From: Macrolepiota albuminosa
Lineage: Eukaryota > Basidiomycota > Agaricomycetes > Agaricales > Agaricaceae
NCBI GenBank assembly: GCA_027475525.1
Contig: JAMWFC010000053.1
Location: forward strand, 248,001-312,000
DNA length: 64,000 nucleotides
Direction: 5' to 3'
The notes under the pieces: model-generated
Databases searched by the model: none
Seen by the model: only the letters and a program-made list of their open reading frames with translations
What the model was told of the DNA's origin: nothing
Position numbers and translations under genes: made by a program
Shown: positions 1 to 64,000 of the stretch, piece after piece
How positions within the stretch are numbered: position 1 is the stretch's first letter
Layout: each line of letters begins with the position of its first letter

Positions 1-11
1 CGAGCGCAGGC

Positions 12-2943
12 TTGAGGAGGGGGGGAACTGGGCATGACCCAGTGGACTATGAGGAAGAGAGTTACAAAGAGTTTGGGCAGCAGCCAATGCAGGCATCACC
101 TGCACAAATGCTTTATGTGGGAGGACGGTATCAGCAAGGTCCCCTGGGACAACCATACTATCAAGCTACCCAGTGGGGGTATCTACAGGTGATGTTGGGC
201 CCAGTTGGCCCAGTACCTATGGAGGTCGATGATGAGATGCGGAATGTACTGCAGTACTATTACCCACACCTGAGGGGAGTGGTGCAATCGATTCCACAAC
301 TACAGAGAGTGGTGCAGTATGTGCTGAGAGGGTACATGGGAGCCTCCCTAGCACCACAAGTGCCTTTGTGGGCACCATGGCAATTGCAAAATGTTGGAAG
401 GGAGTTGTGGGTACACTGGACGCAGGAGGGTACAGTGAAGACTCCAGTTGCTCGATCCCCTGGCGCTGAGATGCCAAAAGCCCTGATCACCATGAGAAGC
501 GGGTGGGAGAAGGGCAGGGGATGGGTGGAAGAGCCAGTAGAGGCTGAGGAGGAAATGCAAGAGGCTATGCGGTGGAGATTGGGGGCAGCAGGATACTCTG
601 TGCCCTTGGATGCTGAGTTTTTGAGCGATCCGCTCATGATGATGGTGTTGAGTGGGCCTGCTGGATGAAAATGATAATCTGCAATGTCAGCAGCAGATGG
701 CACTGCAGCAGTTATTGAATGCGCAGAAGCACAAGATGCAGAGCCAGACAGAGGACTGCAAGAGTGAGCCCAAGAGGGCTAAAGTAGCAGAGGAAGAGCA
801 TGGTGATATACCACGAGTGTGCAAGAAGCAGCTGAAGAAGCCGCTAGTGGAGTTGGTGGAGGGGCCATTCACTGGGCTTATAGTGGAGGGCCGGGATGAA
901 GATATGAAGGCAGGAGAAGTGTTGACCGCAGAAAGTATGGGGGTCTGCAGGGTGGAGGAACTGGCAGTGAGAGTAAGTGGGACACTAGCTGGGAGAGTGG
1001 GGGTGCCAAGTGCACCCAATAAGGGTATTGAGGCTTCAATGCATGCACCAAGCTCTGTGATGGCAGTGCCAGCGAGGAGATGGGGGCCCAGGTGCCTGGT
1101 TGATGTGAGCAAGCTGGTCTCACAAAATTTTCCTGCCAATGTTCTGTTTGGGGCAGGGCCTGCCCAGCTACAATTTGTACTTCCAGAGCTTCTGCCCACT
1201 CCAGCCAACATGTTTTTCCTAGCACTGGTTCTGAGTGACCCACGGCCTGCCCCCAGTAGGAAGGAAGAGGGTAAAGGCAAGGCTAAGGCAGTCTTTGGAG
1301 ACGTAGTGGACAAGGACAGTGATTACAGGCAGGATTCATCCTCATCCATGTTGGAAGGTGAAGAGAGTAGGCCCGGAGAGTCCTCGATGGATTGCCTGGA
1401 GAGATAGCTATATCTTGCGCAGGCATGCAAAAAGAAGGCAAATTGGAAGTTGGAGGCAGAACACCTCATGGAGCGACAGGCTAAGTTGCAGTCCAGGAGA
1501 ATTCCTGACTTGCTAGGAGCATACGTTTGGAACGCCCATAATGTGGAGCGACGCAACTCCTGTTTTGTGGGGGGTCTGGGAGAGTATTTCTACTGGTCCC
1601 CTTACTCCAATGCGATTTTCTTTGAGAACGAGGTCAATAAGGCCTCATATTTTGAGCAGCGATACCAGAAGAGTGTGGCCATACTATGCACCATGGTATA
1701 CAAGCACGTGCCACAGGAATTCCCCATGAACCTGCATAAGCTAGACAGGCTATTCAAGTACTTGTCTAATGAGCATGCTCCATGGCGGGAATGCATTGTG
1801 GCGTACATGCTGTTTACAGAGTTCCAGCACTTTGCTAAGATGATTGAGACTGACTTCAGAGACAACACTATGAGGTATGTGCTGGACGACGCAAGGTTTG
1901 CGTCACCAGTAGACCCTCAACAACTGGGCATTTCTGAGGATGACACCATGATGGAGTGGGTGACCATACCCCCTCAGTTGACAACACACAAGGAAGATGG
2001 CAGCTTGCAACTCATGGCTATGCATCCCCTTCTGCCTGTGCAACCATTTGACCTCAACACATTGGCCCAGTACAGCATTGTATTTGGCCGTCCAGGCCTG
2101 GATAATGCATTTACCAGTCTGGCCTTTGACTTAGCATACCAGATACACTACCGTACGCTCTTTGGTTATGCATTGGCATGGGCAGTATGTGCCAGTGGAG
2201 TGGGTTGACCCACCATAGTGCAACAGCTGGCACTGGTGTTCACATGACCTGGATTGTATCGAGAGGCTGTAGCAGCCTTCAATGAGAAGGATGCTCAACA
2301 CCCATTCCAGCTGTTGGGCAGGAAAAACTTTGAGTGTCATCGAGTATACATGCCCAAAAGCACGTCGCAAAATTTCAGCGACAATGATGCCATTCGAGTG
2401 CTTCTTCAGAATTGCATCTCAGTAGAATAGGTAGACCATGCATACACCTACAGTCTGGTGTACATGGAGCAGCACTTTTTCAAACCCACCATATCGCTCG
2501 ACGTTTTCCATGCAGCCAATAACGAGCGACATCATTGCTTGGCCATGTACAGCATGCCTCCTGCAATCCCAAACTGGGACAGGTGGCATGAGATGGATGC
2601 AGATGATAGATATTGACTGTTATTTAAGATCCATGAGGAAGAGAGGGCAAGCATGCCCATACAGAGCAAGGGAATGTACTACTATATTGGTACTAACCCC
2701 AACTTTGAGTACTTGCGGATAAGGCTGCAAGAGGACATTCCTCCTATCCTGACACCCCTGGGGCACCCTGTGGACACCAAGGCGACTAACGTTGCCCTAG
2801 AGGATACAGAAATAGCTGCACCCAAAGAGGTCGTGGATGCCCAACTATCTTCGTCGACTAACGTTGACTCAAGGGATGGAAGTGGCAGCAGAATGGGCAA
2901 GGCTCCTAGCCAGTTGCCCACCCCATCAGGATATTCAGTGTAG
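12..2943 (+). pseudogene. Broken gene of unknown function carried by LTR element H
   Basis: I do not recognise this protein. Frame 12-668 passes into frame 652-2943, which suggests one ancestral gene with a shift near 650-668. The second frame reads through to 2943 except for stops at 1405, 2206, 2245, 2428 and 2614; the stops at 2206, 2245 and 2614 are TGA codons that a single C-to-T change from CGA would make. The first part is rich in Gln, Tyr and Pro, the middle has a charged Glu/Lys/Arg stretch, and the region from about 1450 to 2200 looks globular. It shows no Gag knuckle, protease, RT or integrase motif. It ends about 180 bp before a polypurine tract and LTR, so it sits where pol would normally be. 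It could be a cargo gene or a very divergent Gag-like gene. The window starts inside this element. Confidence 0.55.
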
Positions 2944-3124
2944 ATTGGAACCCAGCTCACAGGAGAGTGGCACAGTAGCGCCCAGCAATATTGAGAGATG
3001 AAGATGGACAGGCAGCAATACTGCCCCGCATGAAAAAAAAAAATGAGACTGCACCGAGGCAGCAACTGAGCCCTCAATGCAGTATGGATATGTTAGATCA
3101 TGATAACGATCTCAATGGGGGGCA

Positions 3125-3356
3125 TGTAATGGCCCAAGTTGATATTATCTTATATATTTTGTTATTATGCAACATAACATTGCATTTATCCTAGTGTTTA
3201 TAGTTATTTGGAGTTTTAGTTCTTTTTCTTGTGGTTACATAGCTGAAATCAAGACGCTAGTCTGATTCACTCGTGTAACTAAGGACTTAGAATTCTTACT
3301 ATTGTAACTACATTACACTATCTAACCCCTCTCTCACCTTATTCCAGTCTATAACA
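3125..3356 (+). repeat. 3' LTR of element H
   Basis: The segment begins TGTAATGGCCC and ends TATAACA. It is preceded by a purine run (ggggggca, about 3116-3124) that would be the polypurine tract, and it is followed by ttgac (3357-3361), the likely target duplication. The 5' copy lies outside the window, so the family and the duplication cannot be confirmed. Element H has inserted into the protease region of element D, whose reading resumes directly after this LTR. Confidence 0.6.
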
Positions 3357-6300
3357 TTGACAGCATACTCAATGAAGCTGGATCCATCTGCTTAGTGGTG
3401 GATTTAGTCCTTCATTATCAGACTCATTCAGAGTGTGCTGTCTTTGCGGTCACCAGCCTAGAAAAGCAGGACATGATACTTGGGTTCTCCTGGCTGCATA
3501 ATCACAATCCTGAAATTGACTGGGCCAAGAGTAAGGTGAGTATGAGCTGCTGCCCTTGATAGTGTTCCACATGTGCCAAGGAAGTTAGAGAGAGGAGTGT
3601 AGAGAGTCGGTCTGTGCATGTGCTGCTATCTGGGCTTGCCAAGTTGAACATCTTCCCTTTGCAGACCTCAACCTACTGGATCTCCCCCCCTTTGGGGTTC
3701 TCTTATAGAGAGGCCCTCTATGAGGATGTTTGAGGTATAGTGAGTGAAGCCCAGATAGAAGATGGATGCAAGGATGAATTTGGGTATGCTCAGACAAGGC
3801 TATTGAGATAGGTAGGATTTATGCAACTACATTATGACCTCTACCAACTGGAGCAGAAATTAGAGCTAGCCAAACTACTTCTCAGTAGCTAACTCAGGCA
3901 TTTGCTGCTAACTCTACTTCTAAGTCATTTCAAGATGCAGTTCCTCATCACCTGCAAGACTTTGAGAATGTTTTCTCTAAGGCATCATTTAACTCCCTGC
4001 CAGAGCATAAGCAGTGGGACCATGCTATTGAGCTCACACCTAATGCTGAGCCCTCTAGCTGCAAGGTCTATTTTCTTTCTCCCAGAGAACAGGATGAGCT
4101 TGACGCTTTTTTGCAAGAGAATTTAGACTCTGGTTGCATCCACCCCTCAAAGTCTCCAATGGCCTCTCCAGTCTTCTTTATCAAAAAGAAGGATGGATCT
4201 CTACATCTGGTTTAAAACTATTGAGTCTTGAATGCAATAATTGTGAAGAATTGCTACCCTTACCACTTATTTCAGAGCTTGTCAACAACTTCCGAGGTGC
4301 ATGCTACTTCAGCAAGTTGGACGTTTGCTGGGGCTACAACAATGTGCACATGAAAGAAGATGATGAGTGGAAGGCAGCATTTTGAACAAATCATGGACTC
4401 TTTGAACCTCTAGTAATGTTCTTTGGCCTCACTAATAGCCCTGCCACCTTCCAGACCATGATGAACAACATTTTCCAAGACCTCATAGTAGAAGGTGTTG
4501 TGTGTATATATCTCGATGATATCCTCATCTATACCAAGACTCTAGAGGAGCATCGCATCATACTGGAACATCTTCACCAACACCAGCTTTATTTTAAGCC
4601 AGAGAAGTGCAAGTTTGAGCAGACTAAGGTTGAATATCTTGGACTAATCATCTCTCATAGAATGACTGAGATGGATCCAGTCAAGGTGGCTGGTGTGGCA
4701 GAGTGGCCAGAGCCTAAGAACAAGAAGGAGGTTCAGGCCTTCCTGAGCTTCACCAACTTCTACCAGAGGTTTATTCAGGATTGCTCACACCATGCCTAGC
4801 CTCTCTTCAATCTCACCACTAAGGACACTCCTTGGCACTGGGATGTAGCGCAGCAGACAGCCTTTGATGTCCTCAAGCAGACTGTCACTTCAAAGCCTGT
4901 CCTCCTATTCCCAGATGATGACTTTCCCTTCTATGTTGAAGCTGATAGCTCAGATTTTGCTACTGGAGCTGTCCCCTCTCAACAGTCAAAAGAGAATGGT
5001 AAGTGGCATCCTGTGGCTTTCTACTCCAAGAGTCTCAATGCCATGGAGTGAAATTATGAGATCCATGACAAGGAGATGCTAGCTATTATTTGTCATTTGA
5101 GGAGTGGCAACATTTCCTTGAGGGTGCTAGGCATAAATTTGAGGTGTGGACTGATCACAAGAACTTAGAGTACTTTCAGATGGCCAAGAAACTTAACTGC
5201 TGACAGGCTCGATGGTCCTTGTATCTGGCCAACTTTGACTTTTCTCTACATCACAAACCCAGATGGAGCATGAGCAAGCCAGATGCACTTTCTAGATGAG
5301 CAGACCATGGTTCAGGAGCTAGCGACAATAACAATATTGTACTCCTGAAGCCAGAACTGTTTGCTATCCATGCTCTAGAGGGTGTGGTTGGCCAGGGAGA
5401 AGAAGTGAGCATCCTTTGAGACATCTGCTGAGGTAACTAGGAGGGCACTCAAGAAGATCTGATAGCCAAGGCTGCCCTGGCCTTGCATGCTTGAGAGAAA
5501 ACCAGAGTGAAGTCTGTCCACACTGACAATTGGTCTTTGGAGAATGGTCTTCTCACCTTCCAGAGATGCATTTATGTTCCCAACCTGCCAGACCTCCAGA
5601 GGCAGATTGTGGAGCAGCATCATGACTCTTGGGTTGCAGGTCATCCCTGGCAGATGGAAGACACTGGAGCTGGTCTCCCGGAATTACTGGTGGCCTCAAA
5701 TGTTACAATATATTGGCTTCTACACCTCTACCTATGATCTCTGCCTTCAGACTAAGCCTTGTCACCAGCCTCCTATAGGACAGCTTCATCCTTTGCCCAT
5801 TCCAGCTAAGCATTGGAGTGTGGCCTTGGTAGACTTCATCATCGAGTTGCATAGATTCTCATAGATATGATGCAATCATGGTGGTAGTAGATCTCTGTGG
5901 CAAGTGTGCTCATTTTATTTCAACACACACTACTTGCTCTGCCAGAGGCAGAGTTTCAATACAACAACCATATACATGCTGCCACCCAGATGTCTCCTTT
6001 CTTTCTAGATACTGGTTAACATCCTTGGATGAGATTTGAGCCTTGTAGACAACCTTCAGAGAATGAAGCTGTCAACAAGTTCATAGATTGGATGAAGACA
6101 GCCTAGGAGGAAGCCAAGGCTGCTTTAGCTAAGGCAAAGGATGACATGGCCCACTACTATGATTGTGGATGAACTCCAGCCCCCAAGTACAAGCCTAGAG
6201 ATTGAGTTTATCTGGATGCCTCTGACATTGCTACTACCTGACCTTCTCAAAAGCTCTCTCATTGTCATCTAGGACCCTTTCCTATAGTAAGGCAAGTAGG

Positions 6301-6690
6301 CCCACTAGCCTATTGACTCAAGCTGCCTAGTGGAATGAGTCGACTCCATCCAGTCTTCAATGTGGTGAAGCTCTCTTCTGCATCAGAGGATCCAATCCCA
6401 GGTCTACACTTATAGCCACCTCCACCTCCAGTTCTGGTAGACAACTAAGAAGAGTATGGAGTGGAGCCAATCCTAGACAGCCAACTCTTTAGGAACAAGC
6501 TTCAGTTCAAGGTTGAGTGGAAGGGCTATGAAATCAAGGACATCTCCTGAGAGCCACAAGAGAATGTCCATGCCCCTGCCTTAGTCCAGAAATTCTATCA
6601 ACAGCATCCCAATGCTCCCCAGGCAATCAGAGGCCTCTATTCTCTTTCTAAAGTAGACCAGGCCATTTAGAACTACTTCTATCCAGCATG
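3357..6690 (+). pseudogene. Degenerate Ty3/gypsy chromovirus pol (element D)
   Basis: The order is protease C-terminus (ILGFSWLHNHNPEIDW, about 3470-3525), RT (VFFIKKKDGS near 4170; YLDDILIY near 4510), RNase H (about 4900-5200), an integrase fragment (about 5500-5870), and a chromodomain (KVEWKGYEIKD near 6515, followed by a broken WEP). Stops and frameshifts interrupt every domain. The integrase core is deleted near 5940, where the text jumps from the first catalytic region to EFQYNNHIHAATQMSPFF. The element cannot encode working proteins. Its 5' half is interrupted by element H, and gag is not visible. The polypurine tract gaggaggggtga ends at 6720, directly before the 3' LTR. C-to-T and G-to-A changes dominate, as in the other old elements of the window. 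Confidence 0.85.
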
Positions 6691-6720
6691 TTGAGATGCC
6701 ACACTCTAGAGGAGGGGTGA

Positions 6721-6848
6721 TGTCAGGGGACTCCTCTTTTCTTTCTTCTTTCACTTCTATGATATTGTCAGTATATACTCTAATACACTTTGGATCTCCC
6801 TCTGCCAGCTGTGTGACTAAGCCACAGCCTCCAGAGATTGCCTTTACA
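6721..6848 (+). repeat. 3' LTR of element D, internally deleted
   Basis: It begins TGTCAGGGGACTCCTC directly after the polypurine tract and ends GCCTTTACA. The solo copy of the same LTR at 51895-52420 is 526 bp, so about 400 bp are missing from the middle here. The last 90 bp (from tatgatattgtcag) recur at 40938-41033. Confidence 0.75.
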
Positions 6849-6883
6849 CACACAGAATCAGACCAGTCCAGTCTATTGACTAT
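6849..6883 (+). repeat. Left piece of an LTR E fragment
   Basis: The text cacacagaatcagaccag and what follows matches the middle of LTR E (43359-43593). The match continues at 40743-40937 on the far side of the nested insertion. CTAT at 6880-6883 is the left target duplication of LTR C. Confidence 0.65.
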
Positions 6884-7399
6884 TGTAGTACTTGGAGTGC
6901 AAGTATTACTATAGTTCTGAGGCTTTTTTGCAGTCTCAAAAAAGTCTCCTCTAATCTACACTGGTTATTGATGATAACTTGATGTGTTGATAAAGGTTAC
7001 TTCTCAGAATATAATACTCTGAAATGTAGAGATGTCTTAACAAACTCCAGCCTAAATGATTCACCCCCTGGGAACTACCAAGCCTTTGCTTATCAATTGC
7101 CTGTCTATTCTCTACTTTACTGGGGCTATTTATACTTCTTTTACAGTGCACAGACCACCAGATAGCCATGACTTTTGCTCCTAACCTCCCAGCATTCCTA
7201 ATCTAATTTGTTGTTCTATTTTCTATTTTTGTGATGCCTGTTTCAGTGCCACCATTCCATTCATCTCTTCTTTGTATTCTTCTTCTATTCATCTCTCCTT
7301 TATCTCTTTTAGTCATGTTTTTTCTTTCATCAAAACATTTTAATCTGGTTATTTTTAGATCAGATCTTCCATTGATCCAGATTACTCCAGATCAATGCC
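6884..7399 (-). repeat. Solo LTR C, first part (split by the Ngaro element)
   Basis: It reads as the reverse complement of the LTR at 45246-46205, starting TGTAGTACTTGG. The rest lies at 40492-40738, ending CATATCA. The 4-bp duplication CTAT occurs at 6880-6883 and 40739-40742, so the two parts are one insertion later split by element N. The reverse-strand TATAAATAG near 7130 corresponds to the TATA box of the other copy. Confidence 0.85.
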
Positions 7400-8010
7400 A
7401 ATTTCATACAGTCCGGTGTCAAGTCTGTATAATAGTAGTATAATTAAGAATGTTTTAAATAGTAAGTAATGACATCTTGTATGACAAAGACATCCAGCCA
7501 AGATACACTAAGTCCTGGTGGGTATTGGACTGTGTTCTGACCACAACCAAAAGGGGTTGTGGCATCAGCAAATAGGGGACCTACAGATGACACAACTTGA
7601 GGATATCTTGACAGATGAAATGAGTGACAAGATTCTCAAAGAGAGTAAGTTTTGATATTTGTATGTAGGTATAAGTGAGTGGGTAAGTTTTTGAATAAGA
7701 TGAAGAGAGTGTACAAAATGAGTAACTACATGAAAGTACAAGAAAAAGTTGTCCCAAGTGTGTGACTGTGACACTACTATCTGAAACGCATTCCACATTC
7801 ATCCTATGCCTCCATTCTATGGACTTCCATTTCATACAGTCTGGCACCAAGTCTGTATAATAGTAGTATAACTAAAAATGTTTTAAATAATAAGTAATAA
7901 TATCTTGTACAACAAAGATATCTAGCCAAGATACACTAAGTCCTAGTAGGCATTGGACCATGTTCTAACCATGACCAAAAGGGGTTGTGGCATTGGCAAA
8001 TAAGGGACCC
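7400..8010 (-). repeat. Split direct repeats b-a-b of the Ngaro element
   Basis: Repeat b occurs at 7400-7582 and 7829-8010 (starting atttcatacagt, ending near ggggacc or gggaccc) with about 85-90% identity by eye. Repeat a occurs at 7683-7830 and again at 40343-40491 (it includes gttgtcccaagt and ends ggacttccat). The stretch 7583-7682 between b and a has no clear counterpart at the other end. Confidence 0.8.
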
Positions 8011-8019
8011 AGATCAAAG

Positions 8020-8657
8020 ACTAGTGTGCATTGTCAAAGTTGATTATCTCCAAAGGAGCAGTATATCAAAGAAAACTTGCCTCCTGCAGAATAGGAGTTA
8101 AGTATTCCATGTAAAGAGGTGCAATAAGCTCCAGATATCTCCAATAGCAAAGAAATGCATCCAAAGTCTATCTGCCCAATATCTTGACTATATCTGGTGG
8201 AATCCCTGCTAGCAGAAGATGTGTGGTTCCTCCAATTCTAAAACAATGACCAGTGATTATGTAGAAACAATGTTGTTTGAAAATCTAATTGATATGACCA
8301 AGAAAGTCTCTTTGAGTTAACACAGACAAAGTGCCCAATCCATTGATAAATGTAGCAATATTATAAGAAGGAGCAATGAAGTTGGAAGCATAGTGTAATG
8401 ACAGGGCATTAATAGGATCAAGGTGTTCTTGTCGAGTCAGAATGACATTTTTGCCATGTCTGCCATCCATTTTAGTGTTTGGAAGATGAAGAATGCAAGA
8501 GCCTGCTGTTGTAGACAGGGGTTTCAGGTCATTCTATGAGGGAAATAATGAAGAATTAAAGTTATGTGTAGTGAGTGGTAAAATTTTGCCCAATCAGATC
8601 TGAGCTCAGAAACTAGCAAGAGCCACAAAATATATGCATTGATCTGAAGGCAATGAC
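8020..8657 (-). pseudogene. Tyrosine recombinase, catalytic C-terminal part (Ngaro N)
   Basis: The minus strand reads LHLPNTKMDGRHGKNVIL (about 8500-8440), then GHCFRIGGTTHLLLAG (about 8240-8190) and AFLCYWRYLELIAPL (about 8155-8110). HCFR is the H-x-x-R box, and the Tyr of CYWR is the expected nucleophile. This is the enzyme that would integrate the circular DNA of the element. There are stops at several places, including a TAG where a Trp is expected after ILGR. The N-terminal half lies at 35851-36306, beyond element A1. The junction is marked by the duplication CAATC at 8658-8662. Confidence 0.85.
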
Positions 8658-8897
8658 CAATCTGTCACGACCCCTCCCCTCCGGGCCCACCCTGGGACAC
8701 CCCCGGAACACCCTCCGGGACCCTCCCTCCGACCCCACAGGACACGCCCCGCCATCACGACCGCCGACACCGCCATCACACGCATCAAGGACCGCCATCA
8801 GCTGCCACCAGCCCCGATCAACAATCGGATTTCGCGACTCGTTCCTGGCCATCGCGCATCATGCATCACAGCTCTATCCACGCCAATTGATCACGTG

Positions 8898-9051
8898 CCC
8901 CACACACGCGATCCTGGTATGCAGCCCCTGCCGCTACTCAATGACCCCCGGAACCCATCCCAGACATCCCAGAACCCCACACACGCGATCCTGGTATGCA
9001 GCCCCTGCCGCTACTCAATGACCCCCGGAACCCATCCCAGACATCCCAGAA
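8898..9051 (+). repeat. 77-bp tandem duplication in the A1 5' LTR
   Basis: Units 8898-8974 and 8975-9051 are identical by eye. The 3' LTR of A1 has one unit. Confidence 0.9.
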
Positions 9052-9373
9052 CCCCGAGACCCGGTCCTGTAGTACTTATAGCATAGTTCCCTGTTGTATT
9101 CGCCAGTCTTGATATTACATTGCATTACTTGGATTGTTGTGTGCCCTCTACTTGACTGGTACGCATTGACTGGCACGCTTTGACTGGCACGCTTGAATAC
9201 TTGCATGCTCTAAGATTGGTACGCACTTCGCGACTCTAATTTACTAACTTGGTCTCGTCTTAGAACCTCCTGTTCACAACTCGACCCCCACCTGAACTCC
9301 CCAGCTACCTACCCCCAAAACCCCTGGACCAAGTCCCCTCTCCCGGGACTCCCCTGTCCACGTCTTGAACCCC

Positions 9374-9527
9374 GGAGTCCTAGCCCCGGAGTTCCAGACA
9401 CCCGAGTATCTGTAGGTCAAGTCCGCATTGTAAGGGTGATTGCTTTCCCGGGAGTCCTAGCCCCGGAGTTCCAGACACCCGAGTATCTGTAGGTCAAGTC
9501 CGCATTGTAAGGGTGATTGCTTTCCCG
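9374..9527 (+). repeat. 77-bp tandem duplication near the A1 5' LTR end
   Basis: Units 9374-9450 and 9451-9527 match by eye. The A1 3' LTR and A2 have a single unit. Confidence 0.9.
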
Positions 9528-9555
9528 AAGGCCCCCGATTCAGCGGAACCTGACA

Positions 9556-9568
9556 TAATATCAAGACT
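9556..9568 (+). other. Self-complementary primer-binding site of A1
   Basis: TAATATCAAGACT follows the LTR directly. It is the exact reverse complement of AGTCTTGATATTA at 9105-9117 inside the LTR, about 30 bp after the TATA-like site. It does not look like the 3' end of a tRNA complement. Confidence 0.8.
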
Positions 9569-9588
9569 CCCTCCTTACACCGTTCTTG

Positions 9589-12255
9589 ATGGCTACGTAT
9601 ACTCACACCTACTATCCCACGGGCTACCAGACCGACTCCTATGGGCGCTCAGTACCCGAGCATTACTCCGCGCAGACCCCCCGCCCCGTCTATCCACCCC
9701 TCCTGTACAAACCTCCATACCTCCACCGCCACTGGGCCCCCGACCCATCCCTCTATGATCTGGGGCCCTCAGCCAGCTGGGCCCCTCCGCCCAACTTAGC
9801 CATGGCACGACCCGTGGAGGTCCCCTCGTACCGGAGCATCCCCGGGGGCCTGCCGGAGACCCCACCAGTACCCAGTGGACCTCGCCCGATCCCCCCCAGC
9901 GAGGGCCCCTTTGCACCCACCCCCTACTACGGCTACCAGCGCCCCGTTCCCCAACCCTGAGAACCCCGAGGACCCCCCTACCTCGACTACCCCTCTCGTC
10001 ACTACCTGGCCGCCGCTCCACCCGTTCGAACCCCTCCCTCGCCAATGGGACGACGACGCCTCGAGGAGTATGAATGGCAACAGGACGAAGTACTCCGCTC
10101 ACTCAGGATCTCGCCGGAGGACTTCGCGCAACAGGCAAGGGCGCTGCTCACAGAATTCAGGCACGACGACTTCGAAGGCACTCCGGAGAAATGGGCTCAT
10201 TGCTTGGTTGAATTCGGGGACCGCCTCACACGAGGAGAACTCCCGGAGCAAACTATGGTAAAGTATAGGCGCAATACAATCCTCCGAGAAGAATTGCAAC
10301 AGCTGCTTGATGAAGTCCATGCGTCCCCCTCCCCTCGACCCCTCAACGACCCCACGGACCCAGGTCGCTCGATTCACGTTCGACAGGAACCCCCGGAGCC
10401 GGCCCCGGCAGCCCCAACAGCCCCCGCAGATCCCACTCCAGAACAACGACAACGGGAAGAGCGACAAAATGCCTCAGCCATATTGTGGTCCCTCAACCCG
10501 ACTGGAGGCCTCTTCAATCAACCCGCTGCCCGCACGGTAGGCTTGTCAACTCGCCGCAGGGCTAACTCCGTTCCTAGTACCTTCGAGACCTGGGGACAGC
10601 CCCAGAGACCCCTGGAACCGCTTCCGCGAATAGACAACGCCCGACCCCTGGCCCCGGCAAACCCCGGTAGACCCCGCATGGACACCCCTAGCACAGACGA
10701 CACGCTGTGCTACATCGACGAGCTCACGTGTGGCAACAATGAACCACGTCCTGCGCCCGCGCCCGTCCTGGTACCACCCCCTACATCAGCCCCGGTCCCT
10801 CCAGAACCCAGCTTCCATTGCGATCTGCCACCCCACTTCAACCTAAGGAACCCCCCGCGACCCCCGATGCAAGCACGACCCTCCCAGGCTGAACGTCCCC
10901 CGCGCAACCCGGCACCCGACCCAGCACCCGGCCCCTCTCTGCCCGACCCAACACCACCGAACCCTCCCCAACCGCCTCCGCCACCCCCAGCTGAACCTCG
11001 AGGACAACCCCCAGGTCCCCCACCTCCGCCACCCCCTGCGTGGAGACCTGGGCCTCCTCCCGGCAGGAACAAACCCCCCTGGGACAACGGACCCCCCGGT
11101 GAGCCGCCCAGAGGAGGCCCTCCAGGCGGGTGGGGTTCCGCCCTCGGTGCTTTTCCTCCACAAGGAGGGGGGGGTAATCATTACTACTACTACTACAATG
11201 CCGGCCCTCCCCCCCGCAACACTGCCAGACCGGACAATGCTCGTGACACCCTCGCCTGTGAAGGACGTCTGGACATTCAGAAACCCGATGCGTTCACAGG
11301 CCGGGACCCCTGAAAATGGCGTACATTCCTCACCCAATGTCTTAACACGTTTCAGGCAAAGCCGCTCACGTTTCAGGTTGACAGCTCCCGGGTGGTCTTT
11401 GCCGCCTCGTACCTCCAGGGGATCGCCTTCGACCACTACACAGCGCTCATCCAGTTCGACCCCAACAATCTGGCACTCTCCCGCTGGCAGGCCTTCGTCG
11501 ACGAGTTCTCCGGGAAATTTGGGATCTATGACACCGTGGCCGAAGCCGAGGACAACCTTTTCAACCTCCAGATGCGCTCTGAAGAACGTTTCACTACCTT
11601 CATCGTACGTTTTGAAAAGGAAGCTTACGAGACAGGTTGGAACTACAGCGCCCTCCAGTACACCCTCCGCCGTGCCCTGCCACAACGTATCAAGGACGTC
11701 CTCCGACTCGCCCCAAAACAACCCTCCTACGATGGATACAAGGCCCTCGTCATGCAGATCGACCAACGCTACTGGGAGGACCGCAGCGAGTACTCGAACT
11801 CCCAACCCCCCTGGCCCTCTGGCGAAACCCCCAACCCCGGTCCCCCCACGTTCCCTGGCGGCCGACCCCCGGTGAGTTGCGGCCTGCCCAATGCTAACCC
11901 CAGCAGCGGTGTCCGCCCCCAGGCCCAACTCAACGCCGCCATGGCCGCCCACGACCCGGGCGACGCGCCAAGCCCTGAGGAACCCCCGGAAGACCCCGAA
12001 GACCCCAACTTCGACGACAAACAGGACAAGGAGGCCCTCCGGGCCAACCAGCTTCAGAAGAAGGGACGACCCTGGATCGAAGTCCTGACGGATGTGCAGG
12101 AACGACAGAGAAGGGAGGGTGTCTGCATACTCTGCGGTGAGAAAAACCACTTCATCTCCGAATGCCCCCAACGACAGGTCATGGGACGTGCCACCTGGAC
12201 CTTCGAAGGGGAGGACGCCACTTATGAGTATTCAGAAAACAACCCGGCAATTTAG
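9589..12255 (+). pseudogene. gag: gag of A1, two stop codons
   Basis: The frame starts at ATG 9589 and is colinear with the intact Gag of A2. It is open to 12255 apart from TGA at 9958-9960 and at 11311-11313; A2 has CGA at both places, so each stop is one C-to-T change. The N-terminal half is Pro-rich, with a Tyr-rich patch near 11180, then the helical Gag core (about 11320-11720) and the CCHC knuckle CILCGEKNHFISEC near 12122-12165. The product would be the structural particle protein. With both stops it would give only a 123-residue N-terminal peptide. Confidence 0.9.
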
Positions 12256-13269
12256 ACCCAGAAGACGCCCTAAATCGTGGAATCGACCCTGACGTCTTCT
12301 CCGCCCCAGTCTCACATCTTTGCTCCACGACACTCGTACAGGACGCCCTCACAGCTTACCTACCCTCCCACTCCTCGCACTCTCTCCTCCTCAAAACTCG
12401 CCTCACCCCCTCCAGAACCCCCCTCAACACCCTCGTTGACAGTGGCGCCACCGACAACTTCATCAATAAAGCATGGTCCACCTTCGCCCCGGAACCCGCT
12501 CAGCGACTCCTGGTCCCAGTATGACTCTGCCTCTTTGACAGAGACGCCTCCATGGCGGGGGACATCACTCACTTCGTGCGTATGCCCGTTACTTTTGCCA
12601 ACAGACAGACTCACACCCTCCGGATGTTGATAACCAAACTCCATCCTTCCGCACCCCTGGTCCTAGGGCTCCCGTGGCTCCAAGACACCAATCCCCACAT
12701 CGATTGGCGACATCTTACCCTTTGCCTGACCCGGGACCCGATGCCCGACGACCAGCAACTCCCCTTTGACATCCCCCACTCTCCCGATCTTACCCCAAAG
12801 GATGGACCCCCACCACCTCCTGGGCTCCAGTCCCGCTCGTCCCAATCCTTTGTCATCAATGCCAGGCTGGACAGCACCCCGGGACCAATATCGGCCCTCA
12901 TCGACAGCGGAGCCACCGGAGTTGCACCTCCGGGCCCTAGGGAACGACCCGACGTCCGACACCCCCAGGACGACTGCCGCACCCCCCACGCCCGTCCAAG
13001 ACCGCAAGGCCCCTGATCGACCCCCAAACATTCCTCGGAACAAGTACAAAGGGCCGAACTACCCCTGCCGGTCTCAGACACGCATCACACCTGCTCTGGC
13101 CCAAACATTCCTCGGAACAAGTACAAAGGGCCGAACTACCCCTGCCGGTCTCAGACACGCATCACACCTGCTCTGGCCGAATGCTTCCACGACCCCAATC
13201 GACCTGAGCGCACTCGACATTAGGATCATTGGGGCCGCCCCCTTCGCCCGCCTCATGAGGGATGGAACT
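12256..13269 (+). pseudogene. pol: pol of A1, part 1 (protease modules)
   Basis: This is the protease part of pol, in the -1 frame relative to gag. The first retropepsin has DSGATDNFI near 12440, and a TGA at 12532-12534 replaces CGA. The second has DSGATGV near 12905. The text then jumps to the linker HLRALGNDP, so about 300 bp of the second module present in A2 are deleted. A 77-bp duplication follows at 13023-13176. The frame is cut at 13269 by element A3 and resumes at 20985 in the same sentence of the protein (LMRDGT, then FQLHTS). Confidence 0.85.
13023..13176 (+). repeat. 77-bp tandem duplication in A1 pol
   Basis: Units 13023-13099 and 13100-13176 are identical by eye. A2 has one unit (58000 region), and the extra one shifts the reading frame. 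Confidence 0.9.
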
Positions 13270-14010
13270 TGTCAGATTCTGCTGAGTCGGAGGCTTTCCG
13301 GGAAAGCGAGCGCCCTTACAATGCAGACTTGACCCACGGATACTCGGGTGTCTGGAACTCCGGGGCTAGGACTCCGAGGTTCAAGACGTGGACAGGGGGA
13401 TCCCGGGAGAGGGGACTTAGTCCGGGGGTTTTTGGGTGGTGGGTAACTGGGGAGTTCAGGTGGGGGTCGAGTCGTGAACCGGAGGTTCTAAGACGAGACC
13501 AAGTTAGTAAGTTAAAGTCGCGAAGTGCATACCAGTCTTAGAGCACGCAATTATCCAAGCGTGCCAGTCAAGCGTGCCAGTCAACGCGTACCAGTCAAAT
13601 AGAGGGCACGCAACAATCCAAGTAATGCAATGTAATATCAAGACTAGCGAATACAACAGGGAACTATGCTATAAGTACTATGGGACTGGGTCTCGGGGTT
13701 CCGGGGTGTCTGGGATGGGCTCCGGGGGTCATTGAGTAGCAGCAGGGACTGTATATCGGGATTGCGCGTGTGGGGCGCGTGATCAATTGGCGCGGAGGGA
13801 GCTGTGATGCATGATGCATGATAGCCGGAAATGAGTCGCGTGATCCGATCGTTGATCGGGGCTGGCGGCGGCTGATGGCGGTCCTTGATGCGCGTGATGG
13901 CGGTGCCGGTGGTCGTGATGGCGGGGCATGTCCTGCGAGGTCGGAGGGAGGGTCCCGGATGGTATTCTGGGGGTGTCCCGGGGTGGGCCCAGAGGGGAGG
14001 GGTCGTGACA
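13270..14010 (-). repeat. 3' LTR of A3
   Basis: It is the reverse complement of LTR A, 741 bp, starting TGTCAGATTC and ending GTCGTGACA. The polypurine tract reads as tcaccccccc from 14011. Confidence 0.9.
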
Positions 14011-14138
14011 TCACCCCCCCTTCAGTGCCGAGACCCTCCGAGGCATGCGTAGCCAGGGGTTCGGACCGGGGTCCAATCGTGGGATCCGGCACCTGACTTG
14101 CCACGTATCGAAAAAATTTTTTACCATCAAACTCAACC

Positions 14139-16880
14139 ATGTCGCATACGCCGACGCATTCCCCGACGCCCCCACAAACTAACAAGGTTGCGCCCCTCAT
14201 GGCTTGGGAAGCCCAGTGATGACGCCAACAGTAGTTGGGTGCGCTGGACGTATACACAGTACAACGCCGTCTCCAGCGCTTGGCGTACATAGTTGTGAGG
14301 AGTCCTGACAGGGTCCCGGTGTGCTCGAGTGGAGGTAGTAAAACGATGCGCTAGATTATAGCGCTTCAGGGGCTACCTGGCAGACGGTAAGCGTCGTAGT
14401 TTAGGCAAAGATATTGGAGAAAAGACGAGTAGCGCAGCGTATTGTGCCCGTAGGTGGCACCATAAACGATGAAGACGAGATAGACGAAGCTAGCGCCCGA
14501 CTTAGTGACGAAGTCGAAGGAAGCTAGCACGAGTTGAACGCTAAGTGTAACTGTGTGTTCGAGGGGTTACGATTCGTTGTTATATACATGTAAAGTAGCT
14601 ATTTTATATACTATGCGCTACCGTGTTTGCCAAGATACGAGCCCATCTGCGGCGCTACCTCCTAGCGCCTCTCCTCGTGGTTTCCTCTAACGGCGACCTG
14701 TCAACGGCGACCTTTTGCACATGGCTGACGGCGACCAACGGCGTTATGACCCACGGCGACCAGCGGCGACTCTATATTGACTTAGAATTGTACGAGTCTG
14801 CTCACTTTTACTATATCTCCGATTGGCCAGGCTGTTCCGGGGTATGGTCGGAAAATCCTCGACAGACACCGTGAGCGCTAATGTCAGCGCTACTCATTGT
14901 ATTAGTTCCTGGCAGGTCCAGATGTCGGATTTAAGTATATCCAGTGCCGCCGTCATTGATCCTTTTAGACTTCTGATTGAAGTTCCTCGTCAAATGGCAG
15001 CGCCTGCTGCTGGCTCCTTCTGGAAGTGATCGGGGTTTAGTTAGAGTCCTCTCCCGCCGTTGTGTTAGCGTTATACGTTATGAGCCTTCTTCATCCTTGG
15101 GCTAGGTGAAAGGAGTGCGCTGAAGGCCTGGTAGCTAGGGGTTAGGATAAATTTCCACATCCTGTAGTAATTTGCCAGAGCTAGAGCTGCTCTATATTCC
15201 CAACTGGTCGCTAGAGTCCTGAATACGTCAAGTGTCGGTTGGCCTATAATGTCCCTTGATGCGCTCAGTCCAAGTAGAAGCCTATCACCGGGATGCGCAA
15301 TACTGAGCCTGCCTCGACCGGGAGCGCATGGCGGAGCTCGCCCAGCAACGTGAGTGTCTTCCCGCATCGTCTGCCTATCCCACTGACCTTCCTATTCCAG
15401 AACAACTCAGCAATCCTGTCGCGGGTCCCAGCCGGCACCCGGAGCCTGCTCCCAATGCAGGTCCTAGTGTCGTCCTGGAGGCCCGTCCGAGTCGTCCTGC
15501 ACCTACCTTTGCACGGATGACTGTCCGCCCTCCCCGCCCTCAACCCCCTTCCCACCCCAGGCTACCTGCCCCTCGTTTCCGTCATTCCGGGATGGCGGTG
15601 GGGGCCGTATCTGAAGTTCCGGAGGGTCAGCGCATTGCGTGGGCGGACGCGATGCAGGAGTTATTTGGGGAGGCCCTGAAGAGGCCCCGGGGTCTACCCA
15701 CCCACGCCTGGTGCGTGAATAACGGACCGGTGAGTGCTTCCTTACCTCGGGTTTCGTTGCTGACTTTGGCGCGCTCGACGAACGGTCCCCTGCCTGTTCG
15801 AGGTCCCAGGCCCCTCATCCCGCCGGGACACGTCCGTGTGTGAGGCATGCCGCCTCAACCATGAGCGATGTTCCGTGTCAGCGCTGTGGAGGGCACGCTG
15901 CGTCTCCTGGGAGCAGGGGTGGCCGCTGGGGGGGGTCACCCGGAGGATGGGGTCGAGGAGCGGGACTGGGTCATGGAGCCGGTGGAGGAGGTGGCCGTGG
16001 CGGGCCCAGGGGGGTCGGAGAGCGGGGGTGCCATTCAAGTGGGGGGCCGGGGCTGGCCCATGGGCCTCATCATGCGCCGAGTGACCCAGGCCGGAGGAAG
16101 CTGGGAGGGGCGCGGGGGGCGCTCTAACAAGGGGAAGCGGCGGGCGTCGCCAAGCCCTTCCCCAGGGCTGTCAAAGAGGGCGCGTCTGCCCTCCGAGACC
16201 CCGCCCCCGGTTTCCCCGCCACGCTTCTCCCCGGCGGTGTTCTCCCCCTTGTCCGTGGGCCTTCAAGGTGTCAACGTTGGAGTTCGGGCCGGGCAGAAGC
16301 AGGGCGGCCAGAAGGGGGAGGGGACGGCGGTCCCAAGGGGTCTGGAGGGGGATCAGGAGGCCATGCTCCAGGATCTGGAGGGGGCCAGGGTCGCTCGGGG
16401 GGAAGCGGAGGCCGAGGTGGAGGCCTTGAGGGCGAGGTTGGGACAGGAGGTGGGGTTCCCGGAGGGGCTGGTGGAGGCTGTGCGTTGAGACATGGTGGTT
16501 GCCCGCATGGCCTCGCTAAGTGAGTGGTCCCTTCCTCGGACTTGGTGTCCTACTAACGCCTACAGGCTGGGCCCGGGAGCACCGTTTGCTCCTGGATGGG
16601 GCAGCTGTGGCACTTGCGGTGCTGCAGGAGGGGCAGCGCCCAGAAGTGACGACTCCCGGGATGGAGCGGGGCCTCGACTTGCTGGGGCAGGTGGTGTCGG
16701 CACACTGGCGGAGGAACGTGCCTGCTCCCGGCTCCTGGTTCGAAAGGGTCCTGGATGAGGGTGAGCCTCTTCCATTCTGGGAGCAGTTGGCAGAGGAGGT
16801 ACTGCAGGAGCACAGTCCGGCGGGGATGGGGAAGGGGTTCTGAGGCTGGCCAGAGGAGGGAGGGAGCGAAGGCCGGTAGT
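14139..16880 (+). pseudogene. Antisense accessory gene of A3 (Zn-cluster/coiled-coil), broken
   Basis: This is the A3 copy of the gene intact in A2 (61562-63346), and it runs opposite to pol. The ATG at 14139 follows the conserved A/T tract cgaaaaaattttttaccatcaa. Exon 1 is cut by solo LTR B (14217-15287). Exon 2 carries the Pro-rich region. The cluster half CEACRLNHERC lies near 15840-15880, and the coiled coil follows (about 16300-16480). The last intron has donor gtgagt near 16520, branch ctactaacgc and acceptor ctacag near 16563, so the splice signals are kept although the intron sequence has diverged. A TGA near 16842 and other changes break the frame. It supports the gene model of A2. 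Confidence 0.8.
14217..15287 (-). repeat. Solo LTR B in A3
   Basis: It is a 1071-bp copy running from TGATGACGCC to GCCTATCA. The flanks CCAG (14213-14216) and CCGG (15288-15291) look like a 4-bp duplication with one G-to-A change; the uninterrupted sequence in A2 is agcccgggac. On the minus strand, which is the sense of element B, a TATA box (tatataaa) lies at about 14601-14612. Confidence 0.9.
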
Positions 16881-18203
16881 TTTCTCCTTTTTGTCTTTTT
16901 CTTGCCCGTTGATTCTTGTTCTGGTCCCGTACTGTAGAATACTGTAACTGTAGAAAATGTACATACTTGGTCTCCCGGGGTCAACAGGAAGTGTGAGTAA
17001 GGGGAACAAAAGAGACCGGGAAGAACACCTTGCCCAGACTCCGGGATACTACTATGAAAAGATACTAAAAAAAAGAGTAAGATCTAGAAAGGGAAAGCAG
17101 AAAGTATACATGGGAGTTGAATCCCTACTGAGCCCAGAGGCGGGGGTTACGCCCACTACTGCCGTCTGTGAGTCCTGCGCCCGGGAAGGTCGTTTCCCAA
17201 GTGCCGTTGTTGGAAGTCCCGGAGTTTGTCGAGGGCGCCTTCGAGGTTTCGGCGCGGCTCCCAAGTGTTGTCTTCCGGGCCGTATCCCTTCCACCGTATG
17301 AGGAAGTGGGGTCGTCCATAAATATTCCGGGAGTCAAGGATGTCTTCAACTTTGTAGTGGTACTTGTCCTCGACTTCGACCGGGGGAGGGGGCTCGGGGC
17401 GTCGTTCGGGGAAAGGATCTGGGGGGTGTCGTTCCAGGAGGCGGACGTGGAATACCGGGTGCAGACCTTTTAGTCCCAGAGGAAGCTCGATCTGGTAGGC
17501 GTGGGATGAGACCTTCTTCAGTATTTTGAACGGGCCGAGGCGCTTGTGATCGAGTTTTGGGGAGGGCCACCGGGTGCGGAGGTGGCGTCGATCTAACCAT
17601 ACCTTTGTCCCAGGGTTCCAGTCGGGGGTGTCTTCCTGCTTCCGGTCGGCATGTTTTGCATAGGCCTGGTTTGCGGTGTCGATCTCTTTCTGGAGGAACT
17701 CGTGAAGGGACTGGAGATCCCAGGCAACCTCGTGGGCGGCGTGCGACGGGATGTTCCGGAGTGAGAGCGTCAGTCAGGGGTAGTACCCTTTGTTGGCGAA
17801 GAAGGGGGATACCCCGGTGGCGGAGTGCGGCATGTTGTTGTAGGTGAACTCGGCCAGGAGGAGCTCGGTGCGCCAGTTGTCCTGTAAGTAGTTGACGTAC
17901 AGCCGGAGGTACTGCTCGAGGGACTGGTTGACCCTTTTGGTTTGACCATCGGTTTCAGGGTGGTAGGCAGTAGAGAGGTTAGTCTTTACTTCAAGGGCCT
18001 TACACAGGGAAGTCCAAAACTTGGACATGAAGAGGGGACCACGGTCAGAGACAATGTCGTCCGGGAGGCCGTGTTTGGCGAAGACGTGCTCAAGGAACAG
18101 CCGGGCAAAGTCCGAGGCGGTGTCCGTGGTGTGGCAGGGTAGGAAAATGCCCTGTTTGGTTAGCCTACACACAACAACGAGGATGGCATCGAATCCTTCA
18201 GAT

Positions 18204-18357
18204 TCCGGGAGTTTGACGATGTGGTCCAGAGATATGGAGGACCAGGGGCGTCGTCCGACTGGCAGGGGTTTCAGGAGTCCTCCGGGAGTTTGACGATGTG
18301 GTCCAGAGATATGGAGGACCAGGGGCGTCGTCGACTGGCAGGGGTTTCAGGAGTCCG
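18204..18357 (-). repeat. 77-bp tandem duplication in A3 integrase
   Basis: The starts are at 18204 and 18281. The second unit lacks one C near its end, the only non-identical pair of the 14 that I see. Confidence 0.85.
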
Positions 18358-18441
18358 TGTGGTCGGTGTCAGGGAACCTTGGCCTGGAGGCAGGGTTTGC
18401 ATGATCGAATGTAACGGGTCACGTCCTTCTTCAACCCTGGC

Positions 18442-18595
18442 CAAAAGTAAGTCCGGGAGATAAGCTGGAGGGTCTTACGTATTTCAGGGTGTCCCCAGAG
18501 CTTGTGGTCGTGGTGTTGCAAAAGTAAGTCCGGGAGATAAGCTGGAGGGTCTTACGTATTTCAGGGTGTCCCCAGAGCTTGTGGTCGTGGTGTTG
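18442..18595 (-). repeat. 77-bp tandem duplication in A3 integrase (HHCC region)
   Basis: Units 18442-18518 and 18519-18595 are identical by eye. Confidence 0.9.
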
Positions 18596-20534
18596 ACGGA
18601 GGATGTTGTAGCGGAGTCGGGTGTGATCCGGGACGTAGATGCGGCCGTCCCAGAGGAGGAGTTTTTCATCGGGGGACAAGAAGAAGGCGGGGTCCCGGTC
18701 GGCTCCATCGGGAGGGTTGCGGGGGTCATGATCGGTGAAGTACTTGTCTCGGGGGGCGCGGCGGATCTGACTCAGGGTCCCTTCATCATTTAAGATCAGT
18801 ACGGCATTCAGATGTTCAGGAGGGATCACCACGCGATGATTGAACGCATTGCGTTCCACCTCGAACGACTTCTTGGGGTAGACGTCTGGTCAACGGGTGA
18901 GGGCATCGGGTTTAGCTCCGAGTCGTCCCGGGCGGTACTGGATCGTGAAGTCGTATTCCGAGAGGACCTCGGACCATCGGGCCTGCCACTCGCCGGACAT
19001 GTTTCTGGTGGTCCTCTGGTGAGTCGGAATAAATGAGGATGTCGTCTAGGTAGACGATCATGAAGACGTCGCTCATGTCATGGAAAATGTTGTTCATGAA
19101 GTATTGGAACGTGGCGGGGGAGTTAGTCATTCCGAAAGGCATCACAAGGTACTCAAACAGACCATACCGCGTGCGGAACGCGGTTTTCCACTCGTGTCCC
19201 GGGGCGATGCGGACGTTGTTGTAACCGGAGCAGAGGTCGATTTTCGTGTAGACCTTGGCACTGCGAAGTCGATCGACCAGATCGCCAATGAGCGGGAGCG
19301 GGTAGCGGTTCTTCTTGGTGATCTTATTGAGTCCCCGGTAGTCGACACAGAGTCGGAGCGAGCCGTCCTTCTTCTTGGCGAATAGAACCGGGGCTCCGGC
19401 GGCGGAGGGTCGGATGAATCCCTTACTGAGCATTTCGTCGAGGTAGTCCTTGAGGGCCCGGAGTTCGACCTCCGACATGTTGTATACCTTGCCAAAAGGG
19501 GGGGTGGCTCCTTCCTCGAGGTCGATGGTGTGATCATAGGGGCGGTGAGGGGGGATCTCCTTGGCGTCTCCTTCGGAGAATACGTCAGCGAACTCGTGAT
19601 ACTCCGGGGGAACTACTTCTCGGAGGATCTGCTCCTCGGTTTTCTTTTCTGGGGGAATAGCGTCCCCCCGTAGATGTTCTTCCGGGAGAGAAGGCGAGGT
19701 GTGCAGCTGAAACGTGGGAGTCCCATCCCTCATGAGGCGAGCGAAGGGGGTGGCCCCAATGATCCTAATGTTGAGTGCGTTCAGGTCGTTCGGGGTCACG
19801 GGTACATCGGCCGGAGCAGGTGTGACGCGTGTCTGAGACCGGCCAGGGTAGTTCGGCCCTTTGTACTTGTTCCGAGGAATGTTTGGAGGTCGATCGGAGG
19901 CCTGGGGCGCCGTCCAGCCTGGCATTGATGACGAAGGATCGGGACAAACGGGACTGGAGTCCGAGGGGTTGTGGGGGCCCGTCCTTTGGGGTAGAGTTTG
20001 GAGAGTGGGGGATGTTGAAGGGGAGTTGCTGGTCGTCGGGCATCGGGTCCCAGGTCAGGTGAAGGGTGAGATGTCGCCAATCGATGTGGGGATTGGTGTC
20101 TCAGAGCCACGGGAGCCCTAGGACCAGGGGTGTGGAAGAGTGGAGTTTGGTTATCAATATCTGGAGGGTGTCAGTCTGTCCGTTGGCGAAAGTAACGGGC
20201 ATACGCACAAAGTGAGTGATGTCCCCCACTGTAGAGGTGTCTCCGTCAAAGAGGCAGAGCCGTACCGGGACCGGGAGTCGCTGAGTGGGTTCCAGGGCGA
20301 GGGTAGACCATGCTTCATCGATGAAGTTGTTGGTGGTGCCACTGTTAACGAGGGTGTCGAGGGGGGTTCTGGAGGGGGTAAGGCGGGTTTTGAGGAGGAG
20401 GGAGTGCGAGGAGTGGGAGGGTAGGTAGGCCATGAGGGTGTCCTGTATGAGTGTCATGGAGCGAAGATGTGAGACCGGAGCGAAGAAGACATCGGGGTCG
20501 ATTCCACGATTTAGGGCGTCTTCCGGGTCTAAAT

Positions 20535-20970
20535 CGCCGGGTCGTTTTCCGAATACTCGTAGGTGGTGTCCTCCCCTTCGAAGGTCCAGGTGGCACGTCC
20601 CATGACCTGTCATTTGGGGCACTCGGAGATGAAATGGTCTTTCTCACCACAGAGTATGCAGACACCCTCCCTTCTCCGTCGTTCCTGCACATCCATCGGG
20701 ACTTCGATCCAGGGTCGTCCCTTCTTTTGAAGCCGGTTGGCCCGGAGGGCCTCCTCGTCCCATTCGTCGTCGAAGTCGAAGTCTTCGGGGTCTCCCAGGG
20801 GTTCCTCGGGGCTTGGCGCATCGCCCAGGTCGTGGGCGGCCACGGCGGCGTTGAGTTGGGCCTGGGGGCGGATGCCGCTGCTGGGGTTAGCATTGGGCGG
20901 GCCGCGACTCACCGGGGGTCGGCCGCCAGGGAACGCGGGGGGACCAGGGTTCTGACTTTGGGGGTTGGGG
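20535..20970 (-). pseudogene. gag: gag C-terminus of A3
   Basis: Only the last quarter of Gag remains: the Pro/Asp-rich linker and the knuckle [14 protein letters not shown] (near 20670-20630). The codon after the knuckle region has become TGA (near 20611). Its upstream edge is fused to the first bases of the LTR at about 20966, with ACCCC shared by both sides of the join. Confidence 0.85.
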
Positions 20971-22000
20971 GTCGTGACAGAACTCCCACATTTCAGCTGC
21001 ACACCTCGCCTTCTCTCCCAGAAGAACACCTATGAGGGGACGCTATTCCCCTGGAAAAGAAAACCAAGGAGCAAATCCTCCGAGAAGTAGTTCCCCTGGA
21101 GTATCACGAGTTTGCTGACGTATTTTCCGAAGGAGACACCAAGGAGATCCCCCCTCACTGCCCCTATGATCACACCATTGACCTCGAGGAAGGAGCCACC
21201 CCCCCTTTTGGCAAGGTATACAACATGTCGGAGGTCGAACTCCAGGCCCTCAAGGACTACCTCGACGAAATGCTCGGTAAGGGATTCATCTGACCCTCCG
21301 CCTCCGCCGCCGGAGCCCCGGTTCTATTCGCCAAGAAGAAGGACGGCTCGCTCCGACTCTGTGTCGACTACTGGGGACTCAATAAGATCACCAAGAAGAA
21401 CCGCTACCCGCTCCCGCTCATTGGCGATCTGGTCGATTGACTCCGCAGTGCCAAGGTTTACACGAAGATCGACCTCCGCTCCGGTTACAACAACGTCCGC
21501 ATTGCCCTGGGACACGAGTGGAAAACCGCGTTCCGCATGCGGTATGGTCTGTTTGAGTACCTTGTGATGACTTTCAGAATGACTAACTCCCCCGCCACAT
21601 TTCAATACTTCATGAACGACATCTTCCACGACATGAGTGACGTCTTTGTGATCGTCTACCTGGACGACATCCTCATTTATTCCAACTCACCAGAGGATCA
21701 CCAGAAGCATGTCCGGCGAGTCCTCGAATGCCTCCGGGAGCACAACCTCCATGCCAAGCCCAAGAAGTGTTCATTCCATACAGAAAAGGTTGAGTATCTT
21801 GGCGTCATCGTATCTCCGAACGGCGTTCACATGGACCTCCACAAGGTCGAGGCCATCATCAACTGGCCGCAGCCCTGGAATGTCAAGGAAGTACAATCTT
21901 TCTTGAGTTTTGCTAACTTCTACCGGAGGTTCATAGATAACTACTCCGGTATCACGAAACCCCTCAACCGGCTCACGTGCAAGGACGTCGCCTGGAACTG

Positions 22001-22154
22001 GGACAGTAAGTGCCAGAGTGTCTTTAACCTGCTCAAGGAGGCTTTCACGACTGCCCCCGTACTCCGGCACTACGACCGGACAGTAAGTGCCAGAGTGTCT
22101 TTAACCTGCTCAAGGAGGCTTTCACGACTGCCCCCGTACTCCGGCACTACGACC
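22001..22154 (+). repeat. 77-bp tandem duplication in A1 RT/RNase H
   Basis: Units 22001-22077 and 22078-22154 are identical by eye. A2 has one unit at about 59173. Confidence 0.92.
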
Positions 22155-22760
22155 TGACCCTCCCGATTATCCTGGAATGCGACGCCTCTGACTACGCCAT
22201 CGCCGGGATTCTCTCGCAGATGGAACCTGATGGAGAGGAGCCCCGGCCAGTTGCCTTCTACACCCAGTCCATGATCGATGCCAAACTCAACTACGACATC
22301 TACGACAAGGAGCTCCTCGCCATTGTCGAAGCCTTCAAGCAATGGCGAGCCTACCTCGAGGGAGCCCGGCACTGGATTCAGGTCTACTCGGATCACAACA
22401 ACCTGCAGTACTTCACCACGACCAAACAGCTTAGTCGATGGCAGGCCCAATGGTCCGAGGTCCTCTCGGAATACGACTTCAGGATCCAGTACCGCCCAGG
22501 ACAACTCGGAGCTAAACCCGATGCCCTCACCCGTTGACCGGACGTCTACCCCAAGAAGTCATTCGAGGTGGAACGCAATGCATTCAATCATTGCGTGGTG
22601 ATCCCTCCTGAACATTTGAATGCCGTACTGATCTTAAACGACGAAGGGACCCTGAGCCAGATCTGCCGCACCCCCCGAGACAAGTACTTCACCGACCATG
22701 ACCCCTGCAGCCCTCCCGACGGAACCGACTGGGACCCCGCCTTCTTCTTGTCCCCCAACA

Positions 22761-22914
22761 AAAAACTCCTCCTCTGGAATGGCCGCATCTACGTCCCGGA
22801 TCACGCCCGACTCCGCTACGACGTCCTCCGTCAACACAAAAACTCCTCCTCTGGAATGGCCGCATCTACGTCCCGGATCACGCCCGACTCCGCTACGACG
22901 TCCTCCGTCAACAC
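22761..22914 (+). repeat. 77-bp tandem duplication before A1 integrase
   Basis: Units 22761-22837 and 22838-22914 are identical by eye. Confidence 0.92.
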
Positions 22915-23154
22915 TACGATCACAAGCTCGGGGACACCCTGGAATATGTAAGACTCTCCAGCTGATCTCCCGGACTTACTTTTGGCCAGGGTTGAAGAAG
23001 GACGTGACCTGCTACATTCGATCATGTGAACCCTGCCTCCGGGCCAAGGTTCCCCGACACCAACCATACGGACTCCTGAAACCCCTGCCAGTCGGACGAC
23101 GCCCCCGGTCCTTCATATCCCTGGACCACATCGTTGAACTCCCGGAATCTGAAG

Positions 23155-23308
23155 GGTTCAATGCCATTCTCGTCATTGTGTGCAGGCTAACCAAACAGGG
23201 CATCTTCCTACCCTGCCACACCACGGACACCGGTTCAATGCCATTCTCGTCATTGTGTGCAGGCTAACCAAACAGGGCATCTTCCTACCCTGCCACACCA
23301 CGGACACC
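23155..23308 (+). repeat. 77-bp tandem duplication in A1 integrase core
   Basis: Units 23155-23231 and 23232-23308 are identical by eye. Confidence 0.92.
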
Positions 23309-23470
23309 GCTCCGGACTTTGCCCAGCTGTTCTCGAGCACGTCTTCGCCAAACACGGACTCCCAGACGACATCGTCTCCGACCGTGGCCCACTCTTCGTA
23401 TTCAAGTTTTGGACTTCCCTGTGTAAGGCACTTGAAGTAAAGACTAACCTCTTTACCACCTACCACCCCG

Positions 23471-23624
23471 AAACCGACGGCCAAACTGAAAGGGTCAACC
23501 AGTCCCTCGAGCAGTACCTCCGGCTGTATGTCAACTACTTACAGGACAAACCGACGGCCAAACTGAAAGGGTCAACCAGTCCCTCGAGCAGTACCTCCGG
23601 CTGTATGTCAACTACTTACAGGAC
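23471..23624 (+). repeat. 77-bp tandem duplication around the integrase Glu
   Basis: Units 23471-23547 and 23548-23624 are identical by eye. The unit includes the codon of the third catalytic residue. Confidence 0.92.
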
Positions 23625-23766
23625 ACTGGCGCGCCGAGCTCCCCCTGGCCGAGTTCATCTACAACAACACGCCGCACTCTGCCACCGGGGTATCCCCCTT
23701 CTTCGCCAACAAAGGGTACCACCCCCGACTGACGCTCTCGCTCCGGGACATCCCGTCGCACGCCGC

Positions 23767-24836
23767 TGATGACGCCAACTGTGGTTGGGTGCGCTGGACG
23801 TATACGCAGTACAACGCCGTCTCCAGCGCTTGGCGTACGTGGTTGTGAGGAGTCCTGACAGGGTCCCGGTGTGCTCGAGTGGAAGTAGTAAAACGATGCG
23901 CTAGATTATAGCGCTTCGGGGGCTACCTGGCAGACGGTAAGCGTCGTAGTTTAGGCAAGAATATTAGAGAAAAGTCGAATAGCGCAACGTATTGTGCCCG
24001 TAGGTGGCACCGTAAACAATGAAGACGAAATAGACGAAGCTAGCGCCCGACTTAGTGACGACGTCGAAGGAAGCTAGCGCGAGTTGAACGCTAAGTGTAA
24101 CTGTGTGCTCGAGGGGTTACGATTCGTTGTTATATACATGAAAAGTAGCTATTTTATATACAGTGCGCTACCGTGTTTGCCAAGATACAAGTCCATCTGC
24201 GGCGCTACCTCCTAGCGCCTCTCCTCGTGGTTTACTCTAACGGCGACCTGTCAATGGCGACCTTGTGCACATGGCTGACGGCGACCAACGGCGTTATGAC
24301 CCACGGCGACCTGCGGTGACTCTATATTGACTTAGAGTTGTACGAGTCTGCTCACTTTTCTATAACTCCGATTGGCCAGGCCGTTCCGGGGTATGGTCGG
24401 AAAATCCTCGACAGACGCCGTGAGCGCTAATGTCAGCGCTACTCATTGTATTAGTTCCTGTCAGGTCCAGATGTCGGATTTAAGTATATCCAGTGCCGCC
24501 GTCATTGATCCCTTTAGACTTCTGATTGAAGTGCCTCGTCCAATGGCAGCGCCTGCTGCTGGCTCCTTCTGGAAGTGATCGGGGTTTAGTTATAGTCCTC
24601 TCCCGCCGTCGTGTTAGCGCTATATGTTATGAGCCTCCTTCGTCCTTGGGCTAGGTGAAAGGAGAGTGCTGAAGGCTTGGTAGCTAGGGGTTAGGATAAA
24701 TTTCTAAATCCTGTAGTAGTTTGCCAGAGCTAGAGCTGCTCTATACTCCCAACTGGTCGCCAGAGTCCTGCGTACGTCAAGTGTCGGTTGGCCTATAATG
24801 TCCCTTGATGCGCTCAGTCCGAGTAGAAGCCTATCA
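23767..24836 (-). repeat. 3' LTR of element B
   Basis: It is 1070 bp from TGATGACGCC to GCCTATCA and closely matches the solo copy at 14217-15287. On the minus strand a TATA box reads tatataaaat at about 24150-24161. The polypurine tract of element B is at 24837-24850. Confidence 0.92.
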
Positions 24837-24924
24837 TCTCCCCCCAACTGAAAAATTGACTGTCCTCAGTCAAACGCCGTCATTAATTTGACTGCGCTAC
24901 GGTCCGTAGAATGCCGCCGGCGCC

Positions 24925-24932
24925 TTATAAAA
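24925..24932 (+). promoter_or_regulatory. TATA box of antisense gene B-1
   Basis: TTATAAAA lies 50 bp before the ATG at 24982 and is followed by a pyrimidine-rich leader. It lies inside the element but outside its LTR, so gene B-1 seems to have its own promoter. Confidence 0.55.
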
Positions 24933-24981
24933 TCGTTTTTAGCCCTTCACCTTCTCGTGTTTTCCTTCCCATCTTTCCAAC

Positions 24982-27488
24982 ATGTCCACTCCTTTCGATG
25001 CCTCTGCTCTTCGCAATTTCCTGGCTAAAGCCTCTTATTTATTCGATCGCGCTAAGTCTGTCGGTCCCGCCGATGCGCCACAAACCGTCCCTGGCATTAT
25101 GCAACTCTATCGGCGCTGGCTCGTGGTCCGCGGCTCTGACAGTTCCTGGGCGCGGGGCGTCGAGGTTCGTGAATGGTGCATGGCTCGGTACCGTGAATAT
25201 GAGGGTGCCGATTGGTTGCTACCGTTCGTGGACTTGTTCGTAAGTTTTTAGGTTTGATTTTAGGTTCGTGGCGCTAAGGTTCAGCGCCCATACTAGGCTC
25301 CTTCTCTATCCGACGAGATCGACGCCCTGCTGGCTAGTACCGAGGTTGGCGAGGTGAGTTCCTTTTCTTCCTCACATTTTCCGTGTTAACCCTGAGTAGT
25401 CGGTTGCTACGTCGCCCACCGTTGCAAGTCTTCCTAGTGCCCCGTCGGCCTCTACCGTTCCTTCCGTTCCGGCCGCTCCTGCTGCTCCTGTTTCCGTTCT
25501 GCCTCCTCCCGTTCTTGGTAGTCCTTTTCGTGGCGATGCTTCTCCCACTCGCCCTGCGCCCATCGTCGCTTCTCCCACTCGTACTGCGCCTCCTCACTCG
25601 GCCATCAAACGGATTGCCGTTACCGCCAGTGAGCCCCGGCCCGGACCTACCCATACTATTTCTCGCCTTCCCCCCCGTAACTTCGCCGTCGTTATTAATC
25701 GCGCGCCCCCTACTCTCGCTAGTCCTCCCAAACGTACCGTGCGTCCTTGTCTTCTTGCCTCTAGTTCTTCTACTCACTCTGCTTCTTAGGTCAATCTCCC
25801 TGCTCGTGTGGCCCCTCTGTATGTCGTAAGTGTTTCCTTTTAAGATCGCTTGTCTCTAGCGCCTGATCGAGCCCTCCTTAGGCGCCCAACCAAACTATGT
25901 TTACCGACGCGGAGCTTCGTGATTTGCTGCGCCTTCGTCGCGATACTACCGTCATTGATACCGGCCTCCCGGCTGGTGTCCAGGTGCTCGGCGCTAAGAA
26001 GAAGGTTACGGTGGCACCCGTGGAGCGCCGCGCCTTTAGGGCGAAGATTGGTGCGGTAAGTGCTTGTTTGTCCCTGAAAGGTTGATGACGTCGCTAACTT
26101 CTTTCCCAGTGCGATAAATGCTGGTCTGAAAACGATCCTGAGGGTTGCTGGTTTCCTACCGCCTCTCTTCCCTGCTACCGTTGCGATGCGTTGAAACGGG
26201 GCTGTGCCTTCAATGGGATTCGTACTCGCGAACGTGGTAGGGACGCTATCATGCAGCGCAATTACGAGCGCGCAGTCTTAGTTCGTAACGCCCGGGCCTT
26301 TGTGCTGCAGCAACGCGATTTGGCCGCTACTCGTCAGCCCACTGTGATTAGCGCTGCAAGTCTAGCGCTTCCCATCACCCAAGATGGTACTACCGTGACT
26401 GCCCCCTTCGCCCGTTCTCCCCGTCGTCCCGTCCCTTCGAAGCGTAAGCCTATTGTCGCCTCTCCTAGCAAGAGTCCCGGTAAGCGCCGGGAGCTAGCGC
26501 CTGCTACTCCTGTCGTCTTGTCTTCTACCGAGTCGTCTACTGATGAAGGCGAGGATACCGAGAGGGACGCCGAGGGCGAGGATGATGATGAGGCTGGGCC
26601 TGTAGTCGACACCGATGCGCTGTTGGCGGTACGCGCTCTTCTGCTTCGCATTACTCCCCCTTTCGCCGCTAACCCTTATCAGAGTGGCCCCAGTGGTAAC
26701 CGGTGCGTAGTCTTCGGGTTTTCTTCGCCAGGTGGTACTAACCTCTTCGTCGCTAGTTCCCCTACTCCCTCGCTTCCGGTTGTCGTAAATATCCCTCCCG
26801 CCGAAGATGTCGTAATGTCTGTTGCCGGCGCTACCCCGGCTCCCGAGCCTGTCGCGGCTAGCGCCTCCCCCGTCGCCCTTCCTATTACACCATCTCTTAC
26901 CCCTCCTCGTAGCCTCTCTTCTTTCCCCAGTACTCGCGAGTCCTCAACTGCGCCTGAGTCCGAAGGGACCCTAGTAGCTCAGGGCGAGCGCCGCCGCCGC
27001 TGGAGGTACTTGCCTTCCTACGGCATCCGCCTTTCTTCCGCTAGGGCCATGTCCCCCGGCGATGAGCGCCATGAATGGACCCCCCGTGCTCCCGTAACCG
27101 TTCGAGTAAGTCTGCATTTCCTAGTTGGATCGTCTCTCCGCTGACCTCCATTAAGTTCGATCCTTTTTGGACTCCTCCCCCCGCCATGCGCGTTTCCGGC
27201 GACGCCTATCCTTGGCTTGGGGATGAGTTCTCTTATCCTGTCACTCCACTTCGTCCTGCCGCCGATCTTCATCAACAACTTCGCCAGGTCGAGGACGCGA
27301 CCGACGTCGTCGGTAGCGAACTCGCCCTCCTCCGTCCTCGTGTCTCCACCTTAGCGCGCCGTGAGCTCCTCCTGCTTGAGCTCCATGACGACATCACTGA
27401 TGCGCTTGAGTGGCAAGCGAGTAACGCCATTCAAGACGGGGACTTGCTTCCATTGGGTGATCCCGCTCCCTCCGCGTCTGATGCGTAG
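24982..27488 (+). CDS. Antisense accessory gene B-1: Zn-cluster/coiled-coil protein
   Basis: I do not know this family. The model is exons 24982-25239, 25297-25353, 25400-25825, 25882-26055, 26110-27105 and 27156-27488, with five short introns (57, 46, 56, 54, 50 nt), all phase 0. Most have good GT-AG ends; the last acceptor (ttaag) is weaker. The sum is 748 codons with one in-frame TAG at 25787, which a C-to-T change from CAG would explain. Exon 3 is Pro/Ser/Ala-rich. Exon 5 opens directly with CDKCWSENDPEGC, then CYRCDALKRGC, a C-x2-C-x8-C-x8-C-x2-C-x6-C cluster like fungal Zn2Cys6 domains. An acidic stretch and, in exon 6, a likely coiled coil (LHQQLRQVEDATD and following) come after it. 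The gene lies opposite to pol, between pol and the 3' LTR. It may be a nucleic-acid-binding regulator; that is inference. Confidence 0.65.
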
Positions 27489-27971
27489 TCGCCGGCCCGT
27501 AGCGCTTCGAACTTTTGTGGACTTTGAAAATTTTGATACGTAGTTTGTGATAGCCGTACTAAAATAAACGCTCCCCTCCCCTTGTTTCGAAATCGTCAGT
27601 TTGTAAGTAATCAAAATACAAAGTAAGAAAAAGGGGAAACGCTCAGTAAATCATCATGGCGTAAAAACCCCTATTACCAGCGCGACCCAATAGCCAATAT
27701 CGCGCCAGCCTAGGAAGAAATAGGTATCGTCTGTAGAAAAATAAGTCGATTCATGCAAGAAGTTTTAATGTATAGGAAATAGAGTGCCACTGATCGCTTG
27801 TGGTTATTCGGTGATGGTGGGTATAAGCGCTAGATCTCGAAGGTTAATACCCTCTTTGTGCGACCTAAAATGGACTCCAGCGCATCCTATTGGTTCGTGT
27901 CTGCGTCAGGGTCCAAGCCCCTTGAGAAGTGCCCTCCCACGCTGTCGCTAGTTGAAACACCGTCCGAGTCC
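27489..27971. other. Spacer between antisense genes B-1 and B-2
   Basis: I see no coding region here. It should hold the 3' end of B-1 (an AATAAA-like aaaataaacg lies near 27560) and the promoter of B-2. Confidence 0.45.
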
Positions 27972-27978
27972 TATAAAT
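27972..27978 (+). promoter_or_regulatory. TATA box of antisense gene B-2
   Basis: TATAAAT lies about 37 bp before the ATG at 28015. Confidence 0.5.
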
Positions 27979-28014
27979 TGCCCATGTCCCGACAGCATCT
28001 CATCAGTCTTCGCG

Positions 28015-29590
28015 ATGGAAAGCCCAACCGGCATCGTGTGGACTGCCCGTTGTGATCGTGCTCATATCGTAATGGATCCCCCCACTTTCCTGGAACGCGC
28101 TACCTCGTTCTTCCACCACTACCCCGAGGTCGGCGTGCCCGGGCTGACCGACGGAGTCGTTGAGTTAGGTCGTCGCTGCCAGCTACTTCGTGTGGCCTGT
28201 GAGATCTGGAATGATGACCTGCCGTTGACCCGTTTCGGTATGGAGAAAAACTGGAGTCGGATTTTTCAGGTGCGCTATTGCCTTTTTCGCCCTCCTTCTC
28301 TTCTGATAGTCGCCCAATAAAGCAAATCGCGACCAAGGAAACGAAGGAGCGTCTTGAGTTGCTACTGGAGGAGAGTCACTACCTGGTCCGTTACCTTATT
28401 ACCTTGTTTTCTTCCTTCTAACGCATTGCCCCGCTAGGCGCCCCGCTCGTCTACTGGTGGCCGGCTTTTTCGCGGTCCAACTGAAGGCTGGCGGCCTTCC
28501 AGGCCTCTCCTTTTGCCCGGTCCTTGATACTCGTCCGTCTCCCATGTCGTTTATGTAAGTCGGCTTCTTCTTTTTCGTGGCGCCCCCGGGCTGACAGATT
28601 TTGGCTAGTTGATTTCTTTTGTCGTAGTTATATGAAATGTATCATTGTCTTCTCCCCCCCCCTCATGATTGTTTGCGCATGTAAGAGTTCCCAAGTATCC
28701 GCGACCCTGCAATCAGCTGGAGGTATTTTATGGATTCTGGCGCAGTTAACCCGGTTAGTATCATATCATGCCAGAACCTTCCCTCCTTCTTGATGACCCC
28801 GTACTCGTTCACCGGCCTCTCATCCTAGATCGCCTCGAGCGCTTCCTCGCGTTAATGCCTGACGGCGGCTTTCCGCAGGAGAATAGTAACAGCCTCTCAT
28901 CCTAGATCGCCTCGAGCGCTTCCTCGCGTTAATGCCTGACGGCGGCTTTCCGCAGGAGAATAGTAACATATTGACCCTTGTGCCGATACCGGATCCTTCT
29001 AGCGGCCTCCGCCGAATGGGAGATAGACACAGATCCGGCCCTAGTCACCGTAAACCCCTTTATTAGCGCATGTTTTGGGTAATACTTATGCGCGCCGTAG
29101 GAGCAGACCATTGCTGGTACCGCGTTGAGCCTTCATAGTCTTCTCCGCGAGACCAGGGGTTTGGTTAGTACCTATACCCCTTTTTCGCCTGGCCTTGGTT
29201 AGCTAACTCCCTGCCCTTTTCTAGAGCCTTTCCTGGCTCCCTCTTCCGGTTCTTGTCAACCCTACCGCTAGTAGAGCCGTGCTCGACCGCGTGATCGTTC
29301 CTTTCACAGCTTTAGAGCGTCGCTTGGACGAGGCCGGGTGGTACTTGTCCCCTACTCGTCCTGCCGCTCCCCCGGGTTCTTCTCGCGCTCCACCTACAAT
29401 CGCCCTTCCCATGCCTCCTCCTCGCGCTCCCGTACCTCCTTCTCCAGTCGCTCCCGTACCTCCTCCTCCAGTCGCTCCTCCCGCGCCGCCTAACGCTGCC
29501 ATTCGTCCCCCTTCCGGTGCTCCTCCCGCCTATAGGCGACACAAGGAGCGAGTCAAGGGTCCTCGTCGGCGGTCGTCATCGTTGTCTTAA
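28015..29590 (+). CDS. Second antisense gene of element B (B-2), spliced, model uncertain
   Basis: Exon 1 (28015-28269) encodes 85 residues starting MESPTGIVW and ends at a GT. Further open pieces follow in the same direction: QIATKETKERLELLLEES (near 28320), an exon ending MSFM before gtaagt (near 28553), MPEPSLLLDDPVLVHRPL (near 28770), and a Pro-rich C-terminal exon (about 29224-29587) ending RRSSSLS. Likely acceptors include ccgctag near 28437 after the branch cttctaac, and tcgtag near 28627. I cannot fix every splice site, and a 77-bp duplication at 28815-28968 disturbs one exon. The protein is not recognised. It has its own TATA box and runs towards pol (convergent, ending about 130 bp apart). 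Confidence 0.45.
28815..28968 (+). repeat. 77-bp tandem duplication in gene B-2
   Basis: Units 28815-28891 and 28892-28968 are identical by eye. Confidence 0.92.
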
Positions 29591-29725
29591 GCTTTTGTAG
29601 TCGAGTATAGTAATGCCACATGTATTAGTATCGCCACGTTATGCACCATGTTCATGATTACTAGCGCATGCTTTAAGTCCGTAGCAGAGGGTGCTAACCG
29701 CTGGCGCCTCGTTTTCCGTGGTCTT

Positions 29726-32072
29726 TTATTGTTCCTCTTCGTCATCAGGAGTGATCTCGTCATCGTCCACCAACTCAGTCTCTTCAAGCTCTCGCAGTTT
29801 GGCCGTGTCAATGTCTAGCGCCGGCAACGGTAGTGGAATGCGTTCACGCGCTAAGTAGGGAATGAGTCGAAACGCCGCTACCGGTCGATGCAAAACCGAG
29901 CCGTCCAGCTCGCAGAGTACGTAGGCTCCTCCCCTATTGCGGGAAACGACTATGAGGGGCCCTAGGTATCGAGGTCGCATCTTTTTGTTATGGGTTACTT
30001 CGATTTTCGAGTTGCGCATTAGCACTAAGGTGCCAGCTGTAAAGTTGTAGTCCCGGATAGTAGCGCTATGCTCACTTTCAAATCGTAATGCGGCTTGTCG
30101 TCTAGCTTGAAATACTACCTCGTGTAGGCGCTCTAGATCCTCCATGCGTCGTTGTAGGTCAATGGCGCGCCTAGCGATAAGGTCGGTGGAGGACAGGATT
30201 GAGTTAGGTGGGGGTTGTAGGTATGTTGCCTCCACAACGTCCGCTGGAAGCAGGGGATGGGTGCCAGTCGCCGCATAGTAGGGAGAGCAGCCCATCCTCT
30301 TCCGTACGGTAACTCGTTCGGACCAAAAGACCGAATAAGTCCAGTCGCCGCATAGTAGGGAGAGCAGCCCATCCTCTTCCGTACGGTAACTCGTTCGGAC
30401 CAAAAGACCGAATAAGTCGCTTCACTCCAGCGACTTTTGTCGCCGTCTACCGCCTTAAATAGCGCCTGTCGTACGTCAAAATGTGGTCTCTCCACTATAC
30501 CATTAGCGCGTTTATTGTAGCCTGAGACTCGGATATGCTGTATGTTGTATTTCTTAGCGAGGTAGGTAAGCGCCTTAACTATTGGCGCTCCGTTGTCTGT
30601 AACAATCTCGTGAAGGGCTCCCCATCTGCAAATAACATCTTCGAAGAGCCACTTAGCTATGGCATCGGTATTTTCCCGCTGGAGCATACGGAACTCTGGC
30701 CAATGTACCAAAGAACACCTTCCCTGGATAATGTACTTGTAGCGTCCCGACTTGGGCATGTGCATAGTGTCGATATATATCTTTCCGAACAAGGGTGCTG
30801 GAGTCGCTACGGTTGGGGGAATAAGGACTTGGCGCGTCTGTTGGATTTGGCAAAGATGACAAGTACGAATATACCATGCGATATCGGCGCTAACTTGAGG
30901 CCACCAAAAGCGTTCCAATAAATTCGCCCGCGTCGCGTAGAGTCCTCGATGTCCCAAGTCATCATGCATAGCGCGCAAAATCCTGACACGGCCCTCTGGC
31001 TTGATTACTAATTTGTGCGCGCCAGACCTATTTCGTCGCCAAAGCCGATTTTCAACCATAAAGAAAGTCGTTGCATATCGAATGAAGGTGGCGTATTCCG
31101 TGTCCGTAAGGTCTGATGGTCGTCGCAAATCCTGTAACCATTTCCTAACCTGATCAACTCGTTGGTCTTCTGACTTAGCCTTGGCGCTACGAGGTACCGC
31201 CGAATATGGAAGGTTGCGACTATCTTCCCGTAAGGGTCTTGGTTCCTCGACTATCTTTAGATCATTATGCGGCTTAGCGACGTTATAGATACTGGCCGTG
31301 TAAAAAGTCGATGGAGCCTGATACGGATTAGGTTGGTACGGAATGATAGGGTGTAGCCAGGTCGAGACAGGTTGGTCTTCGCGAAGGGCCGTAATAGGCA
31401 ATTGAATAATATGTATGAAACCGTGCAGCCGGTCAATCCAGTCGTCAAATACGTCATTATCGCTTTCGTCTAGCGCTTCGTCCTCCGGTTGCCTAGGTCG
31501 CCTAGATAGTCCATCAGGTCCATGAAACGCACTTTTGACATGCACGAGCTCGAAGTGGAACATTAGTATCGCTACCACCCAGCGATTCATGCTAGCCGAA
31601 GGTTGAATGTCTGGATTCTGAAGCATTCCTTTGATGTAGCGTGCGTCCACTTCGACAATCAGGTTTCGAACCCCAATAAGATACATGCGCAGCGCCTGGA
31701 ACGCTCGAAACAGTCCATATAATTCCAGTTTGGGCTGACTGTAGCGCGATTCTCTGTCGTTAAGGGTAATCGATCCGAAGCGATTGTAGCGTCTGATTTT
31801 TCGATTCGCGCTATCACATTGACATAAAAAGAAGCCAACCGCGATGTAAGAGGTGTCGACGGCAAGTATAACTGGGTCGGATGTAGTATAATCGATGGGT
31901 ACCAATGGCTTCGCTTCCTGCAGTGCCTTTACTAAGTCTTTTTGGGCGTTAATTTGGTCGGGTCCGAATTCGAAGGGGACCCCTGAACGAGTTAGGCGAT
32001 TTAGCGCGTGCGCTCGATGTGAAAAATGGTGTATGAACATGCGCAGCACGCCTACCGTGCCTAGAAACGCGC
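29726..32072 (-). pseudogene. pol: pol of element B, C-terminal part (RT end, RNase H, integrase)
   Basis: From the gap leftwards it reads the RT thumb (AFLGTVGVLRMFIHHF), RNase H (ILAVDTSYIAVGFFLC, then YSQPKLELYGLF), and integrase with the HHCC region (HRGLYATRANLLERFWWPQ, CHLCQ) and core (IYIDTMHMP; IVTDNGAPIVK; NGIVER with the catalytic Glu). The end has a GPY/F-like module (RPRYLGPLIVV) and an acidic tail stopping at 29726. There is no chromodomain. The only break I see is the 77-bp duplication at 30264-30417; with one unit the frame would stay open. The gene is therefore probably intact in the real genome, apart from whatever the gap hides. It is a clearly different Ty3 lineage from A. 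Confidence 0.85.
30264..30417 (-). repeat. 77-bp tandem duplication in B integrase
   Basis: Units 30264-30340 and 30341-30417 are identical by eye. The extra unit is the only visible cause of the pol frame break. Confidence 0.92.
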
Positions 32073-32172
32073 NNNNNNNNNNNNNNNNNNNNNNNNNNNN
32101 NNNNNNNNNNNNNNNNNNNNNNNNNNNNNNNNNNNNNNNNNNNNNNNNNNNNNNNNNNNNNNNNNNNNNNNN
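32073..32172. other. Assembly gap (100 N)
   Basis: It is exactly 100 N, a nominal size. The flanks are the B RT thumb on the left and the last 73 bp of an LTR B on the right, so about 1 kb of LTR plus primer site, gag, protease and most of RT are missing. Confidence 0.95.
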
Positions 32173-32245
32173 AGTCCTGCGTACGTCAAGTGTCGGTTGG
32201 CCTATAATGTCCCTTGATGCGCTCAGTCCGAGTAGAAGCCTATCA
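32173..32245 (-). repeat. Remnant of the 5' LTR of element B
   Basis: It matches the last 73 bp of the left LTR (agtcctgcgtacgtcaag to cctatca), followed by the duplication CCGC. Confidence 0.9.
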
Positions 32246-32249
32246 CCGC

Positions 32250-32829
32250 CCACGAGGTCACCTGGGATCTCCAGTTCCTTCACGAGTTCCTCCGGGAAGA
32301 GATCGACACCGCGAACCAGGCCTATGCGAAACATGCCAACCGGAAGCGGGAAGACACCCCCGACTGGAACCCTGGGACAAAGGTATGGTTAGATCGACGC
32401 CACCTCCGCACCCGGCGGCCCTCCCCAAAACTCAATCACAAGCGCCTCGGCCCATTCAAAATACTGAAGAAGGTCTCATCCCACGCCTACCAGATCGAGC
32501 TTCCCCCGAGACTAAAAGGTCTGCACCCGGTATTCCACGTCCACCTCCTGGAACGACACCCCCCAGATCCTTTCCCCGAACAACGCCCCGAGCCCCCTCC
32601 TCTGGTCGAAGTCGAGGATGAGTACCACTACAAAGTTGAAGACATCCTTGACTCCCGGAATATTCGTGGACGACCCCACTTCCTTGTACGGTGGAAGGGA
32701 TACGGCCCAGAAGACGACACCTGGGAACTGCGCGGAAACCTCGAAGGCGCCCTCGACAAACTCCGGGGCTTCCAACAACAGCACCCGAGAAACGACCTTC
32801 CCAGGCGCAGGACTCACAGACGGCAGTAG
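32250..32829 (+). pseudogene. pol: pol of A1, part 3 (integrase end, chromodomain)
   Basis: It completes the integrase cut at 23766. It reads through the C-terminal GPF module ([13 protein letters not shown] near 32440) into a chromodomain ([20 protein letters not shown], then [14 protein letters not shown] at about 32625-32730) and stops with TAG at 32827-32829. The frame is continuous here. It shows the uninterrupted form of the region that is broken in A2 at 60804-60970. The chromodomain would steer integration to marked chromatin. Confidence 0.9.
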
Positions 32830-33125
32830 TGGGCGTAACCCCTGCCTCTGGGCTCAGTAGGGATTCAACTCCCATGTATACTTTCTACTTTCCCTTTCTA
32901 GAACTTACCCCCTTTTTAGTACCCTTTTCTCATAAGTAGCGCCCCGGAGTCGGGGCAAGGTCTTTTCCCAGCTTTTCCACCTCATTACTTACACGACTCC
33001 CTTCTTACTTACTTCAAAGGGACAGGTATATATATTTTACTATAGCTACAATATCTACAGTTCCCGACTGGAACAAGAGGCACAACGGACGAAAAAAAAA
33101 AAAAGAAAACAACAAGAAACCGCCC
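32830..33125. other. Convergent spacer in A1
   Basis: This is a non-coding stretch between the end of pol and the end of the antisense gene. It is pyrimidine-rich with an A-rich run near 33092. The 3' ends of both transcripts should fall here. Confidence 0.5.
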
Positions 33126-33740
33126 CTAGAGTTGGGGCTCCGAACCGCCCTCGCCCTCCCCTCCCCTCAGCCAGCCCCGGAAACCCTCCCCCACTCCCTC
33201 CGGGCTGTGCTCCTGCCACACCTCCTCGGCCAATTGGTCCCACGACGGGAGCTGCTCGCCCTCGTCCAGGACCTGCTCGAACCATGATCCCAGGGCCAGG
33301 ACGTTCCTCCAGCGGTGCGCGGTCACCAGCCTCCCCAGCAGGTCCAGACTCTGCTCCACCCCGGGGCTCCCCGCTTCGGACTGCAACCCCTCCTGCAGGG
33401 AGGCAAACACCATGGCCACTCCGTCCAGGAGCTGGCGGTGCTCCCGGGCCCAGCCTGGAGATACCAGTACCGGCCCAGCCACGAGAAGGGGAGTACTCAC
33501 TTAAGGAGGCCATGCGCCCGATCACTACGTCTCGGCGCAGGGTCTCGACCAACCCTGGGAGCCCTACCCCCTGCTCCAGCCTGGCCCCCATAGCATCCAG
33601 CCGAGCCTCGGCCTCCCCCCGTGCCGCCCTCGCCTCCCCCAACTCCCAGAGGGCCGCCTTGCGATCCTCCTCCAGCCCCCGCCAGAGCGCTGCCTCCTCC
33701 CTTGCTGCCTCCTCCCGCTCCTCCCTCTTCCGGTCGGCCC

Positions 33741-33894
33741 ACTCCAAACGCGCCTGCAACTCCCTCATCTTGGTGCCCAAGAGTCGCCCGGACAGCGGGG
33801 AGAACACCGCCGGGGAAACTCCAAACGCGCCTGCAACTCCCTCATCTTGGTGCCCAAGAGTCGCCCGGACAGCGGGGAGAACACCGCCGGGGAA
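33741..33894 (-). repeat. 77-bp tandem duplication in the A1 antisense gene
   Basis: Units 33741-33817 and 33818-33894 are identical by eye. Confidence 0.92.
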
Positions 33895-34766
33895 ACGCAT
33901 GCTGGGAAGGCCGGGGATGGGGTCTCGGAGGGCAGACATGCCTTTTGGAAGGCCCAGGGGACGGGCTTGGCAACGCCCGCTGCTTCCCCTTATCGGGGCA
34001 CCTGCCATGCCCCTCCCAACTCCCCACAGCCCGGGTCACCCGGCGCATGATAAGGACCATGGGCCGGCCCCGGCTCCCCACCCGAGAGGCACCCCCGCTC
34101 TCCGATCCCCCCCTGAACCCCCCGCGGGCACCGCCTGTGGCTCCCCCTCCAGCTCCGCCACCCAATCCCTCTCCTTGACCCCCATCCTCCGGGTAATCCC
34201 CCCGAGCGGCCACCCCTGTTCTCTCGAGATGCAACGCGCCCTCCACAACGCCGACACGGAACATCGTTCATAATTAAGGCGGCACGCCTCACACACGGAC
34301 GTGTCCCGGTGGGACGAGGGGCCTGGGACCTCGAATAGGCACATTACCCCCCGGCAAGCACAGTGCAGACACTGCGCTGAGGTCAGCAACGAAACCAGAG
34401 GTGCGAGGTTGCTTACCGGCCCGTTACTCACACACCAGGCATGAGTAGGCAAGCCCCGGGGCCTCTCCAGGGCTTCCCCAAAGGACTCCTGCGAGACACC
34501 CTCCCACGCAACACGCCGATCCGCTGGGACTTCGGAAACGGCCCCCACTGCCATCCCGGAACGGCGAAAACAGGGGGCGGTCAGCCTAGGACGAGGGGAA
34601 GGACGTGGGCGCGGGGGGCGGACGGTCATCTGCACGAAGGTAGGCATGAGGTGACCAGGGCGCGACTCCGGGGAACCACCAGAGGCAGGCTCCGGGAGAC
34701 GACTAGGGCCCGCCTCCAGAGCAGGGGAAGAACGTTGTTCTGAAGGGGAAAATCAGCCGCGGCGAA

Positions 34767-34920
34767 CAGAATATCGTGGGAAGCACTCACGTTGTTGCGC
34801 GAGCACCGCCACGCACTCCTGGTCCAGGCGGGCTCGGTACCGCCAGAATATCGTGGGAAGCACTCACGTTGTTGCGCGAGCACCGCCACGCACTCCTGGT
34901 CCAGGCGGGCTCGGTACCGC
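34767..34920 (-). repeat. 77-bp tandem duplication at exon 1 of the A1 antisense gene
   Basis: Units 34767-34843 and 34844-34920 are identical by eye and each includes a splice donor. Confidence 0.92.
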
Positions 34921-35129
34921 ACATCCCAGGTCTCCCAGGCCATAAGGGGCGCGACTTCGTTGGTTTGCAGGGGAGTCGGAGAATGTGTTGGCGTACGCGA
35001 CATGGTTGAACTTGACGGTAAATTTTTTTCGATACGTGGCAAGTCAGGTGCCGGATCCCACGGTTGGACCCCAGTCTGGACCACCGGCTACGCGCGCCTC
35101 GGAGGGTCTCAGCGCTGAGGGGGGGGTGA

Positions 35130-35845
35130 TTTCATGACCCCTCCCCTCCGGGCCCACCCCGGGACACCCCTGGAACACCCTCCGGGACTCTCCCTCCGAC
35201 CCCACAGGACACGCCCCACCATCACAACCACCGACACCGCCATCACACGCATCAAGGACCGCCATCAGCTGCCACCAGCCCTCGGATCACGCGACTTGTT
35301 CCCAGCCATCGCGCATCACGCATCACAGCTCCATCCGCGCCAATTGATCACGTGCCCCACACGCACGATCCCGGTATGCAGCCCCTGCCACTACTCAATG
35401 ACCCCCGGAACCCATCCCAGACATCCCGAAACCCCAAGACCCGGTCCCGTAGTACTTATAGCATAGTTCCCTGTTGTATTCGCCAGTCTTGATATTACAT
35501 TGCATTACTTGGATTGTTGCATGCCCTCTACTTGACTGGTACGCATTGACTGGCACGCTTGAATACTCGTGTGCTCTAAGATTGGTATGCACTTCGCGAC
35601 TCTAATTTACTAACTTGGTCTCGTCTTAGAACCTCCGGTTCACGACTCGACCCCCACCTGAACTCCCCAGCTACCTACCCCCAAAACCCCCGGACCAAGT
35701 CCCCTCTCCCGGGACTCCCCTGTCCACGTCTTGAACCCCGGAGTCCTAGCCCCAGAGTTCCAGACACCCGAGTATCCGTGGGTCAAGTCCACATTGTAAG
35801 GGTGATTGCTTTCCCAGAAGGCCCCCGATTCAGCGGAACCTGACA
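35130..35845 (+). repeat. 3' LTR of A1
   Basis: It is 716 bp, starts tttcatgacc (TG changed to TT), ends CCTGACA, and is preceded by the purine run gaggggggggtga. The duplication CAATC follows. It carries cagtcttgatattac near 35485, as in the other LTR A copies. Confidence 0.93.
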
Positions 35846-35850
35846 CAATC

Positions 35851-36306
35851 AAGGGAATTTTCAAGGCACAAGGGCATGTCTTTGGAAACTGGAGGCTGTT
35901 TAAGATGGAAGAAAGATATGGGTTGTTGGTTTTCAATGCCTTTGACAATATATTAGAGCTGTAATCTGCCACTATATGCATAGCCATTTTCAATATGCCA
36001 GGTATATAAGACATCACACTTTGCTAAAACGGTCCTGCCTGTCACTCTCTCAGCAAATGAAGCAGCAAAGTTGTAAAGAAGAGGTTCCAATGCAAGAAGA
36101 GCTTTGTTATAAGAAATGGTGTTTATGTGGCAAAAGTCCAGGAATTGTTGAACTGCACTGCTATATTTCTTTTTTGTAGAGGGTTTCCAGGCCTTTTGAA
36201 TCACCAATTGTATATGAAGGATATGAGGTGTATCTGTCCCATCTCCACAGTTGATGTGTTTTTCTAAGTGAGAGTCAGAAGATGGAGCCTGTATGAACAG
36301 AAACAA
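35851..36306 (-). pseudogene. Tyrosine recombinase, N-terminal part (Ngaro N)
   Basis: The core-binding domain reads WKPSTKKKYSSAVQQFLDFC and then LYTWHIENGYAYSGRLQL, the usual SAM-like helical fold that grips DNA before the catalytic domain. The protein continues to about 35851 (NILSKALKTNNPYLSSIL) and would run on at 8657. A1 interrupts it with a clean 5-bp duplication. Confidence 0.85.
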
Positions 36307-36649
36307 GTGAGGGTATGTAATGAGATAGCAATGTCTGCAGGAAGTCGGAGATGTATTGGTTAGCTAGTGTGGCCAGTAAGTAATTGTACATAAATAAGAA
36401 GAGTTGTCCTTAATTGTGCTAATTCCAATATGATTATATGTATGTATTAGTTTGTATGCATTAAATGCTAACTTAGTGTCAATGAGGATGAGTTGTATCA
36501 GAATATTGAGTGACTTGGTCTCTATTGCAAAGTGTTGTATCAGAATATTGAACTGTATCAATATAATGTGTATTTAATACCTATAATTTATATGTGCAAA
36601 GTGTTGTATTGAACTATTAAACTGTATGATCATGATATGGTACAGCGTC

Positions 36650-37830
36650 ATATTGAAAGTTGTAAGGACAAGTTGTAGAGTCTTATGATGTAGAGAAGAT
36701 CAATTTGGAGGTAAGCTCATATGCAAAATGCTTGATAAGACCAGAGTCTTGAGGTAGGGTGGAATCACTGGAGAAAAAGGATAGAGGAGTTTGCATGAAG
36801 AGAAAATACCATGTGAAGGAGCATCTGCGAGGTTGTGATCCATATTGAGTGGCTCTGAAAATTTGAGACTATATTCTAAAGGATGAAATTTGAGGCTGAA
36901 TTTCTTGAGTGGCCTGCATGTAATGGGCTAACACATCCAGAGTTATCCAAATATATAATAATGTGGCAATTTTGAAATTTTGCTGTGATGAGTGTGCATA
37001 TTGCTAAGTCTATGGCAACCATCTCTGCCCATCCAATATTACATTCCAAAGTCTTCCGTCCCAGTAATAGCTTCCAGGCCAGCCATTTTCTATTTAAGTT
37101 GAGACTGATACTTTAGGAAGTTGAGGCATCCACATGAAAGATGATTTCAAGAGGGAGAGGGGGTTTGTATATTTGCAAAGAACAGTGGAAATGCAAGGTG
37201 TTGGTCCACTAGATAATGTCACTCATCACTACAGGTGTAACTCTGTGTTTAATCCATAGAGGAGAGTTGAGGGAAAAAGCTGCACAAAATTTGTAAAGAG
37301 ATGATAAATGAGAATGCCCTATGGGAATAATCAATGTGATGTGATTGAGAGTTCCAATTAGAGATACTGTAGTCTGCAGACTAACAAAAGCCCCCAGCAT
37401 CCAAGAAGAAAGTTGATCAAGATATTTGAGATGTTTCAGTGTTGGTAGAGAGACTGTCTTGAGCTCAAGAGACCATTCAAAGCCAATGTACATAAACGTG
37501 GAGGAGAAAGGAACAAATTTTTTGAGAGCCCAAGGCCATCTCAAATCTTTTGCAATATCCCAAATAAGATCTTCTGAATATCAATAGTAAACTGAGCCAT
37601 CATTGTGATGATGAGGATACCTGAAAAATATCAAGTCATTTACCCATTTCAGGAGGTCTTCAATGCCCTTTGTGTGGAAAAATTCAAAAGGCAGATTCAA
37701 CATCAAACACTGCGACCTGTGTCTCCACAAGAGCTTCTGCAACTAAGAGCCAGCAAGCCAAGAACATGCCCCAATCACATTGGAAGCATTTAGTGTCAAT
37801 GTGTGAGTTCACTGATGAAATTAAAGGGTT
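36650..37830 (-). pseudogene. RT and RNase H of the Ngaro element
   Basis: RT motif A reads VAVFDVESAFRNF (near 37690). The thumb reads YIGFEWSLELKTVSLPTLKH and then SLIGTLNHITLIIPIGHSH (about 37490-37300), typical of basidiomycete DIRS/Ngaro RT. RNase H has HVDASTS (near 37130) and NIGWAEMVAIDLAI (near 37035). The middle of RT, with the expected catalytic Asp pair, is damaged and I cannot read it. Many stops are present. Confidence 0.8.
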
Positions 37831-38674
37831 ATTGCAAGCAAATGAATGGTCGACAGTGATGCACATTTTCCCAGAAGTTTGTTCTATAACATTCAATGGA
37901 GCAGTACAATATGGGCTGAAAAGTTGTTCTGCCATCTCGTTCAAATTCATCAGACACATGTCCTAGAAGGCATTCCTTATTGTATTTGTCTAGTACAAAC
38001 AAGTGATGAGAGGTATTGTGATAATGATTAGGTAGAGAGTAGGTGGAATCTAAAGTAAAGTTTTCAAGACTCAAGGAGAAGCCATAATATAAGCCTTGTA
38101 TAATATATATAAAGCAGTCATGGGCATTGGTCTCATGTAGAATGGCAGCCCATATATCAACAATAAAAGGCGTAGTAACTGGGAAGTATTTACTGAGCAG
38201 TGCAGTTCTGAGCAGAGTGTTGTCTGCCACCACATAAAGAACAGGTGTGACAATGTGCACAGTCAGAAGAGGAGCAGGAGTTTGGTCTGTGGTATAAAAA
38301 ACAGTAGGTGACTCCCTCTGAACTAACAAATCAGCCATTGACCTTTTGGAGGATGCAATCAGTACATGTATAGGAAGAGAAACGGTGGTCTGTTTTACTA
38401 CAGACCATACATTTTGTGGTCTTCCCAGTGCCTCGGTTGCTGGAGGAGTAGGGTCAATGTTGTAAACCTTGAAAAGAGGCAGCACCTCTGTGGCTATTAC
38501 CCAGTGACATTTCCATCTCCTGAAAGGATTGTTGAGAGGTAGAGGTTGAAGGATTGGAAGTGGGGGTAGAAGTAGGGGCAGAATCACTAAACAGAAGATC
38601 AGACTGAAGGCCCATTGAATGATGAATACAGTCCTGCATATGATCATTGAACTTTTTTGTAAAGGGAAGTACAT
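37829..38674 (-). pseudogene. Ngaro ORF upstream of RT
   Basis: This is a 281-residue open stretch just before RT. It is probably the N-terminal part of the pol-like ORF or the end of ORF1. No motif is recognised. It stays open despite the decay of its surroundings, but I see no evidence of function. Confidence 0.45.
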
Positions 38675-38694
38675 GCCAGATATCCATGCATAGG

Positions 38695-40224
38695 TTATCC
38701 TGAGCCTGTAGACTTGGAAGTTGTCACCAAAATCCTGATGCTGTTGTATGCATTTGTAATGGATCTGGAAACAATCTGCAATGGCATGAGCTGTAGGTCC
38801 ACCAATATGACTATATGGGCCAGCTCAGAGACAGTTGCAGATGACCTAAACCAGTGTAGTAGATGCTTGCATAAATTCAAAAGCTGTAAGGTGGCATTCC
38901 TTGCTGAGATCAAATTTTGCATTTGAGACCTGAAGTTCTCCAATAAGAGACAGCAAAAGAGATAAATCACCCTGTCAGCTCATAAAGGTGAGAGTGTGGT
39001 AGCAGGCAGCAGTAGTGAGGGTATTTAGTAGGATGTAAGTAGTCCAGCCTGCATTGAAGACATGTTGGACCTGTAAAGTAATAGACATGACATCTGGATC
39101 TAGCTTTGTTATTGAAGTGGGAGGCACATCCAGCAGGGGTCTGGAAGTGGTAGAAAGAATGGGTAAGGAGGCTGGTGTGGATCTTGAAGCGCTCAGAGAA
39201 TCCTGATGTAATGTCCCAGAGTGGGAGTCAACCATAGCAGAGAGTAATGTGCTGGAGATCTGCCTTTCAGCCATGCCCAAGGAGGAGGTGGCTGGTGTAA
39301 TGTTGATTGCAGGGAGTAGCAATAGAGTAATCATGGACTAATTTGAAGTAGTGACCCCAGACTGTGGAAAGGCCTGCACAACACTGGCACCAAAATGTTG
39401 ATGGAGATTCAAGAGATCGGAGTGAGAAATGGTGACAGTGTCACCTGAGGTATTGCTCAGGGCAGATGTAGGGAAGAGTGGAAGTGTAGGAGGTAAGGTG
39501 TGGCCTGGGGCAGATGCAGGAAGAAAGGTATTGCCGGCAAATGTAAAGGGTAAAGTATAGCCTGAGGCAAATGGAGTGGAGATACTGCCACATGGAGTGA
39601 GCAAGGTAGAAGAGGTGGGAACAACAAGTGGAATAGAGGTAGTTACTCTGCTGCCTGGAAGGGCAGAGGAAGGAGGGTGTAGCAGAACAGAAGCATCCTG
39701 TGCAGACAATGCAAGAAGGGAGGAGGTAGAGGAATGAATGGGAGGCCAAAAGTAGGGCCATGAAAACCACCTGCATGAATGTACTTCTCTGCTGTAGCCA
39801 GAGAGAGTTGAGGAGGCCATGCAGGTTGTTGTGATAAGCGGTGACAGCTTGGTCTGTCAGGAGAATGGCTGCTCAGAGAGGGAGCACCCCCAGGAGAGGC
39901 AGCCAAGGATCTGATAGGAGGTAAGTGCTGAGGAGAGAAAGAAATGGTGTGGATAGAAAAGAGAGAGGCAGTATGGGGACCAAGAGAGGTACTACAAGGA
40001 GAAGGGAATGGGGTTGGATTGGGAGCTGGAAAATCACAGATGATGTTATCTGTATGCATCATTTGAGAGATAATGTGACTGGAGGAATCATCCAGGTCTA
40101 TGCCAGGCTCCTCATCAGAGGATTCCCCATCCTCAGGCATGCTCTGAATGGAAGAATGTAAGGTGACCTGCTTCTGTTTTTCTGTGGGCTGCTGAATAGA
40201 AAAGGATGCAGAAGCAGAGGCCAA
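38695..40224 (-). pseudogene. Ngaro ORF1 region (Gag-like, Pro/Ser-rich)
   Basis: Several minus-strand frames (40224-39643, 39820-39338, 39334-38975, 38970-38695) together look like one low-complexity protein. It has an acidic patch (EDGESSDEEPGIDLDD) near its start and long Pro/Ser/Thr-rich parts. Its place before RT suggests the Gag-like ORF1 of Ngaro elements. No zinc knuckle is seen. Confidence 0.55.
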
Positions 40225-40342
40225 GCAAGTGCATTCACTATAATGAGGTCAAGGCAGAGTCGATGAAGAGTTGGAGGTATCTATGAGCATCTTGGCAGCT
40301 ATAAGGAGAGAATACAAGAACACGAGATACACTGAGTAGAGT

Positions 40343-40491
40343 GTAAGATTTTTAATTAAGATGAAGAGAGTGTATAAAATGAGTAACTACGTGGAAATAT
40401 AAGAAAGAGTTGTCCCAAGTATTTGACTATGACACTACTGTCTGAAACATATTCTGCATTCATCCTATGCCTCCGTTCTATGGACTTCCAT
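40343..40491 (-). repeat. Left repeat a of the Ngaro element
   Basis: It matches 7683-7830 (aagatgaagagagtgta, then gttgtcccaagt, ending ggacttccat). In element orientation this is the 5' end. Confidence 0.85.
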
Positions 40492-40738
40492 CTACTTCAT
40501 TTGCCAGCTCCATGCTTCTCATCCCCATAACAGTGGCTAGACTATTGTTGAGTTGATAGCCTGAGTTGGTCCTTGCCATAATCTGTCCTGTATTTTCTGT
40601 ATTTTTATTGGGGTATTTTTGAAGATACAATTTGTTGGAACTTGCTACTAGGAGGCTTACAGTTTTCAGCCATGATAAATGTTTATTTTGACTTCTGGTG
40701 CTTGTTATGTCCCTGACTGCTGGCACAGCATCATATCA
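40492..40738 (-). repeat. Solo LTR C, second part
   Basis: It continues the LTR interrupted at 7399. It matches the reverse complement of about 45246-45480 and ends CATATCA, followed by the duplication CTAT (40739-40742). Confidence 0.85.
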
Positions 40739-40742
40739 CTAT

Positions 40743-40937
40743 ATAGTAAAAACACAAAAACAAGCTGCTTATAAAGCAGCAAGTAGATAAATATATAAAT
40801 ATATTATATCATATTATAATTATATTATATTATAATTATATTATATTATAATTATATTATATTATAATTATATTATATTATAATTAATATAATATAATGC
40901 CTACTACTATTAACTACAAGCTATGTGGCCATGGCCA
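40743..40937 (+). repeat. Right piece of the LTR E fragment with AT-rich minisatellite
   Basis: It resumes the LTR E text after LTR C (caagctgcttataaagcagc hairpin, ending ctatgtggccatggccag). At about 40808-40885 a 16-bp unit, attataattatattat, repeats about four to five times; other LTR E copies have only a short AT-rich stretch here. Confidence 0.65.
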
Positions 40938-41033
40938 GTTATTATGATATTGTCAGTACATACTCTAATACACTTTGGATCTCCCTCTGCCAGCTGTGTG
41001 ACTGAGCCACAGCCTCTAGAGGTTGCCCTTACA
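40938..41033 (+). repeat. Second copy of the LTR D 3' end
   Basis: It has 90% or more identity by eye to 6762-6848 and to the reverse complement of 51895-51990, ending GCCCTTACA. Confidence 0.75.
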
Positions 41034-41175
41034 AACTCTAAGAACAAGATGTATTCATAATAGTATAACAACAACACATGTATATATACCTAAGAACAAG
41101 ATGGATCAAACTAGAGAAGTAATCTACAAGGAGGCTGGTACTACTGCAATGTGGTCATGTGTGTGTATTGTGACA
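41034..41175 (-). repeat. Partial 3' LTR of element G
   Basis: On the minus strand TGTCACAATACACAC starts at 41175, after the purine-rich gatggggaggaatctgg. A TATA-like tatatatac lies near 41080. It is cut at 41033 by LTR D material. Confidence 0.55.
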
Positions 41176-41269
41176 CCAGATTCCTCCCCATCAAGGCCAA
41201 GGAAAGGCAGGAAGTGAGAAAAAAAACTTCCACTCTGGGTGCTATCTGGCCACTGGTGCCTCAGTTTTT

Positions 41270-44200
41270 TTTCCTGCCACTGTGATGCTTCCCATGCATC
41301 TTCTTATTCTCCCTGAACTCCTGGATAGCCTCCATTGTGTGAGGCATGTCATACTTTTTTAGCCACTCATCTTCACTTTCATCACAGCTCTTCCACCACA
41401 CCAAAAACTCAGCCACATCTCCTCTTATTCACTGCTCCTTCAGTATTTGCTCAATCTCAACCTCATCACCCATCTCCAACTGAACCAGTGGTGGTGGCTT
41501 CTGTCAATAGCCTAGGATTGTGTCCTCATATGCTGGGATGAGGCATGAGACATGGAACATGTCATGGATCACCTAACCGTTGGGCAGGGACACATGGTAA
41601 GTGGTGTCTGAAGTTTTCTGGGACATTCTGAAGGGGCCAAACTGCCCAAAATCCAACTTGTGGCTCAGCCTGTTTGAACACAGGTCTGCATGCTCCAGAT
41701 ATACATGGTCCTCCACCATGTAATTTGGGGCCTCATCTACCCATGCATCGTAGAACCTCTTCATCCTCTTTGCTGCCAGTTTTAACAACCCTTTCAGTTC
41801 CTCCTGCACCTCATGTATCTTGTCCAGTCAGGCGTCTGCCCTCAGCATGGATTGGGAGTTCACAGAGTTGATCAAGAACATAGGGTTATAGGCATACTCA
41901 GTGTAGAATAGAGACATACCTATCAAAGCGCTGACTTGATTTTTGTAAACAAACTTGGCAAAAGGCAGCCACTCCACCCAATCATCCTGATAGTAATGCA
42001 CAAACGTGCATAAGTACACTTCCAGCTCTTGATTAGCATGTTCCATCTGACCATTGGTTTGGAGGTGGTGTGCTGTGGATAATGCCTGCTTGATTCCAAG
42101 CCTCTCCCACATCCACCTCACATACCGAGCCACGAACTGAGGACCCCTGTCCAAGACAACCTTCTTTAGGGTGCTGTGCAAGCACCACACCCTCTCCCAG
42201 AAGGTGTTGCACATAGCTGTCACATCATTGGTGGAGTGGGCTCTGAGAAAATGAGCCTTCTTGGTAGACTTGTCACACACAACCTGGACAGCGCTGAACC
42301 CCTGCAACATCAGGAGTGGACTAATATAGTCTGTTGATATGTGCTGCCAGGGACCATTGGGAATCTTGAGGGGCTGCAGAGGCCCATGTAGCTTTTGATA
42401 ATGTGGCTTAGTCCTCTGACACATCTTGCAGCCCTCCATGTAGTGGCATACGAACTCTGACATTCTCAGCCAGTAATAATTCTGGACAATCAGTGCCAAT
42501 GTGTTTGCCTGGCCTGGATGGCCTGCCAGGATGAAGTTGTGGTAAAGCTGGAGGGTCATGCACTTTATCTCATTGACATCTGGGACATAGACTAGCCTCC
42601 AAAAATGCACCAACTCCTGGTCAACACTGAAACCCTTCAACTATGCCCATACCAGCACCAGTGCTGTGTCCAGACCCCACAGAGGTGTGAGTCTTGGGTC
42701 ACTGGGGAAAGCCACCTGAATATGCTCTAGTATAGTGCCATCTGCCACAATAACCTGTACTGCTGCCACCCTCTCCACTGTCTCTGACACCCCAAATTGC
42801 TCTATTGTCAACACCACTACTCTCTTTACCACATGTTCAACCCTCTCTGCTGGAAGCACTGTTTGGTCTGTGTTATCACAGCACTCATGTGGCACCTCAT
42901 AGTTTAGTTAATGCAACAACCCATCTGGACCAGCCCTCAATCAGCCTGGCTGGTGGTGAATGACAAACATGAACTGATTTAGGAAAGCTCCAGCGCTGTC
43001 TGTTGAGATCACAGGCAGTTATGAAGTATTCCAAGTTCTGGTAATCTGACACCACCTCTACTAGGAAAGGGTTTCCTTCCAGGTAAGGGCACCATGTCTC
43101 AAACACACGTATGACTGAGAGTAACTCCTTGTCATGCACATTGTAGTTTCTCTCTGCTGGTTGCATTGCCCTGGAAAAGAAAGCCACTAGCTGCCAGTCA
43201 CCATCCTCTGCTCATTGCAAGAGAACTGCTCCCACCGTGAAGTCCAAAGTGTCTGTCTCCACTCAAAATGCTGCATCCATGTTCAGCATGACTAAGACCA
43301 GTGCTTGTGCAAAGGCCACCTTCACCGCTGCAAATGCCACCTGCTTCACATCCCCCCATGTAACGAAGTTACGGGTTTTAAAGAGCTCAGTGTGCACACC
43401 ACAGTGAATCAGACCAGACCGGTCTATTGACAATGTAGTGTACAACAAAAAAGTAAGCTGCTTAGTAAGCAGCACATGTAACTAGGTATAATAAAGTAAT
43501 TAATATAAATATTATATTATAATAAGTATAATATAATATCTACTACAGTAAGTAAAGCTATGTGGCCAACGCCACATAGTGGACTATGCTACACACCCCC
43601 CAATTAGACCGAGCTACAGTCTCAAAATAATACAATGGTCAGGCCATCAGTAAGTCAGAGATGGGGGCAATTGGAGAGTCCCCAGGCTCCCAGAATAGAT
43701 CGGCAGTCGCGTAACCGGGAGTTCTAAGACGAGACCGGATTAACAAATTATAAGTCGCAAAGTGCGTACCAAACTTAGAGCACACGATTATTCAAGCGTG
43801 CCAGTCAAAGCGTGCCAGTCAGTGTGTAGAGTTCTGTCAATGAACTCAGCGACTGATGTCGGGTGCTAGGCAATAGATCCTAGCTAGTGGATTCAAAAAA
43901 ATGTAACGAAGTTACGAGTTTTAAAGAGCTCAGTGTGCACACCACAGTGAATCAGACCAGACCGGTCTATTGACAATATAGTGTACAACAAAAAAGTAAG
44001 CTGCTTAGTAAGCAGCACATGTAACTAGGTATAATAAAGTAATTAATATAAATATTATATTATAATAAGTATAATATAATATCTACTACAGTAAGTAAAG
44101 CTATGTGGCCAATGCCACATAGCAGACTACGCTACATCCCACCTCCACAGCATGTCCTTCCTCTTCAGCCTCTTCAGGGGTTATATGATTGTTGCATAAT

Positions 44201-44850
44201 TTTCCATGAACTGGCAGTAAAAATTGCCGAACCCAAGGAATTGGTTAACATGGCAGAGATTGTGAGGGGTAGGCCAGTCTATGACACCGCTGACCTTGAC
44301 TGGATCCATCCCAACATGCCACAGCATAATCTTCATCCTCAGGTAGTCAACCTCCACCATGCAAAACCTGCACTTCTCTGGTTTCAAGAACAGATTGGCC
44401 TCTCTCAGATAGTGCAGAACCTCCCATACTTGTGCATCATGCTGCTGTGGGTCCTCAAAGAAAATAATGATGTTGTCCAGGTGCAGCACTACATATACAT
44501 CCACCAAGTCATGGAACAACTCATTCACTATCCACTGGAATGCTGCCAGAGCATTGCACAAGCCAAATTGCATCACCAAGGACTTGAACTGCCCATAACA
44601 TGTACAAAACCACATTTTCCATTTGTCATCCTCCCAGATGCAGATATTATAGTAACTCCACTACATATCCAAGGTTGTGAACACCTTGGCAGCCTTCAGG
44701 TGATCCAGGAGTTTGTTAGTTAAAGGAATGAGGTATGCATCCAGCCTTGTCACCACATTCAGGGCCTGGAAATCCATGATAAGGCACAAAAAGCCATCCT
44801 TCTTCTTCACAAAGAACACAGGAGCACCACACAGGGCCTTCAAGGGGTAA
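41270..44850 (-). pseudogene. pol: pol of chromovirus G (RT, RNase H, integrase, chromodomain)
   Basis: Right to left it reads RT from APVFFVKKKDGF (near 44820), a damaged catalytic region with LHLDNIIIF (near 44470; the second Asp of YLDD is Asn), RNase H with ERNYNVHDKELLSVI (near 43150), and integrase with the HHCC zone (HPGQANTLALIVQNYYW, CKMCQ) and core (STDYIS; VVLDRGPQFV; NGQMEHANQ) at 42640-41830. A chromodomain (VWWKSCDESEDEWL near 41370) follows. The integrase frame 42640-41828 is still open. RT is split by the miniature element E, and its start is cut by A4 at 44854. Confidence 0.85.
43359..44136. mobile_element. Miniature LTR retrotransposon E (TRIM-like)
   Basis: Two 235-bp direct repeats (43359-43593 and 43902-44136) start TGTAACGAAGTTACG and end GCTACA, enclosing only 308 bp. 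Flanks CCCCA (43354-43358) and TCCCA (44137-44141) differ by one C/T. The repeats contain a hairpin (gctgcttagtaagcagc) and the palindrome ctatgtggccaacgccacat. No ORF is present. The core at about 43705-43830 matches LTR A reversed (gttctaagacgagacc to gcgtgccagtca), so it has picked up foreign LTR sequence. Confidence 0.8.
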
Positions 44851-45245
44851 ATGTGTCATGACCCATTACCCCACCACACCATGCAAACCCCGACATGCCA
44901 CAACATGCAAGCCCTGACACCCTGCCCTTGCCATCCAACCAAGTAAACAATTCTGTCACCCATCTATAAGCTCCGCTCTCATAATCATCCTGGCATTCAA
45001 CCATCCACCAACCAATGGGCCCCAACTGATCCCCCCAGCACCACACCCATACCTGGACAATACACTGCATAGGACTCACACCCAGACAATACAACACTGA
45101 TGATGCCAACTGTAGTTGGGTGCGCTAGACATATATGCAGTATAATGCTGTCTCCAGCACTTGGCATATGTAGTTGTGAGGAGTCCCGACAGGGTCCTGG
45201 TGTGCTCAAGCAGAGGTAATAGAACAAGGCACTAGATGATAGCGC

Positions 45246-46205
45246 TGATACGATGCTGTACCAGCAGTCAGGGACACAACATGCACCAGAAGTCAAAATA
45301 AACATTTAATTATGGGCTGAAAACTGTAAGCCTCCTGGTAGCAGTCTCAACAAATTATATCTCCAAAAACACCCCAATAAATACACAGACAGTACAGAAC
45401 AAAGGGCAGGGACCAGCTCAAGCTGTCAACTCAACAATAGTCCAACCACTGTTATGGGGAGGGGAAGCATGGGAGCTGGCAGAGGTGACAAAAGGGGATC
45501 AAATTGTGATGATCTAGATCAAGATCTGATCTGACAATCCCCAATTTGATATGACTGAAAGGGGAAAGGGAAAGAAGCATGGAGGGATGTCAAAAGAGAT
45601 GAATAGAATGGTGGCACATGCATTGAATGGAGGAAGGGAGGGATGAATGGAATGGTGGCACTGAAACATGCATTGAATGGAGGAAGGAAGAGATGAATGG
45701 AATGGTGGCACTGAAACATGCATTGAATGGAGGAAGGAAGAGATGAATGGAATGGTGGCACTGAAACATGCATCACCAAAATGGAAAATGGAACAACAAA
45801 TTAGGTCAGGAATGCTGGGAGGTCAAGAGCAAAAAGTCATGTGATCTGGTGGTCTGTGCACTGGAAAATTAGTATAAATAGTCCAAGTAGAGTAGAGAAT
45901 AAACAGGCATTTGATAGGCAAAGGCTCAGTGGTTCCCAGGGAGTGAATCACCTAGGCTAGAGTTTATTGAACACCTCTTATTGGAAGTCTATTGGTAGAC
46001 AAAGGCTCGGTGGTTCCCAGGGAGTGAACTACTTAGGCTGGAGTTTATTGAGAACCTTCTTCTGCCTATCAGGATATTTGATATTCTGTGAAGCACCCAA
46101 TACATCAAGTTTTTATCATCAAGCACCAGTGTGGATTAGAGGTCACTTTCTAAGACTTCAAGAAAGCCCCAGAACTATCAGTACTACTTGCAACCAAGTA
46201 CTACA
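45246..46205 (+). repeat. LTR C inside LTR B
   Basis: It is 960 bp from TGATACGATGC to GTACTACA, with GCGC on both sides (45242-45245 and 46206-46209). The TATA box TATAAATA lies at 45873-45880. Confidence 0.85.
45598..45772 (+). repeat. 50-bp minisatellite in LTR C
   Basis: A unit beginning gatgaatggaatggtggcac starts at 45642, 45692 and 45742, with a shorter, variant first unit at 45598. The other LTR C (near 7240) has about one unit. Confidence 0.85.
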
Positions 46206-47630
46206 GCGCCTTGGATGCTACCTAGCAGACAGTAAGCATTGTAGTTTAAACAAGAATATAGAAGAGAAGACAAGTAGCGCAGTGTAATGTGCCCATAGGT
46301 GGCACCATAAACGACGAAGACGAGATAGACAAGGCTAGCGCCCAACTTAATGACAAAGTCAGATAAAGCTAGTGCAATTTGAATGCTAAGTGTAACTGGG
46401 TGCTTAAGAGGTTACAATTCGTTGTTATATACATGTGAAGTAGCTATCTTATATATTATGCATTACTGTGTTTTCTAAGATAAGTCCATCTGCAGCGCTA
46501 CCTTCTAGCACCTCTTCTCATGGTTTCCTCTAACGGTGACCTGTCAACGGCAACCTTTTGCACATGGATGACGGTGACCAATGGTGTTATGACCCACAGC
46601 AACCAATGGCAACTCTAAATTGACTTAGAATTATATGGGTCTGCTCACTTTTACTATAACTCCAATTGGCCAGGCTGTTCTGGGGTATGGTCAGAAAATC
46701 CTCGACAGATGCCATGAGTGCTAATGTCAGCACTACTCATTGTACCAGTTCCTGACAGGTCCAGATGTCAGGTTTAAGTATATCCTGTGCCACCATTATT
46801 GATCCTTTTATACTTCTAATTGAAGTGCCTCATCAAATGGCAGCACCTACTGCTGACTCCTTCTGGAAGTGATCGGGGTTTGGTTAGAGTCCCCTCCTGC
46901 TGTTGTGTTAGCACTATATATTCTGAGCCTCCTTTGTCCTTGGAATAGGTGAATGGAGTGTGCTGAAGGCCTGGTAGCTGGTGATTAGGGTAAATGGATA
47001 AGTCCTGTAGTAGTAGAGTGACAGAGCTAGGGCTGCTCTATATCCTAAACTGGTTGCTAGAGTTTCCAGTACGTCAAGTGTTGGTTGCCTATAATGTCCC
47101 TTGATGTGCTCAGTCTGAGTAGAAGCCTATCAATGCACAGAAATGACCACATAGAGCCCAGCCCTGGAGCTCATCCAGACGCCCCAGACCTTAGCCGCCA
47201 TAGGTATATAGCTGGTAGCCAGTCATCCATCACAGTAGTCTTGATATTGCTATAGTTCCTGTTTCTATACTCTCTTATTTGTCTCATACCATCTACTCAA
47301 TCCATCTTTTTATTCTCTCAAGTTTCCCAGTCCTCTAAGTCTCACTTTGATCTTCTCTCAGTCTCCTAGTTTCAGTCTCAGTCTCCTTCTCCAATCATCT
47401 CCTGTTATTCTCCACCCTAATCAGCTCCACCCACATTCCAGACTTAGCCCGGGATCCTGCTCCATCCTACCCTACAAGCTCCGGCACTCTGTGTACTCCC
47501 AGAGCACCCTCGCACCCCCACCAAAACTCCAGATCTTGTCCTCTGTTGCCCAGAGACACTCTGTAGCCTTTGCGTCCACCTAGTAAGGACCTACTTGCCT
47601 CCGGAGGCTGGTTGTTAGCGGAACCTGACA

Positions 47631-47643
47631 TAATATCAAGACT
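47631..47643 (+). other. Primer-binding site of A4
   Basis: TAATATCAAGACT pairs with AGTCTTGATATTG (47237-47249) at 12 of 13 positions, the last being a possible G-U pair. Confidence 0.7.
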
Positions 47644-47662
47644 CCCCCTTACCCCATTCTTG

Positions 47663-50315
47663 ATGTCTACATACACCTCTGTCTACTATCCTGTGGGCTA
47701 CCAAACCAATGCCTACAGTTGCCTGCTACCAGGACAATACAACCATAGCACCCTCCAACCCCTATATCTATCCCTGATCCCCAAAATCTACCTAGCACCC
47801 TGTTTCTGGGCTTCTGACCTCAATGGAGCCTATGGCTTCTCTGCTAGCTAGCTTCTTCACCCCCTGGACTGGTGGATATATGCCAACCCCTCTGTCAATT
47901 TTAGTTTCTACAGGATGGTACCTGGAGGACTCTTCAAAACACCGTGGAGAGCCACCCTACCTCCTGCCAGCAGAGGGCTATTTGCACTCTGGCCTTAGCC
48001 TGCCCAGCCCCAATTCCCCCCCTCAACCACTAAAACTCCCGATCCTCTCCCCCAGAACTGACTGTGCCCCATAGCAGTGCCACCAGCCTGACCTCCGTTC
48101 TCCCTCTTAGAACGACATGTGGAGAACTACCTCCGACAGTGAGACAAAGTACTACGTGCACTTCGCACCTCTTCCAAGGAATTTGCCCAATGTATCTATG
48201 TCCTCCTGGTGATGCTCAGTAACCACAACCTCTGGGGCACTCTGGAGGAGTGGGCCAATTGCCTCCTCCACTTTTACAATCAGTTCAGAAAGGGGACCCT
48301 CCCTGACAACACTAAAAGGACCCTACAGATAGATCCAATGCTCTAGAACAAACTCCAGAACCTCATAGACAAAATCCACACCAGCCCCAACCCCCACTGC
48401 TTCAAGGACCCTGTGGACCCAGCCCGCTCCTTCCACATTCAAAGAACCAAACCCTGAGCCAGCATCTAAGAAAACTCTCTGCCCCAGGACCAATAATGGC
48501 AAGAGGAGCTGAACGCCGCCTCCACCACCTTGCAAGCCTTGAATTCAATGGGGAGCCTCTTTGATCAGCCTGCTGCCCATACCATTGGGCTCTCCACCTG
48601 TCCCCAGGCCTACTTGGTGCCTGGTGCCTTCAGTATGTGGGCACAAGCTACTGAGGGCATTCCCCTGCCCCAGGAGGGCAAACCCTGCCCTGAGGGCAAC
48701 GACACCTCAGAAGATACCTTCTCCTACATTGATGAACTCCAAAATCCTGGGCTCTCTCCCGACAACCCCAGGAACCCCCTCTCCAATCCCGCTCCTGAGT
48801 TTTCTCAAGAACATCCTCTCCACCTAGACTTGCAACTTCCCCACATGTGGGAAGGACCTCCAAACCATACAATGCCACACAGGCCCTGCATGGGCAAGCC
48901 CCGCCCTGACCTCCCTTTGAGACAGGGCCCCTCCGCACCTTTCCTGACCAGGAACCTCCTCGACCCCCCTACAGTCAACTACCCCAACACCCTCCAGAGC
49001 CAGGACCACCACCACCCTCTTCTTCTCCTGGACGACCTCCTCCTGCTGCCCACTCCCTCGGGCCCAGCAGCCCTCCACCACCTCCACAAGAACTCCCCAA
49101 CCCCTAGTGGGCCCCTGGACCCCTACCAGAGAGTTACGGACAGCCCTCCAGAGGAGGCCCATCTGATGGGGAACCCTCCAGAAGATGGGGCACCACTGTA
49201 GATGCCTTCCCACCTCAGCAGGGAGGAGAAAATCACTATTACTACTACTACAACGCCATCCTCTGCACAATCCAAATCCACAAGACAACACCTGAGATGC
49301 CCTCGCCCAGGAAAGCAAGCTCGACATATAAAAGCCTGAACCCTTCCACAGATGCAACCCCTGGAAATGGCAAACCTTCCTAATGCAGTGCCTCAACATG
49401 TTCCAAGCCAAACCTGTCATGTTTCAGCTTGAAAAATCCTGCATTGCATTCGCTGCCTCATACTTGCAGAGACTGGCCTTCAACCACTACATGGCCCTCC
49501 TCTGATTCAACCCCAACAACTCTGTGCTGTTCTGGTAGACAGCCTTTGTGCAAGAGTTCTCTGGTCACTTCGGCATCTTTGACACTGTCACAGAGGCCAA
49601 AAAAAACCTCTTCAATCTCTGAATGAGATCTGAAGAGCACTTTGCCATCTTCATTGTCTGGTTCAAGAAAGAAGCTTACAAGACAGGCTGGAACTACAAC
49701 GCACTTCAGTTCACCCTCCAATAGGCACTCTCTTAGCAGATTAAGGATGTTCTCTGCCTCGCACCCAAACAGGCAACATACAACAGCTACAAGGTGCTAG
49801 TAACCCAGATCGATCAAAGGTACTGGGAAGACCACAACAAGTACTCCGGCTCTCAGGCCCAATGGACCCTTCTAGAAGGACCCTCTTAGAAGGCTAACAA
49901 CTCCAGAGCCCCTGCCCAGGTACTCCAAGGCCCCGCCCTATGTCCTATCCTAGGACAAGGACCCCCTAGGCCACTATGACCACCAGCTTCCCTCAATGCA
50001 GCTGATGTCAACAACATCCCCAACCCCCTCCCTGGAGACCCCAACAACCCTGACACCTCAACTGACAATCACCCCCAAGACAATAAAGGAGAAGCCCTCC
50101 ATACAAACTGAGTCAGAAACCCCGACTGCCCCTGGATTGATGTTTCCAAGGAAGTTCAGGAGCAGCAACGTCAGAAGGGCACCTGCTTCCTCTGTGAAGA
50201 GCTCGGACATTTCATTGGCAGTTGTCTAAAGTGCCAGACCATGGGTCAGGCCGTCTGGACCATTGACAGAGAAGACTGCAACTTCCAGTTCACAGAAAAT
50301 AACCTGGCAATTTAG
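47663..50315 (+). pseudogene. gag: gag of A4
   Basis: ATG at 47663 (MSTYTSVYYPVGYQ) matches the A2 Gag start. Pieces at 48530-49201 and in the Gag core (about 49370-49830) are recognisable, as is a Tyr-rich patch near 49230. The knuckle CFLCEELGHFIGSC lies near 50193-50230, and the conserved end GCAATTTAG is at 50307-50315. There are many stops and frameshifts. Although old, the end of gag keeps the same sequence context as in A2, useful for judging the frameshift region. Confidence 0.8.
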
Positions 50316-50338
50316 AAACAGAAGACTATCTAAATCGT

Positions 50339-51242
50339 TGATAGGACCCCATACAGGATCAGCGCATCAACGGCAGGCTACGGCAACACGGCACAGGTTC
50401 GGAATACCTTAGCGCATGCTAACTAACCAATTTTGGCAATATTTGATGGCCGCGCATGGCAAGAAGCAGATCCGATCAATGATAGCGCCAACGGCAGACA
50501 GAATGACAACTGACAGATGGCATCAGTCACTAACGACAGCGCTTAGCGAGAAGCCTGATGATCTATCAAAAACTGATGGACAGCTTGGCGTTTGACCTTG
50601 GCGCCTGACATCGCTAAGTATTTTGGACAGACAGAAGGGTGATGGATTGATGGTTTAGCATTGTGATCCGCCGCCTGGCATCGCTAAGGGTCTTGAATGG
50701 ACGGTAGGGATCTGAAACCGTTGGAGCTACCCCTATGAAATTTTCCAGTTTACTGCACTTTGGCAATGGTTGGTCACTGGCGACGGTGAACTCCTTGTAG
50801 TATATAAAGTACTTACCAACTTGTACATACCCATCGAACAATAGACCAGAGTTTCCTGCTCCCCTTACTTCAGCCTCCCTTACGCTTGAGACTTCATTTA
50901 CGGTCAGCAACGTCGAACTCATCGGCAGTTGCAGACTCTCGCTAGCCTTTGACACACTCGCGCCTTGCAACTACGGCAGGCATTATCAATGCTTAGACCT
51001 CGCTAAGCATACTGTGTTCTTGCCGTTGACATTGCCGTGTTTGCTTACCGCTTCTTCATAGGCGCTTTACCTTAGCGCTTTACACTTGCCGACTCCCTTA
51101 CCGACTTTTCCCCATTTTCACAGGCGCATTCTCTGGGACCTGCCCAAGACTCCTCACATCACTTATAGCGCGCCCAACGCAAGCTTTTGGTATGGTAACA
51201 CTATAGTTATATTTGTTACTGACCAAACTTTGGGCATCATCA
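50339..51242 (+). repeat. Solo LTR J
   Basis: A 904-bp insertion running from TGATAGGACCCC to CATCATCA at the gag-pol junction of A4. Flanks TCGT (50335-50338) and TCAT (51243-51246) fit a 4-bp duplication with one CpG decay. TATATAAAG lies at 50801-50809. The start resembles LTR B read on its sense strand (TGATAGG, then agcgcatcaa), so the families are probably related. Confidence 0.78.
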
Positions 51243-53338
51243 TCATGGATCAGACTCTGATATCTTCTCCGCCCTAGTTTCCCATCTTCATGCCATAGCT
51301 CAACAACTTTTGAACACTCTCCTGGCCCATCTCCTCTTGCACTCTCCTCAATTCCTTCTCTTCCGTACTACCCTCGTAGACAGTGGCGCCACTGACAACT
51401 TTATTGACAAAGCCTGGGCAGCCCTCGCTCCCCAGCCTCCTCAAAGATTCCCTATCCCCATCCACCTCTAGCTCTTTGACAGCAACTCCTCCTCAGCCAG
51501 TGACATCACTCACTTCATGCAGATGCCCATAACCTTTGCCTCTGGCCATCATCAGACACTCCAACTCCTAGTCACCAAGCTCCACACTGCCACCCCTCTT
51601 GTACTCAGACTCTCTTGGCTGCACACTACAAACCCTGAAATCAATTGGAAGGCCTTCATGCTAGCCTTTGACCACAGCACAATCCAGAAAACCATCCCCT
51701 TTGAGTCCCTACCCTCCCCAACAAGCCTGGAAGACCCCCAACACCCCCAGGAAAAGTCCCTTGATCTCCACTCTCGAGCCACCCAGTCCTTCATGATCCA
51801 TGTATGCCTTGGGGCCACCTCTGAGCACCTCTCTGCCCTTGTTGACAGCAGAGCCACTGGAATGTTCATCAGCAACCACCTCTCCCTTCCCCACTGTAAG
51901 GGCAACCTTTAAAGGCTGTGGCTCAGTCACACAGCTGGCAGAGGGAGATCCAAAGTGTATTAGAGTATGTACTGACAATATTATAGTAACTAGTAACTAT
52001 TCACCTGGCAGAGGGAGATCCAAAGAGAACAAGTCTAGGGATTCCCTATGCCAGGTTGGACGCTTCTGGGGCTTCTAAAGCATGGGAAACAACTGTACAG
52101 TACAATAAAACCTTAAAAACTCGAAAATTGACTAACCAAACAACTGTGCAAACAAGGCAAGAAAACTCGGGACTTTAGAAGTCAGAAAGGCAAACTCTGG
52201 CTTATATAAGCAGTCTGGAAGCGGTGCTGAAGGGCCCACACTTGTCTGAATGGTAGCTAAAGAACCAGAGCACCTCAAGGGCTGAGAGTAGTACTAACAG
52301 ATAGTGTTGAAAGAATAGAAACAGTAAAATAAAATAATGTCAGAAGAAATAAGAGAATGAATGAAGAGAGAGTGAAGAGATAAGGAGTGAGAAAAGGAAG
52401 AAATGAGGAGTCCCCTGACACCCACACCCAGCTCAACAAGCCTCTCAAGCTCCAGCTGTTCAATGGGAATGACACCATGTCCAGACCTATCATGAAGGGC
52501 CACTCCACCACCATAACCCTCAACAACAATCTGTTGTTCCCCATTGACTTCCTGGTCATGCAACTCCCTGAAATGACCCCCATTGTCCTTGGACTCCCTT
52601 GGCTTCAAGAGGTAAACCCAGACATCTACTGGGAGAACCTCACTATGACCTTTCCTGATCCTGGAGCCCACCTCGCTGCCACCATCCACCTCTATCCTCA
52701 GACCTTGAACGACTCAAGATGCCCCACAACTCTCTAGAAGGAACCCATCCAGTTCTCACCAAACGTCCCCCAAAATTGCTACAAGGGACCTCACTATCCT
52801 GCTCAGAATCACCGACCCTTGCCTAGGCCCAATTCTGAACCTGGCACACCCCCTGAATCACCTGGGGCCCCAGACATCAAAATTATTGGCTGCACCCCCT
52901 TTGCATGGATTCTCCAAGACGGCATCCCAGCTTACCAGCTCCAGGTATCCCCAATACTACTCAAGAAATACCTTCAGGCTGAGGATACCGGCCCCAATGC
53001 TAAGACTGAAGACCAACTCCTCGCCGAAGTCGTTCCCCCTGAATATCATGAGTTTGCTGATGTCTTCTCCAAAGATAGGGCTAAGGACCTCCCTCCACAT
53101 CAGACCTTGAGGATGGCATGAAACCCCTGCTTGGCAAAGTCTATAACATGTCTGAAGTCGAGCTCCGTGCTCTCAAGGATTACCTCAATGACATGCTGGG
53201 AAAGGGATTTATTCACGCTTCAATCTCTGCTGCCAGAGCACTGGTCCTCTTTGCCAAAAAAAAGGATGGATCCCTTTGACTATGCATCGACTACTGGGGG
53301 TTGAACAAGATCACCAAGAAGAACCAATACCCAAAAAA
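51243..53338 (+). pseudogene. pol: pol of A4 (two protease modules, start of RT)
   Basis: Protease 1 has [14 protein letters not shown] (near 51380) and LRLSWLHTTNPEINW. Protease 2 has LVDSRATGMFIS (near 51840), with the active-site Gly changed to Arg, and IVLGLPWLQEVNPDIYW (near 52580). Solo LTR D separates the two halves of protease 2. The linker and the start of RT follow ([15 protein letters not shown] near 53140, [11 protein letters not shown] near 53240), and A2 cuts the frame after TKKNQYP. This shows that the double protease is older than A1-A3. Confidence 0.82.
51895..52420 (-). repeat. Solo LTR D
   Basis: It is 526 bp, read reversed from TGTAAGGGCAACC to CCCCTGACA, with CCCAC on both sides (51890-51894 and 52421-52425). 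A TATA-like ttatataag lies near 52202. Confidence 0.92.
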
Positions 53339-54144
53339 TGTCACGACCCCTCCCCCCCGGAACCTCCCCGGGACACCCCCGGAGTCCCATCCGGGAACCT
53401 CTTCCGTCAATCCCACAGCGCACCCCGCCCCCACCGCTACCGACGCCGCCCTCACACGCATCAAGGACCACCATCAGCCATCAACGATCGCCATCAGCCA
53501 GCCCCCGGGACCCCTGCATCACGGACCCCGGGATCACCCGCCATCAACGATCAGATCACGCGGCTCGCATACGGCCATCACGCATCACGCCCCACGCATC
53601 ACGACTCCCTCCGCACCAATTGATCGCGCGTCCCCACACGCGCGATCCCGGTATACAGTCCCCGGCCGCTACTCAATGGCCCCCGGAACTCATCCCAGAC
53701 ACCCCGGAATCCCGAGACACGATCCGTAGTACTTATAGTATAGCTCCCCGTTGTATTCGACAGTCTTGATATTACATACTTTGCATAACTGTTACTTGGA
53801 TATTGCGTGCCCTTTGTTTGACTGGCACGCCTCGTTTGGTACGCTTCGACTGGCACGCCTTAGTATTCGCGTGCTATAAGTTTGGTACGCACTTCGCGAC
53901 TCTTAAATTACTAACTTGGTCTCGTCTTAGAACCTCCGGTTCACGACTCGACCCCCTCTAACTCCCAGCCACTTTCACCCCAAAACCCCCGGACTCTAGT
54001 CCCCCCCTCCCGGGATTACCCTGTCCTCGTCTTGAACCCCGGAGTCCTAGCCCGGAGTTCCAGACACCCGAGTATCCGTAGATCAAGTCCGCATCGTAAG
54101 GGCGTCGCTTTCCCGGAAAGCCCCCGATTCAGCGGAACCTGACA
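53339..54144 (+). repeat. 5' LTR of A2
   Basis: It is 806 bp from TGTCACGACC to CCTGACA. The promoter-like part is near 53731 and the R start near 53762. Confidence 0.95.
53731..53774 (+). promoter_or_regulatory. LTR A promoter and likely transcript start
   Basis: TATA-like acttatagtat starts at 53731. About 30 bp later AGTCTTGATATTA (53762-53774) is the sequence that pairs with the primer site. By analogy with Tf1 the transcript should begin at or very near 53762. Confidence 0.6.
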
Positions 54145-54157
54145 TAATATCAAGACT
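54145..54157 (+). other. Self-priming primer-binding site of A2
   Basis: TAATATCAAGACT directly follows the LTR and is the exact complement of 53762-53774 (13 of 13). Confidence 0.85.
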
Positions 54158-54177
54158 CTTTCCTTACACCGTTCTTG

Positions 54178-56904
54178 ATGGCTACGTATACTCACACCTA
54201 CTACCCCACGGGGTACCAGACCGACCCTTACGGACGCCCGGTACCCGACCACTACTCCGCACAGACCCCCCGCCCTGTCTACCCACCCCTCCCATACGAA
54301 CCTCAGTACCTCCACCGCCACTGGGCCCCCGACCCATCCTTCTATGATCTGGGGCCCTCAGCCAGTTGGGCCCCTCCGCCCAACCTAGCCATGGCACGAC
54401 CCGTGGAGGTCCCCTCGTACCGGAGCATTCCCGGGGGCCTGCCGGAGACCCCTCCTGTACCCAGTGGGCCTCGCCCGATTCCCCCCAGCGAGGGCCCCTT
54501 TGCACCCACCCCCTACTACGGTTACCAGCGCCCCGTCCCCCAACCCCGAGAACCCCGAGGACCCCCCTACCCCGACTACCCCCCTCGTCATTACCCGGCC
54601 GCCGCTCCACCCGCTCGAACCCCTCCCTCGCCAATGGGACGACGACGCCTCGAGGAGTATGAACGGCAACGGGACGAGATACTCCGCTCCCTCAGGATCT
54701 CACCGGAGGACTTCGCGCAACGGACAAGGACGCTGCTTGTGGAGTTCGGGCACGACGACTTCGAAGGCACTCCGGAGGAATGGGCTCACTGCCTGGTCGA
54801 ATTCGGGGATCGCCTCACGCGAGGAGAACTCCCGGAGCAAACCATGGTAAAGTATAGGCGCAATACGATCCTCCGGGAAGAATTACAACAGCTGCTCGAC
54901 GAAGTCCACGCGTCCCCCTCCCCTCGGCCCCTCAACGACCCCGCGGACCCAGGTCGCTCGATTCACATTCGACGGGAACCCCCGGAACCGGCCCCAGCAG
55001 TCCCGGCAGCCCCCACGGTCCCCACTCCGGAGCAACGGCAACGGGAAGAACGGCAGAACGCCTCAGCCATACTACGGTCCCTCAACCCGACGGGAGGCCT
55101 CTTCGATCAACCCGCTGCTCGCACGGTAGGCTTGTCAACTCGCCGCAGGGCTAACTCCGTTCCTAGTACCTTCGAGACCTGGGGACAGCCTCAAAGACCC
55201 CTGGAACCCCTCCCGCGAACAGACAACGCCCGACCCCCGGCCCCGACGAACCCCGGTACAGCCCGGGTGGACACCCCTAGTACGGACGACACGTTATGCT
55301 ACATTGACGAGCTCACGCGCGATAACAACGAACAACGTCCCGCGCCCGCGCCCGCCCCGGCACCAGCACCGCCCGCCACGTCCGCCCCGGCCCCTCCGGA
55401 ACGCAACTTCCGCCGCGATCCGCCACCCCACTTCGACCTACGGAACCCCCCGCGACCCCCGATGCAAGCCCGACCCTCCCGGATTGAACGTCCCCCGCGC
55501 AACCCGGCACCCGACCCAGCACCTAACCCCCCTCCGATCGACCCAACCCCACCAAACCCTCCCCGACCGCCTCCGCCCCCTCCCGCCGAACCTCGAGGAC
55601 GACCCCCAGGACCCCCCCCTCCGCCGCCCCCTGCGTGGAGACCCGGGCCTCCTCCCGGCAGGAACGAGCCCCCGTGGGACAACGGGCCTCCCGGGCGTGG
55701 ACCCCCAGGTGAGCCACCCGGAGGAGGTCCTCCCGGCGGGTGGGGCCCCGCCCTTGGTGCGTTTCCTCCTCAAGGAGGGGGGGGCAATCATTATTACTAT
55801 TATTACAATGCTGGCCCCCCTCCCCGCAACACTGCCGGATCGGACGACGCTCGCGACGCCCTCGCCCGCGAAGGACGATTGGACATTCAAAAGCCCGACG
55901 CTTTCACGGGCCGGGACCCCCGAAAATGGCGTACCTTCCTCACACAATGTCTCAATACGTTTCAGGCAAAGCCGCTCACGTTTCAGGTTGACAGCTCCCG
56001 GGTGGCCTTTGCCGCGTCGTACCTCCAGGGGATCGCCTTCGATCACTACACGGCCCTCATCCAGTTCGACCCCAACAACCCGGCACTCGCTCGCTGGCAA
56101 GCCTTCGTCGACGAGTTCTCCGGGAAATTCGGGATATACGACACCGTGGCCGAGGCCGAGGACAACCTCTTCAACCTCCGGATGCGCTCTGAAGAACGTT
56201 TCACTACCTTCATCGTACGTTTTGAAAAGGAAGCTTACGAGACAGGTTGGAATTACAGCGCCCTCCGGTACGCCCTCCGCCGCGCCCTCCCACAACGTAT
56301 CAAGGACGTCCTCCGACTCGCCCCGAAACAACCCTCCTACGACGGATACAAGGCCCTCGTCATGCAGATCGACCAGCGCTACTGGGAAGACCGCAGCGAG
56401 TATTCGAACTCCCGACCCCCCTGGAACCCTAGAGGAGGACCCCCTTGGCCCTCCGGCGAAGCTCCCAACCCCCAAGGTCGAAACCCCGGTCCCCCCGCGT
56501 TCCCTGGCGGCCGACCCCCGGTGAGTCGCGGCCCGCCCAATGCTAACCCCGGCAGCGGCACCCGCCCCCAGGCCCAGCTCAACGCCGCCGTGGCCACCCA
56601 AGACCCGGGCGACGCGCCAAGCCCCGAGGAACCCCCGGGAGACCCCGAAGACTTCGACTTCGACGACGAACGGGACGAGGAGGCCCTCCGAGCCAACCGG
56701 CTTCAAAAGAAGGGACGACCCTGGATCGAGGTCCCGACGGATGTGCAGGAACGACGGAGAAGGGAGGGCGTCTGCATACTCTGTGGTGAGAAAGATCATT
56801 TCATCTCCGAGTGCCCCAAACGACAGGTCATGGGACGTGCCACCTGGACCTTCGAAGGAGAGGACGCCACCTACGAGTACTCGGAAAACGACCCGGCGAT
56901 TTAG
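54178..56904 (+). CDS. gag: Gag, particle protein of chromovirus A2
   Basis: Gag packs the element RNA into cytoplasmic particles. The ATG at 54178 (MATYTHTYYPTG) is the first after the primer site, and the same start is kept in A1 and A4. The product has 908 residues, long for Ty3 Gag. Residues 1-540 are Pro-rich, with a 7-Pro run near residue 480 and a Tyr patch (NHYYYYYNAG) near 538. The helical Gag core covers about 583-715 (FAASYLQGIAFDHYTALIQF is typical), an acidic linker follows, and the CCHC knuckle [14 protein letters not shown] (from residue 867) binds RNA. It ends at TAG 56902-56904, overlapping pol by 115 nt. Confidence 0.93.
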   Translation: MATYTHTYYPTGYQTDPYGRPVPDHYSAQTPRPVYPPLPYEPQYLHRHWAPDPSFYDLGPSASWAPPPNLAMARPVEVPSYRSIPGGLPETPPVPSGPRPIPPSEGPFAPTPYYGYQRPVPQPREPRGPPYPDYPPRHYPAAAPPARTPPSPMGRRRLEEYERQRDEILRSLRISPEDFAQRTRTLLVEFGHDDFEGTPEEWAHCLVEFGDRLTRGELPEQTMVKYRRNTILREELQQLLDEVHASPSPRPLNDPADPGRSIHIRREPPEPAPAVPAAPTVPTPEQRQREERQNASAILRSLNPTGGLFDQPAARTVGLSTRRRANSVPSTFETWGQPQRPLEPLPRTDNARPPAPTNPGTARVDTPSTDDTLCYIDELTRDNNEQRPAPAPAPAPAPPATSAPAPPERNFRRDPPPHFDLRNPPRPPMQARPSRIERPPRNPAPDPAPNPPPIDPTPPNPPRPPPPPPAEPRGRPPGPPPPPPPAWRPGPPPGRNEPPWDNGPPGRGPPGEPPGGGPPGGWGPALGAFPPQGGGGNHYYYYYNAGPPPRNTAGSDDARDALAREGRLDIQKPDAFTGRDPRKWRTFLTQCLNTFQAKPLTFQVDSSRVAFAASYLQGIAFDHYTALIQFDPNNPALARWQAFVDEFSGKFGIYDTVAEAEDNLFNLRMRSEERFTTFIVRFEKEAYETGWNYSALRYALRRALPQRIKDVLRLAPKQPSYDGYKALVMQIDQRYWEDRSEYSNSRPPWNPRGGPPWPSGEAPNPQGRNPGPPAFPGGRPPVSRGPPNANPGSGTRPQAQLNAAVATQDPGDAPSPEEPPGDPEDFDFDDERDEEALRANRLQKKGRPWIEVPTDVQERRRREGVCILCGEKDHFISECPKRQVMGRATWTFEGEDATYEYSENDPAI

Positions 56905-59900
56905 ACCCGGAAGACGCCCTAAATCGCGGAATCGACCCCGACGTCTTCTCCGCCCCGGTTTCCCACCTTCGCTCCACGACACTCGTACAGGACACCCTCA
57001 CGGCTTACCTACCCTCCCACTCCTCGCACTCCCTCCTCCTCAACACCCGCCTCACCCCCTCCGGAACCCCCCTCAACACCCTCGTCGACAGTGGCGCCAC
57101 CGACAACTTCATCGACGAAGCATTGTCTGCCTTGGCCCCGGAACCCGCTCAACGACTCCCGGTCCCGGTACGACTCTGCCTCTTTGACGGAGACGCCTCC
57201 ACGGCGGGGAACATCACCCATTTCGTGCGTATGCCCGTTACCTTCGCCAACGGACAGACTCACACCCTGCGGATGTTGATGACCAAACTTCACCCCTCCA
57301 CACCCCTCGTCTTAGGGCTCCCATGGCTCCGGGACACCAACCCCCGCGTCGATTGGCGACACCTCACCCTTCGCCTGACCCGGGACCCGACGCCCGACGA
57401 CCAACAACTTCCCTTCGACATCCCCCACCCCCCAAGACCAACCCCGAAGGACTCCCCGGACGAACCCCCACCACCCCCGGGACTCCAGTCTCGCTCGTCC
57501 CGGTCCTTCGTCATCAATGCCAGGCTGGACGGCACCCCCGGGCCGATATCGGCCCTCATCGACAGCGGAGCCACCGGGGTCTTCATCAGCGACACCCTCG
57601 ACCTCCCTCACGACCCCCTCGACCAGCCCCTTCGCCTGCAGCGCCTCGACGGCACTCCCTCCGCCTCCGGCCCCATCAAGAGGTCTCATTCAGGACGCGT
57701 GACCCTGGACAACGGCTACGAGTTCACCTCCGACTTCCTGGTCACGCGACTTCACGAATCGACCCCGATGGTGCTGGGATTACCCTGGCTGCGCGACACA
57801 AACCCCGACATCGATTGGAGGACGCTCACCATGACCTTCCCGGGACCCGAAGACCACCCCTCGACCGCCGTGCACCTCCGAGCCCTAGGAGGCGACCCGA
57901 CGCCCGACACCCCCGGGACGACTGCCGCGCCCCCCGCGCATGCCCCACCCACGCCCGTCCGAGACCTCAAGGCCCCTGATCGACCCCCAAACATTCCTCG
58001 GAACAAGTACAAAGGGCCGAACTACCCCTGCCGGTCTCCGACACGCGTCACACCCGCTCCGGCCGATGCCTCCGCGACCCCGACCGACCCGAGCGCACTC
58101 GACATCAAGATCATTGGGGCCGCCCCCTTCGCCCGCCTCATGAGGGACGGGACTCCCACGTTTCAGCTGCACACCTCACCTTCTCTCCCGGAAGAACACC
58201 TACGAGGGGACGCCATTCCCCCGGAACAGAAAACCGAGGAGCAGATCCTCCGAGAAGTAGTTCCCCCGGAGTATCACGAGTTCGCTGACGTATTCTCCGA
58301 AGGAGACGCCAAGGAGATCCCCCCTCACCGCCCCTATGATCACACCATCGACCTCGAGGAAGGAGCCACCCCCCCTTTCGGCAAGGTCTACAACATGTCG
58401 GAGGTCGAACTCCGGGCTCTCAAGGACTACCTCGACGAAATGCTCGGTAAAGGATTCATCCGACCCTCCGCCTCCGCCGCCGGAGCCCCGGTTCTATTCG
58501 CCAAGAAGAAGGACGGCTCGCTCCGACTCTGCGTCGACTACCGGGGACTCAACAAGATCACCAAGAAGAACCGCTACCCGCTCCCGCTCATCGGCGATCT
58601 GGTCGATCGACTTCGCAGTGCCAAAGTCTACACGAAGATCGACCTCCGCTCCGGCTACAACAACGTCCGCATCGCCCCGGGACACGAGTGGAAAACCGCG
58701 TTCCGCACGCGGTATGGTCTGTTTGAGTACCTTGTGATGCCTTTCGGAATGACTAACTCCCCCGCTACGTTCCAATACTTCATGAACGACATCTTCCACG
58801 ACATGAGCGACGTCTTCGTGATCGTCTACCTGGACGACATCCTCATTTATTCCGACTCACCGGAGGATCACCAAAAGCATGTCCGGCAAGTCCTCGAGCG
58901 CCTCCGGGAGCACAATCTCCACGCCAAGCCCGAGAAGTGTTCATTCCATACGGAAGAGGTCGAGTATCTTGGCGTCATAGTATCCCCGAATGGCGTTCGC
59001 ATGGACCCCCACAAGGTCGAGGCCATCGTCAACTGGCCGCAGCCCCGGAACGTCAAGGAAGTACAGTCCTTCCTGGGTTTCGCTAACTTCTACCGGAGGT
59101 TTATAGACAACTACTCCGGGATCACGAAACCCCTCAACCGGCTCACGCGCAAGGACATCGCCTGGAACTGGGACAGTAAGTGCCAGAGCGTCTTTAACTT
59201 GCTCAAGGAGGCTTTCACAGTCGCCCCGGTACTCCGGCACTACGACCCGGCCCTCCCGATCATCCTGGAATGTGACGCCTCCGACTACGCCATCGCCGGG
59301 ATCCTCTCGCAGGTGGAACCTGACGGCGGGGAGCCCCGGCCAGTCGCCTTCTACACCCGGTCCATGATCGACGCCGAACTCAACTACGACATCTACGACA
59401 AGGAGCTTCTCGCCATCGTCGAAGCCTTCAAGCAGTGGCGAGCCTACCTCGAGGGAGCCCGGCACCGGATCCAGGTCTATTCGGATCATAACAACCTGCA
59501 GTACTTCACCACGACCAAGCAACTCAGTCGACGACAGGCCCGATGGTCCGAGATCCTCTCGGAATACGACTTCACGATCCAGTACCGCCCGGGACGACTT
59601 GGCGCCAAACCCGATGCCCTCACCCGTCGACCGGACGTCTACCCTAAGAAGTCATTCGAGGCGGAACGTAATGCGTTCAATCATCGCGTGGTGATCCCTC
59701 CCGAACATTTGAATGCCTTACTGATCTTAAACGAGGAAGGGACCCTGAGTCAGATTCGCCGCGCCCCCCGAGACAAGTACTTCACCGATCACGACCCCCG
59801 CAACCCCCCTGATGGAACCGACCGGGACCCCGCCTTCTCCCTGTCCCCCGACGAAAAACTCCTCCTCCGGGACGGCCGCATCTACGTCCCGGATCACGCC

Positions 59901-60926
59901 CGACTTCGCTACGACGTCCTCCGTCAACACCACGACCACAAGCTCCGGGGACACCCTGGAATACGTAAGACCCTCCAGCTCATCTCCCGGACTTACTTTT
60001 GGCCAGGGTTGAAGAAGGACGTGACCCGTTACATTCGATCATGCGAGCCCTGCCTCCGGGCCAAGGTCCCCCGACACCGACCGTACGGACTCCTGAAACC
60101 CCTGCCGGTCGGACGACGCCCCTGGTCCTCAATATCTCTGGACCACATCGTCGAGCTCCCGGAATCTGAAGGGTTCGATGCTATTCTCGTCGTTGTGTGC
60201 AGGCTAACCAAACAGGGCATCTTCCTACCCTGCCACACCACGGATACCGCCCCGGACTTCGCCCGGCTGTTCCTCGAGCACGTCTTCGCCAAGCATGGTC
60301 TCCCGGACGACATCGTCTCCGACCGGGGCCCTCTCTTCGTGTCCAAGTTTTGGACTTCCCTGTGTAAGGCACTTGAAGTAAAGACTAACCTCTCTACCGC
60401 CTACCACCCCGAAACCGACGGCCAAACCGAAAGGGTCAACCAGTCCCTCGAGCAGTACCTCCGGCTGTACGTCAACTACTTGCAGGACGACTGGCGCGCC
60501 GAGCTCCCCCTGGCCGAGTTCACCTACAACAACACGCCACACTCTGCCACCGGGGTATCACCCTTCTTTGCCAACAAAGGATACCACCCCCGACTGACGC
60601 TCTCGCTCCGGGACATCCCGTCGCACGCCGCCCATGAGGTCGCCCGGGATCTCCAATCCCTTCACGAGTTTCTCCGGGAAGAGATCGACACCGCGAACCG
60701 GGCCTACGTGAAACACGCCGACCGGAAACGGGAAGACACCCCCGACTGGGCCCCCGGGACAAAGGTATGGTTAGATCGACGACACCTCCGCACCCGCCGG
60801 CCCTCCCCAAAACTCGATCACAAGCGTCTCGGCCCGTTCAAAATTTTGAAGAAGGTCTCATCCCACGCCTACAAGATCGATCCCCAAAACTCGATCACAA
60901 GCGTCTCGGCCCGTTCAAAATTTTGA
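56790..60926 (+). CDS. pol: Pol of A2: two proteases, RT, RNase H, integrase
   Basis: The frame is -1 relative to gag and opens at 56790 after TGA. There are two retropepsin modules: [12 protein letters not shown] (Asp codon 57087) with [16 protein letters not shown], and [12 protein letters not shown] (57561) with [18 protein letters not shown] has [13 protein letters not shown] and [10 protein letters not shown] (Tyr codon 58827). RNase H starts with ECDASDY (59274). Integrase has the HHCC finger (His 59928 region, CEPC at 60042-60053), Asp 60141, Asp 60321 and Glu 60429, the last two exactly 35 residues apart. It ends prematurely at 60926 because of the 77-bp duplication at 60804; the chromodomain follows in another frame. 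Expression must need recoding, as there is no good ATG at its start. Confidence 0.93.
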
Positions 60927-60957
60927 AGAAGGTCTCATCCCACGCCTACAAGATCGA
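60804..60957 (+). repeat. 77-bp tandem duplication at the end of A2 integrase
   Basis: Units 60804-60880 and 60881-60957 are identical by eye. A1 (32420-32500) has one unit. It moves pol out of frame. Confidence 0.93.
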
Positions 60958-60959
60958 AT

Positions 60960-61287
60960 CCCCCCGGGACTTAAAGGCCTGCACCCGGTTTTCCACGTCC
61001 GCCTCCTGGAACGACACCCCCCGGATCCCTTCTCCGAACGACGACCCGAACCCCCTCCCCCGGTCGAGGTCGAGGACGAGTACCACTACGAGGTCGAAGA
61101 CATCCTCGACTCCCGGAACATTCGTGGGCGACCCCACTTCCTCGTACGATGGAAGGGATACGGCCCGGAGGACGACACTTGGGAACCGCGACGAAACCTC
61201 GAAGGCGCTCTCGACAAACTCCGGGACTTCCAGCGACGGCACCCGGGAGACGACCCCCCCGGGCGCAGGACTCACAGACGGCAGTAG
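60960..61287 (+). pseudogene. pol: Integrase tail and chromodomain of A2, out of frame
   Basis: Frame position 1 reads [19 protein letters not shown], then the chromodomain [14 protein letters not shown] and [17 protein letters not shown] (about 61081-61195), ending RRTHRRQ and TAG at 61285-61287. Besides the duplication, one base is missing near 60957-60963 (A1 has gagcttcccccg where A2 has gaatcccccc), so even with one 77-bp unit the frame would be off by one. All chromodomain aromatic positions are kept, so the break is recent or an assembly error at the join. Confidence 0.8.
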
Positions 61288-61561
61288 TGGGCGTAACCCC
61301 CGCCTCTGGACTCAACCGGGATTCAACTCCCACGTATACTTACTGCTTTCCCCCTTTCTTTTTCCGACCTTACCTACCGTTTAGTACTTTCTTTTACAAT
61401 AGCGCCCCTGACTCTGGGCAAGGTATTCTTTCCCGTTTCCCCGCCACTTTACTTACACCATTCTCCCCGAGAGTAACCAGGTATATACATTTTCTTTTCT
61501 ATAGTACACTATACTACAGTACGAATCGCGAAACCGGCAGACGACAAGAAAACGGGGGCCC

Positions 61562-63346
61562 CTAGAGTTGGGACCCCGAACTACCCTCCCCCTCCCCTCC
61601 CCTCGGCCAGCCCCGGAAATCCTCCCCCACCTCCTCTGGACCGTGCGCGCGCCAGACCTCCTCGGCCAACTGGTCCCAAGACGGGAGCTGCTCGCCCTCG
61701 TCCAGGACCCGCTCGAACCATGACCCCGGGGCCGGGACGTTTCTCCGGCGATGCGCTACCACCAGCCTCCCCAACAAGTCCAGGCCCCGCTCCACCCCGG
61801 GGTCCCCTGCCTCCGACCGGAGCCCCTCTTGCAGGGACGCGAGCGCCGCGGCAGCCCCGTCCAGGAGCAGGCGATGCTCCCGAGCCCAGCCTGGAGATGT
61901 CAGAATCGACCCAACCGCGAGAAGAGGAAAACACTCACTTAGAGAGGCCATACGTCCGACGACCACGTCCCGGCGCAAGGCCTCAACCAACTCTGAGCCC
62001 GAGGGACCCTGCGCCGGGATCCCCACCCCCTGCTCCAGCCTGGCCCGCATAGCGTCCAGCTGGGCCTCGACTCCCCCCCGGGCCACCCTCGCCTCCTCCA
62101 GCTCCCGGAGGGCGGCCTCGCGACCCTCCTCCAGACCCCTCCGGATCGCCGCCTCCTCCCTTGCCCCCTCCTCTCGCTCCTCTCGCTCCCGGTCGGCCTG
62201 CTCGAGGCGCTCCTGCAGGGCCCTCACCTCGACATCCAACGGCCGCCCCGACAGCGGAGAAAAAGTCGCCGGCGAGAGGCGCACTGGGGAAGGCGGGGAC
62301 GGAGTCTGGGAGGCCGGGGAGGGGGCCTCCGCGGGCAGACGCGCCCTTTTGGAGGGCCCCGGGGAGGGGCTAGGCGACGCCCGCCGTTTTCCCTTATCAG
62401 GGCGCCCGCCGCGCCCCTCGCGCCCCGGGGCTCCGGACCGGGTTACCCGACGCGTGATCAAGACCACGGGCCGGCCCCGGCCGCTCTCCCGGACGACCCC
62501 CCCTCCCCCAGCCCCGCCCCCAGGACCCTCCACTGGCGCCGCCTCCGGAACCGCCGCCGTCCCCGCGACCCAATCCCTCTCCTCGACACCCATCCTCCGA
62601 GTAATGCCCGCCAAGGGCCAACCCTGCTCCCGCGAAACGCAATAGGCCCTCCAAAGGGCCGAAACGGAACACCGCTCGTGATTGAAGCGGCAGGCGTCGC
62701 ACACGGAGGTGTCGCGCCGGGACGAGACGGTCGGGACCTCGAAGGAGCAAATGACGTTGCGACGCGCGCAGTGAAGACACTAGGCACCCGGTTTAGCCCC
62801 GGAATCAGAGGTAGGAGGCCACTTACCGGCCCGTTGCTGACACACCACGCGTGGGGAGGCAAGCCCCGGGGCCTCACCAATGCCCCCTCGAAGGCCTCCT
62901 GCGTGGCACTGGCCCACGCAACCCGTTGGGTATCGGGAACCTCCGAAATGGCCCCCACCGCCATCCCGGAGCGACGGAACCGAGGGGCGACGAGTCTAGG
63001 GCGAGGAGGGGGTGGGGGGCGAGGGGGACGCACGGTCATCCGCGCAAAGGTTGGCGCGGGACGACTCGGCTGAGGCTCCGGGGGGACACTAGGCCCAGCC
63101 TCGGGGACGGGCTCCGAGAGCCGGCTGGGACCCGCCTCGGGTGCCGGAATATTGCGTTGTTCTGAAAAGGGAAGGTTAGTAGGGCAAAGGGGCGGCACGG
63201 GGGTACTCACGTTGTTCGAAGAGCGCCGCTACGCGCTCACGGTCGAGACGAGCCCGGTAACGCGCGTCCCGGGCTCCCCACGCCATGAGGGGCGCGACCT
63301 CGTTCGTCTGCGGGGGCGTCGGGGAATGCGTCGGCGTTCGCGACAT
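61562..63346 (-). CDS. Intact antisense accessory gene of A2: Zn-cluster/coiled-coil protein
   Basis: I do not know a named family. The minus-strand exons 63346-63211, 63161-62827, 62779-61939 and 61890-61562 sum to 1641 nt, 546 residues plus stop, with no frame break. The introns (49, 47, 48 nt) are GT-AG; the first has the branch CTACTAAC. The protein starts MSRTPTHSPTPP and has a Pro-rich part (residues about 50-110). Exactly at the exon 2/3 junction comes CLHCARRNVIC (158-168), then CDACRFNHERC (184-194): C-x2-C-x6-C-x15-C-x2-C-x6-C, close to the fungal Zn2Cys6 pattern but with a longer loop. A basic KRRASPSPSP stretch, a Glu/Arg-rich coiled coil (about 290-370) and a conserved C-terminus with LDEGEQLPSWDQLAEEVW follow. 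It is convergent with pol. A1 and A3 keep the gene and its introns. A DNA- or RNA-binding regulator of the element is my guess. Confidence 0.8.
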
Positions 63347-63474
63347 AGTTGGGTTTGATGGTAAAATTTTTTTTTCGTTACGTGGCAGGACAGGCGCCGG
63401 TTCCCACGCTCAAGCCCGGTCCGGACCTCCGGCTACGCGCGCCTCGGAGGGTCTCGGCGCTGAGGGGGGGGTGA
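63347..63474 (-). promoter_or_regulatory. Leader of the antisense gene and polypurine tract
   Basis: On the minus strand the ATG is preceded by a conserved block: cacgtaacg, a run of A, ttttaccatcaaac. Equivalent blocks stand before the ATG in A1 (about 35004-35042) and A3 (about 14101-14138). On the plus strand gaggggggggtga (up to 63474) is the polypurine tract, so the antisense promoter must lie here or in the 3' LTR. Confidence 0.55.
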
Positions 63475-64000
63475 TGTCACGACCCCTCCCCCCCGGAACC
63501 TCCCCGGGACACCCCCGGAGTCCCATCCGGGAACCTCTTCCGTCAATCCCACAGCGCACCCCGCCCCCACCGCTACCGACGCCGCCCTCACACGCATCAA
63601 GGACCACCATCAGCCATCAACGATCGCCATCAGCCAGCCCCCGGGACCCCTGCATCACGGACCCCGGGATCACCCGCCATCAACGATCAGATCACGCGGC
63701 TCGCATACGGCCATCACGCATCACGCCCCACGCATCACGACTCCCTCCGCACCAATTGATCGCGCGTCCCCACACGCGCGATCCCGGTATACAGTCCCCG
63801 GCCGCTACTCAATGGCCCCCGGAACTCATCCCAGACACCCCGGAATCCCGAGACACGATCCGTAGTACTTATAGTATAGCTCCCCGTTGTATTCGACAGT
63901 CTTGATATTACATACTTTGCATAACTGTTACTTGGATATTGCGTGCCCTTTGTTTGACTGGCACGCCTCGTTTGGTACGCTTCGACTGGCACGCCTTAGT
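63475..64000 (+). repeat. 3' LTR of A2 (partial)
   Basis: The first 526 bp of LTR A are present, identical to 53339-53864. The window ends before its 3' part and before the right target duplication. Confidence 0.95.

Follow-up and report, generated by a model that had tools for sequence, protein, structure and literature searches.

The window, a 64,000-nt stretch of the Macrolepiota albuminosa genome, ends within a Ty3 chromovirus that carries, besides gag and pol, a spliced gene on the opposite strand. The features of the element and of the antisense gene are as follows, in window coordinates.

53339..54144, plus strand: 5' LTR of 806 nt, TGTCACG...TGACA, identical to the 3' LTR
55801..56901, plus strand: gag frame, partial, matching Retrotrans_gag and, at a score under the cut-off, a zinc knuckle
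56811..60926, plus strand: pol frame (RT, RNase H, integrase), stopping early in this copy at a 77-nt tandem duplication
61087..61239, plus strand: chromodomain (PF00385)
61562..61890, minus strand: exon 4, with the conserved WAREHxLLLDG domain and the stop
61891..61938, minus strand: intron 3, 48 nt
61939..62779, minus strand: exon 3, with cysteine cluster, basic stretch and predicted coiled coil
62021..62230, minus strand: charged stretch, residues 341-410, a candidate coiled coil that is a long helix in the model of the Termitomyces homologue P0001
62339..62395, minus strand: basic stretch KGKRRASPSPSPGPSKRAR, residues 286-304, a candidate nuclear localisation signal judged by eye
62639..62844, minus strand: cysteine cluster, residues 152-204 (eight Cys, one His), with intron 2 inside the span
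62780..62826, minus strand: intron 2, 47 nt
62827..63161, minus strand: exon 2
63162..63210, minus strand: intron 1, 49 nt
63211..63346, minus strand: exon 1, with the ATG at 63346
63347..63474, minus strand: leader between the gene's ATG and the 3' LTR, containing a conserved block rich in A/T and, on the sense strand, a purine tract
63475..64000, plus strand: 3' LTR, which runs on to 64280, beyond the window

The carrier element is full length (53339-64280), is flanked on both sides by runs of A and has two 806-nt LTRs without any difference between them; it is complete and very young. The order RT-RNase H-integrase, a C-terminal chromodomain and the LTRs identify it as a Ty3 chromovirus, with gag, RT, RNase H, integrase H2C2 and chromodomain scoring above their Pfam cut-offs and the integrase core (rve) of the window element below its own. 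Six further copies had 0 substitutions in the 1785 nt of the antisense gene relative to the window, and from the identical LTRs together with the identical gene copies we conclude that this chromovirus family is, or was until very recently, active. In the window copy the chromodomain is out of the pol frame owing to the 77-nt duplication. The duplicated units are at 60813 and 60890, near the end of pol, and the pol frame ends at 60926, before the chromodomain; a search with mismatches allowed found two copies 77 nt apart in five more loci (L011, L031, L034, L035 and L038).

The antisense gene is located tail to tail with pol, antisense to gag-pol and between pol and the 3' LTR, which is the place that characterizes an aORF-3R. 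The first-pass annotation had described an intact spliced gene of four exons with an exact 546-codon frame and three short introns, and this description was confirmed: the joined exons comprise 1641 nt, or 546 codons plus TAG, and the introns of 49, 47 and 48 nt have GTGAGT/GTAAGT donors, YAG acceptors and branch-like motifs CTAAC, CTAAA and CTGAC. Two other copies in the window had been reported to retain the same introns and protein ends, which is only partly right. The copy at 33-35 kb keeps introns 2 and 3, has an intron 1 enlarged by internal duplication and contains one non-terminal stop, while the copy at 14-17 kb keeps introns 1 and 3, lacks the AG at the aligned end of intron 2, and has nearly 1 kb of extra sequence and 27 stops in its reading. 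The duplication in the 33-35 kb copy is partial and includes exon sequence along with intron 1. In many copies, one AACAAC-like word borders intron 1 on either side (window 63156-63216).

Copies were sought in the 100-Mb genome using a DNA search, in which 40 of 646 candidates were scored (43 matches), and a protein search, in which 79 of 2071 candidates were scored, such that counts from both are lower bounds. Among the DNA-search matches listed, 10 had 99.9-100% identity, the window's own included, and the remaining listed matches, pieces included, had 74-89%. We examined 39 loci with their flanks (L009-L047), picked because they carry the gene, and added L048 and L049 without flanks; introns were counted on 31 distinct rows after identical rows (L047, L017, L023 and L026) were dropped, with the window row standing for the six copies whose gene is identical to the window's. 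Intron 1 was present in 28, intron 2 in 30 and intron 3 in all 31 rows. GT was kept in 27/28, 30/30 and 31/31 of these and AG in 28/28, 30/30 and 30/31, respectively, both exceptions being single-base changes, and a CTRA-type branch motif occurred near the 3' end of every intron (28/28, 30/30 and 31/31). Intron lengths ranged from 44 to 51 nt and interiors varied freely, while splice sites were retained at nucleotide divergence up to ~26%. L049, which had the lowest protein identity among the copies taken and lies outside the 31-row counts, has an altered donor 1 and acceptor 2. The earlier proposal that the introns survive in copies of the element is thus borne out, as expected if only sense RNA is reverse-transcribed, and the family offers a natural case of introns retained through reverse transcription. 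A supposed intronless subfamily, eight copies of equal score shown as one open frame, was discarded: L048, the one examined, has all three introns.

Pol and/or chromodomain were found beside the gene in 36 of the 39 loci, with an LTR intervening in L032, and an LTR lay on the gene's other side in 38 of the 39, the exception (L041) starting at a contig end; as these loci were selected for the gene, the counts describe its neighbours and not the share of elements that carry it. Neither pol nor chromodomain was next to the gene in L025, L026 (identical to L025 over the gene) and L028, which are perhaps non-autonomous or truncated elements that retained it. No host-only copy of the gene was found among the scored candidates (DNA 40/646, protein 79/2071). 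In L032, a sense-oriented stretch (1954-2907) adjoining the gene-bearing copy has a chromodomain with an LTR immediately after it and no antisense gene in between, and is perhaps an element without the gene or the product of a deletion.

The start, all splice sites and the full frame were intact in 8 of the 31 rows (window, L010, L011, L012, L013, L033, L037 and L048), and not intact in the other 23. Selection on the protein was assessed in the ten pairs formed by five distinct intact lineages (window, L012, L033, L037 and L048). We found dN/dS values of 0.15-0.30 (NG86) and 0.08-0.21 (YN00); the first-pass annotation had named dN/dS among copies as a check, and the NG86 range is well below 1. 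When the same substitutions were placed at random in four of the pairs, mean dN/dS was 0.93-0.99 and none of the 300 runs made for each pair attained the observed value; third positions held 55-63% of the observed changes in these pairs vs. at most 38% in the randomized runs. dN was lower than dS in 58 of 60 segment comparisons, both exceptions coming from residues 85-157, where there was almost no change, and the highest dN fell within residues 231-437 (linker, basic part and helix) in nine of the ten pairs, with a tie in the tenth. These results show strong constraint at the amino-acid level on the predicted antisense protein.

The protein has eight Cys in total (residues 152, 158, 161, 168, 184, 187, 194 and 204), of which six form the cluster C-x2-C-x6-C-x15-C-x2-C-x6-C at residues 158-194, that is, two C-x2-C-x6-C halves as in Zn2Cys6 (PF00172). 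The linker between the halves of a Zn2Cys6 cluster spans 5-12 residues (PROSITE-like pattern), and the 15-residue linker found here is outside that range. The Zn_clus score was 16.7 bits, below the Pfam cut-off of 21. The cluster had been described as Zn2Cys6-like, but membership of Zn2Cys6 was not established, given this score, the eight Cys plus a His, and the lack of a fold match. An AlphaFold model of P0001 (mean pLDDT 62.9) contains a long confident helix in the middle, and a model of 75 residues of the window's exon 3 (mean pLDDT 64.2) has short helices at both CxxC sites; neither of these weak models matched a known fold, and a sequence search of the PDB gave no match for the Termitomyces profile. 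L033, one of the five intact lineages, has Tyr in place of Cys161, as does the Termitomyces protein P0003. We regard the region as likely a zinc module of some type.

Homologues of the protein occur in Termitomyces. The first protein search returned six Termitomyces proteins with 32-39% identity (33-39% in the three longest matches). A region search for homologues with a single sequence found none, but a profile built from two lineages of this genome and two Termitomyces proteins, with low-complexity parts masked, found 131 at E <= 1, and the best 120 of the 131 were all from Termitomyces; no homologue was found in viral contigs. The Termitomyces proteins (for example P0001, P0002 and J132_00230) are listed merely as 'hypothetical protein', and 119 of the 120 listed homologues matched the window gene in tblastn at E <= 0.01. 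They share with it the Cys/His module, the basic stretch and the WAREHxLLLDG domain, such that the protein is conserved within the family and in related species, as in an aORF-3R. In 38 rows hand-chosen from the 120, the eight Cys columns contained no residue other than Cys, leaving aside two Tyr and gaps in 2-10 rows, and no other residue took the place of the second-half His (9 gaps); P0038, which is not among the 38, has no third Cys in its first half. Weak Zn_clus matches at E <= 1 were obtained for 22 of the 38, the best at 0.0022.

Gene models further suggest that Termitomyces shares both the place and the introns of the gene. Twelve of the 120 models (P0010, 16, 17, 20, 31, 38, 63, 67, 73, 97, 101 and 107) also matched the antisense (minus) strand of integrase and/or chromodomain, with 38-52% identity over longer pieces, and in the six inspected (P0010, 16, 20, 31, 38 and 67) this part follows the gene's own end. 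Such tails are the read-through expected if the gene is tail to tail with chromovirus pol in Termitomyces too, which indicates, by gene models, that the place of the gene is common to both genera. Extra peptides were observed at the position of intron 3 (between GVLR/H and WAREH) in five of 38 aligned models (P0018, 33, 37, 44 and 49), at that of intron 2 (between P and CASC) in two (P0018 and P0030) and close to the intron-1 position in P0018, in P0049 and, partly, in P0019, 25 and 26. The intron-3 peptide back-translates to what would be a GTGAGTGG...CTGAC...CAG intron, and the Termitomyces genes thus show signs of the window gene's introns. Judged by sequence, chromoviruses in this genome and, by gene models, in Termitomyces carry a coding gene opposite gag-pol that meets pol tail to tail; in the present genome the gene has three short introns, and selection is visible on its splice sites, its reading frame and its protein. 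A many-copy family of 'hypothetical' Termitomyces proteins would thereby be explained as genes of elements.

The history of the gene differs from that of pol. Over six pairs, dS was 0.39-0.72 in the antisense gene vs. 0.11-0.24 in pol (NG86). Eight copies with a complete pol stretch were compared with the window in steps of 250 nt; identity was 87-99% across pol, with a single value of 82% at the window's duplication, and 67-90% across the spacer and antisense gene, the drop occurring near 61290, at the end of pol. In contrast, comparison of L010, L047 and L011 with the window gave nine differences over the 328-329 sites of the chromodomain stretch, none over the 273 of the spacer next to it and 1-2 over the 1785 of the antisense gene. 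Contrasting divergence on either side of the pol end indicates that the sequence right of pol has been transferred from one pol background to another; the antisense gene is more divergent than the pol it adjoins, and the module appears to be older than its pol. L044 has an identical antisense gene and chromodomain stretch, and its pol stretch is replaced by unalignable sequence with an LTR fragment.

The antisense gene itself is a mosaic. Between L012 and L037, dS was 0.02 in residues 85-157 and 0.80 in residues 438-546. Distances were correlated across 25 copies, namely the window's and those at 24 of the 39 loci; identical rows, deleted copies, loci lacking pol and the remainder were set aside. 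Three blocks emerged: exon 1 and leader with the LTR (0.68), exon 2 with the Cys region (0.76), and the helix/basic part with exon 4 (0.87). Correlations between blocks were lower, the highest inside the gene being 0.45 (Cys region vs. helix/basic part). Co-evolution of the Cys region with the LTR was not found (Spearman's ρ = 0.16, 25 copies), which argues against a simple picture in which the protein co-evolves with its own LTR.

Antisense genes are already known at this place in plants and in Botrytis, and a spliced, Cys-rich one is the variant added here. PMC7264820 and PMC11963269 describe plant aORFs in maize Grande (gene23), rice RIRE2, Silene Retand (ORF4) and PvRetro13, which resemble the present gene in being antisense between pol and the 3' LTR and common to related species; the first-pass annotation, too, had mentioned such ORFs in some plant LTR elements. 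Grande gene23 encodes a nuclear protein with a TRP28 domain predicted to bind DNA. The plant proteins differ from ours by having other domains (TRP28, SMC), and Retand does not belong to the chromoviruses. The paper on Retand (PMC11963269) never uses the word 'intron', and the 2020 review (PMC7264820) only calls for looking at spliced antisense transcripts and leaves open the function of antisense ORFs in LTR elements. In fungi, brtn is an antisense additional gene of Boty-like elements in Botrytis cinerea (Zhao et al. 2011, cited in PMC8365987 and PMC4227169); Boty-like gag-pol has a CHROMO domain (PMC4227169), and Boty is among the elements with an antisense ORF between pol and the 3' LTR (PMC7264820). 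Compared by description, brtn is likewise an antisense additional gene of a fungal Ty3 element with a CHROMO domain, and differs in its ascomycete host. An antisense gene has therefore already been published for a fungal Ty3 element with a chromodomain, contrary to the novelty suggested earlier. What stands of that suggestion is that, in the literature searched, with most subscription papers outside reach, we found no antisense gene of an LTR retrotransposon described as spliced or as having several introns, nor one with this Cys module.

As for function, we lean slightly towards a spliced antisense mRNA that would encode a nuclear, oligomeric protein binding nucleic acid or chromatin and serving the element, most likely through the element's own transcription or protection from silencing. 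Transcription of the gene would be driven by an antisense promoter, located either within the 3' LTR or in the conserved, short leader adjoining it, and the host would splice the antisense RNA, giving rise to a nuclear protein whose eight-Cys/His module may bind nucleic acid or chromatin and whose long helix may mediate oligomer formation. The genomic RNA that is reverse-transcribed would be sense, placing the antisense introns in an RNA without usable splice sites, and the introns would persist through retrotransposition because of this. Transcription, splicing in the cell, zinc binding, nuclear location and regulation are what we infer here from features of the DNA and protein. HBZ has a spliced mRNA and is a basic leucine zipper protein and, to our knowledge, is without a Cys cluster of the antisense protein's kind. 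HBZ of HTLV-1 is nuclear (PMC11963269) and is encoded by an antisense gene adjoining the 3' LTR, and a basic region with a coiled coil is what we propose for the antisense protein; HTLV-1 is a retrovirus, unlike the present element, and the two are likened by description. By this analogy the protein would most likely regulate the element's own transcription or shield its copies from silencing. These elements probably make a nuclear accessory protein, as some retroviruses do, which is a candidate regulator.

The same features could be read in other ways. The protein might instead be an accessory factor of the replication cycle, for example one that chaperones nucleic acids, or one that works with the chromodomain integrase to bring the integration complex into the nucleus or to its target. 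A Cys-rich module with a basic stretch suits RNA or DNA binding, and roles like those of retroviral accessory proteins have been suggested for plant antisense ORFs (PMC7264820), but a separate antisense transcript would be an awkward supply route for a component of particles, and we consider this reading unlikely, albeit worth keeping in view. Somewhat more doubtful is that the protein acts against silencing, keeping family copies active in the face of host DNA methylation or RNA silencing: the rapid and mosaic evolution of the gene could come from such an arms race, although dN remained below dS in 58/60 segment comparisons.

Readings in which the protein does not matter to the element have far less in their favor. 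LTR elements can produce antisense transcripts that encode no protein (PMC7264820), and the antisense RNA might matter in itself by forming double-stranded RNA with genomic RNA, the reading frame being a by-product; constraint at the amino-acid level, splice signals kept in diverged copies and conservation of the protein in Termitomyces make this very improbable. The idea that a host gene was captured recently and is mere cargo, doing nothing for the element, deserves no more credit, despite introns that resemble those of host genes, as place and orientation are alike in two genera (by gene models), copies have diverged strongly under constraint, and most of the copies fetched lie between pol and LTR, with no host-only copy among the best candidates scored. 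Finally, the abundance of mechanical ORFs on both strands of this GC-rich region could favor a chance long frame with coincidental splice-like sites, but that explanation was rejected with near certainty because no randomization reached the observed dN/dS in any of the four pairs (0/300 each), splice sites are kept to ~26% divergence and the protein is conserved across genera.

The regulatory protein that we favor can be placed in a broader picture, which we offer only tentatively: agaric chromoviruses may have an ancient third gene, antisense and with three introns, whose nuclear eight-Cys/His protein would control the element from its own 3' end in an HBZ-like manner that arose independently in retrotransposons, and which would have been swapped among lineages as mosaic blocks and gone unrecognized as more than 100 Termitomyces 'hypothetical proteins'. 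The spliced antisense mRNA it calls for is checkable in any stranded RNA-seq set. Two sites could serve as its promoter. Read antisense, the LTR contains CTATAAGTACT in 12 of 12 aligned copies, and the A/T-rich block of the leader lies directly before the gene's ATG; either is a candidate. Many ATGs lie between the LTR site and the gene's ATG, such that a start at the LTR TATAAG would leave numerous upstream ATGs in the transcript, which speaks for the leader as the promoter.
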